Positions 1 to 64,000 of a stretch of 64,000 bases of DNA are shown in pieces. The DNA is taken from contig CAKZOB010000006.1 in assembly GCA_937135955.1 (NCBI GenBank), positions 1 to 64,000 on the forward strand, given 5' to 3'. A program made the position numbers and the translations under genes. The stretch's first letter is position 1; the number at the start of each line of letters is the position of its first letter. The notes under the pieces are model-generated. The model saw nothing but the letters and a program-made list of their open reading frames with translations. It did not search any database and was not told the origin of the DNA. The stretch is from an uncultured Anaerolineales bacterium. GTDB lineage: Bacteria; Chloroflexota; Anaerolineae; Aggregatilineales; Aggregatilineaceae.

Positions 1-206
1 CCAAGCGTGTCTGGGTTCGCCCGCCGAAGGTCACGGAAATACGCCCACTGCTGCGGGTACGTCACGCCCTTGCCCGTCTCACGGTAGACGGTGATCCGCT
101 GTTCCAACGCCGCGTTGTAAAGCGTGCGCCCCTGCCACAGCAGGAAGTCAAGCGCTCCGGCTTGCGCGTTGGTGGGATACAGACGGTACTTGTAGGTGCG
201 AATCAT
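1..206 (-). CDS. tnpB: TnpB (IS200/IS605 OrfB) RNA-guided nuclease, N-terminal part
   Basis: The reverse strand from the ATG at 206 encodes an N-terminus with the pattern MIRTYKYRLYPT, then LYNAALEQRI and GKGVTYPQQW. This is the typical start of TnpB/OrfB proteins of IS200/IS605 and IS607 elements. It stays open to the window edge, giving 68 codons of a protein that normally has about 350-450 residues, so the RuvC nuclease domain, zinc finger and right-end guide RNA lie outside the window. TnpB proteins are RNA-guided DNA endonucleases that help keep the transposon in place. No tnpA is visible here. The gene is divergent from the permease operon that follows. Whether the full gene is intact cannot be judged. 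Confidence 0.8.
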   Translation of the reverse strand, partial: MIRTYKYRLYPTNAQAGALDFLLWQGRTLYNAALEQRITVYRETGKGVTYPQQWAYFRDLRRANPDTL

Positions 207-294
207 GTGTTACTGATGTACCTATACTTGTGCTTATTATCAGGCTACAGTCTAACTGTATCACGGGAGAAGAAAGGAGGCAAGCGCCATTCCC

Positions 295-335
295 CACTGG
301 GCTAAAGCCCGGTGTCCCCTGGTGCAATTTCTATG
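295..335. repeat. Small palindromic repeat unit, copy 1
   Basis: A hairpin (ACTGGGCT / AGCCCGGT with loop AA, 295-312) is followed by a 25-nt block at 311-335 ending in GCAATTTCTATG. A related block (21 of 25 identical, all four differences transitions) occurs at 27576-27600. The unit lies between a strong ribosome-binding sequence (AGAAAGGAGG, 271-280) and the probable start of the first permease. It looks like a REP-like intergenic unit. Confidence 0.4.
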
Positions 336-1274
336 GAACATGTGGCTCCCTCGAATGTTCACCGATCCCGTAAGTGGTTGCGGGCGATCTTCCTGTCTCG
401 CCAGGGCCGCCTGAGCGACAACCTCTACGCTCTGCTTTTTCTAGGCCCAGTGCTGATCATCCTGGCCGTAGTAATTTTCTACCCCCTGGTGCGGGTGCTC
501 TCCTATAGCGTGACCAATGCCAGCCTGCTTTTCCCAAACCGCCAGGAATACATCGGCCTGGAGAACTTCGAGTACCTGCTCAACCAGGACACCATTTTCC
601 GCACCGCTGTCAAGAACACCCTGGTTTTCACTATTTCCTCGGTGATCGGGGGCTTTGTGCTGGGCTTCATGCTGGCCCTGCTCCTCAACGAGAATATCCC
701 GCTGCGCAACATCCTGCGCGGCGCGGCGCTGATTCCCTGGGTTATCCCTGGCGTCATTGTAGCGCTGATGACACTCTACATGTTCAACGGCGAAGTGGGG
801 ATCATCAACTACACGCTCAAATCAGCCGGACTTATTGACGAATTCATCCCCTGGTTTGGCAGCCTCGATCACGCCATGCTGGCTGTCATCATCGCTAACA
901 TCTGGAACCAGACGCCCTTCTATATGCTCATGCTGCTGGCCGGATTGCAGACGCGACCGGACGAATTGATGGAAGCCGCCAAGATTGACGGCGCTGGCTC
1001 GTGGGCGCGTTTCCGGCACATCACCTTGCCTCACCTGTCCAAGGTCATCATGATCATCACCGCGCTGATGGTCATCTGGAACTTCAACAACTTCGACCTG
1101 ATCTGGACGACTACGCAGGGCGGGCCGGTTAATGCCACCATGGTGCTCTCTGTCTACACCTACCGCCAGGCATTTGTGAGCTTCAACACGGGCTATGCCA
1201 GCGCTATCGCTGTGTTCTGGTTGCTTGGCCTGCTGGCTTTCTCCTATTTCTACATTCGCGCCATGGAGGGGTGA
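333..1274 (+). CDS. Carbohydrate ABC transporter permease, MalF type
   Basis: This is an inner-membrane permease of the CUT1 sugar importer family, about 313 residues with six predicted membrane segments, the first around LYALLFLGPVLIIL. The cytoplasmic EAA loop that contacts the ATPase reads ELMEAAKIDGAGSW near residue 210. The ATG at 333 is chosen; a GTG at 312 is also possible and an in-frame stop at 303 limits further extension. Neither start has a good ribosome-binding site, while a strong orphan one sits at 271-280. The MalG-type partner follows 10 bp downstream. No binding protein or ATPase gene is next to the pair, so the operon may have lost its first gene near the tnpB insertion or may rely on components elsewhere. 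The substrate is unknown. Confidence 0.85.
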   Translation: MEHVAPSNVHRSRKWLRAIFLSRQGRLSDNLYALLFLGPVLIILAVVIFYPLVRVLSYSVTNASLLFPNRQEYIGLENFEYLLNQDTIFRTAVKNTLVFTISSVIGGFVLGFMLALLLNENIPLRNILRGAALIPWVIPGVIVALMTLYMFNGEVGIINYTLKSAGLIDEFIPWFGSLDHAMLAVIIANIWNQTPFYMLMLLAGLQTRPDELMEAAKIDGAGSWARFRHITLPHLSKVIMIITALMVIWNFNNFDLIWTTTQGGPVNATMVLSVYTYRQAFVSFNTGYASAIAVFWLLGLLAFSYFYIRAMEG

Positions 1275-1284
1275 GGTGATTCGC

Positions 1285-2139
1285 ATGTTATCCCTCGATC
1301 TCGACCAGTATCCGCGCTTCAAGGCCAGCGCTACCGTCACCCTGCTGCTGATCCTGATGGTGTTCATCTTCTTTCCCACCTTCTGGATGCTTTCTACCAG
1401 CCTCAAGCCCAACGAGGATGCCTTTGCTGTGCCTCCTCAGTGGGTCCCCCGTGAGGTGACGCTGAAGAATTACCAGACCCAGATCAACGACCGCAGCGGT
1501 TTCCGCAACTACTTTCGCAACGGGGTGATTGTCTCGGCGGGCACCGCTCTGGTGTCCATCATTGTGGCCATGCCCGCCGGCTATGCCTTTGCCCGGCTGC
1601 GCTTTCGGGGCAAACGAGCGCTGTTGTTGATCATTCTCGCCTCGCAGATGTTCCCCGCCGTGATCATCGTGATCACACTCTATTCGCTCTATCGTGAAAT
1701 CCACATCCTGGATACCTATCAGGGGCTGATCCTGGCTTTCACCAGCTTCAGCATCCCTTTTTCGGTATGGATGCTACGCGGCTTCTGCGAGAGCGTGCCG
1801 GAGGAAATCGAAGAGGCGGCCTTTGTAGATGGTTGCAGCCGCCTGGGGATTCTCTGGCGCATCGTTATTCCTTTGATCAAGCCCGGCATGGTCGCTGTGG
1901 GGTTATTCTCGTTCCTCAATGCCTGGAACAATCTGCTTTTCGCGCTCAGCCTGACCACGCGGCTGGAGATGCGCACCATCCCACCGGGCTTTCTGCTCAC
2001 TTACGTGGGCGAGTTTCAGTACAAATGGTCCGATATGTTCGCCGGGTCGGCGCTGGTTTCCTTGCCGACCGTCATCTTGTTCATTGGACTACAGCGCTTC
2101 CTGGTTAAAGGGCTGATGGCCGGAGCGGTCAAGGGCTAG
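1285..2139 (+). CDS. Carbohydrate ABC transporter permease, MalG type
   Basis: Second inner-membrane subunit of the CUT1 importer, 284 residues. The start at 1285 is chosen because GGAGGGGTGAGG lies just upstream; an upstream in-frame ATG at 1195 would overlap the previous gene by 80 bp. The first membrane segment is TLLLILMVFIFFPTFW and is followed by the STSLKPNEDAF region typical of MalG proteins. The EAA loop is EEIEEAAFVDGCSRLG. The protein ends LVKGLMAGAVKG, the usual MalG-type C-terminus. It would form the heterodimeric channel with the preceding MalF-type protein. Confidence 0.88.
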   Translation: MLSLDLDQYPRFKASATVTLLLILMVFIFFPTFWMLSTSLKPNEDAFAVPPQWVPREVTLKNYQTQINDRSGFRNYFRNGVIVSAGTALVSIIVAMPAGYAFARLRFRGKRALLLIILASQMFPAVIIVITLYSLYREIHILDTYQGLILAFTSFSIPFSVWMLRGFCESVPEEIEEAAFVDGCSRLGILWRIVIPLIKPGMVAVGLFSFLNAWNNLLFALSLTTRLEMRTIPPGFLLTYVGEFQYKWSDMFAGSALVSLPTVILFIGLQRFLVKGLMAGAVKG

Positions 2140-2154
2140 CGCTCTTGAGGAACG

Positions 2155-3261
2155 GTGACGAGGGTGGATACAGGCGGTTGGTGGCCGATTGAGCTGGAAG
2201 GCAAGCCCGACTTTGAGCAAGCCATGCAGCGGGTCTATGCCTGGTATGAAGGCGAAATCCTGAATCGCGTGCCAGTGCGCTTCATGGCCCACAACGCCGC
2301 TTTCAACCTGGGCGATGCCGAGGGCAAACGTTCACCCGCAGAGCAGAAAAAACGCTGGTTCGACGTCGAGCGGCGGGTTGACGACTATGTGCGTTCGATC
2401 GAAGGCAAGCGCTTCCTGGGAGAGACATTCCCCGTCTTCGATCCCAATCTTGGCCCCGATGTGTACGCTGCCTTCTACGGGGCAGAACTGACTTTCGGCG
2501 AGGTCACCTCCTGGTCGCATCCCATCGTGCACGACTGGGACGACATGTACAGCCTGCGGCTCGACATGGACAATGAGTACTTCAAGACGATCGAGGCACT
2601 CATGCTATGCGCCATCGAGCGCTGCGCGGGCAAGGCGCTGGTGGGCTATACAGACCTGCACCCCGGCGAAGACTGCGCCATGGCCTGGCGTGGGACAGAG
2701 CAGTTCTGCCTTGATCTGTACGAAGCGCCAGACAAAGCCAGAGAGCTGATCGAGATCGCCTTCCGCGACTTCCACACCATCTACGATCACTTCGACGCCA
2801 TTCTGAAAAGTCACCGGCTGCCGTCCGTGTGCTGGATCGGGCTGCCATCGTTCGGCAAGTTCCACGTGCCAAGCTGTGACTTCTCGGCCATGATCTCCAC
2901 CGCGCATTTTGTCGAGTTCAGCCTGCCGGTGCTGCAGCGCGAAGTGAAGCCGATGACGCACAATGTCTATCACGTGGACGGGCGCGGGGTGGCCCGCCAC
3001 CTGGATTACATCCTGTCGGTACCCGAAATCAACGGCATTCAGTGGGTGCAGGAGATGGGCGAAGCCCGGCCTATCATGCAGTGGGTGCCGTTGATCAAGA
3101 GGATTCAGGCCGCGGGCAAAGGCGTGATCGTTGACTTGCAACCCCACGAACTCGAACCATTCCTGGAGGCGGTCGAGCCAAAGGGTATCTTCCTGTGGGT
3201 TGGTACAGAAGATGAGCAAGAACAACTGGCCATTCTCAAGCGGCTGGAGAAATGGCACTAG
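2155..3261 (+). CDS. Uroporphyrinogen decarboxylase (URO-D)-like protein
   Basis: A 368-residue protein starting with GTG at 2155 (GAGGA 4 nt upstream). The C-terminal half, with THNVYHVDGRG, GIQWVQEMGE and the final VEPKGIFLWVG region, fits URO-D-superfamily TIM-barrel proteins related to corrinoid-dependent methyltransferases rather than true HemE. It is not accompanied by haem-synthesis genes. It sits 15 bp after a sugar permease gene and 28 bp before a CBM9-like gene, so a role in carbohydrate or methylated-compound metabolism is more likely than tetrapyrrole synthesis. The family assignment is reasonable; the reaction is unknown. Confidence 0.7.
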   Translation: MTRVDTGGWWPIELEGKPDFEQAMQRVYAWYEGEILNRVPVRFMAHNAAFNLGDAEGKRSPAEQKKRWFDVERRVDDYVRSIEGKRFLGETFPVFDPNLGPDVYAAFYGAELTFGEVTSWSHPIVHDWDDMYSLRLDMDNEYFKTIEALMLCAIERCAGKALVGYTDLHPGEDCAMAWRGTEQFCLDLYEAPDKARELIEIAFRDFHTIYDHFDAILKSHRLPSVCWIGLPSFGKFHVPSCDFSAMISTAHFVEFSLPVLQREVKPMTHNVYHVDGRGVARHLDYILSVPEINGIQWVQEMGEARPIMQWVPLIKRIQAAGKGVIVDLQPHELEPFLEAVEPKGIFLWVGTEDEQEQLAILKRLEKWH

Positions 3262-3289
3262 TATCACCTGTCGCCGTGGAGGAAAGCCC

Positions 3290-4135
3290 ATGAGTTCCCA
3301 CGCTGGCTGTCCGGCAAATGATATTGCTCGCTACACCTGCTACCGCACGCGCGAAGCCATCCAGGTTGACGGTCGCCTCGACGAAACCGCTTGGCAGAAG
3401 GCCCCCCGCTCGCCTCGCTTCGTGGACATGGTGACTGGAGACCCCGGTTTCTTCGATACGCGGGCAGCCGCCCTGTGGGACGAACACTACCTCTATATGG
3501 CGTTCTGGCTCGAAGAGCCGTTCGTTGAGGCGATGCTCACCGAACGAGACTCGTTGATCTTCAACGAGAACGACGTAGAAGTGTTCATTGACGGCGGTGA
3601 TTGCTACTACGAGTTCGAGATCAATGCACTTGGCACGGTCTACGAGGTGTTCTTCATCTGGCAGGATGCGTACACGCGAGGCAGTCGTTTCGATGTGCCG
3701 GAATTCGATCTGTTGAGCCGCAAGGTGCTATCGTTTGGGGGCAATTACGACCGGCAGCCGCAAACTTTCTGGTGGGGGACGCATCCCCGTAAGTGCCGCT
3801 GGGCCTTCCTGGATTGGGACTTCCCTGGCCTGCGCTCCGCGGTGCACGTGGACGGCGTCCTCAACGATCGTTCGGTCATCAGCAAGGGCTGGACGGTCGA
3901 GCTGGCCTTTCCCTGGGAGGGGATGAAATGGCTGGCCAACGGGCGCTCCCTACCTCCCAGAGAAGGGGATGTCTGGCGTATTTTCTTCGGGCGTTTCGAG
4001 AAACTCTGCCCTGGCGGTACCGAGTTGCAGCCACATCCGGCCTGGGTATGGAGCAGGCACGGCGTGGCCGATACTCATCTGCCTGAGTGTTTCCCCTACC
4101 TCACCTTCACCGAGGCTTTTGTAGAAGACCTGTAG
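3290..4135 (+). CDS. CBM9-like carbohydrate-binding protein
   Basis: 281 residues. The ATG at 3290 is chosen over an upstream in-frame ATG at 3131 because GTGGAGGAAAG precedes it and the upstream start would lie deep inside the URO-D-like gene. The pattern IQVDGRLDETAWQKAP near the N-terminus, followed by AAALWDEHYLYMAF and ENDVEVFIDGGDCYYEFEIN, is characteristic of the family-9 carbohydrate-binding fold found both in glycoside hydrolases and as stand-alone proteins. No signal peptide is visible, so it appears cytoplasmic. It is the last solid gene of the permease operon. Its ligand is unknown. Confidence 0.75.
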   Translation: MSSHAGCPANDIARYTCYRTREAIQVDGRLDETAWQKAPRSPRFVDMVTGDPGFFDTRAAALWDEHYLYMAFWLEEPFVEAMLTERDSLIFNENDVEVFIDGGDCYYEFEINALGTVYEVFFIWQDAYTRGSRFDVPEFDLLSRKVLSFGGNYDRQPQTFWWGTHPRKCRWAFLDWDFPGLRSAVHVDGVLNDRSVISKGWTVELAFPWEGMKWLANGRSLPPREGDVWRIFFGRFEKLCPGGTELQPHPAWVWSRHGVADTHLPECFPYLTFTEAFVEDL

Positions 4136-4197
4136 CACTTCTCACCCCCTCTTCCGGCGACCTGGCCAGCCGTCTTGAAGCGTCTCTTCAGCCAGAC

Positions 4198-4404
4198 GTG
4201 TTAGGGGGTAACCATGTCCATATCGTCAACGAACGGATTGCCCGCACCCTGGGGGCGAGCCATCGCAGCGTCATCAATTGGGTCACCGCCTATATCGCTG
4301 CCTCGTGCCTGAAACATTCCATCTACGGCGACTTCAACCTGGTGACAGTCGAAGAAGTGAAGAAGCTCATGGCGGGCGACGCCTCCGGGCGCGTTTCGCG
4401 CTAG
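4198..4404 (+). CDS. Small hypothetical protein or gene remnant, helix-turn-helix-like
   Basis: An open frame whose conserved-looking part is NERIARTLGASHRSV followed by NLVTVEEVKKLM, which resembles a helix-turn-helix. A GTG at 4198 would give about 68 residues; the frame is open from upstream of 4087 and overlaps the CBM9-like gene. No ribosome-binding site precedes the possible starts. It ends overlapping the 3' end of rimO tail to tail. It may be a real small regulator or the 3' end of a degraded gene; I do not recognise it. Confidence 0.33.
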   Translation: MLGGNHVHIVNERIARTLGASHRSVINWVTAYIAASCLKHSIYGDFNLVTVEEVKKLMAGDASGRVSR

Positions 4405-5831
4405 CGCTGCCAGCCGTCTGGCCCCAACACCGCCCCCGGCCTGATGACCCGCTGCGGCACCAGGTCGGGAGTGGCGACCAGATCGTAGGTCAGCGCGCCG
4501 GTCACGCGCACCGGCACGATCTTTCCCTGTGGTAACTCGCCCTCGACCAGCACATAGCCGTCAATCTCTGGCGCGTCACGGTAGGAGCGCGCCAGGGTGA
4601 TGATCTGGCCGGTGGGCGTGCCGTCCTCGGTGGTGGCTTCAGCCTGTCCTTCCACCAGCACGTCCAGCGTCTGCCCGACAAACGCCTGGTTGCGGGCCAG
4701 GCTGATCGGCTGTTGCACGTTCATCAGCAGGTCGTGGCGGGCGATCTTCACATCCTCGTCCACCTGATCGGCCAACTCGGCGGACGGCGTGCCCGGCTCG
4801 AAACTGTAGGTGAAGCAACCCACCCGGTCGAACTGCATCTCCTCGACGAAGCGCAGCAGCGTCTCGAACTCCTCGTCCGTCTCGCCCGGATAGCCGACAA
4901 TGAAAGTGGTGCGGATGGCCAGGCGGGGCATGGCCGCGCGCATTTTGGCGACCGTCTCGCGCACCCAGTCTACATTGGCCGGGCGGCGCATGCGCAGCAG
5001 GGTGCGCCGATCGGCGTGCTGCAAGGGGATGTCCAGATAGGGCAGAATCTGCGGATGTGCCGCCATGGTCTCGATCAGCCGGTCAGTGACGTAGCCGGGG
5101 TAGGCGTACATGATGCGAATCCAGGGTACGTCAGGCACGGCGGCGACCAGTCGCTCCAGCAACACCGCCAATCCATCCTTGAGGCCCAGGTCATAGCCGT
5201 AGTCGGTGGTGTCCTGGGCGATCAGGATCAGTTCCTGCACGCCCTGGTCGCGCAGCGCGCGCGCCTCGTCCAGGATGCGATCCAGGGGGCGGCTGACGGC
5301 GGTGCCTTTGATGGCGGGAATGGCGCAAAAGGCGCACGGGCGGCGGCAGCCGTCGGCGATCTTCAGATAGGCGCTTGCGCCCTGCACAGCGACACGCCGC
5401 ACACCGCGTTCATCCGTCCCCACCGTGAGCGCTTCGTCGGGCAGGTGATAGAGCGGCTGCGGATGTTTGCGGTCGCGCAGGCGGCGCACCAGGTCTACGA
5501 TGTCCATCCAGCGCCGTGTGCCAATCACCCCGTCCAGCCCTGGCACCTGCCGCGGCAGGTCGCGCCCGTAGCGTTGCGACAGGCAACCGGCGGCGATCAG
5601 ATATTGGTTGGGGCGTTTGTGCGCAGCCAGTTCGCGCAGGGCTTCCAGCGACTCTTCGCGCGCAGAGGCGATGAAACCGCAGGTGTTGACGATCAACACC
5701 TCGGCGCGCTGCGGCAGATCAGTGCCCCGCAGACCCGCTTCTTCCAGCAGAGCAGCCATAGATTCAGCGTCCACGGTGTTCTTGGAACAGCCAAGGCTGA
5801 GCAGATAGTAGGTGTCTTTGCACCTGGCCAT
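4401..5831 (-). CDS. rimO: Ribosomal protein S12 methylthiotransferase RimO
   Basis: A radical-SAM enzyme that adds a methylthio group to the conserved aspartate of ribosomal protein S12. The start at 5831 gives 476 residues, close to the usual 430-450; a longer in-frame version to 5897 has no family support. The N-terminal MTTase domain begins YLLSLGCSKNTVDAE with the first cluster cysteine at residue 15. The radical-SAM motif is CRRPCAFC, followed by the RimO-typical QELILIAQDTTDYG. A C-terminal TRAM domain ends the protein (VLVEGQAEA, then GYVLVEGELPQG). RimO rather than MiaB is supported by the GCSKN and AQDTTDYG signatures. It is transcribed away from the dehydrogenase gene, with a repeat element between. 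Confidence 0.93.
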   Translation of the reverse strand: MARCKDTYYLLSLGCSKNTVDAESMAALLEEAGLRGTDLPQRAEVLIVNTCGFIASAREESLEALRELAAHKRPNQYLIAAGCLSQRYGRDLPRQVPGLDGVIGTRRWMDIVDLVRRLRDRKHPQPLYHLPDEALTVGTDERGVRRVAVQGASAYLKIADGCRRPCAFCAIPAIKGTAVSRPLDRILDEARALRDQGVQELILIAQDTTDYGYDLGLKDGLAVLLERLVAAVPDVPWIRIMYAYPGYVTDRLIETMAAHPQILPYLDIPLQHADRRTLLRMRRPANVDWVRETVAKMRAAMPRLAIRTTFIVGYPGETDEEFETLLRFVEEMQFDRVGCFTYSFEPGTPSAELADQVDEDVKIARHDLLMNVQQPISLARNQAFVGQTLDVLVEGQAEATTEDGTPTGQIITLARSYRDAPEIDGYVLVEGELPQGKIVPVRVTGALTYDLVATPDLVPQRVIRPGAVLGPDGWQR

Positions 5832-5934
5832 GCGCACGGATCGCTTTCCACTCTGATTTTTGTTGATGACGATTGGCGAAATCGCCGGGCCAATCATAGC
5901 GCAGCCGGTGCCGGGCGTCGAGGGTAGGTTATCT

Positions 5935-6061
5935 GGGGTGCGTGCAAAGGCTGTCAGCGACTTTGCTTTGCCCGGCGACTCTCATCCCGCGCTGCGGGCG
6001 AAGGGGAGCACTCGCGCGCGAGAGAGAAAGCAAGTCCCCTCGCCCCGCGACGCAGAACGAG
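5935..6061 (+). repeat. MITE-like dispersed repeat, copy A (partial)
   Basis: It begins GGGGTGCGTGCAAAGG, continues TGTCAGCGACTTTGC and includes AAGTCCCCTCGCCCCGCG near its right end. Closely related sequence occurs at 37621-37827 in the same orientation and at 49905-50067 inverted. Copy A lacks the right terminal inverted repeat seen in copy B. It lies between the start of rimO and the stop of the dehydrogenase gene. Confidence 0.6.
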
Positions 6062-6112
6062 ATTGTGGACTGGCGCGTGGCCCTCTGGCAGAGGAACAGC
6101 CGATGACGCGCT

Positions 6113-7165
6113 CTAGTCGTAGGTCAGCACTACCTTGACCACTTCGTCCGGGTGCCGATCGATCAGCTCGTAAGCCTCCGCGGCGCGCTCGAAGGGAAAG
6201 CGGTGCGTGATCAGACCGTCGGTGCGCAGGCGACCGCTCGCCAGCAATTCGACCGCCGTCGCGTGCACGCGGGCGCGATCCCAGGCCGGGTAGTCGCGGT
6301 GCGGGCAGCCCCATACGCCCATGCTGGAGATCAGCGTCAGGCGGTTGTGATGCCACTCCTCGCCCAGGCGCAGGGCTGTCGCACCGCCCTGATAGAAGCC
6401 CCCCGCCACCACTGTCCCGGCCACGCGCACGCTGCGCATGGCCTCGTGCAGGGCCGCGTCATGACCCGCCAGCTCGATGGCCACGTCCACGCCGCGCTGT
6501 GGACTGGCGGACTTGATCGCCAGGGCCACGTCACCGGCAGCGGGGTCAAGCGTCCGATCCGCGCCGAACTGCTCGGCCAGGGCGCGTCGGCGCGGCAAGG
6601 GGTCTACGGCGTCAATCCACAAGGCTCCGTCCAGGCGGGCCAACTGCACGGCCAGCAGACCGATCACCCCCAGCCCGAAGATCGCCACGCGGTCGCCTAG
6701 CTTGATATGCGCGTCGTGCACAGCCTGCAACGCTACCCCCGCCAGCGCCAGCATCACGGCGGCATCCGGCGTGATAGTGGATGGTAGCGGCTCGACTCTG
6801 CCGATCATGGTCAATTCGGCAGGGCGGGTGATGTGCATCTCGCTGTGACTGTAGGGCAGGTGAATCAGGTCGCCGACGGCGAAACCGGACACGTCCGGCC
6901 CCACTTCGGTGATCTGTCCCACCCACTCGTAGCCCAGCGCAGCCGGATAGAGCGCCCCCTCTTCGGCGGGTAGGAACAGGCGCAGGTCGGGGTCGAAACG
7001 CCGGTGGTGAAAAGGCGCAGTGCCGCGGTAGAGGTTGAGTTCGGTGCCGTGACTGATGCCGCTGAGCACTGCCCGCGCCCGTATTTCGCCCGCCTGAAGG
7101 GGACGTTCCTCGGCGGACACCAACGCGATCTGACGCGGGCCGATCAACTGAAGTGCGCGTGCCAT
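6113..7165 (-). CDS. MDR-superfamily (zinc-type alcohol dehydrogenase-like) oxidoreductase
   Basis: 350 residues of the medium-chain dehydrogenase/reductase fold. The N-terminal GroES-like domain contains SGISHGTELNLYRG and LGYEWVGQITEVG; the Rossmann domain has the nucleotide-binding motif FGLGVIGLLAVQLARL near residue 165. The cysteine-rich structural zinc loop of classical alcohol dehydrogenases is absent, and the usual catalytic zinc cysteine position reads Ser-Gly-Ile-Ser-His, so the metal site appears altered. It is followed downstream by rimO and preceded 27 bp upstream by the nitrilase-family gene, with which it is probably cotranscribed. Substrate unknown. Confidence 0.8.
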   Translation of the reverse strand: MARALQLIGPRQIALVSAEERPLQAGEIRARAVLSGISHGTELNLYRGTAPFHHRRFDPDLRLFLPAEEGALYPAALGYEWVGQITEVGPDVSGFAVGDLIHLPYSHSEMHITRPAELTMIGRVEPLPSTITPDAAVMLALAGVALQAVHDAHIKLGDRVAIFGLGVIGLLAVQLARLDGALWIDAVDPLPRRRALAEQFGADRTLDPAAGDVALAIKSASPQRGVDVAIELAGHDAALHEAMRSVRVAGTVVAGGFYQGGATALRLGEEWHHNRLTLISSMGVWGCPHRDYPAWDRARVHATAVELLASGRLRTDGLITHRFPFERAAEAYELIDRHPDEVVKVVLTYD

Positions 7166-7192
7166 AATCGCCTCCTCAGCAGGTGCAGAGCG

Positions 7193-8065
7193 CTAGCGGT
7201 TACCGTGCGGCGTATCGTCCAGGATGCGCGCCAGCTCGCGCATCATCAGGCCGGTGCGTTCGTCGCGCAGCAGGGGCAGCCGGTAGCGCGTGCGGTGCAA
7301 CTGATTCAGGTCGAACGAACCCACTATCAGGGCTTCTTCGAAATATGGCCCCTGGAACAGGAATTCACCGTTGGGGTCGGCCACTGAACTGCCGCCCCAG
7401 AAGTTCAGCCCGTCCTCGAAGCCGACGCGGTTGCAGTGAATGACGAAGTTGGTGAACAGGCTGGCGTAGGCCCGGTTGACCAGTTCGACCCAGCGGGCGC
7501 TGTGCAGGCGCGGGTCTTCGTCCAGGCCACGCCCTGGGCTGGCGCTGTGCAGCAACAACACGTCCGCTCCGTCCAGCCACAGCAGGTAAGGCGGCGAAGC
7601 GTGCCAGAAGTCCTCACAGATCAGCATCCCCACCCGCCCGAAGCGCGTTTCGAAGGCGCGCACGCTGTCGCCCCAGGCAAAGTAGCGCCCCTCGTCGAAC
7701 ATGCCGTAGGTCGGCAGATAGACCTTGCGATGCACATGCACGATCGCGCCATCGCTCAGGTACGCCTGCGAGATAAAGAAACGATGCCGCCGGTCTTCCT
7801 CGACGAAGCCCACTGTCACGTCCAGTCCCAGGCGGCGCGTAGCGGCCAGCAGCGGGCCGAAGGTGGGATCGTCGGGGCTGGGCGCAATGGCCAGCTCGTA
7901 GACCATGTCTTGCAGGTAGTAACCGGTCAGCGACAGTTCCGGGAACATCAGCAATTGCACGCCCTGCGCTGCCGCCTCTTCCATCCGCGCCAGGTGTTTT
8001 TCCAGGTTGGCGGGCACGTCGCCCAGTTTGGGGCTGATCTGCGCCAGCCCTAGCGTCACTTTCAT
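7193..8065 (-). CDS. Carbon-nitrogen hydrolase (nitrilase superfamily)
   Basis: 290 residues with the Glu-Lys-Cys catalytic triad of the nitrilase superfamily: E43 in FPELSLTGYY, K114 in HRKVYLPTYGMF and C150 in LICEDFWH. The motifs are closest to the glutaminase-domain or amidase branch (as in the N-terminal part of NAD synthetase) rather than true nitrilases. No NAD synthetase domain follows. It hydrolyses an amide or carbamoyl C-N bond; the substrate cannot be deduced. It is probably the first gene of an operon with the MDR dehydrogenase, 27 bp apart. Confidence 0.85.
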   Translation of the reverse strand: MKVTLGLAQISPKLGDVPANLEKHLARMEEAAAQGVQLLMFPELSLTGYYLQDMVYELAIAPSPDDPTFGPLLAATRRLGLDVTVGFVEEDRRHRFFISQAYLSDGAIVHVHRKVYLPTYGMFDEGRYFAWGDSVRAFETRFGRVGMLICEDFWHASPPYLLWLDGADVLLLHSASPGRGLDEDPRLHSARWVELVNRAYASLFTNFVIHCNRVGFEDGLNFWGGSSVADPNGEFLFQGPYFEEALIVGSFDLNQLHRTRYRLPLLRDERTGLMMRELARILDDTPHGNR

Positions 8066-8435
8066 CGCTCTCTAGCCTCTCTTCAGCACACGACATACCT
8101 GCTATCAAGAGTGTGCCCGAAACGCGCGTTTGCTGCCACTGCGCGCGGGGGTATGGGTGCACTTCACGAGAGTTCACACCAGGGAAACGGCTTTAGAAAT
8201 CCGCCTTAGTTCGCCTCTCGGCGTGGACTAAACTGAAATGTGACCTTCCCTACAGTTCCCCGGACACCAGGGAATATCGTAGACTGCAATCTGGAAGAAG
8301 AAGGGGACGGGAATGAGGAGCCAGCGGATGCGGCAACTGCCCGGTACGCTGCGCACAGGCCCGGCGGGCGGTTGCCGTCGCTACCAGCGCCCGCTGAGCG
8401 CCCGCCGAGCCTGATTGTTCCCAGGCCAGCAACAC
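8066..8435. other. Intergenic region with a GC-rich hairpin
   Basis: 370 bp between two minus-strand genes. It holds a perfect 9-bp inverted repeat (CGGCGGGCG at 8362-8370 and CGCCCGCCG at 8399-8407) just downstream of the araC-type gene, possibly a transcription stop without a U-run, and a 9-bp direct repeat AGCGCCCGC at 8386 and 8397. No convincing open frame was found. The promoter of the nitrilase-dehydrogenase operon should lie here but I see no consensus. Confidence 0.4.
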
Positions 8436-9233
8436 TCACTTCATGTGCGTCTGCTTCCACTGGGTCGGCGTCACGCCAGTAAACTGGCGGAAGGCTTTGG
8501 AGAACGCCTGGGGCGAATCGAAGCCCGTCTTGCGGGCGATCTCTCCGATCGTCCGATCCGGCTGCATCAACATGCACTTACTAGACTGCAGCCGTAACGC
8601 CAGCACATACTGCTTGGGACTGATCCCCATGGCCCGGCGGAACAGGAGCCGGAAGTAAGCCGGCGAGAAGCCCACGTAAGTCGCCACATCGCTGATGCGC
8701 AGTTGTTCGCTGAAATGCTGATGCATCCACTGCAGGGCGCGATCAATGGCAATCTGTTGCTCAGTGGTCAGATCGGGTTCTCCCTGGCGCAACCCGCAGC
8801 GCAGCAGAATCACGGCCAGTTGGTCAACGAAAGCGCGACACTGAATATCGGTGTGAGGCAGGCCGCGGGCGATTTCTCGCTGCAACTGATAGCAATAGTC
8901 AATGAAACGGCTCTTTTCGAGGGCGCTCAGACGATACAGCCCTATGTCACCGGTATTGAGGAGTTCTCGATGCAATCTATCGGGCAGGCTGGGGAATTGC
9001 ACGACGATGAAGCTGACTTCCTGGTGAAGGTAAGGCTCGTGCCCATGTAACACTCCGCCGGGCAGATAGATCACGTCGCCGGCCTGCAGCAGGTATAACT
9101 GATCGCCCAGCCGGACATAGCAACTCCCCTGGCGAACGAAGGTGAACTCGCTTTGCACATGAGCGTGAGGCGGCATACGCCATCCTGGCGGGTGAGGCGG
9201 TTCCATTATCACTGTGTATTCGTCAAGGATCAT
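8436..9233 (-). CDS. AraC-family transcriptional regulator
   Basis: 265 residues: an N-terminal cupin-type sensing domain (MPPHAHVQSEFTFV, then LQAGDVIYLPGGVLHGH) and a C-terminal double helix-turn-helix of the AraC type (LRISDVATYVGFSPAYFRLLFRRAMG, shown here in halves: ISDVATYVGFSPAYF and TIGEIARKTGFDSPQAFSKAF). The start at 9233 is chosen because GGGAG lies 8 nt upstream and because the longer frame start at 9302 would fall inside a consensus promoter (9274-9302). It is divergent from the CUT2 sugar importer operon beginning at 9555, so it probably regulates that operon in response to the imported sugar. Confidence 0.87.
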   Translation of the reverse strand: MILDEYTVIMEPPHPPGWRMPPHAHVQSEFTFVRQGSCYVRLGDQLYLLQAGDVIYLPGGVLHGHEPYLHQEVSFIVVQFPSLPDRLHRELLNTGDIGLYRLSALEKSRFIDYCYQLQREIARGLPHTDIQCRAFVDQLAVILLRCGLRQGEPDLTTEQQIAIDRALQWMHQHFSEQLRISDVATYVGFSPAYFRLLFRRAMGISPKQYVLALRLQSSKCMLMQPDRTIGEIARKTGFDSPQAFSKAFRQFTGVTPTQWKQTHMK

Positions 9234-9273
9234 GGCGCAGGCTCCCAGGGATACAAAGGATAGCTTGAGCAGC

Positions 9274-9302
9274 ATGATATTGATCATAAACGATACTGTC
9301 AA
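9274..9302 (-). promoter_or_regulatory. Sigma-70-type promoter of the AraC-family gene
   Basis: Reverse strand TTGACA (9297-9302), 17-nt spacer, TATCAT (9274-9279). Predicted transcription start near 9267, giving a leader of about 33 nt before the ATG at 9233. It rules out the longer reading of the regulator gene. Confidence 0.75.
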
Positions 9303-9554
9303 GTTACAGGGAATGGGCGCTGGACTGGGGACAGCAAAATCGTTTTTGACAAATAAGGCGGCGAAAATTTACACCTTGTTTCGCTTGTGCCCAATGAATC
9401 CCAGTTTGGCATCGGGTGCGTTCCAGGGTATATGTTGTATTGGATCGAGTCAGCCATGTGGTGACGAACGGCGAAAAGCGAAGACGGGTCGTTTGTTAAA
9501 ATAGCGCATGGTAAAGGTGTATTTTTCGAAGATACTACGGTAACCTTGAAGACT
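9303..9554. promoter_or_regulatory. Divergent control region between the AraC regulator and the CUT2 operon
   Basis: A 252-bp AT-richer stretch. On the + strand TAAAAT (9497-9502) resembles a -10 box but has no matching -35, as expected for an activator-dependent promoter. The 9-mer CGGCGAAAA occurs twice in direct orientation, around 9359-9367 and 9469-9477; these are candidate AraC-type half sites, an inference only. Confidence 0.35.
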
Positions 9555-11087
9555 ATGAGCCAGTCGTCGCCCCCTCCTTTGCTACAAATCCGTGGCATTA
9601 CCAAGCAATTCCCCGGTGTCCTGGCTCTGGACAATGTTTCCCTGGAATGCTATCCCGGCGAAATTCACGCCGTGGTCGGGGAAAATGGGGCCGGGAAGTC
9701 AACCCTGATGAAAATCCTGGTGGGGGCCTACCAGCCTGATCATGGCGAAATCTACCTCGATGGACAGCGGGTGCATTTTCATCACCCGCGCCAGGCTCAG
9801 CAGGCCGGGATCAGCATCATTTACCAGGAATTCACCCTGCTGCCCTACCGCACGGTTGCGCAGAACATCTTTCTGGGCCGCGAGCCAGCCCGCCATGGGC
9901 TGATTGACCGGCGCGCGATGGTGGAAAAAACGTCCGAATTGCTGCGCCGCCTGAAAGCCGATGCCTATATCTCGCCTCATGCCCTGGTGCGCGATCTGTC
10001 GGTTGCTCAACAACAGATCGTGGAGATCGCCAAGGCCCTGTCGCTCGAAGCCAGGGTTTTGGTGATGGATGAGCCGACCGCAGCGCTGGCCGCCGAAGAA
10101 GTCAACCTGCTGTTCGACGTGGTGCGCAGTCTGCGCGATAGCGGCATGGCCATCATCTATATCTCGCACCGCTTCCAGGAAATCTTTGAGCTGGCGCGGC
10201 GGATCACGGTGCTCAAAGACGGGCGACATGTGGCGACGGTGATGGCTCACGAGATCACATCCGCCGACCTGGTACGCCTGATGGTCGGGCGCGAACTCGA
10301 ATACTACTACCCACCCTATGCCACCCCTGAGGAGATCGGCGAGACACGGCTCCGCGTCGAGAACGCCTCGAACGACTTCCTCAAGAATATCTCTTTCGAG
10401 CTGCGCGCCGGGGAGATCGTCGGGATCGCGGGTTTGCAAGGCTCCGGGCGAACCGAGCTGGCTCAGGCCCTGTTCGGCGTCAAACCCTTTACATCTGGCA
10501 AGGTGGAGGTCAGAGGCCGCATCACCCACATTTCTTCTCCCCTGGCAGCCATCCGTCAGGGTATGGGTTTCATCACCGAGGATCGCAAGCGCGAAGGGCT
10601 GGCGCTGCGTCAGTCGGTGTGGGACAACGTCCTGCTGGCTTTCCGTGCTCTGCAGCACATGCTCACGCCTGTGCGCCTCAATGGTGCGGGGGGGCCAGAT
10701 GTGCGCGCGTTGACGCAACAGGTAGACCTGCGAGCCGCCAGCCTGAGTCAGCCGGTGCAGTACCTCAGCGGCGGCAACCAGCAAAAAGTAGTGCTGGCCA
10801 AGTGGCTAGCCACTGCCTCCGAAATCCTGATTTTCGATGAGCCGACGCGCGGCATTGATGTCAACGCCAAGGCGGGTATTCACCAGTTGCTGCGCGCCCT
10901 GGCGCGCGCGGGCACTGCCATCCTCATGATCTCCTCAGAACTTCCGGAAGTCATCGGCATGAGTGACCGGATTCTTGTCATGCACGACGGCCAGATTGTG
11001 GGCGAGCTGCCAGCCGGGGCTAGCGAGGCAGATATTATGCTGCTGGCGACAGGTCAGCAGCTCCTTGCGGGGGAGAAGCGGTCATGA
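9555..11087 (+). CDS. Sugar ABC transporter ATP-binding protein, RbsA/MglA type
   Basis: 510 residues with two fused ABC domains, as in CUT2 importers of pentoses, hexoses and related compounds. The first domain has Walker A GENGAGKST (residues 42-50), signature LSVAQQQ and Walker B VLVMDEPTAAL. The second has the degenerate Walker A of this family (GLQGSGRTEL), an intact LSGGNQQK signature and FDEPTRGIDVN. The ATG at 9555 is used; a TTG three codons upstream is less likely. The gene overlaps the next permease by 4 bp, implying translational coupling. It is the first gene of a four-gene operon (ATPase, two permeases, binding protein), divergent from the AraC regulator. Confidence 0.92.
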   Translation: MSQSSPPPLLQIRGITKQFPGVLALDNVSLECYPGEIHAVVGENGAGKSTLMKILVGAYQPDHGEIYLDGQRVHFHHPRQAQQAGISIIYQEFTLLPYRTVAQNIFLGREPARHGLIDRRAMVEKTSELLRRLKADAYISPHALVRDLSVAQQQIVEIAKALSLEARVLVMDEPTAALAAEEVNLLFDVVRSLRDSGMAIIYISHRFQEIFELARRITVLKDGRHVATVMAHEITSADLVRLMVGRELEYYYPPYATPEEIGETRLRVENASNDFLKNISFELRAGEIVGIAGLQGSGRTELAQALFGVKPFTSGKVEVRGRITHISSPLAAIRQGMGFITEDRKREGLALRQSVWDNVLLAFRALQHMLTPVRLNGAGGPDVRALTQQVDLRAASLSQPVQYLSGGNQQKVVLAKWLATASEILIFDEPTRGIDVNAKAGIHQLLRALARAGTAILMISSELPEVIGMSDRILVMHDGQIVGELPAGASEADIMLLATGQQLLAGEKRS

Positions 11088-12049
11088 AGCTCTCTGTGCC
11101 CCTGCGTCGCCGCATCCCTTCGATCTATATCGTCCTGCTACTTTTCTACCTGGCCGGTTGGGTGCTCGTTTCTCTTTTTGGGCGCGGCACGTGGCTTTCT
11201 GGAACCAACCTCAGCAACATGGCCGTGCGGTCGGTCGCACTGGGCATCGTGGCCATAGGGCAGACGTTCACCATTCTGGTTGGCTCGCTCGACCTGTCAG
11301 TGGCCTATCTGATCAGCGTGGTGGCGGTGATGGCCTCCTACCTCATGCAGGGCGATCCCGACAAAGTCCCCCAGGCCATCCTGATCGTGTTCGGCATTGG
11401 GGTGGGGGTTGGCCTCGCCAACGGGTTGATCATCACCAAGCTGAGACTCAACGCCTTCATCGCCACGGTAGGAACGGGCCTGCTAATGCAGGGGGTTCTC
11501 AACGCCAGTTTTGAGAACTTCGCCGGAGCAGTGCCCGCCAGCTTTCAGGACTTCGCCTACGGCAAGCTGGGGCCATTTCCGGCTCCGGTGCTGTTGCTCT
11601 TGCTCATAGCGGCGCTGGCAGCCTTTGTGTTGGAGCGGACGCGCTTTGGGGCACACCTCTATGCTGTAGGTGGCAACCGCAGCACGGCGCGTCTTTCGGG
11701 TGTGCGGACGGATCGCGTCATCATCGCTGCGCACGTCATCGCCAGCCTGATGGCGACCATCTCCGGCCTGTTCATCGTCAGCCGTCTGCGGGCGGGCGCT
11801 CCCTGGGTGGGGCCAGATGGAGCCTACGACATTGAGTCGGTGGCCGCGGTGGTCGTGGGCGGCACAGCTCTGTCTGGCGGTCGCGGGGGAGTCGGCGGAA
11901 CGCTGGCTGGCGTTTTTATCTTCTCTGTCCTGGATACCATGTTCAACCAGCTTGGCATTGATCCTTACCTCAAGCAGGTCTTTCGTGGGCTGATCATCAT
12001 CGCGGCTGTGGCCAGCTATTCAGTGCGGTCTCGCGAAACGGCGGCGTAG
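11084..12049 (+). CDS. Sugar ABC transporter permease, RbsC type (first)
   Basis: 321 residues of hydrophobic protein with the BPD_transp_2 pattern: GQTFTILVGSLDLSV near residue 65, then an internal GLANGLIITKL and the C-terminal AVVVGGTALSGGRGGVGGT signature. It overlaps the ATPase gene by 4 bp and the following permease starts 2 bp after its stop. The two permeases are similar in type and would form a heterodimeric channel for the CUT2 importer. Confidence 0.9.
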   Translation: MKLSVPLRRRIPSIYIVLLLFYLAGWVLVSLFGRGTWLSGTNLSNMAVRSVALGIVAIGQTFTILVGSLDLSVAYLISVVAVMASYLMQGDPDKVPQAILIVFGIGVGVGLANGLIITKLRLNAFIATVGTGLLMQGVLNASFENFAGAVPASFQDFAYGKLGPFPAPVLLLLLIAALAAFVLERTRFGAHLYAVGGNRSTARLSGVRTDRVIIAAHVIASLMATISGLFIVSRLRAGAPWVGPDGAYDIESVAAVVVGGTALSGGRGGVGGTLAGVFIFSVLDTMFNQLGIDPYLKQVFRGLIIIAAVASYSVRSRETAA

Positions 12050-12051
12050 CT

Positions 12052-13050
12052 ATGGCTCTTTCCACACGAACAACGCCTTTTACGAGAGTGCTCCGAAAGC
12101 CTTTGAAGATGGTTGCGGCCATACCGGCTATCTATTTCATCCTGGCCGCGTTGCTGATCTGGATCAGCTTCGAGAACCCGAATTTCCCCCAGCCGGAGGT
12201 CTTCCTGGCGTTTCTGCGCCGCGCGACTCCCCTGCTGATCCTGGCCGCAGGGCAGTTGTTCGTCATCGTCACAGGCGGCTTCGATCTGTCGGTAGGATCG
12301 CTGATCACGCTCACCGTGCTTGGCGGGGCCTTGTTGACGGACGGCAATGCCGACAGAACCCCTCTGGCTATCGTGACCCTGTACCTGATTGGCCTGGGGG
12401 TAGGGATATTCAACGGGCTGGTGGTCAGCTACCTGCGCGTTTCTTCGTTCATCACCACGTTGGGGATGCTGATCGCCCTCAAAGGCGCGGCCCTGCTGTG
12501 GTCTGGCGGTGCGCCGGCGGGCTACCTGCCCGACAACTTCCGCATCTTCGGTCGCCAGAACCTCGAAGGGGTACCCTATCTGGGCAAGGTGCCCTACGCC
12601 GTGATCATCCTGGTGGTGTACTCCCTAGTCGCCACATACCTGCTGCACGGCACCAACTTTGGCAAGAAAGCCCTGGCTGTGGGCGATAATCCACGGGCAG
12701 CCGCCCTGTCGGGCATCGCCATACCGCGCATCAGGATCGCCGTGTTTGTCCTGTCGTCTATCTCCGCCGTCACCGCCGGAATCCTGCTTGGTGGGTTCGC
12801 GGGCGTTTCCATGAATGTCGGAGACGGGTACGAACTGGAGGCCATCGCTGCTGTCGTGCTGGGAGGGGCAATGCTCATGGGTGGCAAAGGGTCTATGCCC
12901 ACAGCCATCGCCGGTGCCCTGAGCCTGCGCGCCCTGTTCACCCTGCTAAACCTGTTAGGGCTGCCCAGCCCCTATCGCGCGGCTGTGCAGGGCCTGATCA
13001 TCATCGGTGCAGCGGCCTATGCCGCTTTCCGGAGTCAAAGTGAGTCCTGA
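12052..13050 (+). CDS. Sugar ABC transporter permease, RbsC type (second)
   Basis: 332 residues with the same family signatures as its neighbour: GQLFVIVTGGFDLSVGS, GIFNGLVVSYLRV and VVLGGAMLMGGKGS near the C-terminus. Many ribose-type systems use a permease homodimer, so two distinct adjacent permeases point to a heterodimer. It is followed by 114 bp and then the binding protein gene, which has its own strong ribosome-binding site. Confidence 0.9.
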   Translation: MALSTRTTPFTRVLRKPLKMVAAIPAIYFILAALLIWISFENPNFPQPEVFLAFLRRATPLLILAAGQLFVIVTGGFDLSVGSLITLTVLGGALLTDGNADRTPLAIVTLYLIGLGVGIFNGLVVSYLRVSSFITTLGMLIALKGAALLWSGGAPAGYLPDNFRIFGRQNLEGVPYLGKVPYAVIILVVYSLVATYLLHGTNFGKKALAVGDNPRAAALSGIAIPRIRIAVFVLSSISAVTAGILLGGFAGVSMNVGDGYELEAIAAVVLGGAMLMGGKGSMPTAIAGALSLRALFTLLNLLGLPSPYRAAVQGLIIIGAAAYAAFRSQSES

Positions 13051-13164
13051 GGAGCAGAGGAGGTGAACATCGCTCAGATACGAACTGCGAGTCACATCAA
13101 TCTCTTAAGTGCGTTTCCTGTTTGCTGTCTTGCTAGAGTGTGTATCGGAGGAAAAGCATAAACT

Positions 13165-14334
13165 ATGACCAAGAATCTGAAGTATCTGGTGCTCAGTGTG
13201 ATCCTGCTGGCTTTGGTGGTTCCGCCCACTGTCCTGGCACAGGAGGGTGGACAACCCAAATCGTCCTCAGAGTTTTTCGATCCTGAAGAATTCGCCCGTC
13301 AGCTTGCCCTGCTCGACATGGAACCGGAAGGCCCAGCCGATCAACCCTGGCTGCAGGCCATTGATCCGGAATGGGTAGATACGACCCAGTACAAGAAGGA
13401 AGCTCCCTGGACGATTTGCTTCTCCAACGCGGGCAACTTCAATCCGTGGCGCGTGGTGGGCTTCACCACCATGGAGGCAGAGGTCGAACTGCATCCGGAG
13501 ATCGCGAATTTCGTCGTGACGGACGCCGAAGGCAGCGATGAGAAGCAGATCGGCGATATTGCGGACTTGCTGGCCACTGGCGAGTGCGATTTGTTGATCG
13601 TATCGCCCATGACCACCGCCGCGTTGACGCCGGCTGTGGAGCAGGCGTGCGAGACCATCCCCACGATCGTTTTTGACCGCGGCGTCAACACGGACTGCCC
13701 GGTGACCTTCATCAGCCCCATTGGCGGGTACGCCTTCGGCGCGGCGGCTGCGCGCTTCATCGTAGACAACCTGCCCGAAGGCGGCAAAGTGCTGGCTCTG
13801 CGTATCTCGCCAGGGGTGGACGTGCTGGAGACCCGGTGGGCCGCTGCCGAGCAAATCTTCATGGAAGCGGGCGTGAATGTGATCGGCGTTGAGTTCACCG
13901 GCGACGATCGCGCGACTGCCCGCTCGATCGTTGAAGACTATCTGGAGCGCTACGGCGAGATTGACGCGGTCTGGATGGACGCTGGCGCTACCTCGCTGGC
14001 CGTGATCGAAGCCTTCGAAGATATGGGCGTGGAGATCCCGATCATCACCGGCGAAGACCAGCAAGACTTCCTGGTGAAGTGGCAGGAGGAAGGACTGACC
14101 GCCATCGCCCCCACCTATCCCACCTTCCAGTGGCGCACGGCCATTCTGGCGGCCATTAAAATTCTGTCCGGCGAACCGGTTCCCAAGAAGTGGGTGCTGC
14201 CGCAGCCGACCATCACCAACGAGAATCTCGCTGAACACGTGCAGCCCAACATGCCCCCGCAGCACTATGCGCTGTGCGGGTGCGAAGAGCTGCCGGGCTT
14301 TCCGGAGCGTTGGGGCGGCAAGCCAGCCAACTGA
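13165..14334 (+). CDS. Sugar ABC transporter substrate-binding protein, RbsB/XylF type
   Basis: 389 residues. A signal peptide (KYLVLSVILLALVVPPTVLA, cleavage after residue 25) leads into the periplasmic-binding fold: TICFSNAGNFNPWR at the first strand, VTDAEGSDEKQIGDIADLL for the first helix and linker, and VWMDAGATSLAVIEAFEDMG in the second domain. GGAGGAAAA is 11 nt upstream of the ATG. There is no lipobox cysteine, so anchoring to the cell is unclear in a presumed monoderm. It ends the CUT2 operon and is followed by a strong intrinsic terminator. The substrate is probably a sugar or sugar acid but cannot be named. Confidence 0.9.
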   Translation: MTKNLKYLVLSVILLALVVPPTVLAQEGGQPKSSSEFFDPEEFARQLALLDMEPEGPADQPWLQAIDPEWVDTTQYKKEAPWTICFSNAGNFNPWRVVGFTTMEAEVELHPEIANFVVTDAEGSDEKQIGDIADLLATGECDLLIVSPMTTAALTPAVEQACETIPTIVFDRGVNTDCPVTFISPIGGYAFGAAAARFIVDNLPEGGKVLALRISPGVDVLETRWAAAEQIFMEAGVNVIGVEFTGDDRATARSIVEDYLERYGEIDAVWMDAGATSLAVIEAFEDMGVEIPIITGEDQQDFLVKWQEEGLTAIAPTYPTFQWRTAILAAIKILSGEPVPKKWVLPQPTITNENLAEHVQPNMPPQHYALCGCEELPGFPERWGGKPAN

Positions 14335-14373
14335 TGTCTGCCCGATACCCTGGGCCGTACAGGTGAAAGATAG

Positions 14374-14405
14374 CGGGGCAGCCAGAGTGGCTGCCCCGTT
14401 GTTTT
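14374..14405 (+). terminator. Intrinsic terminator of the first CUT2 operon
   Basis: Perfect 10-bp stem CGGGGCAGCC / GGCTGCCCCG with a 5-nt loop AGAGT, followed by TTGTTTT. It lies 40 bp after the binding-protein stop codon. Confidence 0.88.
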
Positions 14406-14462
14406 GCCGGGCGATCCCCGCAGCCGGATGTGACATCCGCCACACGGGAACCAGACCGAGAC

Positions 14463-15431
14463 TTAGAAGACGCTGTCTGGGTTGTAGAACCGCGCGACGT
14501 TGTCAATGGTGATCAGCGGCGAGGGCAACACCGTGTCCTTTGGAGGAACTGCCCCGGCCAGGATCGCCATCAGGCGGTGGAACGCGGCGCGCCCGATCTG
14601 ATCCGAGTTGTTCAGGCCGGTCGCGGCATAGTTGGTGCCGTTGAGAATCTGCAGCAGCGCCTCTTTCTGGCCATCCACTCCCACCAGGAACATCTCCTCG
14701 CTCCGGCCAGCGTCCTGGATGGCTTTCTGAGCGCCCAGACACATTGAGTCGTTCTCGCAGAAGACGGCATCAATGCGATCGTACTTGGCCAGCATGTCGG
14801 CCATCAACGTGAAGCCGCCATCCTCGCTCCACCCGCCGAAATCGGGAGCCATGACGACTTCGATGTCGCTCGGTTCGACCGACGAGAGCATGCCGTTGGT
14901 GCGGTCAAGGCCGATGGAATTGTCCGCCGGGCCACCTCGCAGCACGACCAGACGCCCCTGGCCGCCCAGACGGTCCACGATGTACTGCCCGTCCTGCACG
15001 CCGATCATGTAATTGTCCGGCCCGATCCAGCTGGTGTAGTCGCCACCCTTGAGCTTGCGGTCAACCAGCACGACCGGCACCCCCGCCGCCTTAATGGCGT
15101 CCAGGGCAGCGGGTGCAGCTTCTAGCGGGCCACCGCTGATGATGATCCCGTCCACCTGCTGCGCCAGCACGTCCTCGACATCGGCGGTCAGTTTGGCGGC
15201 ATCACCGTTGGCATCGGTCACGATCAGCTCGATGTTCGAGTAGTAAGCCGCCTCTTCCTTCACCGCGTCGGACATGCCGATGAAGTACGCACAGCACAGG
15301 GTGAAGTTCACCATGCCGATGCGAATGGTCTTTTCCTGAGCTGTGGCGCGAGAGGGAGTCGCAACGGGCGCGCACAGAGCGACCAGGATCACCGCAATCA
15401 GAATCGCACTCGAAAGAATTCTCGTTCTCAT
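14463..15431 (-). CDS. Sugar ABC transporter substrate-binding protein, RbsB type
   Basis: 322 residues with a signal peptide (ILSSAILIAVILVALCAPVA region, probable cleavage near ATAQEK) and the Peripla_BP_4 fold: KTIRIGMVNFTLCCAYF at the start, VDGIIISGGPLEAAPAAL, and AVFCENDSMCLGAQKAIQDAG with the VGVDGQ hinge strand. It is the last gene of a minus-strand operon (aldehyde dehydrogenase, ATPase, permease, binding protein) and faces the first CUT2 operon tail to tail. The ligand is unknown. Confidence 0.9.
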   Translation of the reverse strand: MRTRILSSAILIAVILVALCAPVATPSRATAQEKTIRIGMVNFTLCCAYFIGMSDAVKEEAAYYSNIELIVTDANGDAAKLTADVEDVLAQQVDGIIISGGPLEAAPAALDAIKAAGVPVVLVDRKLKGGDYTSWIGPDNYMIGVQDGQYIVDRLGGQGRLVVLRGGPADNSIGLDRTNGMLSSVEPSDIEVVMAPDFGGWSEDGGFTLMADMLAKYDRIDAVFCENDSMCLGAQKAIQDAGRSEEMFLVGVDGQKEALLQILNGTNYAATGLNNSDQIGRAAFHRLMAILAGAVPPKDTVLPSPLITIDNVARFYNPDSVF

Positions 15432-15544
15432 GGCACAATCTCCTTATTTTTCAATGAGCCTCTGGGGACAAAATTCGAAAGGTAGTGAGATGCTCTGTCT
15501 CCGTGCTCTCTCCTTTCCGCATCGCGTGAACTTATCGTATCCGG

Positions 15545-16561
15545 CTATTGCTGTTTACGACGAGCCAGAACAGCAAAGACGATGATGACCCCTTTGAGAA
15601 TTTGCTGGTAGTACGACTGCACGTTGTACAGGTTTAACAGGTTGTTGATCAGCCCCAGGACCAGCACACCGCCAAAGGTGCCCGGCACACTTCCGCCGCC
15701 TCCGCCCAGGATAGCGCCTCCGATGACGGCGGCGGCAATCGCGTCTAACTCGTAGCCGCTCCCCAAGCTCGGCTGCGCGATGCCCAGGCGGGCGGCCAAC
15801 AACACACCCGCCATGGCGGAGCACAGCCCTGAGATGATGTAGGCGGCCAGGATATGCCGTTCCACGTTGATGCCCGCCAGCCGGACTGCTTCCTCGTTGC
15901 CGCCGATGGCGAAAATCGCCCGCCCGGCAGACGTCCGGTTCAGGAAGAACCAGATGATCGGATAGCAAATCACCATGATCACGGTGGCGACGGCCAGCGA
16001 TCCGGCGATGCCCCCGACCGAACCACCCAGGATACGCCGGAAGGCGGGGTTGGTGGGGCTTTGGGGGGTGTCGGAGTAGACGTAGACCAGGCCACGGATC
16101 GCGCCCAGAGTCGCTAGAGTGACGATGAACGGTGCCAGCTTGAAACGGGCGATCAGAACACCATTGACAGCGCCCGCCACAACGCCCGCCGCCAGCGCGA
16201 TCAAGATGGCCAGGGCCAGGGGAATGTCGTCCTGCAGCCCTGCCGAAAGAATACCGGCGAGCGCCACGATGGAACCAACCGACAGGTCAATCCCGCCGGT
16301 GAGGATCACCACCAGCATCCCCAGGCTGATCAGGCCATTGGGCACGATCTGCCGCAGCAGATTGCTGATGTTGCGCTCGGTAAAGAACACATCTGAGGTA
16401 GAGGCGGTGATGATGACCAGAACGATGAAGGCCACAATGACACCGTAGTCGGCCCAGTGGTGGCGCAGGGTTTCGTACAGCCGGCGAGAAGACCCGCCAG
16501 CCCGCAGGCGTTCTTTGAGCGACGCAACGCGCGAGGGAGATGTCTGTGTGACGTTCCTCAT
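15545..16561 (-). CDS. Sugar ABC transporter permease, RbsC type
   Basis: 338 residues from the ATG at 16561, which overlaps the stop of the ATPase gene by 4 bp (ATGA); a longer frame to 16831 would run inside the ATPase gene. Typical signatures are GMLVVILTGGIDLSVGS, GAVNGVLIARFKLAPF and AVIGGAILGGGGGSVPGT. It ends with ILARRKQQ-like basic residues facing the cytoplasm. This system has a single permease, so a homodimer is expected, unlike the neighbouring operon. Confidence 0.9.
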   Translation of the reverse strand: MRNVTQTSPSRVASLKERLRAGGSSRRLYETLRHHWADYGVIVAFIVLVIITASTSDVFFTERNISNLLRQIVPNGLISLGMLVVILTGGIDLSVGSIVALAGILSAGLQDDIPLALAILIALAAGVVAGAVNGVLIARFKLAPFIVTLATLGAIRGLVYVYSDTPQSPTNPAFRRILGGSVGGIAGSLAVATVIMVICYPIIWFFLNRTSAGRAIFAIGGNEEAVRLAGINVERHILAAYIISGLCSAMAGVLLAARLGIAQPSLGSGYELDAIAAAVIGGAILGGGGGSVPGTFGGVLVLGLINNLLNLYNVQSYYQQILKGVIIVFAVLARRKQQ

Positions 16562-18060
16562 GCTACCTGGCTCCCTACTGCGGCAAGGGCCAACAGACCC
16601 TCTTCTGTGGCCTGTTCCTGCGAAAATTCTCCCGCCACATGCCCCTCTCGCATCACCAGCACGCGATCGCTCATGCCCAGGATTTCGGGCATTTCCGATG
16701 AGATCAACAAGATTGCCACTCCTCGCTCTGCCAGATCGCGGATGATCTGATAGATTTCCACCTTGGTTGCCACATCCACCCCGCGCGTCGGCTCGTCCAG
16801 GATGAGCACATCGGCGCGCACCAGCAGCCATTTGGCCAGGACGACTTTTTGCTGATTGCCCCCGCTCAGTTGACGCACTAACCGTTGAAGCTGTGGAGGC
16901 CGGATGTCCAGCTCGCGCACTTTGGCCAGGACCTGCTGATCCTGTTGCCGACGACTGAGCACCCCCCAGCGCGACATGCGCGATAGAGAGGCCAGGCTGA
17001 TGTTGTCACGAATTGAGCATGTCATGACCAGACCATTGCGCTTACGATCTTCGGTCAGGAAAGCGATGCCCGCTTCCACGGCATCGCGGGGGGTCTTGGG
17101 GCGGAAGGGCTGTCCGTGCAGGAAAATCTGCCCGGAAGTCGGCTGATCCGCGCCAAACAGGCAACGGGCCACCTGCGTGCGGCCGCTGCCTACCAGCCCA
17201 AACATGCCCAGGACTTCCCCACGCTTCAACGAAAAGCTGACATTCTCAAACACACCGTCGCGGCTGAGCTGATGGACGCGCAGCACTTCTTCCCCGGCCT
17301 GCGATCGGCGCTGAGGGTAGATTTCTTCGAGCGTGCGCCCCACCATCATCCGGATCAACTGGGTTTGATTGCTCTCTTCGCTGCGCACCGTTCCCACCAG
17401 TTCGCCGTCTTTGAGCACGGTGATCCGGTCGGCGACTTCGAACACTTCCTCCAGTCGGTGCGAAATATACAGCACCAGGGTAGACTGCTGTTTGAGCCTG
17501 ATGATCAGATGGAAAAGGCGCGTCACTTCCTCCTGCGACAGGACTGCCGAGGGTTCGTCCAGGATCAGAATACGCGGTGTCGCTAGCAGGGCCTTGGCGA
17601 TCTCGACCATCTGCTGATGGGGCACGCTCAGGCGCGAGACCGGCGTGCGCACGTTGATGCCATAAAAGCCGATCTCTTCCAGCACCGCCTGTGCCCTGCG
17701 GTGGGCCGCGTTCCAGTCCAGCCATCCGCCGCGCGTTACAGGCATCTGCCCCATGAGGATGTTCTCCGTTACCGAGAGATGGGGCACTAGGCTGAACTCC
17801 TGATAGACCGCCCGAATCCCCTGATGATGCGCATCGAAGGGGGAGTTGATCTCGACAGGGCGACCGTCAAGCAGGATTTCGCCGCTGTCGCGCCTGACGG
17901 CTCCGGAGAGAATCTTCACCAGGGTGGATTTGCCCGCCCCGTTCTCCCCCACGATGGCGTGCACTTCGCCGGCCACTGCCGAAAAATCCACGCCGCGCAG
18001 CGCTCGCGTGCCCTCATAGCTCTTGCTGATCTGGCGCATCTGCAGGAGCGGTTCGGTCAT
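16558..18060 (-). CDS. Sugar ABC transporter ATP-binding protein, RbsA type
   Basis: 500 residues with two ABC domains. Walker A GENGAGKST is at residues 38-46, with LSVPHQQ and LILDEPSAVLS; the second half has GLVGSGRTQV, an intact LSGGNQQK and LILDEPTRGVDV. The ATG at 18060 overlaps the aldehyde dehydrogenase stop by 4 bp, the same coupling as at its own 3' end, and is preferred over an in-frame ATG at 18075. It powers the importer formed with the downstream permease and binding protein. Confidence 0.92.
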   Translation of the reverse strand: MTEPLLQMRQISKSYEGTRALRGVDFSAVAGEVHAIVGENGAGKSTLVKILSGAVRRDSGEILLDGRPVEINSPFDAHHQGIRAVYQEFSLVPHLSVTENILMGQMPVTRGGWLDWNAAHRRAQAVLEEIGFYGINVRTPVSRLSVPHQQMVEIAKALLATPRILILDEPSAVLSQEEVTRLFHLIIRLKQQSTLVLYISHRLEEVFEVADRITVLKDGELVGTVRSEESNQTQLIRMMVGRTLEEIYPQRRSQAGEEVLRVHQLSRDGVFENVSFSLKRGEVLGMFGLVGSGRTQVARCLFGADQPTSGQIFLHGQPFRPKTPRDAVEAGIAFLTEDRKRNGLVMTCSIRDNISLASLSRMSRWGVLSRRQQDQQVLAKVRELDIRPPQLQRLVRQLSGGNQQKVVLAKWLLVRADVLILDEPTRGVDVATKVEIYQIIRDLAERGVAILLISSEMPEILGMSDRVLVMREGHVAGEFSQEQATEEGLLALAAVGSQVA

Positions 18061-19517
18061 TTGGAAACGTCCCATGCGCTTTCTGAAAACGCATTGTGAA
18101 CAATGATCGTCTTCTGGTAAGTCATTTCTTCCAGGGTGTCGTGAATGCCCTCACGACCATAGCCGCTCAGCTTGATGCCGCCGAAGGGCAGGGTTTCCAC
18201 TCGCAGCGCCGACGACCAGTTGACGATGACCCCGCCCGCCTGGATGCGGTAGGCTATGTCGAAGGCACGCGAAATGTCCCTGGTGAACACTGCCGCCTGC
18301 AGACCGTAGGGGCTGCGGTTGGCCAGGCCAGTCGCTTCCTCGATGGAACTGAACTCCACCAGCGGCGCGACCGGGCCGAACACCTCTTCTTCAAACAGCC
18401 GGACGTTCAGAGGCACGCGCGTCAGCACCGTCGGCTCGACAAAGGCGTCACGACGATGCCCTCCTGCCGTCACCACGGCCCCCGCACGCACCGCTTCCTG
18501 GACAGAAGCCTCAACCGCCTCAGCCGCCTTCTGGTTGATCAGCGGGCCGACATCCGTGTCTTCATCGAGCGGATTGCCCACCTTCAGTTTGCGGGCCTGT
18601 TCTGTCAGCAGTTCGGCCATGGCGTCGTAGGCAGAGTGCTCGACGAAGACGCGCTTGACCGCGCAGCAGATCTGTCCGTTACCCCGCGCCAGCCGCCCCA
18701 AGACCACCGCACTGGCTGCTTTTTCCAGGTCGGCGTCGGCGCACACGATCATGGCATCGTTACCGCCCAGTTCCAGATGCACCTGCTTGAGATTCCTGGA
18801 CGCCAGCTCGGCAATACGCCGTCCGGTGGCTGTGCTGCCAGTCACCGTGATCAACTGAATGTCCGGATGTGACGCCAGGTACTCGCCGATCACCGCGCCA
18901 GGGCCGGTGATCATCTGATGCGCCGCCGGAGGCATGCCCGCCTCCTCCATGATCTGCGCGATCTTCAACAGCGTCAGGGGGCATTCCGAGGGGGGTTTGG
19001 CGATGACAGCATTGCCAGCGGCCAGCGCCGGAGCGGCCTTGTGGGCGTAGAGTTCGACGGGGTAGTTGAAGGGCACGATGGCAGCGACCACGCCCAAGGG
19101 TTGGCGCACTGTCAGGGCCAGATGACGTTCCTGCCCCGGCACGGCGTCCATCGGCACGACACGTCCAAACAGACGCTTGGCTTCTTCGCCAAAGCCGCGG
19201 AAGATGCGCGCCGTCACGCGCACTTCGTCGCGGGTCTGACGGATGGGCTTGCCATTTTCCTGGGCCAGTAACTCGGCCAACGCCGATAGATTCTGCTCCA
19301 GCGCATCGGCGATGCGGAAAAGCAGGGCGGCGCGTTCGTGGGCGGGCAGTCTGGCTATGCGCTGCTTGCCTTCCTGCGCCGCGGCGACAGCCCTGGAGAC
19401 ATCGTCCAGGGTCGCCCGTGGCACTGTATCGAGGACTTCGCCTGTGGCAGGGTTGCGCACTTCTATGCGCTGACCATCAGAGGAATCAACCCACTGGCTG
19501 TTAATCAACATTCGCAT
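18057..19517 (-). CDS. NAD(P)-dependent aldehyde dehydrogenase (lactaldehyde/GapN-like)
   Basis: 486 residues of the ALDH superfamily, catalysing oxidation of an aldehyde to the acid. The general base glutamate is in HLELGGNDAMIV, the catalytic cysteine in GNGQICCAVKRV, and EEVFGPVAP and LPFGGIKLSGYGREG are the conserved C-terminal motifs. The overall pattern is near lactaldehyde and non-phosphorylating glyceraldehyde-3-phosphate dehydrogenases, but specificity cannot be read from sequence. It is the first gene of an operon with a CUT2 importer and is coupled to it by a 4-bp overlap, so the imported sugar probably yields an aldehyde such as lactaldehyde or glycolaldehyde. That link is an inference. 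Confidence 0.88.
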   Translation of the reverse strand: MRMLINSQWVDSSDGQRIEVRNPATGEVLDTVPRATLDDVSRAVAAAQEGKQRIARLPAHERAALLFRIADALEQNLSALAELLAQENGKPIRQTRDEVRVTARIFRGFGEEAKRLFGRVVPMDAVPGQERHLALTVRQPLGVVAAIVPFNYPVELYAHKAAPALAAGNAVIAKPPSECPLTLLKIAQIMEEAGMPPAAHQMITGPGAVIGEYLASHPDIQLITVTGSTATGRRIAELASRNLKQVHLELGGNDAMIVCADADLEKAASAVVLGRLARGNGQICCAVKRVFVEHSAYDAMAELLTEQARKLKVGNPLDEDTDVGPLINQKAAEAVEASVQEAVRAGAVVTAGGHRRDAFVEPTVLTRVPLNVRLFEEEVFGPVAPLVEFSSIEEATGLANRSPYGLQAAVFTRDISRAFDIAYRIQAGGVIVNWSSALRVETLPFGGIKLSGYGREGIHDTLEEMTYQKTIIVHNAFSESAWDVSK

Positions 19518-19749
19518 GCCCGATTCTCCTCAAAACAGCGTATCAGGATCTATTGTCTCGGAATGTGCCAAACCCGCCCGCTGGATGCTTCTGCCAGTCG
19601 AGGGCGCTTTCCACAGGCGATTGTGCCCTTCACACTATCCGAAAAGGATGATGGCAAGATCGATCGGCTATTCACATTCCAAGAACGAATATCAACTATT
19701 GAAATTGTATGCTTGATTTGCAGGGTTTGTCAACAGGCCCGACAGGCCC

Positions 19750-20721
19750 TTGGCTCTTGTCTTGCGCTTTTTCCAGTTGTTTGAGAGTCTCGGTGTACTG
19801 GTGATGCTGCTGCTCCTGTTCGCGGTGATGTCCTTCGCCAACCCTGTCTTCTTGAAATATAACAACCTGACAAATGTGATTATCACCGCCTCGATCATCG
19901 CTGTCACAGGCATGGGAATGACGTTGGCGGTGGCGATGGGAGGGCTTGACCTCTCGGTTGGCTCAAACCAGGCGCTGACAGCCTGTGTGGCCGCCAGCCT
20001 GCTCAATCACACCAACATCCCTTTTACCTTCGCCGGCACGCTCTTGCTTGGAATGGCCGTGGGCATCGTCAACGGCCTGATCATCAGCCGGCTCCACGTC
20101 CCGGCTTTCGTGGCGACACTGGGCATGATGAGTATCCTGCGTGGGGCGGCACTTCTCTATACTGATGGCCAATCCGTGTTGATTATGGGCCACCGAGACT
20201 TCGCCCAGTTGAATTCTGGCAAGGTGTTAGGTGTTCCCATGCCGTTTATCATCGCCTTGCTCACTCTAGTGGTGTTCTACATCCTCCTGCGCCACACCCC
20301 TTTTGGTCGGCATATCTGTGCAATCGGCGGCAATGAAAGCGCTGCACACGCCACTGGCCTTAAGATCGGCCTCATCAAAGTGTTGGTGTTCGGCCTGACG
20401 GGCATGTCGGCAGCTCTCTCAGGAATCATGTTGAGCGCTCAACTCCTCTATGTGGATGGGACACTGGGAGCAGGCCTGGAGCTGCAGGCTATCACTGTGA
20501 CCGTTCTTGGCGGCACCAGTCTTTCGGGGGGAAGCGGCAACCTGCCAGGAACGCTGATCGCTTCTCTGTTGGTCGCGGCCATCAGTAGCGCCCTGAACAT
20601 CTTGAAGATCGCGCCATTCTATCAGTACCTGGCTCTTGGTTCGCTGCTGATCCTCGCTTTGGCGCTCGATACACTCCGGAGGATGGTGGTGCAGAAAGTA
20701 GTCAGCGGGGGTGCGCTATGA
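19750..20721 (+). CDS. Sugar ABC transporter permease, RbsC type (orphan pair, first)
   Basis: 323 residues from a TTG at 19750. The frame is closed by a stop at 19714 and the next in-frame ATG (19804) would cut into the first membrane helix, so the TTG is preferred, although its ribosome-binding site is weak. Family signatures are GMTLAVAMGGLDLSVGS, GIVNGLIISRLHVPAF and VTVLGGTSLSGGSGNLPGT. It overlaps the next permease by 4 bp. No ATPase or binding protein accompanies the pair. It is divergent from the aldehyde dehydrogenase operon, whose ATPase could be shared. Confidence 0.85.
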   Translation: MALVLRFFQLFESLGVLVMLLLLFAVMSFANPVFLKYNNLTNVIITASIIAVTGMGMTLAVAMGGLDLSVGSNQALTACVAASLLNHTNIPFTFAGTLLLGMAVGIVNGLIISRLHVPAFVATLGMMSILRGAALLYTDGQSVLIMGHRDFAQLNSGKVLGVPMPFIIALLTLVVFYILLRHTPFGRHICAIGGNESAAHATGLKIGLIKVLVFGLTGMSAALSGIMLSAQLLYVDGTLGAGLELQAITVTVLGGTSLSGGSGNLPGTLIASLLVAAISSALNILKIAPFYQYLALGSLLILALALDTLRRMVVQKVVSGGAL

Positions 20722-21719
20722 ATAGCGTTGTGACAAGCACACCCGATACGCCCAGAAGCAATTATCGCCAGGCGTTGCGCCTGATGCGTTACGGCCTAAC
20801 CCAGTACACTATTCAGTGGCTTCTGCTCCTGGTAGTGATAATCCTCAGCGTCACCAACAGTAACTTTCGACAAGAGGCCAACCTGCTGTCAGTCCTACGA
20901 CAAGCCTCTTTTGCTGGCATCGGGGCAGCAGGGATGACAGTGCTCATCATTAGCGGCGCCTTTGATTTGTCCGTAGCTGGCATGCTTGGCTTGTGCGGTG
21001 TAGTGTTGGGCAAGCTTCTCCCCGATTACGGCATCCTCACGGCAGTCTCACTGACGCTGCTACTGGGCTGCCTGCTCGGAGTGGTCAACGGCCTGGTCGT
21101 CACCAAAGTGCGCGTCCCCGCGTTCATTGCCACATTGGGTATGATGTATATCTATCTGGCCATTGGCTTCATTATTACCAATGGCCAGGTGGTGCCTGTC
21201 CTCAATCGCGAATTCCGCAGACTGGGGAGTGGCAACTTCTGGGGGCTACCTACACCTTTTATTCTTATGGTTGCCACCTATGTGGTATTGCTGGGCATCC
21301 TGAATTTCACCACCTACGGGCGTTTCATCCGTGCGGTTGGCAGCAACGAAACCGCGAGCCGGGTTGGCGGTATCCCTGTGGACCGGGTGCGCGTCTTCGC
21401 CTTCGTCCTGGTTGGTCTGTGTACCGGCTTGGCAGCGGTCGTCCTGACAGCCTATCTATCGTCGGCGCAACCTAACATGGCGACCGGTTATGAATTGCGT
21501 GTGATCGCCGCCGCCGTGGTAGGCGGAACCAGCCTGAAGGGTGGGCAAGGCACCCTGTTCGGGACGTTTGCGGGCGCTCTGATGTTTACGGTGATCAGTA
21601 ACGCGCTGAACCTCTTCAATGTAGGAGCTTACTGGCAATATGTCGCTGTGGGTATGATTATCATCATTGCCCTGGCCATTGACGCGCTGCGCCATCGTTT
21701 CTTTGTGGCTGGCTCCTGA
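20718..21719 (+). CDS. Sugar ABC transporter permease, RbsC type (orphan pair, second)
   Basis: 333 residues, with a short cytoplasmic N-terminus then WLLLLVVIILSVTNSNF. Signatures are GMTVLIISGAFDLSVAG, GVVNGLVVTKVRVPAF and AVVGGTSLKGGQGTLFGT. It starts inside the stop of the previous permease and probably forms a heterodimer with it. After it comes only a convergent DUF1349 gene. With its partner it brings the number of RbsC-type permeases in this 12-kb block to five, against two ATPases and two binding proteins. Confidence 0.87.
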   Translation: MNSVVTSTPDTPRSNYRQALRLMRYGLTQYTIQWLLLLVVIILSVTNSNFRQEANLLSVLRQASFAGIGAAGMTVLIISGAFDLSVAGMLGLCGVVLGKLLPDYGILTAVSLTLLLGCLLGVVNGLVVTKVRVPAFIATLGMMYIYLAIGFIITNGQVVPVLNREFRRLGSGNFWGLPTPFILMVATYVVLLGILNFTTYGRFIRAVGSNETASRVGGIPVDRVRVFAFVLVGLCTGLAAVVLTAYLSSAQPNMATGYELRVIAAAVVGGTSLKGGQGTLFGTFAGALMFTVISNALNLFNVGAYWQYVAVGMIIIIALAIDALRHRFFVAGS

Positions 21720-21809
21720 TAAGCGCTCGGTCAGGCTACATGGCAGGAACGAGCGGCTCGATCAACTTCACGCGGCTGTGGTATTTGCCGGGAGGTGCCA
21801 GGCGTTCGC

Positions 21810-22424
21810 CTATTCTCCTGAGCGAATATCCCTTAGCTTATGAGGTCGGAAGGTTATCTGCTGAAACCTTGCCGTGCAGCCGTTGCCGGTTGGAGACTGC
21901 GCCAGGAAGCCAATCTCTGCGGCTGGTGACTTGTCCAGGGCGAAATAGCGGATAAGCTCCCAACGAGTCCCATCTGCTGAGTAATGAAACGCATACGCCT
22001 GCTCCAGTTTCGCCAGCCGCAGGTGTGCTGAAGGGGTAGCTATTGCGAATGAATTACAGTCATCAGACAGGCCCCTGGTAACCACAGAGACGATTGTTGA
22101 CTGCCCTTGAGGCGACAATTCCAAGCAGAGCTTGGCCCAGACTTGGTGCGATTGGTAGACGACCAAGACTCCCGCGTCAAAGGTGGCTGTGTGATTCACT
22201 TCCACCAGAGCCGTGAGCACACATGGCTCATGAACACTCATGAGTAAGGCGGGTGCATTATCCGTCACCTTACCTGTGTCGGGGTCAATGAACCAGTCGG
22301 TTTTCTCTCCAGCGGAGAGAGTCAGGCAATTGGGAAGTGTGACTTCCCATTGTCGTGGGCTACCATACCAGCGCAGGGGCTTTGGAAGAGTCGCGATGGT
22401 CACAACACCATTATGTTCGGGCAC
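21810..22424 (-). CDS. DUF1349 domain protein (concanavalin-like fold)
   Basis: 204 residues starting with GTG at 22424, preceded by GGAAAGGTG. Features of the DUF1349 (YteU/regulation-of-enolase-like) family are visible: TLSAGEKTDWFIDPDTGKV near the N-terminus, TFDAGVLVVYQSHQVWAKL in the middle, and the VVTRGLSDDCNSF strand. The C-terminal part is the expected beta-sandwich end (AEIGFLAQSPTG). No signal peptide is seen. Members often sit beside carbohydrate genes and may bind sugars, but the function is not established. It faces the orphan permease pair tail to tail. Confidence 0.7.
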   Translation of the reverse strand: MPEHNGVVTIATLPKPLRWYGSPRQWEVTLPNCLTLSAGEKTDWFIDPDTGKVTDNAPALLMSVHEPCVLTALVEVNHTATFDAGVLVVYQSHQVWAKLCLELSPQGQSTIVSVVTRGLSDDCNSFAIATPSAHLRLAKLEQAYAFHYSADGTRWELIRYFALDKSPAAEIGFLAQSPTGNGCTARFQQITFRPHKLRDIRSGE

Positions 22425-22499
22425 AGTTTCACCTTTCCCTAAGGGTACAGATTATCTCAGACGCTGCCTGGCTACTGGAAGAGGTCCCAGAACTGTACT

Positions 22500-22826
22500 C
22501 TACTCCTGACGTTTTCAGCAACTGTTTCCATGGCGCTTCTGGGCCACCATAATGCTGAATTGCGTCATTACCTGGCTCGTCTGGCTCGACGTTCTCGCTG
22601 TTTCTCTCGGTGTGTGCATGCTCTGCGTCGTGCCATCAAGCTGTTTGTCTACGCCTGGAACCGACACCAACTCTACAAACGCCAGTCCCCGCCCATGCCC
22701 GAGATTTCGCGTATCCTTGACTTTATCCACTCTCTGAAAACACGCCAAAGACCGGGTGCCTACAGCGGTGGCACCGACCCGGCAGCGCTCGTCGAGGCGC
22801 GCGGTGTCTTCTGGAAGATTTCCTGA
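22500..22826 (+). pseudogene. IS1-like transposase, C-terminal remnant
   Basis: The frame around the ATG at 22530 reads NAELRHYLARLARRSRCFSR and then a YAWNRHQLYKR stretch, resembling the C-terminal end of IS1-family transposases (basic R-rich segment, a cysteine/serine turn, then the final helix with a YN-type motif). Only about 95 residues are present and the catalytic DDE region upstream is missing. No inverted repeats or target-site duplication were found. It lies between the DUF1349 gene and tRNA-Glu. Confidence 0.5.
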
Positions 22827-22900
22827 TGCGGCGGATGGAAGTGTAGTACGACAGGTTCGGCGCTCTGAAGCCGGGCAGCGAGGGCTATGAAAAGGCCGTA

Positions 22901-22940
22901 GAAAAAGCACATTCCAACGAGCTTGCAGGCTGTTGGAATG
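22901..22940 (-). terminator. Intrinsic terminator of tRNA-Glu
   Basis: On the reverse strand a 9-bp perfect stem (CATTCCAAC / GTTGGAATG; arms 22932-22940 and 22910-22918) is followed by TGCTTTTTC. It begins 3 nt after the tRNA 3' end. Confidence 0.87.
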
Positions 22941-22943
22941 CGA

Positions 22944-23016
22944 TGCCCCATAGGGGACTCGAACCCCTGTTTCTGCCTTGAGAGGGCAACGTCCTAGGCC
23001 GCTAGACGAATGGGGC
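22944..23016 (-). tRNA. tRNA-Glu (anticodon CTC)
   Basis: A 73-nt cloverleaf: acceptor arm GCCCCAT / ATGGGGC with discriminator A, D arm around CGTCTAGCGGCCTAGGACG, anticodon stem TTGCC / GGCAG enclosing the loop CTCTCAA (anticodon CTC), and T arm CAGGGGTTCGAGTCCCCT. The 3' CCA is not encoded. The sequence pattern matches bacterial glutamate tRNAs. It has its own near-consensus promoter and terminator, so it is an independent transcription unit. Confidence 0.95.
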
Positions 23017-23034
23017 TAACCCTACACGGCCAGA

Positions 23035-23063
23035 ATTGTACCAGCCTCCTGTACCCCCGTCAA
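23035..23063 (-). promoter_or_regulatory. Promoter of tRNA-Glu
   Basis: Reverse strand TTGACG (23058-23063), 17-nt spacer, TACAAT (23035-23040), placing transcription start about 10 nt before the tRNA 5' end. Confidence 0.82.
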
Positions 23064-23169
23064 GCCGTTTTCTCTCGCAGCACACCCGCTCGTTCTCGGC
23101 GCTCGAACCCGCTTCCCAGCGTGTAGTGCGTCTCCTGGTGATCGCGGGCACAGGCCGCTAACTGTTTCC

Positions 23170-23910
23170 TTATCCCCGCTCGTACGTCGCTCGCAGATAC
23201 GTATCCAGCAGGTAGTCCGGATAGCCGATCTTGCGCAGATTCTCAGCGCACTCTTCCAGGGTTGCCCCGTGATCGCGCCAGTAGGGCACGCGCTTGATCA
23301 GCGTCTCGACACGCTCGCGCGGCGTGATGATCCACGTGTCCTTGGGCACATGACCGTAGAAGATCACTTCCATCTCTTCCATGACATGCTTGGTTTTCAG
23401 GAAGGGCGCGATCAGCACTACCTTGCGCGCTTTGTGCTCTTCGAGCAGGAATTGAGCGACAAAACGGGCCGTCCCGCCCAGGTCTACCAGGTCTTCTACC
23501 ACACCGACCACCCGCCCTTCGACCTGAATGGAGAGCGGATGCATGACACGCGGTTGATCGAGTGGCTCGCCCGGCCCAGCGTAGTAGCGCACGCCCAGCG
23601 TGCCGAACTCGATGGGCGGAATGTTCTTGTTCAGCGTCCAGGCCAGGTGATCGTGCAACAGCACGCCGGGCAGCAAGCCGCCCATGGTGATCATCACCGC
23701 GTGCGTGATCTGCTCTTTGGTGCGAATGTTGTCAATCTGATAGCGGTAGACCTTATGCGCCAGCATGCTGGCGATATAGGCTGAGACATGATCGGGGATG
23801 TACAGAAACTTGAGGGTGTCGTAGGCGACTTCGACTCCATAGGGATCGCGCCAGAAATCGGGGTCAATGTGATATTCGTGGCACCTGATCTGCTCGTCGT
23901 AGGTGGCCAT
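23170..23910 (-). CDS. Phosphoribosyltransferase-family protein
   Basis: 246 residues from the ATG at 23910 (AGGAAA about 9 nt upstream; an in-frame alternative at 23985 would overlap the zinc-ribbon gene). The motif VVGVVEDLVDLGGTARFV fits the PRPP-binding loop of type I phosphoribosyltransferases (usual form VVDDVxDTGxT), and AVMITMGGLLPGVLL the pyrophosphate loop region. The protein has a longer C-terminal part than typical hypoxanthine or xanthine phosphoribosyltransferases, ending in a helical segment (ECAENLRKIGYPDYLLD). It could salvage a purine base; the exact substrate is not evident. It is downstream of the zinc-ribbon gene and dnaN on the same strand. Confidence 0.7.
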   Translation of the reverse strand: MATYDEQIRCHEYHIDPDFWRDPYGVEVAYDTLKFLYIPDHVSAYIASMLAHKVYRYQIDNIRTKEQITHAVMITMGGLLPGVLLHDHLAWTLNKNIPPIEFGTLGVRYYAGPGEPLDQPRVMHPLSIQVEGRVVGVVEDLVDLGGTARFVAQFLLEEHKARKVVLIAPFLKTKHVMEEMEVIFYGHVPKDTWIITPRERVETLIKRVPYWRDHGATLEECAENLRKIGYPDYLLDTYLRATYERG

Positions 23911-23959
23911 CTCGCTATTTCCTGAAAGGGTTGATCTCTCTTTCCGGCTCATGGTGCAT

Positions 23960-24442
23960 TCACAGGGGTTTGCCGCATACGGCACACACTGTCGCTGCTG
24001 TGCTGTAACTCAGTCCGCACCCGGCACATCGTTTCTGCCCGGCGGACAGGTGCTTGTTCACCAGTTCCACTGCCAGATCGCGCTCCAGTCCGGCAGCCGT
24101 CAGGTCGCGCACCAGGTATTCAACAGGCGCGCCGGCGGCTACCCGTTCGGCGAGCGTATTGAGCATCTGCGCCAGGTCGTCCGTCCGCCCAGGCTTGCTC
24201 GCGGAGAGCTTGCGCTCCAACACCGCCGGCTCGAAAGCCAGATGACAGGTCTGGCATTCGACGAATTCGCCAAGCTGCCCCAGGGGAAAGACCGGCACGA
24301 AGTAGAGGGCAAAGTAGCGCGTGGCCCGTTTGCGCCAGTAAGAACGCTGCGCCTGACAGTGCGGGCAGAAGAATTGTCCCTCGCTGATCACTTTGGCGCG
24401 GATGCGCGTGCCGAAGACGATCACGCTCGCCGTCCTTCTCAC
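23960..24442 (-). CDS. Zinc-ribbon protein of unknown function
   Basis: 160 residues. The N-terminal ribbon pairs FFCPHCQAQRSY with VECQTCHLAFEP, separated by an aromatic hydrophobic segment (ATRYFALYFVPVFPLG) that may associate with the membrane. A second ribbon lies at the C-terminus (KRCAGCGLSYS, then VCAVCGKPL). In the middle is a helical region. The start overlaps the dnaN stop by 4 bp, so it is translationally coupled to dnaN. No function is known to me. Confidence 0.68.
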   Translation of the reverse strand: MRRTASVIVFGTRIRAKVISEGQFFCPHCQAQRSYWRKRATRYFALYFVPVFPLGQLGEFVECQTCHLAFEPAVLERKLSASKPGRTDDLAQMLNTLAERVAAGAPVEYLVRDLTAAGLERDLAVELVNKHLSAGQKRCAGCGLSYSTAATVCAVCGKPL

Positions 24443-25581
24443 CGGCCTGTCGCCATAGGCATGATCACGTGCACAAAGTCGTCGCGCCCCGCCGGACGCA
24501 CTACCCCCGGCGCTGTCGGCCCGCTGGTCTCCAGCACTACCTGCTCGTCGCGAATCACGCTCAGCACATCAATCAGGTAACGGATGTTGAAGGAAATTTC
24601 CACCGCCTCGCCGTTGATGCTGGCGTCTACCGGAGCCTGGGCGTCGCCCTTTTCCTGCGACCGACCGGCCACAGTCACGCGCCCCGGCACATTGGCCATG
24701 CCGCTTGGCTCGACGAAGACACGGGCGGTGTTGGCCGAATCCTTGGCGAATACTTCCGAACTGCGGCAGGCCGCCAGCAATTCGTCAGTATAGGTGAGCA
24801 CCTGCGTCTGGAAACCGCGCGGGATGATCGCCTCGTAGTCCGGGAATTTGCCCTCAATGAGTTGCGAGACGACGACCACATTCTTCAGGCTGAACATGAT
24901 CTGCCCGCGCCCTTCCGGCAGGCCGATCAACATCTCGTCGTCTTCGTCGCCAATGATACGCGCCAGTTCGGAAAGCGTGCGCGCAGGCACGATCAGCGGC
25001 TCTGGGACGCGGTCGCTTGCGTTGAATTCGAGCGTGGTGTGGCGCACCGACAGCCGGTAACCGTCGGCGGCGGCCAGGGTCAGGCGGTCGCCATCGAAGC
25101 GCATCTGCACGCCGGTGAGCACTGGGCGGTTGTCCTCTTTGGCCGCGGCGAAGACCGTCTGCTCGATCATCTCGCGGAACACGCCCGCTGGTACCGGGAT
25201 GGCGTGCGTCGGGTCGAATTCTGGCAGCAGCGGGTATTCGTTGGCATCCATGCCCTTGATATTGGCCGACCTGGCCCCACAGCGCAGATGCAGCGTCAGG
25301 GTGCGCAAGTCTAGCTCCATGTCCACCCGTTCAGGCGGCAACGTCGCTACCAGTTCTTGCAGAGTGCGGGCGGGCAGAGTGATCGCGCCGGGATGCTCAA
25401 CCTTCGCGCCGATCCAGTGCGTGATCCCCAGTTCAAGGTTGGTTGCAGAGAGTTGCAGGCGCGCCTCGTCGGTAGCAATCATCACATTGGCCAGGATGGG
25501 CAGCGCGGGGCGGCTCTGAATGGCGCGGCTGACGATGGACAACCCTCTATGCAGATTCTCTTGCAGCACCGAAACACGCAT
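24439..25581 (-). CDS. dnaN: DNA polymerase III beta subunit (sliding clamp)
   Basis: 380 residues, the normal length for the ring-forming clamp that tethers the replicative polymerase. It has the three-domain clamp fold, beginning MRVSVLQENLHRGLSIV, with LPILANVMIATDEARLQLSATNL-type motifs (PILANVMI, SATNLELGI), then RPVLTGVQMRFDGDRLTLAA for domain 2, and the typical C-terminal HVIMPM. GAGGAG lies 7 nt before the ATG at 25581; an out-of-frame ATG at 25585 is ignored. dnaA and recF are not adjacent, so this dnaN is not in the classical origin cluster. Confidence 0.95.
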   Translation of the reverse strand: MRVSVLQENLHRGLSIVSRAIQSRPALPILANVMIATDEARLQLSATNLELGITHWIGAKVEHPGAITLPARTLQELVATLPPERVDMELDLRTLTLHLRCGARSANIKGMDANEYPLLPEFDPTHAIPVPAGVFREMIEQTVFAAAKEDNRPVLTGVQMRFDGDRLTLAAADGYRLSVRHTTLEFNASDRVPEPLIVPARTLSELARIIGDEDDEMLIGLPEGRGQIMFSLKNVVVVSQLIEGKFPDYEAIIPRGFQTQVLTYTDELLAACRSSEVFAKDSANTARVFVEPSGMANVPGRVTVAGRSQEKGDAQAPVDASINGEAVEISFNIRYLIDVLSVIRDEQVVLETSGPTAPGVVRPAGRDDFVHVIMPMATGR

Positions 25582-25677
25582 ACATGTTCTCCTCGGATTG
25601 GCGCATTGGCTCACACGCGGCTTCCATTATACCCTGGCCTCTCGTGCTTTGCTCATCAAGATTTAACTTCAACACCA

Positions 25678-25692
25678 GGTGCGTGCAAAATG
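25678..25692. repeat. Isolated match to the MITE-like terminal repeat
   Basis: GGTGCGTGCAAAATG matches the inverted form of the right end of repeat copy B (37813-37825) at all 15 positions. No body of the element is attached. It lies between dnaN and the lipoprotein gene. Confidence 0.4.
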
Positions 25693-25814
25693 GGTCGGAG
25701 AGTTTGCAGCGCTTTGGTTTAACCTCACCTCCAGCCACCCTTCATGCATGGAGAGCGCAGGTGAAGCAAACACCCGCACGTCAAGCGAATTGCTGATACC
25801 TTCGCACGCACTCT

Positions 25815-26654
25815 TCAACACCCGTGCGGCACGCTGATATTGGGCAGCTCCCCGAAGGCCGTCGGGTCCAGCTCGTAGCGCAGCGAGAGCGTCCCCGACA
25901 CTGTCGAACCGGTACGGTCGGCCCACAGCAGGTGCACGCCGCGCACAGTGACGGTGACCTCATAGCGCAGCACGGCGTTGACCTCCGGCGCGACCCACAG
26001 GTCGGCGGCCAGCGTGACCTCGCTGTTAGGATGCGTCACGACAGCGGGCAGGCGAGCATCCTGGGGGGCGAAGGTGTACTGCCAGGCGGGTAGACTGTTC
26101 AGCGTATCGCGGTGACCCGTGGGCACAGCCTGTGCCACCCCACCAAGGATCTGCCCGGCAGCCAGGTCGGCGATGATGGCGTTGCCAGCCAGGCCGCTGT
26201 CGCCCTGCGAACACTGCCCGTTTACATCTACCAGGTAGTAATCATTGCTGATACGCACGCCCTCTAGCCGTACCGTCTCCTGGCCCGGCGCGAACGCGCT
26301 GCCGGAAACTTCCAGCACCACGCGGCGCGCCTGTCCCAGTTCGTTGCCCTGTACCAGCACGCTCAACGATCCCTGGGCCGCGTCGCCAGTGACGTCGAAT
26401 GTCCCGCTGAAGCTACCGCTGAGCGTATAGGCCCAGCCAGGGTGATCGGTCAGGCCGCGCTCGATGGGATCGAGGGCCAGGCTGGAGAAGCCGGGCGGCG
26501 GGGCGTTCTGAGTCAGGAAATAAGCGGTCGGCAGTGTGTCAAAACTGGCCAGGGTAGGGATAGGCACATCATCTGTCTGCCCGCCCTGCCCACAGGCGAC
26601 CAGAAGCAGCCCTGCCAACCCTCCGGTGAGTGCCCATCGCGCCCATCTCAGCAT
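25815..26654 (-). CDS. Putative lipoprotein
   Basis: 279 residues with a lipoprotein signal peptide: positively charged start, hydrophobic WALTGGLAGLLLVAC with the lipobox Cys at residue 21, followed by GQGG and a flexible linker. The rest is beta-rich (TLSGSFSGTFDVTGDAAQGS, WQYTFAPQDARLPAV) and may adopt a LolA/LppX-like lipid-binding or LppX-type fold, although I do not see a diagnostic motif. It would be attached to the outer face of the cytoplasmic membrane. The repeated pattern of FxVTGD and YxLxG strands recalls LppX/LprAFG proteins, with low certainty. Confidence 0.6.
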   Translation of the reverse strand: MLRWARWALTGGLAGLLLVACGQGGQTDDVPIPTLASFDTLPTAYFLTQNAPPPGFSSLALDPIERGLTDHPGWAYTLSGSFSGTFDVTGDAAQGSLSVLVQGNELGQARRVVLEVSGSAFAPGQETVRLEGVRISNDYYLVDVNGQCSQGDSGLAGNAIIADLAAGQILGGVAQAVPTGHRDTLNSLPAWQYTFAPQDARLPAVVTHPNSEVTLAADLWVAPEVNAVLRYEVTVTVRGVHLLWADRTGSTVSGTLSLRYELDPTAFGELPNISVPHGC

Positions 26655-26863
26655 CGCCTGTCTCTCCCCTCTTGCGCTGCCAGTTGCCGCGTGACTGAAT
26701 TATAGCCAGTCGGCAAGCGCGCGGGTAGCGCCCCCGCTCTTGTGCGCTGAGGGCAGGGGGTGCTCCATTTTCTCTGCCGAAGGTCGAGCCATAGAGGACC
26801 GCGCAGAGGCGAGACTCACACCCCCGCGCGCCATGGGGCCAGGATGGGGAAATGCGCTCGCCG

Positions 26864-27418
26864 TTAGCCAGGTGTATCTATCACGACCGGCGGCACCAGG
26901 GTTCGCTCGAAGACAGCCTGATGCCTATCGCCCTCAGCGGCCACCGTCAGCGGCAGCACCAGCGTCGCCCGATCCACGAAGCACAGCGTCTCGTTGATAG
27001 CTTCGCACCAGTACACTGTCAGGTCGAGCGCCAGGTCGGTTTGTCCGGGCGCAAAGGTGACGGGCACCTGTACGGGCAAGGGCGGATTGACCAGGCGCAG
27101 GTCGCGCGATTCGGGCGGAATGTGCGCTATCGGGTCGTCGGGCCAGATGGCCGTGAGCGGGGCCAGGGCGTTGAGTTTGTAGCCGTCGGGCATCTGCAGA
27201 TCAATGAGGATCGTCCCGTCTCCGGCGGCGACTGTCTGCGGAGGGAGTAGCAGGGAGTCTTCACCCTGAGATGACTCGTTTGCCGGGGTGTCAGGCTGTG
27301 TGGTCGGCGGCACGGTAGATGCCGGCTGACGTTCGTCTCCGCTCCGCAGGCTCAACGCCAGCACTACGGCTCCTCCCAGCACCACCAGCACAGCCAGTAA
27401 AACCAGTTTCTTGCTCAT
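26864..27418 (-). CDS. Membrane-anchored or secreted protein, thioredoxin-accessory-like domain
   Basis: 184 residues from the ATG at 27418. A single N-terminal hydrophobic helix (LVLLAVLVVLGGAVVLAL) is followed by a Ser/Thr/Pro-rich linker and a beta-sandwich domain with DGYKLNALAPLTA and VYWCEAINETLCFVDRA. The YxC...CxxxR pattern recalls the extracytoplasmic beta domain at the end of NHL/thioredoxin proteins and the N-terminal domain of DsbD. The resemblance is suggestive only. It lies 209 bp upstream of the lipoprotein gene on the same strand. Confidence 0.55.
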   Translation of the reverse strand: MSKKLVLLAVLVVLGGAVVLALSLRSGDERQPASTVPPTTQPDTPANESSQGEDSLLLPPQTVAAGDGTILIDLQMPDGYKLNALAPLTAIWPDDPIAHIPPESRDLRLVNPPLPVQVPVTFAPGQTDLALDLTVYWCEAINETLCFVDRATLVLPLTVAAEGDRHQAVFERTLVPPVVIDTPG

Positions 27419-27575
27419 GGCGGCAGCTCTCATCGCTCCTGTCAACCGTTTATCTCAGAGATTGTACGAACAATGCGCCCGTCTTGCACAGCGCCAGATG
27501 GCGCCACGGAGCCGCTCATTTGGCATCTGCGCCGCCTGATAGCATAATCAGGCTCCGCGCCGCCGACAACGGCCT

Positions 27576-27600
27576 GGCATCCCCCGGCGCAATTTCTATG
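27576..27600. repeat. Small repeat unit, copy 2
   Basis: A 25-nt block ending GCAATTTCTATG that matches 311-335 at 21 of 25 positions, all differences being transitions. It lies in the 315-bp gap between the divergent thioredoxin-accessory-like and methyltransferase genes. The same gap holds a stretch resembling the CTCTGTG...CTCCGCG intergenic sequence also seen in inverted form near 41236-41260. No open frame there looked real. Confidence 0.4.
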
Positions 27601-27733
27601 AGATGGTCGAGGCGTGCAAAGCACAGAACCCGGAGAAACTTTCTTCAGATAACCTCCTCTGTGCTCTCCGCGTCTCCGCGACGATGCACCGCAGATCGCT
27701 TGAAAACCTCCCCCTTTCATACGGGAGATACGC

Positions 27734-28687
27734 ATGAGCCTGGAAACACTTTGGCAACGCTACCTTCACGCAGGCTATGCAGCCCTGCAGGCCGAAATGC
27801 CAGATGACCCGCTGGCCTGTTTCTACCTGGCCATCCTGGCGTTCGGCGCGAACGACTTCGCGCGGGCGGCAGAGTGGGCCGCCGCAGCGTCCCGCCGTCA
27901 GCCGGGGAGCCGCGTCTATGCCCAGGCAGCGATCTACCTGGAGCGCGTGGCTTGCCAGGGCAAAGCGGGCGTCTACGTGGACGGCGCGGCATTCGGCGCG
28001 TTCATCCGCGGCGGGGGCAATGTGGGACTGTATGCGGCAGTCAGCGGGGCGCTGCGCGAGGTGTACGGGCAATACCCGTTTCTCCGCCTGCTCGATATTG
28101 GCGTAGGCGACGGTCTGGCATTGCTGCCCGCCCTGACCGACGCCGTGCGCCAGGTAGACCTGGTCGAGCCATCGTCGCCCCTGCTGGAGACAACGTGCGC
28201 CGCGCTGAATGCCCGTGGCGTGCCCTATCGTGCTTTCAACCAGACGCTTCAGGCGTTCATGGACAGCCCGGAGGCGCTGGCTGGTTCGTGGGACGTGATT
28301 CAGGCGACATGGAGCCTGCAATCCCTCCCGCCTGCAGAGCACCCGGCGGTGTTCCGCTGGCTGCAGGCACACGGCGCGCGCCTTCTAATCGCCGAATTCG
28401 ACGTGCCGCGCTTCGTTGCACTCGCCAGCCCCGACCATGTGCGCTATGTGGTGGAGCGCTACGAGCGCGGGCTGGCCGAATATGAAGGGGACGGCGGGCT
28501 GGTAGCCCAGGGTTTCCTGATGCCGGTGATGTTCGGTTACTTCGACCGCAGCGCGGCCCGCACCAACTGGGAAGGGCCGATCCAGGACTGGGTGGACGGC
28601 CTGCGGGCGGCAGGCTTTACCCAGGTGGAACGACGTCCGCTCTACGCTTATTTCTGGGCGGAGGCGTTCCTGCTCGACGCACGCTGA
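27734..28687 (+). CDS. SAM-dependent methyltransferase-like protein
   Basis: 317 residues. The SAM-binding motif I reads LLDIGVGDGLALLPAL near residue 120 and the acidic end of strand 2 is VDLVEPSSPLLE. The N-terminal 90 residues are helical (PLACFYLAILAFGANDFARAA) and look like a TPR-type or helical extension. GGGAGATACGC directly precedes the ATG. No substrate is evident; the short C-terminal segment is typical of small-molecule methyltransferases. It stands alone and faces the disaccharide operon tail to tail, with a small GC-rich hairpin at 28689-28705. Confidence 0.68.
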   Translation: MSLETLWQRYLHAGYAALQAEMPDDPLACFYLAILAFGANDFARAAEWAAAASRRQPGSRVYAQAAIYLERVACQGKAGVYVDGAAFGAFIRGGGNVGLYAAVSGALREVYGQYPFLRLLDIGVGDGLALLPALTDAVRQVDLVEPSSPLLETTCAALNARGVPYRAFNQTLQAFMDSPEALAGSWDVIQATWSLQSLPPAEHPAVFRWLQAHGARLLIAEFDVPRFVALASPDHVRYVVERYERGLAEYEGDGGLVAQGFLMPVMFGYFDRSAARTNWEGPIQDWVDGLRAAGFTQVERRPLYAYFWAEAFLLDAR

Positions 28688-28759
28688 ACGCCGAGGGACT
28701 CGGCGCTATTCGCAAAGTTTTCCTGGATTCACTTCTGCGGCGGCCTCCGGTAGTTGCTG

Positions 28760-29374
28760 TCACTGGCGGGCGCGGTAGCGTTCCAGGCGGTCGAGGACAG
28801 CAGCGTTGGCGATGGCGGCAATCGCCCCCCAGGTGAGCAGCAACCAGGCCGCCACCAGCAGCGTGCTGAGGGCCGCCAGTACGGCGATAACCGCCAGCAC
28901 CGCTAGGGTGAAGAGCGGATTTTGCAAGACCATCACCAGGGCATTGCGCATCGCCCCGCCGACGGTCGGTTCTTTCATCTCGTAGTAGATCGGCCAGGTA
29001 TAGAACAACATCCCCAGCCAGATCACCCCCGCGACGATCCACACTGTCTCCAGGGCCAGCACCAGGGGCGTGTCCAGGGGGGCGTAGGCGATCAGGTTGT
29101 TGAAGTTGAGCAACGCGAACAGGGCATTGCCAAGACCCCAGGGCAACGCGCGGCGCAGGTTGGCGCGGAACGTTTCCCAGAAGGCGGCCAGGTCTGCGTC
29201 GGACGGGCTGGTATGGGCCAGGTGCCCGACGCGCATCAGGGCGCTATAGGCGGCAGGCGCGGTGATCACCGGCAGACACAGCGCTACGAAGGCCAGATTC
29301 GTCCAGATATAAGCATATCCGGCCAACCGGAAATTGCCCAGGCCGCGCCACACCGCGCGCAGTCCGTCCCACAT
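28760..29374 (-). CDS. DUF624 (YesL-like) membrane protein
   Basis: 204 residues, with four to five predicted membrane helices (IWTNLAFVALCLPVITAPAAY near the N-terminus and LFTLAVLAVIAVLAAL near the end). The pattern around WTNLAFVALCLPV and the final ANAAVLDRLERY matches the DUF624/YesL family, which occurs in carbohydrate-uptake operons. The function is unknown. It starts 7 bp after the permease stop and is the last gene of the LacI-controlled operon. Confidence 0.75.
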   Translation of the reverse strand: MWDGLRAVWRGLGNFRLAGYAYIWTNLAFVALCLPVITAPAAYSALMRVGHLAHTSPSDADLAAFWETFRANLRRALPWGLGNALFALLNFNNLIAYAPLDTPLVLALETVWIVAGVIWLGMLFYTWPIYYEMKEPTVGGAMRNALVMVLQNPLFTLAVLAVIAVLAALSTLLVAAWLLLTWGAIAAIANAAVLDRLERYRARQ

Positions 29375-29381
29375 GGGGCGG

Positions 29382-30350
29382 CTATCCCTTCAGCCCGCTA
29401 TAGCTGATCCCCTCCACAAAATAGCGCTGGAAGTAGAAGAAGATCAGCGCCAGCGGCAGCGTCGTGATCACTGAACCGGCCAGGAAGGCGTGCCAGCGCA
29501 GCGTCTCGCCATAGGCCCCGCGCAGAAAGCTAAGGCCAAGCGGCAACGTCCACAAGTCCTGATTGCCGGAGAGGATGATCAGCGGCATCAGAAAGTCGTT
29601 CCATGTGCCCTGGAAGCTGAAAATGGCCAGCGCGGTCAAGGCCGGGGTGGCCATGGGCAACACCACCCGCCAGAACAACACAAAACGACTGGCTCCATCT
29701 ACCAGCGCGGCTTCTTCGATCTCGCCCGGAATGGATTCGAAGAACTGCTTCATCAAGAAGATGCCAAAAGCATCTACGGCTAGCGGCACGATCAACCCCT
29801 GGTAGGTATTGAGCATACTCAATTGCTTGAGGATGATGAAGCGCGGGATGAGCAGCACGATCGGCGGCACCATCATCGTGCCCAGGATGGTGAAAAAAAG
29901 CAGCCGGTTGCCAGGGAATTTGAGCCGCGCCAGCGCATATCCAGCCAGCGAATCGAACCCCAGCCGCAGAATGGTCACCGCCACGGCAAAGAAGGCCGTG
30001 TTGACTAACCAGCGCGGCAGGTTCTCGTCGAAAATTTCCTGATAGCCCTCCAGCGTGGGATTGAACGTCAGTGCGCCCGAAGTCTCACTGGCCGAGCGAC
30101 TCGCCCCGGCCCGTTCCCCTTCTTGATAGGTGCACTCGACACCGAAGGGCGGTATAGGGATGAGCGAGCGCGGATAGCTCTGCACGGCGGGCAGACACTT
30201 GAACGAGTTGGCCACTGTGAACACGAAGGGGAAGATCTCCAGCGCCGCGAACAAGATCAGCACGGCCCAGCCCAGTCCGGTCAGGGCCGCACTCAGCGGC
30301 GAGCGGCGTTCAGCCCTCACAGGGGCTTCGAGCGGTTGCGCAGTTGCCAT
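29382..30350 (-). CDS. Carbohydrate ABC transporter permease, MalG type
   Basis: 322 residues with six predicted helices. The large periplasmic region after the first helix (SFKCLPAVQSYPRSL) is longer than usual. The EAA loop is GEIEEAALVDGASRFVLF and the C-terminus ends RYFVEGISYSGLKG, which is typical. It forms the CUT1 channel with the upstream MalF-type gene, 24 bp before it. No ATPase gene is present in the operon; CUT1 systems in many bacteria share a multitask MsmK/UgpC-type ATPase encoded elsewhere. Confidence 0.9.
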   Translation of the reverse strand: MATAQPLEAPVRAERRSPLSAALTGLGWAVLILFAALEIFPFVFTVANSFKCLPAVQSYPRSLIPIPPFGVECTYQEGERAGASRSASETSGALTFNPTLEGYQEIFDENLPRWLVNTAFFAVAVTILRLGFDSLAGYALARLKFPGNRLLFFTILGTMMVPPIVLLIPRFIILKQLSMLNTYQGLIVPLAVDAFGIFLMKQFFESIPGEIEEAALVDGASRFVLFWRVVLPMATPALTALAIFSFQGTWNDFLMPLIILSGNQDLWTLPLGLSFLRGAYGETLRWHAFLAGSVITTLPLALIFFYFQRYFVEGISYSGLKG

Positions 30351-30374
30351 CGGTCCTCTCCTCTCGTGCCGCGC

Positions 30375-31490
30375 CTAGATGTTCGCGCGCTCTTTGACGA
30401 TAGTCCGCTGCAGCAGGGTGAAGACGAAGATGATAATGAATAGCAGGATCGCCGTGGCCGCAGCCAGGCCCATCGCCGAGCGGTCGAAGCCATTCAGGTA
30501 GACCATATAGGCGATGGTGTAGGTTGTCTTGGCCGGGCCGCCGCTGGAGATCACATAGACCTGATCGAATATCTGGAAGCAGCCAATCAGCCCCAGGGTG
30601 ACCACAAAGAACGTCGTCGGGCGCAGCAGGGGGACGGTGATACGGCGGAAAATCTGCCAGGCATTGGCCCCGTCAATGGCCGCTGCTTCGTAGACCGAAC
30701 CAGGGATGTTTTGCAGCGCCGCCAGGAAGATGACCATCATGGTGCCGATGGTTGTCCAGGTGTTGAGGATCATGATGGTGGACATGGTGATGCTGGGGCC
30801 GCTGATCCACTCCCACAATGTCAGCCCGAAAACGCGGTTGCTGGCCCAGTCGCCCACGCTGGTGCGGCTGACGCCGAACTGCTCCAGCAGGATATGCAAG
30901 ACTCCGCGCGGGTCGTCCAGCCAGTTGACGAACTGATTGTTGTCGTAGCCACTGAAGAGCGCCTGTATAGTGGTGTTCACCAGGCCGCCGCGCGTGAACA
31001 TCCACATGAAGATGATCGAAATCACGACGGACGAGGTGATCGAAGGAAAATAGAACGCCGTACGGAAGAAACCCCTGGCCTTCAGCCAGCGCTGATTGAG
31101 GATCACCGCCAGGATCAGGGCCAGAATGGTTTGCGTGGGCACCACGCCCAGCACGTAGTAGGTCGTGTTCTTGAGGGCGATGAAGAAGTCTTTCTGGCGC
31201 GTCGTGGCCTTGACAATCTCACCGGCATCATCGGTGTGATAGCCGCGCAGCAGGTCGCTGTAGTTGTCTAGCCCGACGAAACTGAACGCCCCCTTGTCGA
31301 AAACGGGCGTGATCCCGTTCCAGTCGGTCAGGCTCAGGTAGATGGCTGCCCCGATGGGGATGATCAGGAACACCAGGAAGATGATCAGCGCCGGAGTCAT
31401 GAACAGGTAGCCGGCGATGGCCTCCTGGCGCTTCTTGGCGGCCATGGTGGTGATCCGCTTTTTGGGCATCACCCTCGTTGCCTCGCTCAT
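30375..31490 (-). CDS. Carbohydrate ABC transporter permease, MalF type
   Basis: 371 residues from the ATG at 31490, preceded by AGGAAG about 8 nt upstream; an upstream in-frame start at 31610 would overlap the binding-protein gene. Six predicted membrane segments begin at [20 protein letters not shown] long loop between helices 1 and 2 carries a [12 protein letters not shown] stretch. The EAA loop is [18 protein letters not shown]. It pairs with the MalG-type protein next to it. Confidence 0.88.
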
Positions 31491-31566
31491 GGGCGGCTTC
31501 CTTGTGCCACTAAGCGCAGGGGGCGCGGTGTGCGGTGCACAGGCGCCCCCTGCTGTCGAACGGGGA

Positions 31567-32808
31567 TTAACGGGCCAGCACTTCTTCGGCGACGGCTGCC
31601 GTGTCGGCAATCACGTCCTCAGGCAGTGCCTGCCCTTCGAAGGCCAGTTGCAGGCCGGAGTTGAAGGTATCGAAGACTTCGCCAAAGCCCACCGGGAATT
31701 GCCACTTGTGTGCATACGGCGCACCAGCCAGGAAGCCCGCACCGTATTCTTCGCCGATGGCCTGAAGCCAGGTCTCTGCGGCGCTCTTGGCGGGCGGGAT
31801 GACGCCGAAGCCTTGCTCGGCCACCATCTTGGAGCCTTCAGCGCCGGTCAGGAAGTTGACCAGCTTCCAGGACTCGTCAGGATGGTTGTTGTCTGCCGCC
31901 ACGCCATAGCACACGGTGAAGACCATGGTCGCCTGGCCGCCGCTGGGGTGCTTGGGCAGCTCGGTCACGCCCCAGTTGAGATCGGGGAACTGATCGAGCA
32001 GGTACTTGATCACCCAGTTGCCTTCCATGGCCATCGCTACGCGGCCCTGGCCGAACGCCTCACCGCCCCAGCCAGCGTCCACTGCCGACGGCGGGCCGGC
32101 GATGCCATCGCGCACCATGCCCACGTAGAACTCCAGCGCCTCGCGCGCCTCGTCGCTGTCGAGCGTGACTTCTGTCCAGCCCTCGTTCAGCACCGAGCCG
32201 CCGGCCTGATAGAGGAAGGGCAGCCAGCGCTCAAAGTTGGGCGGAGTCACCAGGCCGAGCACAGTCCTGCCCTCGGCATCGGTGCCGGTCAGCTTCTCAG
32301 CCGCTGCGCGCAGGTCGTCCCAGGTCCAGTCCGGAGTTGGATATTCCAACCCTGCCGCATCGAACATATCTTTGTTATACTGCAGGGCCATGATCGAGAA
32401 GTCCTTGGGCGGGCAGTAGAGTGTGCCGTTATAGGTGAAGGCCTCCAACAGCGACTCGTAATGCTCCTCAAGGTTCTCGATCTTTCCCTCTCCAGAAGCC
32501 AGCACACCAGCCTCAGCCCAGTCGGGCAGCTTGGAGCTGTCAACATAGAAGACGTTCGGCGGATCGCCCGCGGCGAAGGCGGCCTGAATGGTGGTGTCGT
32601 ATTCGGGCACCAGGTTCACATTGACCTTGATGCCGGGGTTGGCCGCCATGAACGCCTCGACCTGCGCCATCAGCGCGTCGTTCTCCGCCGTCGAAGACGA
32701 CCACCCCATCAGGGTAAGCGTCACTTCCTGGCGAGCCAGGGCCGCGCCCGCGCCGGAAATCACCAGCGCCAGCACAACCAACAGGGTCAAGAGATGGACT
32801 TTACGCAT
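31567..32808 (-). CDS. Carbohydrate ABC transporter substrate-binding protein, family 1
   Basis: 413 residues with a signal peptide ([20 protein letters not shown], cleavage before RQEV). The mature protein begins [16 protein letters not shown] and has the usual CUT1 pattern: [54 protein letters not shown] and [16 protein letters not shown]. It delivers an alpha-glucoside or related disaccharide to the adjacent permeases; the substrate is inferred from the phosphorylase gene 31 bp upstream. There is no lipobox cysteine. Confidence 0.92.
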
Positions 32809-32839
32809 GGCACTTTCTCCTCAGAAAACTGATTGAACG

Positions 32840-35740
<2,901 letters not shown>

Positions 35741-35748
35741 GATGAACG

Positions 35749-36792
35749 CTACCTGGGCCGGTATCCCCGGCTGGAATCACGGATAATCAGTTCGGGGGGC
35801 AGCAACACATGCAACTCGTTCTCTGTGAGCCTGTCCCCTTCAAAAAGACGGATCAACAACTGCACCACGCGCTGTCCGATCTCCCACACCGGCTGACGCA
35901 GCGTAGTCAGGCCGGGCAGCAAATACGACAGCAGCGGCGTATCGTCGAAGCCAGTCACAGCTACGTCGCGCCCTACCTGTAGCCCGCGCTCCTGAATCGC
36001 CTGCACTGCGCCGACGGCGATCAGGTCGTAGACCGTCACGATGGCAGAAGGGCGGCGTTCAGGGGGCAAGTCGAGCAGGATATGGGCTGCCTCGTAGCCG
36101 TAGTCGTACTGTCCAGCGCCATGCCTCACCCAGGCGGGGTCAACGGGCAGGCCGGCGGCCTCCATGGCCTCCCAATAGCCCGCCAGGCGATCGGTGCCCA
36201 CGCGCGACTGTTCCGGCCAGCCCAGGAAGGCAATGCGCCGATGCCCCTGTTCTAGCAGATGCTCCACCGCCAGCCGGATGCCCGCGCGACCGTCTACGTC
36301 TACGTAGGGGAAGGGAGAACCGTCGCTCTGGGCGCGCCCAAAGGCGACCAGCGGTACCTGTAAGCGTTCCAGCACAGCGATACGCGGATCGTCGAATTCC
36401 AGGTCGGAGAGGATGAAGCCGTCCACGCGCCCGCTGCGCACCAATTCTTCGTAGGGACGGTACAGGTCTGGCCCCTGGTGATAGGGAAAGAGCAGGATGT
36501 GATAGCCAAGTCGCTCGGCGGCATTCACAATGCTCTGCTCGAACTCTTCCAGGATGGGATTGATGTAACGTTCGTGCGCGGGCTTCCAGGAATAGCCGAT
36601 CAGGTGACTGGTCTGCAGGCGCAGGCTGCGGGCAGTGATGTTGGGGCGGTAGCCCAATTCTTCGACGGCCTGCTGTACGCGGGCGCGCACTTCGGGCGTT
36701 ACCTGAATCTGGTTGCGGAGGATTTTGGAGACGGTCTGGTAACTGACCCCGGCGTGCCGGGCGACATCCTTAAGGGTGACCTTGTTGGTCAT
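35749..36792 (-). CDS. LacI-family transcriptional repressor
   Basis: 347 residues. The N-terminal helix-turn-helix and hinge read LKDVARHAGVSYQTVSKIL (residues 6-24), then the hinge helix NITARSLRLQTSHLIG. The effector domain is of the ribose-binding-protein type (GRVDGFILSDLEFDD, VDVDGRAGIRLAVEHLLEQG, VTGFDDTPLLSYLLPGLTTL). It is the first gene of the minus-strand operon and the promoter in front of it carries a perfect palindromic operator, so it very probably represses itself and the phosphorylase and transporter genes until the sugar or a sugar phosphate binds. Confidence 0.93.
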   Translation of the reverse strand: MTNKVTLKDVARHAGVSYQTVSKILRNQIQVTPEVRARVQQAVEELGYRPNITARSLRLQTSHLIGYSWKPAHERYINPILEEFEQSIVNAAERLGYHILLFPYHQGPDLYRPYEELVRSGRVDGFILSDLEFDDPRIAVLERLQVPLVAFGRAQSDGSPFPYVDVDGRAGIRLAVEHLLEQGHRRIAFLGWPEQSRVGTDRLAGYWEAMEAAGLPVDPAWVRHGAGQYDYGYEAAHILLDLPPERRPSAIVTVYDLIAVGAVQAIQERGLQVGRDVAVTGFDDTPLLSYLLPGLTTLRQPVWEIGQRVVQLLIRLFEGDRLTENELHVLLPPELIIRDSSRGYRPR

Positions 36793-36835
36793 ATCAAAGA
36801 CCCGACCAGCTAAAGAATATTTCCCTGAAAGGCGT

Positions 36836-36855
36836 TTAGGCGAACGTTCGCCTAA
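36836..36855. promoter_or_regulatory. LacI-family operator, perfect 20-bp palindrome
   Basis: TTAGGCGAACGTTCGCCTAA is a perfect inverted repeat with a central CG, the form bound by LacI/GalR-type dimers. It sits just downstream of the promoter -10 box at the predicted transcription start, 44 bp before the lacI start codon. Confidence 0.85.
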
Positions 36856-36860
36856 CTCTC

Positions 36861-36889
36861 ATTAAACAGGATTTTGGCCCTGATGTCAA
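36861..36889 (-). promoter_or_regulatory. Promoter of the lacI-phosphorylase-transporter operon
   Basis: Reverse strand TTGACA (36884-36889), 17-nt spacer, TTTAAT (36861-36866). The predicted start falls in the operator at 36836-36855. Confidence 0.82.
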
Positions 36890-36947
36890 GTAAGTCGGGC
36901 CAGCGACCGGCTGTCGCTCTGGCGTGGCGACACAACAACGTTGGGCG

Positions 36948-37523
36948 TCATTGGCTCAGGCGGGCGCGGCGACGGGCCAGATCATCCTCGACAGCTTGCT
37001 CGTCGAGGGCACCGCTGACGGGGGTGGTTTCGGAGGTGTGCAGCGTCTCGACGCGGCGGGCGATCTCCGCGCGCGCTTGCCGGATACGCTCGGCGAGGGG
37101 CACTTCACCCTCGTCGGGGGCTTCTCCCCGCGCGGCGGACTGCTGCGCCTGAGCGATCAGCGCTTCCAGGGTGTTGACGCGCCGGATCAGGTCGGCGGTG
37201 GAGTACTGGTGCTGCGCCAGGTCAGCCTGCAGGAATGCGAGTTGCCGACGACGATCTTGCAACTGCCTGACTAGGTGACGGGCAGTCGTCTCGTCGCCGC
37301 GGGCCAGCGCCTCATCAGCCTGCCGATCCAGCGCCGCGATCTGCGCGGCGGCGGCCTGAATGGTCTGTTGCAAACGATCTTCGTCATCCAGGGCGCGCGC
37401 GATCCGCTGACGCAGCGCAGCGACTTCCGCCCCGGCTTTGCGGATCGAAGGGGCGGCTTCTCCACGCTCTCCACGCAGGCTCGCCTGCATCAGTACACGC
37501 AGCTTGTCGCGCAAACCAGGCAT
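36948..37523 (-). CDS. PspA/IM30-like coiled-coil protein
   Basis: 191 residues from the ATG at 37523, with AGGAG 8 nt upstream; an in-frame extension to 37829 would run through a repeat element and is rejected. The sequence is a long coiled coil: an N-terminal MPGLRDKLRVLMQASLRGE that could be the membrane-binding amphipathic helix of PspA proteins, then charged heptads rich in Ala, Gln and Arg (QIAALDRQADEALARGDE). The pattern ALARGDETTARHLVRQ is typical of the PspA/IM30 family. Role in envelope stress or membrane maintenance is inferred. Confidence 0.65.
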   Translation of the reverse strand: MPGLRDKLRVLMQASLRGERGEAAPSIRKAGAEVAALRQRIARALDDEDRLQQTIQAAAAQIAALDRQADEALARGDETTARHLVRQLQDRRRQLAFLQADLAQHQYSTADLIRRVNTLEALIAQAQQSAARGEAPDEGEVPLAERIRQARAEIARRVETLHTSETTPVSGALDEQAVEDDLARRRARLSQ

Positions 37524-37620
37524 GGTCTCTCCTGAGGAAACGTGCGAACGGCAGAGGGTGACTTTTTCTGCTTCCAAGTGTATCCCAAGTGCCGGGCCGG
37601 AGCGAGAGGGTGCAGGGTAA

Positions 37621-37827
37621 GGGGGTGTGCAAAGGTTGTCAGCGACCTTGCCGCGCCCGATGACCCTCATCCTCCGGCCCCTTCTGCCGCAGCGCGGGCG
37701 AAGGGGAACACCTGGCCGAGAGATAGTAAGTCCCCTCGCCCCGCGACGCCGTCGCGAGAAAGAGAGGATAAAGGGGTGAGGGGCAGCAGACTGCTGCGAA
37801 TTGCCCGTCACATTTTGCACGCACCCC
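37621..37827 (+). repeat. MITE-like dispersed repeat, copy B (complete)
   Basis: 207 bp beginning GGGGTGTGCAAAGG and ending TTTTGCACGCACCCC, which are inverted copies of each other (terminal repeat of about 13 nt). The body includes TGTCAGCGACCTTGC, the 16-mer AAGTCCCCTCGCCCCG and GAGAAAGAGAGG. No coding capacity. It fills most of the 383-bp gap between the PspA-like gene and the DUF4919 gene. Copies A (5935-6061) and C (49905-50067, inverted) share the same body. Confidence 0.62.
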
Positions 37828-37906
37828 ACCCCTACTGGTGTTGGTCAATCCCCGCAAGACCTGTTACACTGAAATCAACAGCCACACAGCGAAAAGGATA
37901 CCCCCC

Positions 37907-38479
37907 ATGACCTATCAAGAACTGTTGCATGCCGTCCGCGCCAATCCGGTGGACGCGGATTATCACGCCCTGCGCATGGCCTATGTGCATTCGGACGAGT
38001 ATCGGCCTCATCCCCACGACCGCGAGACGGTGACCGTGATGAACGAAGCCCTACGCGTGGGCGACCTGCAGGGGGCGCTGGTAGCTACCCAGAAGCTGCT
38101 GGAGAGAGACTATCTGGACATCATGGCGCACATGGTGGCCGACTACATCTACACTTCCAGCGACGACCTGGACAATGCCCTGTTCCATCGCGCCATCGCC
38201 AGGGGCTTGATTGACGCCGTGCTGGCGACGGGCAACGGCAACGACTTCCACACGGCCTTCATTGTCATCAACACCCTGGAGGAATACGTCATTTTGCGCG
38301 TGCTGGGCTACATGCTATTGCAGCAGGAATTCGTCGAGCACGACGGGCACTACTTCGACGTATTGCTCGCGCAGCACCAGGAAAGCGGCGAGCGGGCGCG
38401 CTTCGTCTTCAATATTGATCTGCCTTTCGGCTGGTTCCTGCAGCACCAAGGGGATGAAGCCGACGAGGAAAACAGATGA
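37907..38479 (+). CDS. DUF4919 family protein
   Basis: 190 residues from the ATG at 37907, with AAAAGGA upstream. The pattern DADYHALRMAYVHSDEY near the N-terminus, then VATQKLLERDYLDIMAHMVADYIY and the ending FNIDLPFGW fits DUF4919, whose members are about 190-250 residues. No signal peptide is seen. Its stop codon overlaps the start of the DinB gene by 4 bp. The function is unknown. Confidence 0.7.
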   Translation: MTYQELLHAVRANPVDADYHALRMAYVHSDEYRPHPHDRETVTVMNEALRVGDLQGALVATQKLLERDYLDIMAHMVADYIYTSSDDLDNALFHRAIARGLIDAVLATGNGNDFHTAFIVINTLEEYVILRVLGYMLLQQEFVEHDGHYFDVLLAQHQESGERARFVFNIDLPFGWFLQHQGDEADEENR

Positions 38480-38985
38480 ATATGCAGATGATCCGGCGGC
38501 TGTATGCGACCAACGAGGTGCTACACCGCCGGTTGTGGGCCAGCATCGAGCAGCTCAGCGACGAGCAGTTCGTGCGGGAAGTGCCCTATAGCATTGGCTC
38601 GGTACGCAATCACGTGGTGCACCTGGCCAGCGTGGATCAGCGCTGGATGAGCCGCATCGCTGGCCAGGCTCTGCCCGACCGCTTGCGCTACGAGGATTAC
38701 CCGACCAAAGCCGCCGCGCGGGACGTGTGGGAAGAGGCTCAGGCACAGGTGCGCGCAGTGCTGAGCACACTCAACGAGGTGCATCTAATCCACACGCTCA
38801 CCTTCGACATTCAGCGCCCCAACTCGCCCCAGCCGATCACTGTCACTGTGGCCGTCTGGCAAATCCTGATGCATGTGCTCAATCATGGCACCGATCATCG
38901 GGCGCAGGTCTTGCGCCTGCTGCATGACTTCGGCGCGCCCACCTTCGAGCAGGACTGGATGATTCACTGGTGGAAGACCGAATAA
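38476..38985 (+). CDS. DinB-family protein
   Basis: 169 residues with the four-helix DinB/YfiT-type fold. Three metal-binding histidines are suggested by NHVVHLASVDQRWMSR (one His of the NHxxH pair) and VLNHGTDHRAQVLRLL. DinB proteins act as metal-dependent thiol transferases or related enzymes; the substrate here is not known. It overlaps the DUF4919 gene by 4 bp and so is cotranslated with it. Confidence 0.8.
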   Translation: MNMQMIRRLYATNEVLHRRLWASIEQLSDEQFVREVPYSIGSVRNHVVHLASVDQRWMSRIAGQALPDRLRYEDYPTKAAARDVWEEAQAQVRAVLSTLNEVHLIHTLTFDIQRPNSPQPITVTVAVWQILMHVLNHGTDHRAQVLRLLHDFGAPTFEQDWMIHWWKTE

Positions 38986-39019
38986 TAGGGTCTGCGCCAC
39001 CAAGGGCGGGGGCAGCGGT

Positions 39020-40417
39020 TTAGTCCTCACAGGGCAGGCAGATGGTGAACTGACTTCCCCGGCCCGGTTGACTGTCAACCTCGATCCGGCCCGCATGAGC
39101 TGCGACCAGGTCGCGGGCAATGGTCAGCCCCAGGCCCATTCCCTGAGCGAAGCGCTTGTTGCCGCGGTAGAACGGTTCGAAGAGGCGCTGCCGTTCTTCC
39201 GGCGCGATCCCCGGCCCGCTATCCTGAACGGCGATCCGCAGATGCCCGTCTTGCCTGGCGACCGAAACGCTCACCGCGCCTTCTGGTGGCGTGAACTTGA
39301 TGGCGTTGCTCACCAGGTTGCCGATAGCCTGCGCCAGCCGATCCGGATCAATGTCCAGCGTCGGCAAACCGTCCGGGATGTTCGCACTCCAGCACAGATT
39401 CTTCTCCTGCGCAGCCGCTCGCCACAGGCTGAGGACTTCGCTCAGCCAGGGGGAGAGTGCCACAGGCCGCCGCTTGAGACGGGGGATGTCGAGCAGGGTG
39501 TCGTGAAGCTGTGCCAGGTTGTCGAGCAGCGGTTCCAGGCGTTGCAATTGAGAGTCAATCCCTGTCAGCAATTCCTGGCGGAGGGCGGGGTCTTGATCGG
39601 CCCCGTTCAGCAATGCGCCCACTGCCGAGCGTACGGCCCCCAATGGCCGCCCCAGTTCGTGCACCAAGTTGGCGAGCAACCGCCTGCGTATATCCTGCGC
39701 CTCCTGCAGGCGGCGCGTCATGGTATTGAACGCCCGCAACACGGTGAGGATTTCCTCCGGCCCCTTTTCTGGCAACATGGTCAGGTCGCGCCCGGTGGCA
39801 ACCGATAGGATCGCCTGCGCTACCTGCTGCAGACTCTTTTCCAGCTTGAGCGCCAGCACCAGGCCGATCAGCAGGCCCAGTAACAGTTCAATCCCCAGGA
39901 TGCCCACGATCAGGTAGCGCAGTTGTTCGAAACGCCGGTAGACATCGGCAAGCTGCTGATGAATGCGCACGATGCCGACGATCTGCCGATCTTGCCCCTG
40001 CACCGGCACCCAGATTTCCGTGGTGTTGCGCAGGGTCAGGTTGGAAACCAGCGGGGCCGCCCGGTCGTCGGCGGGAGTGAGCGCCAGGCCGCCTACTGCG
40101 ATGATCTGCCCTGGCCCAAAAGCGCCCGCCGGGCCGCTGAAGGCCAGCAGTTGTCCGCTGGGATTCAGCAGCATAATGCTGCCCGGCAGATTCAGGCTCT
40201 CTAAAAATGCCTGGGCTTCGGCGGCATCCTGCCAGATACCTTCGCGACCATGGGCGGCTTCGGCCACCTGCGCGGCCTGCCGGGTCAGTTCTTCGCTGAC
40301 GTTCTTGAGCAGCACCTGCGTTTCGATGGCGTAGATCAGCGAAACGCCAACCAGGGGAATCACGACCAGCAAGGGCAGAATGTGGCTCAGGATCAGACGA
40401 CTACGCAGTGAGCGCAT
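39020..40417 (-). CDS. Membrane sensor histidine kinase
   Basis: 465 residues from the ATG at 40417. Two membrane helices (LILSHILPLLVVIPLVGVSL near residue 15, and YLIVGILGIELLLGLLIGLV near residue 180) flank an extracytoplasmic sensing region of about 140 residues. Then come a HAMP linker, HisKA with the phosphorylated His in NLVHELGRPLGAV, and the HATPase domain with N box NLVSNAIKFTPP, DSGPGIAPEE and GMGLGLTIARD. It starts 2 bp after the response-regulator stop. The HxxxxP motif is HELGRP, which has the canonical spacing. Confidence 0.93.
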   Translation of the reverse strand: MRSLRSRLILSHILPLLVVIPLVGVSLIYAIETQVLLKNVSEELTRQAAQVAEAAHGREGIWQDAAEAQAFLESLNLPGSIMLLNPSGQLLAFSGPAGAFGPGQIIAVGGLALTPADDRAAPLVSNLTLRNTTEIWVPVQGQDRQIVGIVRIHQQLADVYRRFEQLRYLIVGILGIELLLGLLIGLVLALKLEKSLQQVAQAILSVATGRDLTMLPEKGPEEILTVLRAFNTMTRRLQEAQDIRRRLLANLVHELGRPLGAVRSAVGALLNGADQDPALRQELLTGIDSQLQRLEPLLDNLAQLHDTLLDIPRLKRRPVALSPWLSEVLSLWRAAAQEKNLCWSANIPDGLPTLDIDPDRLAQAIGNLVSNAIKFTPPEGAVSVSVARQDGHLRIAVQDSGPGIAPEERQRLFEPFYRGNKRFAQGMGLGLTIARDLVAAHAGRIEVDSQPGRGSQFTICLPCED

Positions 40418-40419
40418 GG

Positions 40420-41121
40420 TCAGTCTTCCTCCACCGGTACCAGCTTGTAACCCACACCGCGCACGGTCACAATCCGGCGCGGGTTGGAGGGGTCTTCTTC
40501 CAGTCTTTCGCGCAACCAGCGGATGTGTACGTACAGAACCTGGGGTTCGCCTTCGTATTCGGCTCCCCACACCCGCGCGAGCAGTTCCTCGGCGGGGAGC
40601 ACACGCCCGGCGTTGAGCGCCAGCACATAGAGCAGGTCGAACGTGCGCGGGGCCAGCTCGATCGGCTTGCCGCCCAGGGTGACAGTGTGCGCCAGGGGGT
40701 CAATGCACAGATCACCGACCCGCAATGAGTCGTCTTTGGGGACGGGCGGGGTAGCGTGAGCTGCGCGCCGCAAGACCGCTTTGATACGGGCCAACAGCAG
40801 ATCGGTGCTGAAGGGCTTGGTGACGTAGTCGTCGGCCCCCAGTTCCAGGCCGAGAATCTCGTCCAGTTCGCGGCGGCGCGCGGTCAGGAAAATGACAGCG
40901 GTGCCAACTTCGTCCTGGAAATGACGCAGCGCTTCCAGGCCGTCCATGCCGGGCAGGCTGATGTCCAGCAACACCAGGTCGGGCCGTTCGCGCTGCGCCA
41001 TGGCGAGGGCGTCTTCGGCGGTGGCGGCGGTGCTGCACCGGTAGCCGGCCTGCTCCAGGTTGAAGGCCAGGCTACGACGCAGTAGGGCATCGTCATCCAC
41101 GATCAGGATATGACCGCTCAT
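40420..41121 (-). CDS. OmpR/PhoB-family response regulator
   Basis: 233 residues from the ATG at 41121 (an in-frame TTG at 41130 is less likely). The receiver domain has the acidic pocket IVDDD, the phosphorylated Asp in LVLLDISLPGMDG, the conserved Thr and Lys in FLTAR and YVTKPF. The C-terminal winged helix ends YVHIRWLRERLEEDPSNP and TVRGVGYKLVP. It would be phosphorylated by the kinase immediately downstream. Target genes are not evident. Confidence 0.94.
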   Translation of the reverse strand: MSGHILIVDDDALLRRSLAFNLEQAGYRCSTAATAEDALAMAQRERPDLVLLDISLPGMDGLEALRHFQDEVGTAVIFLTARRRELDEILGLELGADDYVTKPFSTDLLLARIKAVLRRAAHATPPVPKDDSLRVGDLCIDPLAHTVTLGGKPIELAPRTFDLLYVLALNAGRVLPAEELLARVWGAEYEGEPQVLYVHIRWLRERLEEDPSNPRRIVTVRGVGYKLVPVEED

Positions 41122-41251
41122 GATCGGCAACCGTTCACTGTCTGTTGCATTTTTCAGAATACCGCGCGCGCAGATCGGAGATCAAATCCTCGCAAGGCAC
41201 GGAGTGCATGCCCGTTTGGGGGCGACGATCTTTGAACCGCAGACACCGAGA

Positions 41252-41294
41252 CCACAGAGGAAAAAGACGAAGAACGCCATGTTTTTCTCTGTGG
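41252..41294. repeat. Palindromic intergenic element
   Basis: CCACAGAG (41252-41259) and CTCTGTGG (41287-41294) flank A5 and T5 tracts, giving a 13-bp stem with one bulge around a 16-nt loop. It is embedded in a stretch (41231-41310) of the AACCGCAGACACCGAG type seen elsewhere in such genomes, and a diverged inverted relative is at 27649-27680. It lies between the response regulator and the DUF4340 gene and may also act as a terminator for the DUF4340 operon. Nothing else was seen in this 297-bp gap. Confidence 0.4.
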
Positions 41295-41418
41295 CCTTCT
41301 GTGATGAACTCTGCTCCCGAACCCGAATACCCCGAAAGGCACGCCGCAGACTCAGGGCCTGCGGCGTGCGTCTGGTCAGGGGAGCTGCTGTGTCTCCCTC
41401 ACCGCGAGCGCTGATGGG

Positions 41419-42615
41419 CTAGTTGCCAGCCGCCGGCTCAGCAGTGGCGGTTGGCGCTGGTGTCGCCGTCGGTGCTGGCGTGGATGGCACAGTCGGCGTG
41501 GCGGAGGCTACCGGTGTGCTCATGGGAGCCGGAGTCGCCGCAGACTCCTCTGGTGCGAGCGTCGGTTCTGGCGTCGGCGTGGGCGGCTGTGCGATGAAGT
41601 CCTCGCGCGTCTTCTGGGTGAAGCGCTCCGCAGCCGCTTCCGTCAGCAGGACGTAGTAGTCCGACGTGGACGACTTGACCACCACGCCATCGTCCCGCGT
41701 CGCGCCGATCAGGATCGTGTACTCCTTCTCGACGTAGTGCGGGGTCGGCGTGGCCGTTGGCGTGGCCTGCGGGTCGGACGTGGCGGTCGCCAGCGGCGAC
41801 TGCGCGATGTCCGGCGTCGGCTCCGGCGTTTCTTCCGGCTCCAGCACGCGCAGGGTAATCGTCGCCTGCGGCGCCTCCAGGCCGAAGTCCGCCTGCTCTT
41901 CTTTGCCGATGGGGGCGGACATGCGCAGCGAGGTGACCTGACTCAGCAAGGTTGTCAGGGCCTGCTGATTGAGCGTTTCCCCTTCGGTCAGCCCGGCCAT
42001 GCTCCAGGTATCGCCGCTCTTGGTGAACTCGAAAGTGCCGTTGGCGTTTTGCAGGCGCAGGCCGATCACCTGCTCGGACGGCGCGGAGAAGTACAGCGTG
42101 TCAATCCAGCCAGAGACCGCGACTCCGGCATCGCTGACCGCCAGGCCGCTCACCAGGTAGACCTGCGGCTGATCATCCAGCCGGACGTGCAGGGTGCTGC
42201 CGCCGCCGCTCTTGCCCAGGTAGAGCTTATGCGTGCTATCGCCGCTCTCGATCTCGATCAACCGTTCGAACTCGTCGCTGCTGACGCGCAGGCGTCGATG
42301 ACTGGTGGTCGAGCGCGTGATCAGGCGGTCGGTGCGCAACCCCTTGATTTTGTCCAGCAACAGGCTCACGCGGGTCGGCATCACCGGGTAGTTGCCATAG
42401 TCGGGCAGCACCCAGTCATCGCCGTCTTTCTTCAGCACCAGTTGCTTGCCGCCCGCATCGGCGATGCGAAGTTGCGTGACGGCGGCAGTGTCGAAGTTCG
42501 CCAACAGCGCTTCCCCCGACGCCCTGGACTCAGATTCCGGCCACAGGGCGCGCGCCGCCAGCAACACGAGTTGCAAAGCCAGGATGAACGCGAGGATTTT
42601 GTTCAGCCGGTTCAT
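41419..42615 (-). CDS. DUF4340 domain protein with Pro/Thr-rich tail
   Basis: 398 residues. One N-terminal helix (ILAFILALQLVLLAARAL) anchors an extracytoplasmic beta-rich DUF4340 region (KQLVLKKDGDDWVLPDYGNYP, VSGLAVSDAGVAVSGWIDTLY, GLRLQNANGTFEFTKSGDTW). The last 55 residues are a low-complexity PT/TPAP tail, a common feature of Chloroflexota envelope proteins. A second Pro/Thr stretch interrupts the domain near residue 270. It begins 6 bp after the GldG-fusion gene. DUF4340 proteins regularly accompany such ABC-2/GldG cassettes; the job is unknown. Confidence 0.8.
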   Translation of the reverse strand: MNRLNKILAFILALQLVLLAARALWPESESRASGEALLANFDTAAVTQLRIADAGGKQLVLKKDGDDWVLPDYGNYPVMPTRVSLLLDKIKGLRTDRLITRSTTSHRRLRVSSDEFERLIEIESGDSTHKLYLGKSGGGSTLHVRLDDQPQVYLVSGLAVSDAGVAVSGWIDTLYFSAPSEQVIGLRLQNANGTFEFTKSGDTWSMAGLTEGETLNQQALTTLLSQVTSLRMSAPIGKEEQADFGLEAPQATITLRVLEPEETPEPTPDIAQSPLATATSDPQATPTATPTPHYVEKEYTILIGATRDDGVVVKSSTSDYYVLLTEAAAERFTQKTREDFIAQPPTPTPEPTLAPEESAATPAPMSTPVASATPTVPSTPAPTATPAPTATAEPAAGN

Positions 42616-42621
42616 CGGTCA

Positions 42622-45570
42622 TCACCCCTTCGCGTCGGATTCAGATTTGGTCAGCACAAGCGCTTCAGAGTCGGACAGGACCAGAGGCATGGGCTTTTCG
42701 GCGCGCTTGCGCCACTGCCACACCGCGCCGATCGCCACCACGCCCAGCAGAGCAATGCCATAGTTCAGCACCTCCCAGCGAGTCTGCTGTGCGTCTGTCA
42801 GCGGGTCGAGCGTGCGGGCGATGGTGCCGCGCGAACGCAGCGCCACCAGGTCGGTATCCTCGGTGGCCCAGTCCACCACGTTTTGCACGAATTGCAGGTT
42901 GTTCAGGTAGCTGTCGCGGCTGAAGCTGGAAGAGATGTCGAACACCGTGTCGTTGAGAAACTCGCTGCTGCCCACCACGATCAGCCGCGCCGTCTCAGCA
43001 GAAGTCTCAATCAGCCCGCTGAGCGGTGCCGTGATCGTCGAAGGGGTCGCCGTGTCGGAAGCAGCCGCTTCGCCTTCGGCGGTCTTTTCGAAGGGCGACG
43101 GTTTGCCCTTGAAGAAGCTCTCGAAAGTGCCCTCTACCACGACAGCCAGGGGATAGCTCCGCTGCTCTGACCCCACCGGGAAGCCGTATTGCGGATACAC
43201 ATCCATGTTGGGCTGAATGTTGGTATTGGTGCTCGTCCACGAGCGGTCGCTGGACGTGAACAGTGTGGTGACCTTGCGATTGCTGGCCGCCTCGTCGCCC
43301 TCGGCAGGTGCAGAGACCGTCACCGGCGACGCCCAGGTCATCATCAGGGCCGGAAGCTGCGACATGATGGGACTGTTGCGCTCCATGCCCGGCTGACGCA
43401 CGTCCACGAAGAAGGGGTAGTCCAGCGCCCGGATTTCCTGCACCTGGAACCCCCCGACGTTGCGCGTGATCTGCAGCGGGAAGGGCAGGTTCTGCGGGTC
43501 GAGCACCACGGACTTTTCTACCGTGACGCCGTAGTGCGCCAGCATCTCCTGCAGGTTGCCTTCGATGGGTTGCAACGTCAACCCGCCGCTGAAGTAATCC
43601 ACGTTGATCTTGTAGTTGCCCGCCGCAACGAAGACCGTGCCACCGCGCATCAGGTACTGGTCTATGGCATAGCGCTGAATGTCCGTCATGTTCTCCGGCG
43701 CGATGACCAGCAGGATGTCAATGTTGGCGGGCACTTCACCGTCGGTCAGGGTGACGGTGCGCACGTCGTAGTTTTGCCGCAGGCTTTCGAGCAGAGTGTT
43801 ATAGGACTGCAACGGATATTGCGTTTGCCCGAACATATCCTGCTGGGGCTGCGTGGGAGGTGTCCACACGCCGACGACCTTCAGGAAGCCCGGCACGGCG
43901 CGTTGCAACGCCGCCTCGATGTCGCTGCGAATCTGGTTTTCGCTGATCTCGTTTGGGGGATAGATCACCTGCGTCTTGCCGCCCGCATTCAGCACCATGT
44001 GCAGGTAGAAGGTCTCCGACGAGAGGAAGCCCACTGCGATCGGGCGAATCCCAAAGCGGTTGTAGAGCGTCTGCGCGTCAAGACCGTTGGCCGGATCGTT
44101 CACGTCCACGCTCTGGAAAGTGAACTTGCCCTCCGCTGTGCTGGCGATTTCCTCGGCGACCTTCTGGATCAGCGACGGCACTTCCTGCAGGGCTTCGGGC
44201 AGGGTATCGGGCGTGACGTAGAGCGTCAGTTGGGCGGGCTGATCCAGCGCTGCCAGCACCGCATCCACGCTCTGGAAGCCGTACACCACCTTTTTGATGC
44301 TGCGCGTCAGGTCATATTCCAGGTTGCGCAGTCGCACCTCGATCTCATCGCCATACTGATCTACCTCGATCAGGTCGCTGAAATTGAGCGCCACGCTCTG
44401 ATCGCCGTAGCGCACCAGGATATCGAAGTAGATGTTGATCACCGATGCGCCGTAGCGGTCGGAGGTGCGCACTGGCGTCGGGTTGATGCCGTACACCTGA
44501 TTGGCTTCGGCCTCTTTTTGCGGGTCTTCGATCGGGTCAATGATCTCGACCTTCACGCGGTTGCCCGAAGCGATGCGGTATTCTTCCAGCATATCGCGGA
44601 CGTAGGGGATCAGCGGCGACAGCAAGGGGTGATTCTTCTCGCTGAAGTAGCCCCGAATCAACAGCGGCTCCTGCAGGTTGCTCAGCAGGTCGCGCGTAAC
44701 GTCGGACAGGCTGTATTCGCGGTTTTGCGTCAGGTCTATGCGCGCGGCGTGAAAGGGGAAGATCAGGACGTTGAAGGCCAGCAGGTTTGCAGCAACCAGC
44801 GCCAGCGTGGCCTGACCGTTGATCCGCCGGACACGCGTCGAAAGTCCCGTGCCCCAGCGCTTGGTATCCAGCGAGAAGACGTTGAGCAGCAGGAAAATGA
44901 CTGTCAGCGACAGGTAGTAGACGAGGTCACGGGCGTCAATCACGCCGCGCTCGATGCTCTCGAAACGGCTGCCCGTGCCGATCCCGCGCAGAATCTCGGC
45001 GGTGCTGCTGCTGAACAGCTCGGTGATCTGTCGGCTGCCCACAAGCTGAAACAGACCGCACAGCAACACCGTCAGGAACAGCGAGACGATCTGATTGCCG
45101 GTGCGCGAGGACATGAACAGGCCAATGGCCACATAGGCCGAGGCCATCAGCACCGTGGCCAGGTAGCCGCCGATGATCGGGCCGCGATCGGGATTGCCGA
45201 AGAACGAGATGGAGATCGGCAGGAATAGCGTCAGCGCCAGGGCGACGATCACCAGCACCATCACCGCCAGGAATTTGCCCAGCACCAGTTGATAAAGCTT
45301 CATGGGCATGGTGAACAGGATTTCCAGGGTGCCGCTTTGTTGTTCCTCGCTCCACTGGCGCATGGTCAGCGCCGCGGCCAGGAAGATCATCAGGGTGGGC
45401 ATCCAGCGGAACATGGGCCGCAGGTCGGCGATCCCTCGCCCGAAGAAGCCATCTACCCAGAAGAAGGTGAACAGCGTCACCGCCAGAAAGACGCCGACGA
45501 AGATCAGCGCCATCGGTGAACTGAAATAGCTGTTCAGTTCTTTGCGTGTGAGTGCGATCACCTGTTTCAT
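42622..45570 (-). CDS. ABC-2 permease fused to GldG-type extracytoplasmic domain
   Basis: 982 residues. The N-terminal 240 or so residues are an ABC-2-type permease with six helices (VFLAVTLFTFFWVDGFF, LAVMVLVIVALALTLFLP, VSLFLTVLLCGLFQLVG), equivalent to GldF. A linking helix (LALVAANLLAFNVLIFPF) leads to a large GldG/ABC-type_uncharacterised domain (DLTQNREYSLSDVTRDLL, ILLVIAPENMTDIQRYAIDQYLMRGGTVFVA) and a final membrane helix (YGIALLGVVAIGAVWQW). GldF and GldG are separate genes in gliding Bacteroidota, but fused or adjacent forms occur in other phyla without gliding. It works with the ATPase upstream. The transported substrate is unknown. Confidence 0.88.
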   Translation of the reverse strand: MKQVIALTRKELNSYFSSPMALIFVGVFLAVTLFTFFWVDGFFGRGIADLRPMFRWMPTLMIFLAAALTMRQWSEEQQSGTLEILFTMPMKLYQLVLGKFLAVMVLVIVALALTLFLPISISFFGNPDRGPIIGGYLATVLMASAYVAIGLFMSSRTGNQIVSLFLTVLLCGLFQLVGSRQITELFSSSTAEILRGIGTGSRFESIERGVIDARDLVYYLSLTVIFLLLNVFSLDTKRWGTGLSTRVRRINGQATLALVAANLLAFNVLIFPFHAARIDLTQNREYSLSDVTRDLLSNLQEPLLIRGYFSEKNHPLLSPLIPYVRDMLEEYRIASGNRVKVEIIDPIEDPQKEAEANQVYGINPTPVRTSDRYGASVINIYFDILVRYGDQSVALNFSDLIEVDQYGDEIEVRLRNLEYDLTRSIKKVVYGFQSVDAVLAALDQPAQLTLYVTPDTLPEALQEVPSLIQKVAEEIASTAEGKFTFQSVDVNDPANGLDAQTLYNRFGIRPIAVGFLSSETFYLHMVLNAGGKTQVIYPPNEISENQIRSDIEAALQRAVPGFLKVVGVWTPPTQPQQDMFGQTQYPLQSYNTLLESLRQNYDVRTVTLTDGEVPANIDILLVIAPENMTDIQRYAIDQYLMRGGTVFVAAGNYKINVDYFSGGLTLQPIEGNLQEMLAHYGVTVEKSVVLDPQNLPFPLQITRNVGGFQVQEIRALDYPFFVDVRQPGMERNSPIMSQLPALMMTWASPVTVSAPAEGDEAASNRKVTTLFTSSDRSWTSTNTNIQPNMDVYPQYGFPVGSEQRSYPLAVVVEGTFESFFKGKPSPFEKTAEGEAAASDTATPSTITAPLSGLIETSAETARLIVVGSSEFLNDTVFDISSSFSRDSYLNNLQFVQNVVDWATEDTDLVALRSRGTIARTLDPLTDAQQTRWEVLNYGIALLGVVAIGAVWQWRKRAEKPMPLVLSDSEALVLTKSESDAKG

Positions 45571-45583
45571 AGCCCTGTCACCC

Positions 45584-46498
45584 TCAGTTCGCTGTTGCCA
45601 GGCGATTGAAGACCGTTTCCAGCGTCACTACATCGCGCCGCAGTTCGCGCAACGGCCAGCCTTCTTGCCGTGCCAGGTCGTAGACCGCCGGGCAGATATC
45701 CTGCCCGCTCACGATGCGGTAGGTCGGCCAGCCGTCTGCGTTGAGGAAGAATTCGACTTTCTCGACGCCTTCCAGTTGGGCCAAGCACTGCTCGGCCCCG
45801 TTGGCCTGTTTCTGCAAAACCAGGATGGCGTTGTTGGTCGCGGCCAGCTCGTCGAGCTGCGCATCGGCCTTGACCTCACCGTTGATCAGGATGATGACCC
45901 GGTCGCAGACGGCCTCGACTTCGGAGAGGATGTGCGACGAAAACAGAATCGTGCTGCGACTCGCCAGGCGACGGATCAGGCGGCGAATTTCCACAATCTG
46001 CGTTGGGTCCAGCCCGACAGTCGGCTCGTCCAGGATCAGGAACTTCGGTTGATGCAGGATCGCCTGCGCCAGCCCGACGCGCTGCCGTAACCCCTTGCTC
46101 AGGTGACTGATCTGCCGGGCGCGGTGCTCGGTCAGGCCGGTGACGTGAATGGCCTCCGAGATGAGCGCGTTCTGCTGGTCGGGGGGGATGCGGCGCAGGT
46201 CGGCCATCAGCTTCAGGTAGCTTTGCACGGATAGATCGCCGTAGAGTGGTGTGTTTTCTGGCAAGTAACCGATCTGCGCCTGCACCTCCTGCGTGTGCGT
46301 CAGGATGTCCAGCCCGTCAATGGTGACGGTGCCGCCATCGGGATGCAGATAGCCGGTGAGAATCTTGATGGTGGTGGTCTTGCCCGCGCCGTTAGGCCCC
46401 AGCAGCCCCACGATTTCGCCGGGCTTGACCTCGAAGCTCACCTGCCGTAACGCCTGCACAGCGCTGTAGGACTTGGTCAGATTCTCGACTTTGATCAT
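45584..46498 (-). CDS. ABC transporter ATP-binding protein (GldA-like)
   Basis: 304 residues from the ATG at 46498; an ATG two codons upstream would put the ribosome-binding GGGGAA too close. Walker A is LLGPNGAGKTTTIK, the Q loop YLPENTPLYGDLSV, signature HLSKGLRQRVGLA (Ser-Lys-Gly rather than SGG) and Walker B FLILDEPTVGLDP, then the H loop SSHILSEVE. The C-terminal 80 residues are an accessory domain. It is the first gene of the three-gene cassette with the ABC-2/GldG fusion and DUF4340 protein. Confidence 0.92.
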   Translation of the reverse strand: MIKVENLTKSYSAVQALRQVSFEVKPGEIVGLLGPNGAGKTTTIKILTGYLHPDGGTVTIDGLDILTHTQEVQAQIGYLPENTPLYGDLSVQSYLKLMADLRRIPPDQQNALISEAIHVTGLTEHRARQISHLSKGLRQRVGLAQAILHQPKFLILDEPTVGLDPTQIVEIRRLIRRLASRSTILFSSHILSEVEAVCDRVIILINGEVKADAQLDELAATNNAILVLQKQANGAEQCLAQLEGVEKVEFFLNADGWPTYRIVSGQDICPAVYDLARQEGWPLRELRRDVVTLETVFNRLATAN

Positions 46499-46721
46499 GG
46501 GCATTTCCCCGCAAACGATTCAGCCAATGCACCAGTATAAGTATCTGGCAAAGCAGTCTGGCTGTCCTTATGTGCAGCTAAAGGCGACCTTATGGCGACC
46601 TTAAGAGACACCAGGGAGGGGTACGGCGTGCAGGTGAGACCCGGAAGCTGTGATGAACTTTCGCGAAGTAACTCCTGCATCTCTTCTCCCACGCGACCGG
46701 CTCGCCGGGCAGGTGGACTCG

Positions 46722-46750
46722 TAGGGGCAGGTTTCCAAACCCGCCCCTGT
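46722..46750. repeat. REP-like palindrome
   Basis: AGGGGCAGGTTT (46723-46734), a 2-nt loop and AAACCCGCCCCT (46737-46748) form a 12-bp stem with one mismatch. It sits in the 295-bp gap between the GldA-like gene and glyQS, where no open frame looks real. Confidence 0.4.
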
Positions 46751-46793
46751 AGCAGAATCCAGGAATTGAGGGAGACAAAGCGCACGACGTGCG

Positions 46794-49700
46794 CTAGAAC
46801 CCTGCCAGTTGACTCAGGTCGGCGCGGCCCACTGCCAGGCGAGCAATCGCCTGCAACAGTCCCAACCGGTTGCGGCGCACCGTCGGATCGTCCGCATTGA
46901 CCAGCACCGCTTCGAACAGGCGCTGAATGGGCGGCACCAGCGGGGCGAAAGCGGTCAGGAAAGCGTCTACGTTGCTGTCGGCGTTCAGCGCTGCCGCGGC
47001 CTGCTGGTAGGCGGCGTAGAGCGCGCGCTCGGACTCGTCTTCGAAGTACGCCGGATCGACCGGGTAGACTTCTGGCTCGGCGCGGGTGATGCGCACACAA
47101 CGGGCGTAGTTGTCCAGGATCAGCGCCCAGTCGTCGCGCGCCGCCCAGGAGGTCAGTTCGCGCACCCCCTGCAGGGCGCGGGCGGGATTGTGTCCCTGCT
47201 CGGCCAGCACGGCGGCGATGACGTCGTGTGCCCAGCCCTGCTCGTGCAACAACACGTCCAGCCGCCCGGCGATGAAGTCCACCACAGCGCCTTGTGTGTC
47301 GGCCTCTACGGCGATGGGCTGCACGGTAGCGGCCTGTGCCACCGCCTGCCGCAAATCCAGATCGAGGCCGCGGTCGAGCACGATCTGCACCACACCCAAC
47401 GCCGCCCGCCGCAAGGCGAAGGGGTCGGCAGTGGCGGTGGGGGCTAACCCTGCTGCGAACAGCCCCACCAGGCTGTCGAGCCGGTCGGCCAGGGCCAGCA
47501 ACACCCCCGCCGGACTCTGCGGCAGGCTATCGCCCGCGCCGCGCGGCAGCCAGTGCTCGAAGATGGCGTCGGCCACGGCGGGCGGTTCGCCCTGGTGCAG
47601 GGCATAGGTGCGCCCCATGATGCCCTGCAACGAGGTCATCTCCACCACCATCTGCGTGGCCAGGTCGGCTTTGGCCAGCGTCGCCGCCCGCCGTGCGATG
47701 TTCAGCGCAACGTCGTCCAGCCCCAGCAACGCGCCCAGACCCGGCACCAGGGCTTCCAGGCGGCGCGTCTTGTCCAGCATCGAACCCAGCCGCTCCTGGA
47801 AGGTGAGCGTGCCCAGGCGGGGCAGGTAATCGTCCAGCCGCTTCTGAATATCGGCGTGATAGAAGTAGTCGGCGTCGGCGAAGCGCGCGCGGATGACGTG
47901 CTCGTTGCCCTTGATCACCAGGTCGAGATGCTCGCTGTCGCCGTTGCGCACAGCAATGAAGTAGGGCAGCAGCCGCCCCTGTGCATCTTCGACCGGGAAA
48001 TAGCGCTGATGTTTACGCATTACGCTCACCAGCACTTCGCGCGGCAGGGCCAGGTATTTCGCCTCGAACGAGCCGCGCAGGGCAGTAGGACGCTCGACCA
48101 GGTTGGTCACTTCATCGAGCAGGTCGGGGTCGTCGGGAATGGTCCCGCCTACCTCTGCCGCCAGCGCCGCCGCCTGCTGACGGATGACCTCGCGGCGCTG
48201 TGCCACGTCCAGGATGATCCCCTGTTCTGCCATGGCCCGGAAGTACGTCTCCACATCGGGTAGCGCGATTTCCGGCGAGCGCAGGGGGCGAATACCGCGC
48301 GTCACCGCGCCGCTGGACACCCCCGCATAGTCGAAGCGGATCACGTGCCCGCCGATCAGCGCCACGATCCAGCGCAGCGGGCGCGAGAAGCTGACGCCGC
48401 TGTCGTTCCAGCGCATCGCTTTGCCGAACTTGAGCTCCGCGATGAGCTCTGGCAGGACCTCGGCCAGCACCTCGATCGCCGGACGCCCCGCCTGGCGCAC
48501 CAGCGCCATCACATACTGTCCGCCGTCTACTTCGCGCACCTGCAATGCCTCAACCGGCACGCCCTTGCCCCGCGCGAAACCAATGGCGGCCTGCGTGGGC
48601 TGACCGCTGGCGTCGAAGGCGCGGCTGGCGGGCGGCCCCTTGACCCACGTCTCCTCGTCGCGCTGACGCGGCGCGACCTGCCGCGCGTGAATCACCAGGC
48701 GGCGCGGCGTACCCATGACGGCGATACCTTGATGATCCAGCCGCAACGATTCGAACAGCTCCGGAGCGAGCGTTTGCAGTTGGGCTAGCGCCTCGCTCAG
48801 GTCGGCGGCGGGCAGTTCCTCCGTGCCGATCTCCACCAGCAGGTCAGCCGGGCCGTCGGGGACGGGGGCGGGCGCGGGCTGAGGGGAACGCTCTGGCGTG
48901 CGTAACCAGGCCGTCGCCTTGTGCAGCAGCGGATACTCAAGCTGACGGCGTTGCTCGGCGTAGGCGCGGGCGATGTTGCGTGTCATGTCGCGCATCCGGC
49001 GGAAGTAGGCCGCGCGTTCGGTCACGCCGATCGCGCCGCGCGTATCCAGCACGTTGAACAGATGGCTGCACTTGAGCACGTAGTCATAGGCGGGGATCAA
49101 CGCGCCGGCTGCCAGGGCGCGCTGATGCTCGGATTCGTAAATGTCGTAGACGCGCTTCAGCCCCTCTACATCGGCGATCTCGAAATAGTAGCGGCAGTGC
49201 TCGATCTCGCTCTGCAGGCGCACATCGCCGTAGGTGATCGCTTCGTTCCAGTCAATGTCCCACACGGCGTCTTTGCCCTGCAGGGCCAGCACGATGCGCT
49301 CCAGCCCATAAGTGATCTCGACGCTGACTGGCTCCAGGTTGATCCCGCCCGCCTGCTGGAAGTAGGTGAATTGCGTGATTTCCTGGCCGTCGAGCCACAC
49401 TTCCCAGCCCAGGCCCCACGCGCCCAGCGCGGGCGATTCCCAGTTGTCTTCCACGAAGCGGATGTCGTGCTGACGCGGGTTGATGCCCAGCGCCTCCAGG
49501 CTGGCCAGGTAGAGTTCTTGCGGGTTGCCGGGATCCGGCTTCAGGATGACCTGATATTGATAGTGCAGTTGCATCCGGTTGGGGTTTTCGCCATAGCGCC
49601 CGTCGTCGGGGCGCACGCTGGGTTCGACGTAGCCCACGCGCCACGGCTCCGGCCCCAGCACGGCCAGCAGCGTGGCCGGGTTGCCCGTCCCCGCGCCAAC

Positions 49701-49796
49701 CTGCACGTTGTAGGGCTGCCACATGATGCAACCCTGATCCATCCAGAATTGGTGCAGGCGCATGATGACTTCCTGGAATGAGAGCGGTTTGGACAT
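46794..49796 (-). CDS. glyQS: Glycyl-tRNA synthetase, fused alpha and beta chains
   Basis: 1000 residues from the ATG at 49796; an in-frame ATG at 49826 is less likely. Residues 1 to about 290 are the alpha chain ([23 protein letters not shown], here cited as [12 protein letters not shown] and [16 protein letters not shown], with [21 protein letters not shown] motifs). From about residue 325 the beta chain begins ([16 protein letters not shown]) with [16 protein letters not shown] and a C-terminal anticodon-binding region. In most bacteria GlyQ and GlyS are separate genes; fused forms are known, for example in chlamydiae. It charges tRNA-Gly in the cytoplasm. No T-box precedes it. Confidence 0.95.
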
Positions 49797-49904
49797 GCCT
49801 GACCCTCGGCTTTCACAGCAGTGCATTGTACAAGCGGGCGCATTATAACACAGGCCAGGGCTGCCGCGGGAGCGCGGCTTTGGCCATTGTGCATAGGGTT
49901 GATC

Positions 49905-50067
49905 TCACCCCCGCTTGGCGCTGGCGCGCCTCGCGACTGCGTCGCGGGGCGAGGGGACTTGCTGTCTCTCGCCTAGACATTCCCCTTTGCCCGCAGCGCG
50001 AGAGAAGGGGCCGGGGGATGACGGTCATCGCCCGCAGCAAAGTCGCTGACAACCTTTGCGTGCACCC
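49905..50067 (-). repeat. MITE-like dispersed repeat, copy C (inverted)
   Basis: The reverse strand begins GGGTGCACGCAAAGG at 50067, continues TGTCAGCGACTTTGC and carries AAGTCCCCTCGCCCCG, matching copies A and B. The left boundary is diffuse. It lies in the 477-bp gap between glyQS and the cytochrome cluster. Confidence 0.6.
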
Positions 50068-50189
50068 AAATACACTACAATTGTGTTCCACGCAGATTTG
50101 TCCTATACTGAGTTCTGTGAGAGCGTCAACGGAAATTGGTGCAACGCTCTTTGGTGCGGTTTGTGATCAACGCCACCTTGTGGTATGAG

Positions 50190-50205
50190 TATTATCACTA
50201 GTGAT
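50190..50205 (+). promoter_or_regulatory. Candidate operator palindrome upstream of the cytochrome cluster
   Basis: A 12-bp perfect palindrome ATCACTAGTGAT (50194-50205) overlaps a -10-like TATTAT (50190-50195) that has no good -35 box. A regulated promoter for the cytochrome genes starting at 50274 is plausible but unproven. Confidence 0.35.
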
Positions 50206-50273
50206 GTGAAACGCTGGCCCTATATGATGATAAATGGGCGGTGTCGCATCACCCAGAACGGGCCGGAAGACTC

Positions 50274-51089
50274 ATGACGTGTCGTAGAGTGCCATTTGCC
50301 GAAAAAGCCCCTTGCTGGCTTTTCGCCGTCGGGCTGTTCGCTTTGCTGGCTGTCCTGGTGCTCTTGTTGCGCGTCTCCCCCTGGCACGGAGTCTCAGCAG
50401 AGCGCAACGACCTGTACGCTCAGGTGCTGGGCGTGGTGCGGCAGTGGGGAAGCTGTCCTACCTGTCACACCACAACTGACGACACCCCCGTTCTGGAGCA
50501 GACAGCCCTCACGCTCATACACCGGCCTGTCGAATGGCCCGCCGCGCCGTCTCAGCGAGAGCACACTCCCCCTGCCGTTGCTCTCAACACTCAGGTGATG
50601 GAAGTGGGTCAGCGCCTGCTCGACCTGTTGCCGTCGGGCGATCCGCAGGTGGAACGCGCTGCCGAAGAATTCCTGGCCGTGACGCGGACGCTTGACGACA
50701 ACCCGGATGCAGCGCTTCAGGCGAGCGCCTTGCAGCGGCTGACGCAGCTTGAAGGGGTGTTGCGCGACCTGCAGGCGGCATCCGCCGCGACGACTTTCTG
50801 GGGCGCGCCGTCTCCAGCGCAGCCCGATCACCTGTCGCTGGTAGCGTTGTTCAGCAACCCCGCGCCGCCGCTGGCATTGCTCGTCGCCATCGCGCTGATT
50901 CTGACTGAAATGCGCCTTCTGGCCGCAAAACCTGGCTCGGAGATCGCGTCTGTCCCGTCGCTGGTGACACAGGCGATCTCGCGTCGCGGCCCGCCCGCTG
51001 TGGCGCTGGTCGTGTTTCTGGATTCGGCACCCAAAGAAGATTGCCGCCCTTGTGCGTGCAATCTTCTTTTTGTGCATGGTGTTGGATGA
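50274..51089 (+). CDS. Membrane-anchored monohaem c-type cytochrome
   Basis: 271 residues from the ATG at 50274 (GGAAG upstream). An N-terminal membrane helix (WLFAVGLFALLAVLVLLLRV) is followed by one haem-binding motif, CPTCH, near residue 62, then a long helical stretch (LLPSGDPQVERAAEEFLAVTR) and a second hydrophobic segment (PPLALLVAIALILTEM). The final 20 codons run through a 12-bp hairpin with a T-rich end (51033-51071), so the C-terminus may be unreliable or the hairpin may act as an attenuator. It is the first of three cytochrome genes on this strand. I do not recognise the family. Confidence 0.65.
   Translation: MTCRRVPFAEKAPCWLFAVGLFALLAVLVLLLRVSPWHGVSAERNDLYAQVLGVVRQWGSCPTCHTTTDDTPVLEQTALTLIHRPVEWPAAPSQREHTPPAVALNTQVMEVGQRLLDLLPSGDPQVERAAEEFLAVTRTLDDNPDAALQASALQRLTQLEGVLRDLQAASAATTFWGAPSPAQPDHLSLVALFSNPAPPLALLVAIALILTEMRLLAAKPGSEIASVPSLVTQAISRRGPPAVALVVFLDSAPKEDCRPCACNLLFVHGVG
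51033..51071 (+). terminator. Strong terminator-like hairpin inside the 3' end of the monohaem gene
   Basis: Perfect 12-bp stem AAAGAAGATTGC (51033-51044) / GCAATCTTCTTT (51058-51069), 13-nt loop, then TT. It lies before the stop codon at 51089 and 82 bp before the decahaem start. Confidence 0.6.
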
Positions 51090-51151
51090 GTGCCTGGAGG
51101 TGAGTGGAACTCGCACAAGAGGCCGATCCTCAAACTAGAAAGGAGTGTTGT

Positions 51152-53269
51152 ATGCCAAGAAAATTGCTGTTGTTCGCAGGGTTGCTGCTGCTGGCGGCGG
51201 CGTTCGCCGTCTGGCAGCACGACGCTCCGGGGCAGGTGCAGGCCCAGGGCGGAGAAGGAGAATGCAAGGGCGAGCCGTGCCCGGCGTGGATCGTCGAGGC
51301 ATGGGCTGGCTCTGGGCACGCTGACTCCACCGCCGAAGCCTTCCGGCACTGGGACAACGAAGACCCCCAGCAAATTCCAGTGGCCTGTGCCAAATGTCAC
51401 AGTGAGACCGGCTATATTGACTTCCTGGGCGACGACGGCTCTGCCGCCGGTGTGGTGGACGCAGCAGCGCCCATCGGCACGGTGGTGAGCTGCTCGGCCT
51501 GCCACAGCCCCAGCGCTGCCAGCAAGACCAGCGTCGTCTTCCCCTCCGGCGTCGAGATCACAGGCCTTGATGCCTCGGCTCGCTGCATGGAGTGCCATCA
51601 GGGCCGCGAGTCGAAGGTCAGCGTGGACAATGCCATCGCTGCCTCTGGCCTTGGTCCCGACGAGTCCAGCCCAGACCTGGGCTTCCGCAACATTCACTAC
51701 TTTGCGGCGGCGTCCAGCCTGTATGGGTCGGAAGTACACGGTAGCTACGAGTACGACGGCCTGCGTTACCAGACCAAGTTCGAGCACGTGCCGGGCTACG
51801 ATAGCTGCATTGGCTGCCACAACCCGCATACGCTGGAACTGAAGATCAACGAGTGCTCGGTCTGCCATGCCAACGTCGCCAGCGCCGAGGATGTGAAGAA
51901 GATTCGGATGCCAGGGTCGTTGGTGGACTACGACGGCGACGGCAGCCTGGACGAGAGCCTCTACGACGAACTGCAAGGCTTGCAGGCCCTGCTCTACCAG
52001 GCCATCCAGGCCTACGCTGCGGAGGTTGTGGGCACGCCTATCGTCTATGAAGGCCACACCTACCCCTACTTCTTCATTGACACCAACGCCAACGGTGCAG
52101 TAGACGAGGGCGAGGCTGCTTTCCCGAATCGCTACAATGCCTTCACACCGCGTCTGCTGCGCGCCGCCTACAACTACCAGGCCTACGAGAAAGACCCTGG
52201 CGCGTTTGCCCACAACGGCAAGTATCACGCGCAGGTGCTCTACGACTCGATCGCTTCGCTCAACGAAGCGCTGTCGCAGCCGGTGAGCCTGGCGCAGGCG
52301 CAACGTAACCCGCCCGGTCACTTTGACGGGACGGCGGAGGCCTTCCGTCACTGGGATGCTGAGGGTGAGGTGCCCGGTGCCTGCACCAAGTGCCATACCG
52401 CCGAAGGGCTGCCGTTCTTCTTCGACCAGGGCGTGACCATCGCCTTCCCGCCTTCGACCTCGCTGGCTTGCTCGACCTGCCACACCAACTTCCAGGACTT
52501 CGCGCTTTACCAGTCCAACGAAGTGACCTTCCCCAGCGGGGCCAAGTTGAGCTTTGGCGAAGGTGTGGACTCGAACCTGTGCCTCAACTGCCATCAAGGG
52601 CGTGAGTCTACGGTGTCGGTCAACCAGCATCTGGCCAGTGTGGGTGTCGGCGATGACGAAGTCTCCGACAAGATTCGCTTCCGCAACATCCACTACTTCG
52701 CCGCCGGGGCCACGCTCTTCGGCCACGAGGCGCAGGGCGTGTATGAGTACGAGGGCAAGGAATACGTCGGGCGCTTCGCTCACGTGCCGGGCTTCGACAC
52801 CTGCCAGAACTGCCACGATGTCCATCAGTTGACGGTGCAGGTGCAGGCGTGCACCGCCTGCCACGGACAGTTCGAAGAAGTCGAGGACATCCGCATGATG
52901 TCCGGCGACTTCGACGGTGACGGCGCGCAGGAAGGCGTCGCGGGCGAGCTGGAGACCATGCACGAGGCGCTGCTGACGGCCATTCAGGCCTACGCAGCGA
53001 GCACAGCGGGCACGCCCATCGCCTACAACCCGGCGCGTTACCCGTACTGGTTCGTAGATGCCAACGGCAACGGTATGGCTGACCCGGACGAGGGCGACGG
53101 CTATGCGTCCTGGACGCCGCGCCTGCTGCGCGCTGCCTACAACTATCAGTACGCAGCCAAGGACCCCGGCGCGTTCGCACACAACGCCAGGTACGTGGCG
53201 CAGGTGCTCTACGATAGCCTGCAGGACATCGGCGGTGACGCGGCTGTCGCTGGCATGAGCCGGCCCTAG
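51152..53269 (+). CDS. Decahaem c-type cytochrome built from two pentahaem repeats
   Basis: 705 residues from the ATG at 51152 (AAAGGAGTG upstream). A signal peptide (LLLFAGLLLLAAAFAVW) exports it. Ten CxxCH motifs are present: CAKCH, CSACH, CMECH, CIGCH and CSVCH in the first half, then CTKCH, CSTCH, CLNCH, CQNCH and CTACH in the second. The halves align along their whole length: each begins TAEAFRHWD, has CHQGRES at haem 3 or 8, FRNIHYFAA after it, and ends with TPRLLRAAYNYQ and KDPGAFAHN. This is an internal duplication. It has no membrane anchor, so it is extracytoplasmic. It probably exchanges electrons with the NapC-like protein encoded next. The redox partner or substrate is unknown. 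Confidence 0.85.
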   Translation: MPRKLLLFAGLLLLAAAFAVWQHDAPGQVQAQGGEGECKGEPCPAWIVEAWAGSGHADSTAEAFRHWDNEDPQQIPVACAKCHSETGYIDFLGDDGSAAGVVDAAAPIGTVVSCSACHSPSAASKTSVVFPSGVEITGLDASARCMECHQGRESKVSVDNAIAASGLGPDESSPDLGFRNIHYFAAASSLYGSEVHGSYEYDGLRYQTKFEHVPGYDSCIGCHNPHTLELKINECSVCHANVASAEDVKKIRMPGSLVDYDGDGSLDESLYDELQGLQALLYQAIQAYAAEVVGTPIVYEGHTYPYFFIDTNANGAVDEGEAAFPNRYNAFTPRLLRAAYNYQAYEKDPGAFAHNGKYHAQVLYDSIASLNEALSQPVSLAQAQRNPPGHFDGTAEAFRHWDAEGEVPGACTKCHTAEGLPFFFDQGVTIAFPPSTSLACSTCHTNFQDFALYQSNEVTFPSGAKLSFGEGVDSNLCLNCHQGRESTVSVNQHLASVGVGDDEVSDKIRFRNIHYFAAGATLFGHEAQGVYEYEGKEYVGRFAHVPGFDTCQNCHDVHQLTVQVQACTACHGQFEEVEDIRMMSGDFDGDGAQEGVAGELETMHEALLTAIQAYAASTAGTPIAYNPARYPYWFVDANGNGMADPDEGDGYASWTPRLLRAAYNYQYAAKDPGAFAHNARYVAQVLYDSLQDIGGDAAVAGMSRP

Positions 53270-53291
53270 CCCGCACACCGCTTCATGAGCG

Positions 53292-53318
53292 CTGAGGCAG
53301 GTGAAGAACCTGCCTCAG
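53292..53318. terminator. Intergenic hairpin between the two decahaem genes
   Basis: Perfect 10-bp stem CTGAGGCAGG / CCTGCCTCAG with loop TGAAGAA. No U-run follows, so it may stabilise the upstream transcript or partly terminate it rather than be a full terminator. Confidence 0.5.
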
Positions 53319-53433
53319 TCCATCTTCCAGGTGGTAGTCGCTCTGGCGCGCGACCTGGACAACAGGCAAGAGCAGCAGTGCCTGTCACCAAGCCGGTTTC
53401 GTCATTGCACAGACAGGCGCAGGAGCATCAGCC

Positions 53434-55419
53434 ATGATCAGCCGTTTTCGCCGTTTTCTTTTCCCTGAGGGCAACCTGTCAAAAGCGCGCCGCTACGGGC
53501 CGTGGATGCTGGTGATGGCCGTGCCGGTATTCCTGCTGCTGGCCATCCCGCCCGCCTGGGAATACAGCAACACAGCCAGCTTCTGCGGCACCACCTGTCA
53601 CACCATGCCGCCCGAATACAACACCTATCTGGTCTCGCCGCACGCGCGCGTCCCCTGCGTGGACTGTCATATCGGGCGCGACTGGATCGCCAAACAGGCC
53701 CTCCGCAAGTCCGAGCATGTGACGCTGATCTACAAGACGCTCACCGGCGATTACGAATATCCCATTCGGGTCAGCAGTATGCGTCCGGCCCGCGAGACCT
53801 GCGAGCGCTGCCACTACCCGCAGAAGTTCTCCGACGATAGCCTGCGCGTCATCTACCGCTACGACGACAGCGAAGACAACCTGCCCTATCAGATATACCT
53901 GCTGATGCACACCGGCGGCGGCAGTCAACGCGAGGGGCTGGGGCGCGGCATTCACTGGCATATCGAAAATAAGATCGAGTACATCACCACCGATCCCGAA
54001 CACCAGGATATCCCCTGGGTGCGCGTTCAGTATGCCGACGGCAGCACGGACGAGTTCGTCTCGCTGGAAGCGACCATTGACACGTCCAATCTCGCTCAGT
54101 ACACCCTGCACGAGATGGACTGCATCTCCTGCCATAACCGTATTTCGCACCTTATCCCGCCCCCGCGCACGCTGGTAGATACGGCGCTCTTCCGCGGCGA
54201 TCTTTCGCCGGACATCCCCTATATTCGCGCCCGCGCTGTGGAGATTCTCTCGCTCGTCGAAGAAGAGGCCGTGCGGGAGGCGCTGGATGAGTTGCGTTCG
54301 TTCTATCAGACCGAGTACGCGGACTTCTACGCCCAGAACCAGGCAGAGGTCGAGAGCGCCATCGCGCTGATCGGGCAAATCTACCAGGACAACACCTATC
54401 CGGAACAGGAACTGAACTGGCAGACGCACCCCAACAACATTGGTCACCGCGATTCGCCGGGGTGTTTCCGCTGTCACGATGGCAAGCATTTCAACGCCGC
54501 GGGCGAGGCGATCCGCCTGGAGTGTAACCTGTGCCACTCCATCCCGCAGATCGTGCGACCGGGTGTGATCGAGCCGCTCATGCCCCTGACGACGGGCCTG
54601 GAGCCAGCCTCGCACCTGGACACAACCTGGATCGCGCGGCACCATGTGGCGCTCGACGAAACCTGCGCCAACTGCCATACCGTCGAAAACCCCGGCGGCA
54701 CCACCGATACCAGCTTCTGCTCCAATAGCGGCTGTCATGGCGTGGACTGGCGCTACGCTGGCTTCAATGCTCCGGCGCTGGCGGCGGCCCTGGGCCTGGA
54801 TCAGGGGCCGGAGACGCCACCGACCGCCGTCGAAGTGCCGGAAGGCGAGTCCATCACCTATCAGCAACTACAACCCGTGTTTGAGCAGCAGTGTGCTCAG
54901 TGTCATGGCGCTGCGCCGATCAAGGGTCTGCGCGTGACCGACTATGATAGCCTGATGGCGGGGAGCGAAGACGGGCCGGTGATCGTGCCGGGGTCGCCGG
55001 AGGAGAGCAAGATCATCGCCGTGCTGGAAGCCGGGCACTTCGCCAAACTGAGCGACGAGCAGATGGCCTGGCTGCGCCAGTGGATCGCTGACGGCGCGCC
55101 TGCTGGAGCTGTTGCGCCCGCCGAAAAGGTCGCGCCGACCGCGCCCGCCGGGCCGATCAGCTACGAGCAGATCGGGCCGGTGCTGACCGAAACCTGTGGG
55201 GCCTGTCATGGTGACGCCAAGGCCAGGGGATTGCGCGTGACGGATTACGGTAGCCTGATGGAAGGGAGCGACTCCGGGCCGGTGATCGTGCCGGGGTCGC
55301 CGGAGGAGAGCAAGATCATCGCCGTGCTGGAAGCCGGGCACTTCGCCAAACTGAGCGACGAGCAGATGGCCTGGCTGCGCCAGTGGATCGCCGACGGCGC
55401 GCCAGAGACTCTTGAATGA
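53434..55419 (+). CDS. NapC/NirT-type membrane multihaem cytochrome with two C-terminal cytochrome repeats
   Basis: 661 residues. An N-terminal helix (GPWMLVMAVPVFLLLAIPPAW) precedes the NapC/NirT-like haem domain. Haem motifs in order: CGTTCH (CX3CH), CVDCH, CERCH, CISCH, CFRCH, CNLCH, CANCH, CSNSGCH (CX4CH), CAQCH, CGACH. The last two head tandem 101-residue repeats containing GLRVTDY, SLMxGS and GPVIVPGSPEESKII, related to the planctomycete-type cytochrome C domain. The repeats share 116 identical consecutive base pairs (54973-55088 and 55276-55391), so the duplication is recent or being homogenised. It likely takes electrons from the quinone pool and passes them to the soluble decahaem protein or an extracellular acceptor; this is inferred. 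Confidence 0.85.
   Translation: MISRFRRFLFPEGNLSKARRYGPWMLVMAVPVFLLLAIPPAWEYSNTASFCGTTCHTMPPEYNTYLVSPHARVPCVDCHIGRDWIAKQALRKSEHVTLIYKTLTGDYEYPIRVSSMRPARETCERCHYPQKFSDDSLRVIYRYDDSEDNLPYQIYLLMHTGGGSQREGLGRGIHWHIENKIEYITTDPEHQDIPWVRVQYADGSTDEFVSLEATIDTSNLAQYTLHEMDCISCHNRISHLIPPPRTLVDTALFRGDLSPDIPYIRARAVEILSLVEEEAVREALDELRSFYQTEYADFYAQNQAEVESAIALIGQIYQDNTYPEQELNWQTHPNNIGHRDSPGCFRCHDGKHFNAAGEAIRLECNLCHSIPQIVRPGVIEPLMPLTTGLEPASHLDTTWIARHHVALDETCANCHTVENPGGTTDTSFCSNSGCHGVDWRYAGFNAPALAAALGLDQGPETPPTAVEVPEGESITYQQLQPVFEQQCAQCHGAAPIKGLRVTDYDSLMAGSEDGPVIVPGSPEESKIIAVLEAGHFAKLSDEQMAWLRQWIADGAPAGAVAPAEKVAPTAPAGPISYEQIGPVLTETCGACHGDAKARGLRVTDYGSLMEGSDSGPVIVPGSPEESKIIAVLEAGHFAKLSDEQMAWLRQWIADGAPETLE
54973..55391 (+). 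repeat. Tandem 303-bp coding repeat
   Basis: Two units offset by exactly 303 bp (101 codons) inside the NapC-like gene. Positions 54973-55088 and 55276-55391 are identical; the flanks (haem-motif part) have diverged. Confidence 0.88.
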
Positions 55420-55461
55420 AGCGGAGCACAGTGCGTCTGTGAGGGGGGACATTGTTTGAGG

Positions 55462-55488
55462 TCGGGGTGGCCTTGGGGGCCGCCCCGA
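55462..55488 (+). terminator. GC-rich hairpin after the cytochrome cluster
   Basis: TCGGGGTGGCC / GGCCGCCCCGA, an 11-bp stem with one G-T pair and loop TTGGG, then TCTCTTG. It lies 43 bp after the stop of the NapC-like gene and is probably the operon terminator, though the U-run is poor. From here to the lysC promoter at 55672 I see no gene. Confidence 0.6.
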
Positions 55489-55671
55489 TCTCTTGATGGG
55501 TGCGCTGGACAATCTCAGTGGAGCGGGTGCTGAAGGCTGACCGCCGAAAGCTGCCCCTTCTCCACACGCGGAGACAGACTTCATTCTGCACTCGCTTCCC
55601 CCTCCGTGCAGGGAGGTGAGGTCTGCAAACGGTCTCTTTGTGCGAGATGACCAAATGCGCCCGCCAACCAA

Positions 55672-55700
55672 TTGACGAAGCGCCCCCGCCGTGTTACGCT
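55672..55700 (+). promoter_or_regulatory. Promoter of the lysC leader
   Basis: TTGACG (55672-55677), 17-nt spacer, TACGCT (55695-55700). Predicted transcription start near 55707, about 28 nt before the leader-peptide ATG. Confidence 0.6.
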
Positions 55701-55734
55701 TTAACACACATCGGCTTCGACAGGAGCAGCGGCT

Positions 55735-55848
55735 ATGTTCGCCGGTCACGAGCTGACCACCATGGCGACCATGATGATGACCACCGGCATGGGTACCATG
55801 ACTACCGGGCGGGCGTTGCCGGCTGCTTCCGGAGCGAGGTCGCGGTAG
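55735..55848 (+). CDS. Thr/Met-rich leader peptide of the lysC attenuator
   Basis: A 37-residue reading frame with AGGAG 8 nt before its ATG at 55735 and a TAG at 55846-55848. Eight residues are Thr and seven (including the start) are Met, concentrated between residues 8 and 24, for example TTMATMMMTTGMGTMTTG. It lies 92 bp before the lysC start and is followed by complementary segments and an intrinsic terminator. The composition and position match the control peptides of amino-acid biosynthesis operons, in which ribosome stalling on scarce charged tRNA selects an antiterminator. Threonine and methionine are both end products of the aspartate pathway that LysC feeds. The peptide itself probably has no function after release. 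Confidence 0.82.
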   Translation: MFAGHELTTMATMMMTTGMGTMTTGRALPAASGARSR

Positions 55849-55895
55849 GGTGTAGCAGACTACCCCAGGAACCCTCAAGCGCGGAGCAGACCGGC
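55818..55895 (+). promoter_or_regulatory. Candidate antiterminator of the lysC attenuator
   Basis: GCCGGCTGCTTCC (55818-55830), inside the last third of the leader-peptide frame, can pair with GGAGCAGACCGGC (55883-55895) to form 12 base pairs with two single-base bulges. The downstream segment takes the top of the terminator stem and its loop, so the two structures compete. A ribosome that completes the leader would cover the upstream segment and leave the terminator free; a stalled one would not. A third small hairpin (GGGTGTAG / CTACCCC, 55848-55866) may act as an anti-antiterminator. Confidence 0.65.
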
Positions 55896-55911
55896 CCCGC
55901 GCTTTTTATTT
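55877..55911 (+). terminator. Intrinsic terminator in the lysC leader
   Basis: An 8-bp stem AAGCGCGG (55877-55884) / CCGCGCTT (55897-55904) with a 12-nt loop, followed directly by TTTATTT. It lies 30 bp before the lysC start, after the leader peptide, as expected for an attenuator. Confidence 0.85.
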
Positions 55912-55940
55912 CGGGCAGCGTGGCAAACAGGAGGGAGAGC

Positions 55941-57362
55941 ATGGCAACTCTGACCATGAAATTTGGCGGGACTTCGGTGGGCAACGCCGAGGCCATCGCC
56001 CGTGTCGCCGACATCGTCGAGCAGGCAGCGCGCGAACATCGTGTGCTGGTGGTGTGTTCGGCCATGAGCGGCGTGACCAACCTGCTGATCGAGGCCGCGC
56101 AACGCGCCGCCGCCGGAGATGCCGCCCGCTACCAGCTGATCGCCCAGGAACTACGTCAGAAGCACGAAGCCGCCATCCGCGCCCTGCTGACCTCCGATGT
56201 GGAGCGCATCGCCATTCACGACGAGGTTGAGGCGCTGATTGACGAGTTCGAGACGCTCTGTTACGGCATCTATGTGCTGCGCGAAGCTTCACCAAAGGCC
56301 ATGGACAAGGTTGCTTCGCTGGGCGAGCGGATGAGCGTGCCCATTGTCTCGGCATTGCTGCGTCAGCGCGGCGTGCCCAGTTGCACGGTGAGCGCCAGCC
56401 GCCTGATCGTCACCGACGATCAGTTTCAGAACGCCGGAGTGCAGTTCGAGGAGTCGGAGGCGAACGTCCGCCGCGAACTCTTGCCGCTGCTCGATCAGGG
56501 CCTGGTGCCGGTAGTGACGGGCTTCATCGGGGCCACGCGCGACGGCGTAGTGACCACCCTGGGGCGCGGGGGCAGCGACTACAGCGCGGCGCTGCTGGGC
56601 GCGTATGTGGATAGCGACGAAGTGTGGATTTGGACGGACGTGGACGGCGTGATGACCGCTGATCCGCGCCTGGTGCCCGACGCCCGCGTCATCCCCGTGC
56701 TGTCCTATGGCGAAGTGGGCGAGATGGCCTACTTCGGCGCGAAAGTCCTGCACTCCAAGACGGTGCAGCCGCTGGTAGAGCGCAATATTCCGGTGCGCGT
56801 GAAAAATACCTTCAACCCCCAGGCCGAGGGCACGCTGATCGTGCGCGAGGGGCGCGAGACGCCCGGCACGGTCAAGGCGGTCACCGCCATTCGCGACGTG
56901 AGCCTGGTCACCGTGGCCGGACGCGGCATGATCGGCGTGCCGGGCATTGCCGCGCGGACGTTCTCGGCGGTGGCCAAGCGCCAGGCCAACGTGTTGATGA
57001 TCGCGCAGTCGTCCAGCGAGCAAAGCATCTGCTTTGTGGTGCCCGAAGCCAAGAGCCGCGAGGTCGTGGCGGCGATCCAGGCAGAATTGGAGACAGAGTT
57101 CGGTCGCCAGGATATTGACCGCGCCTGGGCCGACGACGATGTGGAGATCATCACCGTGGTGGGGGTGGGCATGTTGCGTCAGCACGGGGTCGCGGCGCGC
57201 GTCTTTGGGGCGCTGGGCGAGGCGGGCGTGAATATATTGGCCATCGCGCACGGGGCCAGCGACTATTGTGTCTCGATGGTGGTGCGCAGCAGCGACACCG
57301 AACGGGGTGTGCAGGCCATTCACAAGCTGGTCGTGCTCAATGGCGGCGGAGCGAAAGGGTAA
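55941..57362 (+). CDS. lysC: Aspartate kinase
   Basis: 473 residues from the ATG at 55941, with AGGAGGGAG upstream; an in-frame ORF extends into the attenuator region but the start is clear. The kinase domain begins MKFGGTSVG (Lys at residue 7), with VTGFIGATRDGVVTTLGRGGSDYSA holding the catalytic and ATP-binding residues and VWIWTDVDGVMTADPR the nucleotide site. Two ACT domains follow (VTVAGRGMIGVPGIAARTFSA and VVGVGMLRQHGVAARVFGALG), as in monofunctional, feedback-inhibited enzymes. It phosphorylates aspartate as the first step to lysine, threonine and methionine. The length and the KFGG motif fit the group with adjacent regulatory ACT domains. Expression is probably set by the leader attenuator. 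Confidence 0.95.
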   Translation: MATLTMKFGGTSVGNAEAIARVADIVEQAAREHRVLVVCSAMSGVTNLLIEAAQRAAAGDAARYQLIAQELRQKHEAAIRALLTSDVERIAIHDEVEALIDEFETLCYGIYVLREASPKAMDKVASLGERMSVPIVSALLRQRGVPSCTVSASRLIVTDDQFQNAGVQFEESEANVRRELLPLLDQGLVPVVTGFIGATRDGVVTTLGRGGSDYSAALLGAYVDSDEVWIWTDVDGVMTADPRLVPDARVIPVLSYGEVGEMAYFGAKVLHSKTVQPLVERNIPVRVKNTFNPQAEGTLIVREGRETPGTVKAVTAIRDVSLVTVAGRGMIGVPGIAARTFSAVAKRQANVLMIAQSSSEQSICFVVPEAKSREVVAAIQAELETEFGRQDIDRAWADDDVEIITVVGVGMLRQHGVAARVFGALGEAGVNILAIAHGASDYCVSMVVRSSDTERGVQAIHKLVVLNGGGAKG

Positions 57363-57455
57363 CGGCCCGCCGAGGACGCAGACCGACTCTCTGCGGTTCA
57401 AAATCACTGTTCCTGAGGGGAGAGTCCCCCGATGAGATCACCCCGCCCGCCGCGG

Positions 57456-58688
<1,233 letters not shown>

Positions 58689-58712
58689 AGCGCGCACCTC
58701 CTGAGGGATCAC

Positions 58713-60056
<1,344 letters not shown>

Positions 60057-60127
60057 CTACGTGTATGCATGATGAACGGCGACGAGACACGTAGCAGCGT
60101 CTTCCCCCTCCCGCAGGCGCGAGAAAG

Positions 60128-60160
60128 AAAAAATCCTTCTCGCAAGCTGAGAAGGATTTT
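60128..60160 (-). terminator. Riboswitch expression-platform terminator of metYX
   Basis: Reverse strand: 12-bp stem AAAATCCTTCTC (60149-60160) and GAGAAGGATTTT with a 7-nt loop AGCTTGC, then TTTTTTC. It lies between the SAM aptamer and the metY ribosome-binding site. Confidence 0.9.
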
Positions 60161-60188
60161 GACGCAGACATTCGCTGGCAAACTCCTC

Positions 60189-60302
60189 CTCATCTTCCAG
60201 AATATCTTCTGCCGGAATTGGCACCATTACTGTGCGCTCCTCACTCCACACAGTCGGTTGCCGAGGTTTCTCAGGGCCGGTCCCTCCACCTCTCTGGATA
60301 AG
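60189..60302 (-). promoter_or_regulatory. SAM-I (S-box) riboswitch aptamer
   Basis: Reverse strand from 60302: P1 CTTATC pairs with GATGAG (60189-60194); conserved blocks AGAGAGGTGGAGGGAC, GGCCCTGAGAAACC and CGGCAACC are followed by GGTGCCAATTCCGGCAGAA. These are the diagnostic SAM-I elements. When S-adenosylmethionine is bound the downstream terminator forms and metY/metX transcription stops. Confidence 0.95.
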
Positions 60303-60338
60303 GGGGGATTGCTGCTATGCAGTTGTTAACTGGAGAAG

Positions 60339-60367
60339 AGGGTAGCACGGACACCAGAATTTGTCAA
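60339..60367 (-). promoter_or_regulatory. Promoter of the metYX operon
   Basis: Reverse strand TTGACA (60362-60367), 17-nt spacer, TACCCT (60339-60344), 37 bp upstream of the riboswitch 5' end. Confidence 0.7.
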
Positions 60368-60384
60368 CCGGAGTTGTAGAAAAT

Positions 60385-60418
60385 CACCAGAAAGGCCCTT
60401 CGCCGGGCCGTCCTGGTG
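60385..60418 (+). promoter_or_regulatory. Hairpin in the asd 5' region
   Basis: CACCAG (60385-60390) / CTGGTG (60413-60418) enclosing GGCCC / GGGCC with loop TTCGCC. It lies 48 bp before the asd start. It may be part of the leader or mark a transcription start nearby; no clear role. Confidence 0.4.
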
Positions 60419-60466
60419 TGCGATAGCATAGGCGCGGATACACACGATCGAAAGGAAAAAAGAGAG

Positions 60467-61537
60467 ATGGCCCAGAGTCGTAAACCCCTCGATGTCGCTG
60501 TGCTGGGCGCAACAGGCGCAGTCGGCCAGCGTTTTGTACAGCTCTTGCAGGGGCACCCCTGGTTTCGCATTGCCGAGTTGGTGGCCAGCGACCGCAGCGC
60601 CGGACAACGCTACGGCGAAGCCGTCCGCTGGGTGCTGCCAGGCAACCCGCCCGCCGACCTGGCCGAACGCCAGGTGTTGCCCCTGGACGCCGATCTGCAG
60701 TCTCCGATCGTCTTTTCGGCGCTGCCCGCCGAGATCGCGCAGACCGTCGAGTGGCGGCTGGCCGAACAGGGGCACGTCGTTTGCTCGAACGCCAGCGCCT
60801 ACCGCATGCACGAACATGTGCCCATCCTGTTGCCGGAGATCAACGCCGAACATGCTGACCTGGTGCGCGTGCAGCGCCAGAAATACGGCTGGACGACGGG
60901 CGGGCTGGTCACCAACTCCAACTGCACCAGCGCGCCGGTGGCGATGGCCTTCGCCCCCTTGCGGCAGTTTGGCATTGAAGCGGCCTACCTGACCAGTCTG
61001 CAGGCGGTCAGCGGCAGCGGCTATCCTGGCCTGCCCTCGCTGGACATCCTGGACAACGTGATCCCCTTCATCAACGGCGAAGAACCCAAGCTGGAGGCCG
61101 AGCCGCGCAAAATGCTGGGCCGGCTCGATGGCGATCGCATCGCCTTCCTGGACTATGCCGCCAGCGCCACCTGCACGCGCGTGCCCGTGCTCGATGGACA
61201 TCTGGTCAGCGTATCGGTGCGCTTCCTGCAGGACGTAAGCGAAGAGCAGCTTCTGGCGGCCTGGCGCGACTTCCGCGGCCCCGACCCCGTGCCATCGCTG
61301 CCCAGCGCGCCGCCGCAGCCGGTAATCTATCACAGCGGGGTAGACCGCCCGCAGCCGCGCCGTGACCGCGACGCCGGCGGCGGCATGGCGACCGTTGTAG
61401 GGCGGCTGCGCCCCTGCCCGGTGATCGGCGGCTGGAAGTTCCTGGCGCTGGCGCACAACACGGTGCGCGGCGCGGCGGGCTGCTCCATCCTCAACGCCGA
61501 GTTGCTGGTCGCGCAGGGGTTGATCGCCGTTTCGTGA
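60467..61537 (+). CDS. asd: Aspartate-semialdehyde dehydrogenase, archaeal/eukaryotic type
   Basis: 356 residues from the ATG at 60467, with AAAGGAAAAAAGAG upstream. NADP-binding GATGAVGQRFV at the N-terminus; catalytic cysteine C153 in LVTNSNCTSAP; SLQAVSGSGYPGLPSLD follows; the late motif is GVDRPQPRRDRDAGGGM. The NSNC and DRPQPRRDR patterns match the archaeal/fungal-type enzyme rather than the proteobacterial form. It reduces aspartyl phosphate to aspartate semialdehyde, the step after LysC. It is divergent from the metYX operon and lies 3.1 kb from lysC. Confidence 0.93.
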   Translation: MAQSRKPLDVAVLGATGAVGQRFVQLLQGHPWFRIAELVASDRSAGQRYGEAVRWVLPGNPPADLAERQVLPLDADLQSPIVFSALPAEIAQTVEWRLAEQGHVVCSNASAYRMHEHVPILLPEINAEHADLVRVQRQKYGWTTGGLVTNSNCTSAPVAMAFAPLRQFGIEAAYLTSLQAVSGSGYPGLPSLDILDNVIPFINGEEPKLEAEPRKMLGRLDGDRIAFLDYAASATCTRVPVLDGHLVSVSVRFLQDVSEEQLLAAWRDFRGPDPVPSLPSAPPQPVIYHSGVDRPQPRRDRDAGGGMATVVGRLRPCPVIGGWKFLALAHNTVRGAAGCSILNAELLVAQGLIAVS

Positions 61538-61581
61538 GCGCAACAGCCGTCGGGAGATCGTTTGAGCCGTTCTGAGCGGCA

Positions 61582-61660
61582 GGTTTACCTCATCCCCAAT
61601 CCCTCCCTGCCTTGGAAAGGGGACAAACTGAGCGCAGCGCGGCTGGGGATGAGGTAAACC
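61582..61660. repeat. Hairpin element with 16-bp perfect inverted ends
   Basis: GGTTTACCTCATCCCC (61582-61597) and GGGGATGAGGTAAACC (61645-61660) flank 47 bp. Total 79 bp, non-coding, after the asd stop. The rest of the 476-bp gap between asd and the MalT-like gene holds the fragment at 61685-61700 and no gene that I can support. Confidence 0.6.
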
Positions 61661-61684
61661 GCAGCGCGGCAAACGGCCTGACGC

Positions 61685-61700
61685 ATTTTTGCACGCGCCC
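61685..61700. repeat. Isolated match to the MITE-like terminal repeat
   Basis: ATTTTTGCACGCGCCC resembles the right end of repeat copy B (ATTTTGCACGCACCCC). No body attached. Confidence 0.35.
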
Positions 61701-62013
61701 GCAATCGGCGGGTGCGAACCAGGAATTGAAAAATGGTTGTAGAATCATTGGTGGAGCGTGATCTGCAGGGATGGAAAAACAGACTAACTGGTCGGAATCC
61801 CGCTTGTCAGTCCATTTGACATTCTTAGCGCACCTCTGCATACTAAGCGTGGGAGCGAGGGTCTGTACCTATTGGGTTGATCAGGCAGGCAGCCGCCCTG
61901 CCTGGTAGTGATTTGCTTTTCGCCTATTGCACCGCTCAAACGGTTCGCAATAGTCTGGATAGCGAAAACTATCGCCGGGAATCCAAACCCAGGTGCTGGA
62001 TAGGGCGTGCGCC

Positions 62014-64000
62014 ATGGCTTACGGTACGATGCAACGCGACACGCAGGTCCCCCAGGTCTCTGGCGTCATCGAGCGGCCACGCTTGCTGGAGCAACTGGCC
62101 CGCGCCCGCCAGCACAAGCTGACCCTGGTCTGTGCGCCGCCCGGCTACGGCAAAACCACGCTCGTCGCACAGTTCGCCAACCAGATTTCCGACGCGGTGG
62201 CCTGGCACACCCTGGAAGAGCGCGAGCGCGACCTGCCCAACCTGTTCCAGCGCGCGCTGGAAGTCCTGGACACCGCTGCGCCGGGCATTCAGCGGCTGGT
62301 GCCCACCCCCGGCATGACTCCCGGCGAACTGGCCACGCTGATCGCCGATTTCCTGCGCGAGAATACGACTGGCCGCGTTATCTACGTGATGGACGACATC
62401 CAGGTCGTCTCCGGCTCCCCCGCCGTGGAAGTGTGGATGCAGGTATTGCTGGAACGCCTGCCTTCCAACTGTCACCTGATCCTGATCGGGCGCGTGCTGC
62501 CCAACCTGCCGCTGACCGAACTCATTGCCCGTGGCGAAGTGTTGGCGCTGGGGCAGGATCAATTGCGCTTCACCCCCGCCGAAATTCTGGAGCTGGCCCA
62601 GGCCACTGAGGGAAGCGGGGTGCGTACCCTGGCCGATGCCGAGGAGTTGGCGGCGCGGCTGGAAGGCTGGCCCGCAGGAACGGTGCTGGCATTGCACCCG
62701 CTGCCCGCCGACCTTGAGCAGGTATTGTTGCAGGGCGGCAAGGGGCCAGAGGCGCTCTTCGATTCGCTGGCCGCCTCCATGCTGGAAGCGCAACCGCCCG
62801 GTCTGCGCGATTTCCTGCTGGCGTCTTCTACCCTGCTGCGCATGACGCCGGAACTGTGCACTTCCGTGTTGCAGCTTTCCGACAGCGCCTACTGGCTGGC
62901 CGAGGCGCAGAGCCGTAACCTGTTCATCTCCAAAGTGGCGGGGGGACTGGTCTACCATCGCCTCTTCCGCAACTTCCTGCAGCGGCAACTTAAACAGGAC
63001 GATCCCAACCTGTTCCTCACCCTGCACGCGCGAGCGGCGCGCTGGTTCGAGGAGCGCAATCAGGTTGAGTGGGGCTTCGAGCACTACATGGCGGCTGGGC
63101 TGATCGAACGGGCCGCGCGCATTTCCGATCGCGTTGCCAACATGTACTTCGCCCAGGGTAAAGTGGAAACGCTGCTCAAGTGGCGCGCCCAACTGGGGCA
63201 GATCGGCATCTTCGCGCCGGGGCTGCTCTATAACTGCGCGCGCGTGCACACCGACCGCTACAACTATGAGGAAGCCGAACAGTCGCTCAACGAAGCCGAG
63301 CGCGGCTACGCGCAGATCGGCGACGAGACGGGCTATTCCTACATCCAATTGCAGCGCGCCTTCATCAAACTGCAGCGCGGCGACTTCCAGACCGCCGCTT
63401 CTGAAGCGCGGCAACTGGCGACGCATGTGCGCGAACAACCCGATCTGCAGGGGCGCGCGCTCAAGATTCTGGGCGTGGCACATCTGCGCCTGGGCGAACT
63501 GACCGCGGCAGTGGAGTACCTGGAACAGGCGCTGGAACTGCACCGGCGCGACGGCGACGCGCACGCCCTGGCCAACGCCCTGCAAGACCTCAGCGTGGCC
63601 TATTCGCGCCTGGGGCGTCTGAGCGATGCCAGCGCTTGTCTGCAGGAGGTGGTCGCTCTGCGGCGGTCGCTGGGCAGCACCGGCGCGCTGGCCGCAGCGC
63701 TGAACAACCTGGGCCACTATTACTATCGCGGTGGCGATTTCGACCGCGCCTGGGCGACATACCAGGAAGGGCTGAGCATCCTGGCCCGCGTGCCCAACCG
63801 CCGTGTGGAAAGTGCGCTGCTGACCAGCATGGGCGAGCTGCGCCGCGACCAGGGCAATTTCGACGAGGGGTTGCGCCTGCTCAACCGTGCCCTGGAACTG
63901 GTAGGGGCCAGCGACCCCTGGTTGCGCAGCTTCATCCTCATTGATTGCTCAACCCTGCAACGCTGGGCGGGCAAACCGCGCGACGCTGAGTCGCTGGCGG
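62014..64000 (+). CDS. MalT-like STAND ATPase regulator with TPR repeats, partial
   Basis: Open from the ATG at 62014 to the window end (662 codons, C-terminus missing). The N-terminal P-loop NTPase resembles MalT: IERPRLLEQLARARQHKL, Walker A APPGYGKTT (residues 41-49), Walker B VIYVMDDIQ and the following ILIGRVLPNLPL sensor region. After about residue 370 helical TPR-type repeats occur (YNYEEAEQSLNEAERGYAQIG, GELTAAVEYLEQALELHRRDG), typical of the sensing region of MalT/LuxR or SARP-type regulators. The DNA-binding domain, probably LuxR-type helix-turn-helix or a bacterial transcriptional activator domain, is beyond the window. It may sense a sugar or other inducer. It is downstream of asd but separated by 476 bp. 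Confidence 0.82.
   Translation, partial: MAYGTMQRDTQVPQVSGVIERPRLLEQLARARQHKLTLVCAPPGYGKTTLVAQFANQISDAVAWHTLEERERDLPNLFQRALEVLDTAAPGIQRLVPTPGMTPGELATLIADFLRENTTGRVIYVMDDIQVVSGSPAVEVWMQVLLERLPSNCHLILIGRVLPNLPLTELIARGEVLALGQDQLRFTPAEILELAQATEGSGVRTLADAEELAARLEGWPAGTVLALHPLPADLEQVLLQGGKGPEALFDSLAASMLEAQPPGLRDFLLASSTLLRMTPELCTSVLQLSDSAYWLAEAQSRNLFISKVAGGLVYHRLFRNFLQRQLKQDDPNLFLTLHARAARWFEERNQVEWGFEHYMAAGLIERAARISDRVANMYFAQGKVETLLKWRAQLGQIGIFAPGLLYNCARVHTDRYNYEEAEQSLNEAERGYAQIGDETGYSYIQLQRAFIKLQRGDFQTAASEARQLATHVREQPDLQGRALKILGVAHLRLGELTAAVEYLEQALELHRRDGDAHALANALQDLSVAYSRLGRLSDASACLQEVVALRRSLGSTGALAAALNNLGHYYYRGGDFDRAWATYQEGLSILARVPNRRVESALLTSMGELRRDQGNFDEGLRLLNRALELVGASDPWLRSFILIDCSTLQRWAGKPRDAESLA

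Follow-up and report, generated by a model that had tools for sequence, protein, structure and literature searches.

A predicted leader-peptide attenuator with threonine and methionine codons in front of the aspartate kinase gene lysC in Anaerolineae

The aspartate kinase gene lysC is often under the control of lysine riboswitches. In Escherichia coli the thrL leader with its Thr and Ile codons stands before thrA, the gene of a fused aspartate kinase-homoserine dehydrogenase, and two amino acids are sensed. Homoserine gives rise to two amino acids, Thr and Met; lysine is the third product of the pathway. Several Met and Thr codons, as in the leader reported here, are found in the metL leader MSTTSDRTPATEATTTPGARCMCRRMCAF of Streptomyces lividans, but that leader precedes the Met importer operon metNIQ and not lysC or hom, and no clear terminator was found there (PMC8079986). 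The metL of Campylobacter jejuni is likewise a leader peptide named after methionine, with a start signal seen by Ribo-seq; the passages dealing with it neither describe it as a Thr plus Met leader nor link it to aspartate kinase (PMC11955535). The pheL-pheA system of E. coli and the Acholeplasma aroF leader (uORFC-13-1, PMC8632094) work like the Phe/Tyr elements presented below but belong to another phylum and have another structure, whereas our Phe/Tyr elements resemble the Thr/Met elements. In a survey of the Actinobacteria the operons for threonine, lysine and methionine were without such an element (PMC1262725). In 2013 a survey of the attenuators listed in Rfam saw these as mainly gamma-proteobacterial, with a possible origin there and very few horizontal transfers (PMC3766115). 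In the open-licence literature we found no leader-peptide attenuator in Chloroflexota and no Thr plus Met leader on lysC or hom, and within this literature the claim of a first-pass annotation that such a leader is undescribed for lysC holds.

That annotation concerned a stretch of 64,000 nucleotides from an uncultured Anaerolineales bacterium, here called the window. The features in front of lysC are as follows.

55672-55700, + strand: promoter, with the -35 hexamer TTGACG at 55672-55677, a 17-nt spacer and TACGCT at 55695-55700; extended -10 TGTTACGCT
55722-55726, + strand: Shine-Dalgarno sequence AGGAG of the leader reading frame, 8 nt 5′ of the ATG, from the sequence
55723-55733, + strand: GGAGCAGCGGC, complementary to the antiterminator upstream arm, in the minimum-energy fold without a ribosome; genus-specific
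55735-55848, + strand: reading frame of the leader peptide, 37 codons and TAG, the stop codon at 55846-55848; translation predicted
55756-55806, + strand: cluster of control codons from Thr8 to Thr24, with 8 Thr, 6 Met, no Ile and no Lys
55818-55830, + strand: antiterminator upstream arm GCCGGCTGCTTCC within the leader frame, from covariation and folds
55877-55907, + strand: predicted intrinsic terminator, with an 8-bp stem (55877-55884/55897-55904) and a T-run (55903-55907)
55883-55895, + strand: antiterminator downstream arm GGAGCAGACCGGC, overlapping the 5′ stem and the loop of the terminator
55929-55937, + strand: ribosome-binding site of lysC, AGGAGGGAG, from the sequence
55941-57362, + strand: lysC, monofunctional aspartate kinase of 473 aa (NCBIfam), the presumed regulated gene

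The likeness to thrL/thrABC of E. coli lies in a leader with Thr codons followed by an antiterminator and a terminator before an aspartate kinase gene. The differences are that Thr is paired here with Met and not with Ile, that thrA is fused whereas the genes found here are a monofunctional lysC or a hom-lysC pair, that the phylum is another one and that the Rfam family RF00506 is not matched. The promoter, AGGAG, leader, arms and terminator that had been claimed before lysC were all found where they had been placed, and the count of 8 Thr and 7 Met in the 37 codons, the start Met included, was confirmed from the sequence. The leader peptide reads MFAGHELTTMATMMMTTGMGTMTTGRALPAASGARSR and has Thr or Met at 13 of 16 consecutive codons; a scan of all six frames finds no other part of the 64 kb in which Thr and Met codons are packed as densely. 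The upstream arm comes after the control codons and ahead of the stop codon. Both arms, GCCGGCTGCTTCC and GGAGCAGACCGGC, form 12 pairs with one bulged A, and the strands of the terminator stem are AAGCGCGG and CCGCGCTT. The region thus contains what is expected of an attenuator, namely a reading frame with start codon and ribosome-binding site, a run of codons for end products, a terminator and a competing antiterminator. Generic scanners flagged neither the promoter nor the terminator, because the -10 hexamer TACGCT has no more than 3 of the 6 consensus bases and the loop of the hairpin is longer than 8 nt.

The lysC product scores above the NCBIfam cut-offs (PRK06291, 531 bits against 528; TIGR00656, 402.8 against 402.25) and is the sole full-length aspartate kinase of the genome. 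Directly 5′ of the element two large multihaem cytochrome c proteins are encoded (51104-53269 and 53434-55419, + strand). On the other side, about 4 kb from the leader, a SAM-I riboswitch (60304-60187, - strand) precedes O-acetylhomoserine sulfhydrylase (58713-60044) and then metX (57456-58712), and is adjoined by the aspartate-semialdehyde dehydrogenase gene asd (TIGR00978, 60416-61537, + strand). Thus lysC, metX, metY and asd all lie within 6 kb, and hom is on a different contig. Since the SAM-I riboswitch precedes the sulfhydrylase and metX in the same window, Met status may be read twice, by SAM for the Met branch and by Met-tRNA for the common first step.

A metabolite riboswitch, for lysine, SAM or another ligand, which merely happens to hold a reading frame, could be brought forward in view of the SAM-I riboswitch nearby and of the common control of lysC by lysine riboswitches. 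In an Rfam search, however, the region gave no match, no family came near its gathering score, and the Thr_leader RF00506 was absent at the gathering score and up to E = 10. The covariance models of the lysine riboswitch, the T-box and the SAM riboswitch had no match upstream of lysC. Besides the arm and the terminator there is no conserved core resembling an aptamer, and the type of the codons tracks the pathway. We therefore give this explanation practically no credence.

The family sample comprises 18 genomes, 12 of which carry the element; three have no leader, and in three lysC is missing or located at a contig end. Directly 5′ of lysC the Thr/Met leader occurs in 7 of the 18 genomes (the own genome, L003, L004, L005, L006, L007 and L011). 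In five further genomes, from five related genera (L107-L111), lysC is the second gene of a hom-lysC operon and the element with its leader precedes hom. Thus, of the proposed control of a stand-alone lysC by Thr and Met, the link to lysC is supported and the restriction to stand-alone genes is not. A free-standing hom in genome G007 has a Thr-containing leader and a terminator upstream (L201); at hom in the genus of the window the promoter is kept and the element is absent. In genus g3, three family genomes have no leader before lysC.

The family leaders are not alike in length or sequence (compare MHSGSTFTTTMMMTTMTMWHGGYCRLRAER with MPIETAFSFVTMTTTMTTSTMMMGGRTMPVASRAKRSD); the Thr/Met cluster is kept and the residues besides Thr and Met vary freely. 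After the cluster the relatives have an arm resembling GCCGGYTGCTTC, followed by a stop codon and then by the terminator GCGYGGAGC..CCGGCYCCRCGC, whose stem shows a compensatory C-G/T-A change. The promoter pattern TTGAC..TG.TA..T is present with identical spacing (TTGAC-N18-TAnnnT, the spacer being counted from TTGAC) in 11 of the 12 family elements, and the Shine-Dalgarno sequence AGGAG or GGGAG of the leader is retained within the genus. The alignment with relatives, proposed at first pass as a check, thus reveals that leader, Thr/Met composition, antiterminator and terminator are kept despite sequence divergence.

It could be argued that the hairpin terminates an upstream transcript and that the reading frame codes for a small functional peptide, since the cytochrome gene ending at 55419 is on the same strand and genus g3 has a similar hairpin after the upstream gene with no leader. 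Against this, the residues outside the Thr/Met codons vary as described, the tail of the leader pairs with the hairpin, a promoter separates the upstream gene from the leader, and wherever hom or lysC is placed the element goes with it. We consider this explanation extremely improbable.

The fold energy of the whole window leader is unremarkable by itself (z -1.6), and we therefore relied on covariation. The duplex between the leader tail and the terminator has -25.5 kcal/mol and is better than 98.6% of the dinucleotide shuffles of the leader tail (p ~0.014). By itself the window would thus offer moderate evidence. Over 67 elements of the class, introduced below, each arm paired with its own terminator gives a mean of -22.2 kcal/mol compared with -18.1 kcal/mol (sd 0.34) after permutation; 0 of 5000 permutations were as good as the true partners. 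With one element per genus the numbers are 0 of 20000 for the Thr/Met elements and 84 of 20000 for the family alone. Because each arm fits its own terminator better than the terminators of others, we conclude that the antiterminator co-evolves. The 12-bp complementary pair between leader arm and terminator that had been read from the window is hence found, and it covaries across the 67 elements. In nearly all of them the arm follows the control codons and precedes the stop codon.

These pairings also bear on the idea that the leader acts through translation or Rho-dependent termination, by reinitiation or coupling, and not through an intrinsic terminator. Leader peptides without intrinsic terminators, for which Rho was proposed, are known from Mycobacterium cys operons (PMC1262725), and the leader stop codon is merely 92 nt from lysC. 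Nevertheless every element has a hairpin with a T-run between its leader and the gene, and the 5′ half of this terminator covaries with the leader arm; such a mode of action is very unlikely.

The switch was further modelled by folds in which the RNA was masked up to 14 nt beyond the ribosomal A site. With a ribosome stalled at the control codons, the antiterminator forms before the 3′ stem in 18 of 18 Thr/Met and 45 of 49 Phe/Tyr elements; with the ribosome at the stop codon it forms in 0 of 18 and 1 of 49. The latter result follows largely from the location of the arm, so that it is the consistent arm position and not the fold which is informative. In the window the terminator has an equilibrium probability of 0.96 with no ribosome, 0.00-0.45 with a stalled ribosome and 0.96 with the ribosome at the stop. 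In some homologs the terminator is still favoured at equilibrium, and kinetics must therefore decide. These model folds give the switch that had been predicted, in which the completed leader would hide the arm and allow the terminator. The minimum-energy fold without a ribosome has the arm held by the Shine-Dalgarno region, where GGAGCAGCGGC is a copy of the terminator 5′ segment with the motif GGAGCAG, also present at this place in the relatives L003-L005. An untranslated leader is therefore predicted to terminate.

Taking together anatomy, conservation, covariation, predicted switching and the agreement of codon type with the pathway, we are highly confident that the element is a ribosome-mediated transcription attenuator which senses charged tRNA-Thr and tRNA-Met. 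Judged from the sequence, its mode of action is classical ribosome-mediated attenuation as in trp, thr and his. From these observations we infer that the leader is translated, that termination takes place in vivo, and in which direction and to which amino acids the element responds. We suggest that the control could proceed in the following way. Transcription would start about 30 nt 5′ of the leader and a ribosome would begin the leader peptide. With plentiful Thr and Met the ribosome would reach the stop codon at 55846-55848 and cover the arm at 55818-55830; the hairpin 55877-55904 could then form and transcription would end near 55907. With a shortage of either Thr-tRNA or Met-tRNA, the ribosome would stall within codons 8-24 and leave the arm free, which would pair with 55883-55895 once this is transcribed, block the terminator and allow transcription of lysC. 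In an untranslated leader the terminator would form by default, and GGAGCAGCGGC could hold the arm.

Concerning the amino acids, 41 Thr/Met clusters contain 46% Thr, 24% Met, 1.2% Ile and 1.0% Lys; as the clusters were selected for Thr/Met, the totals are inflated, whereas the selection does not affect how Thr and Met divide this total or the lack of Ile. The Ile which accompanies Thr in the control codons of RF00506 is thus nearly missing, and is absent from the window leader. ACC and ACT are both read by tRNA-Thr(GGU), and these codons make up 85% of the Thr codons in the clusters compared with 55% in the downstream genes (Fisher p = 1e-16), a bias that would be expected if a single tRNA-Thr is sensed. 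Could Thr alone be sensed, the Met codons being incidental or tolerated? Thr does exceed Met in the clusters, and Met is absent from 2 of the 41 (L079 and L317). However, at least two Met are present in 37 of the 41, Met being enriched about ten-fold over its usual share, Ile and Lys are nearly absent, and independent families retain runs of ATG. Sensing of Thr alone is in our view unlikely. Lysine is, by its codons, predicted not to be sensed by the lysC leader element.

From six family lysC elements we built a covariance model of the part from the arm to the terminator. Among 396 class genomes, most of them metagenome-assembled, 108 have a match to it at E ≤ 0.01, and 68 matches, ranked by score, were examined with their flanks. 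Thirteen of these 68 are ordinary terminators without a leader (for example L047, L055 and L070) and were set aside. The other 55 have a leader reading frame with a strong codon cluster which ends 17-58 nt 5′ of the hairpin. Because the model holds almost no leader codons, it put no constraint on the codon type of the matches. Six leaders are Thr/Met-rich, all 5′ of lysC, and 49 are Phe/Tyr-rich (such as ..YAYFYFYF..; L033-L059, L067-L106). Of the latter, 48 precede chorismate mutase, prephenate dehydratase or DAHP synthase genes (aroH/pheA/aroF), the exception being L033 before the gene of a B3/B4-domain-like protein. With the family included, 18 of 18 Thr/Met leaders stand before lysC or hom-lysC, compared with 0 of 49 Phe/Tyr leaders. 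The Phe/Tyr elements have arm and terminator sequence in common with the Thr/Met elements. We predict from these sequences that, throughout the class, chorismate mutase and related genes are under the control of a Phe/Tyr-codon version of the same arm and terminator design; attenuators of this design would then come in two kinds or more, the lysC element being one.

A search of the own genome with the model of the lysC element gave no second strong match. By its codons and not by the model, an aromatic leader ...AWVWFSFYYYFGGVHRAGLSVPSAGVS with a terminator was detected 5′ of aroH (G000:C55:46116-46454, L232), on a contig other than that of lysC; it contains ..AWVWFSFYYYFG.. and is predicted from sequence to be a second leader-peptide attenuator. 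Leaders with W/F/Y were present at 15 of 15 family aroH loci examined.

For 80 further lysC loci of the class the antisense strand was taken as control, because a scan of all amino-acid pairs, intended as null, is dominated in GC-rich DNA by Arg/Gly/Ala-rich out-of-frame translations. The sense strands have 19 leaders with at least 6 Thr/Met in 12 codons, compared with a maximum of 5 on the antisense strands; the majority of these 80 loci have no detectable Thr/Met leader. According to named records, such leaders belong to Anaerolineales and to related MAGs (L117, L120, L125, L129, L134 and L137). In these, arm and terminator have a different sequence (in the Anaerolineales, by eye, GTGAGGC against GCCTCAC), with the order of the parts unchanged. 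At L120 and L125 the leader ATG is just ~9-13 nt 3′ of the -10 hexamer, so these leaders are probably on leaderless or near-leaderless transcripts. Thr-rich leaders also occur before a fused thrA (MFAIIAAFHNTTTCGMTTTMPFGAC) and before homoserine-kinase-like and threonine-synthase-like genes, at L163 (Bacteroidota, Bernardetiaceae), L180 (Acidobacteriota) and L116 (Roseiflexus), hinting at Thr attenuators in these further groups.

Shared ancestry and convergence on the same hairpin both fit the Thr/Met and Phe/Tyr elements. Tentatively, and with some doubt on our side, the Anaerolineae attenuators might be one family by descent, in which the arm-terminator cassette (~GGTTGCTTCACG ... GCGTGGAGCAACCGGCTCCACGCTTTT) was kept and the sensor codons were exchanged, Thr/Met codons before lysC or hom and Phe/Tyr/Trp codons before chorismate mutase. 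If this is true, a modular and re-programmable leader-peptide switch has spread in a phylum without described control of this kind.

In summary, as far as we could find, the Thr plus Met sensor pair on lysC and hom, the phylum Chloroflexota and the evidence of a wider system are new. The Chloroflexota elements argue against the gamma-proteobacterial origin suggested in the 2013 survey (PMC3766115) as a general picture. The predicted elements could serve as portable Thr/Met and Phe/Tyr sensors and would allow a simple prediction of regulation in uncultured genomes. In the 67 elements the type of codon goes with the pathway, and this comes close to a natural codon-swap experiment. The finding would extend classical leader-peptide attenuation to the Chloroflexota, where aspartate kinase would gain a sensor for Thr and Met, two products derived from homoserine, instead of Thr and Ile.
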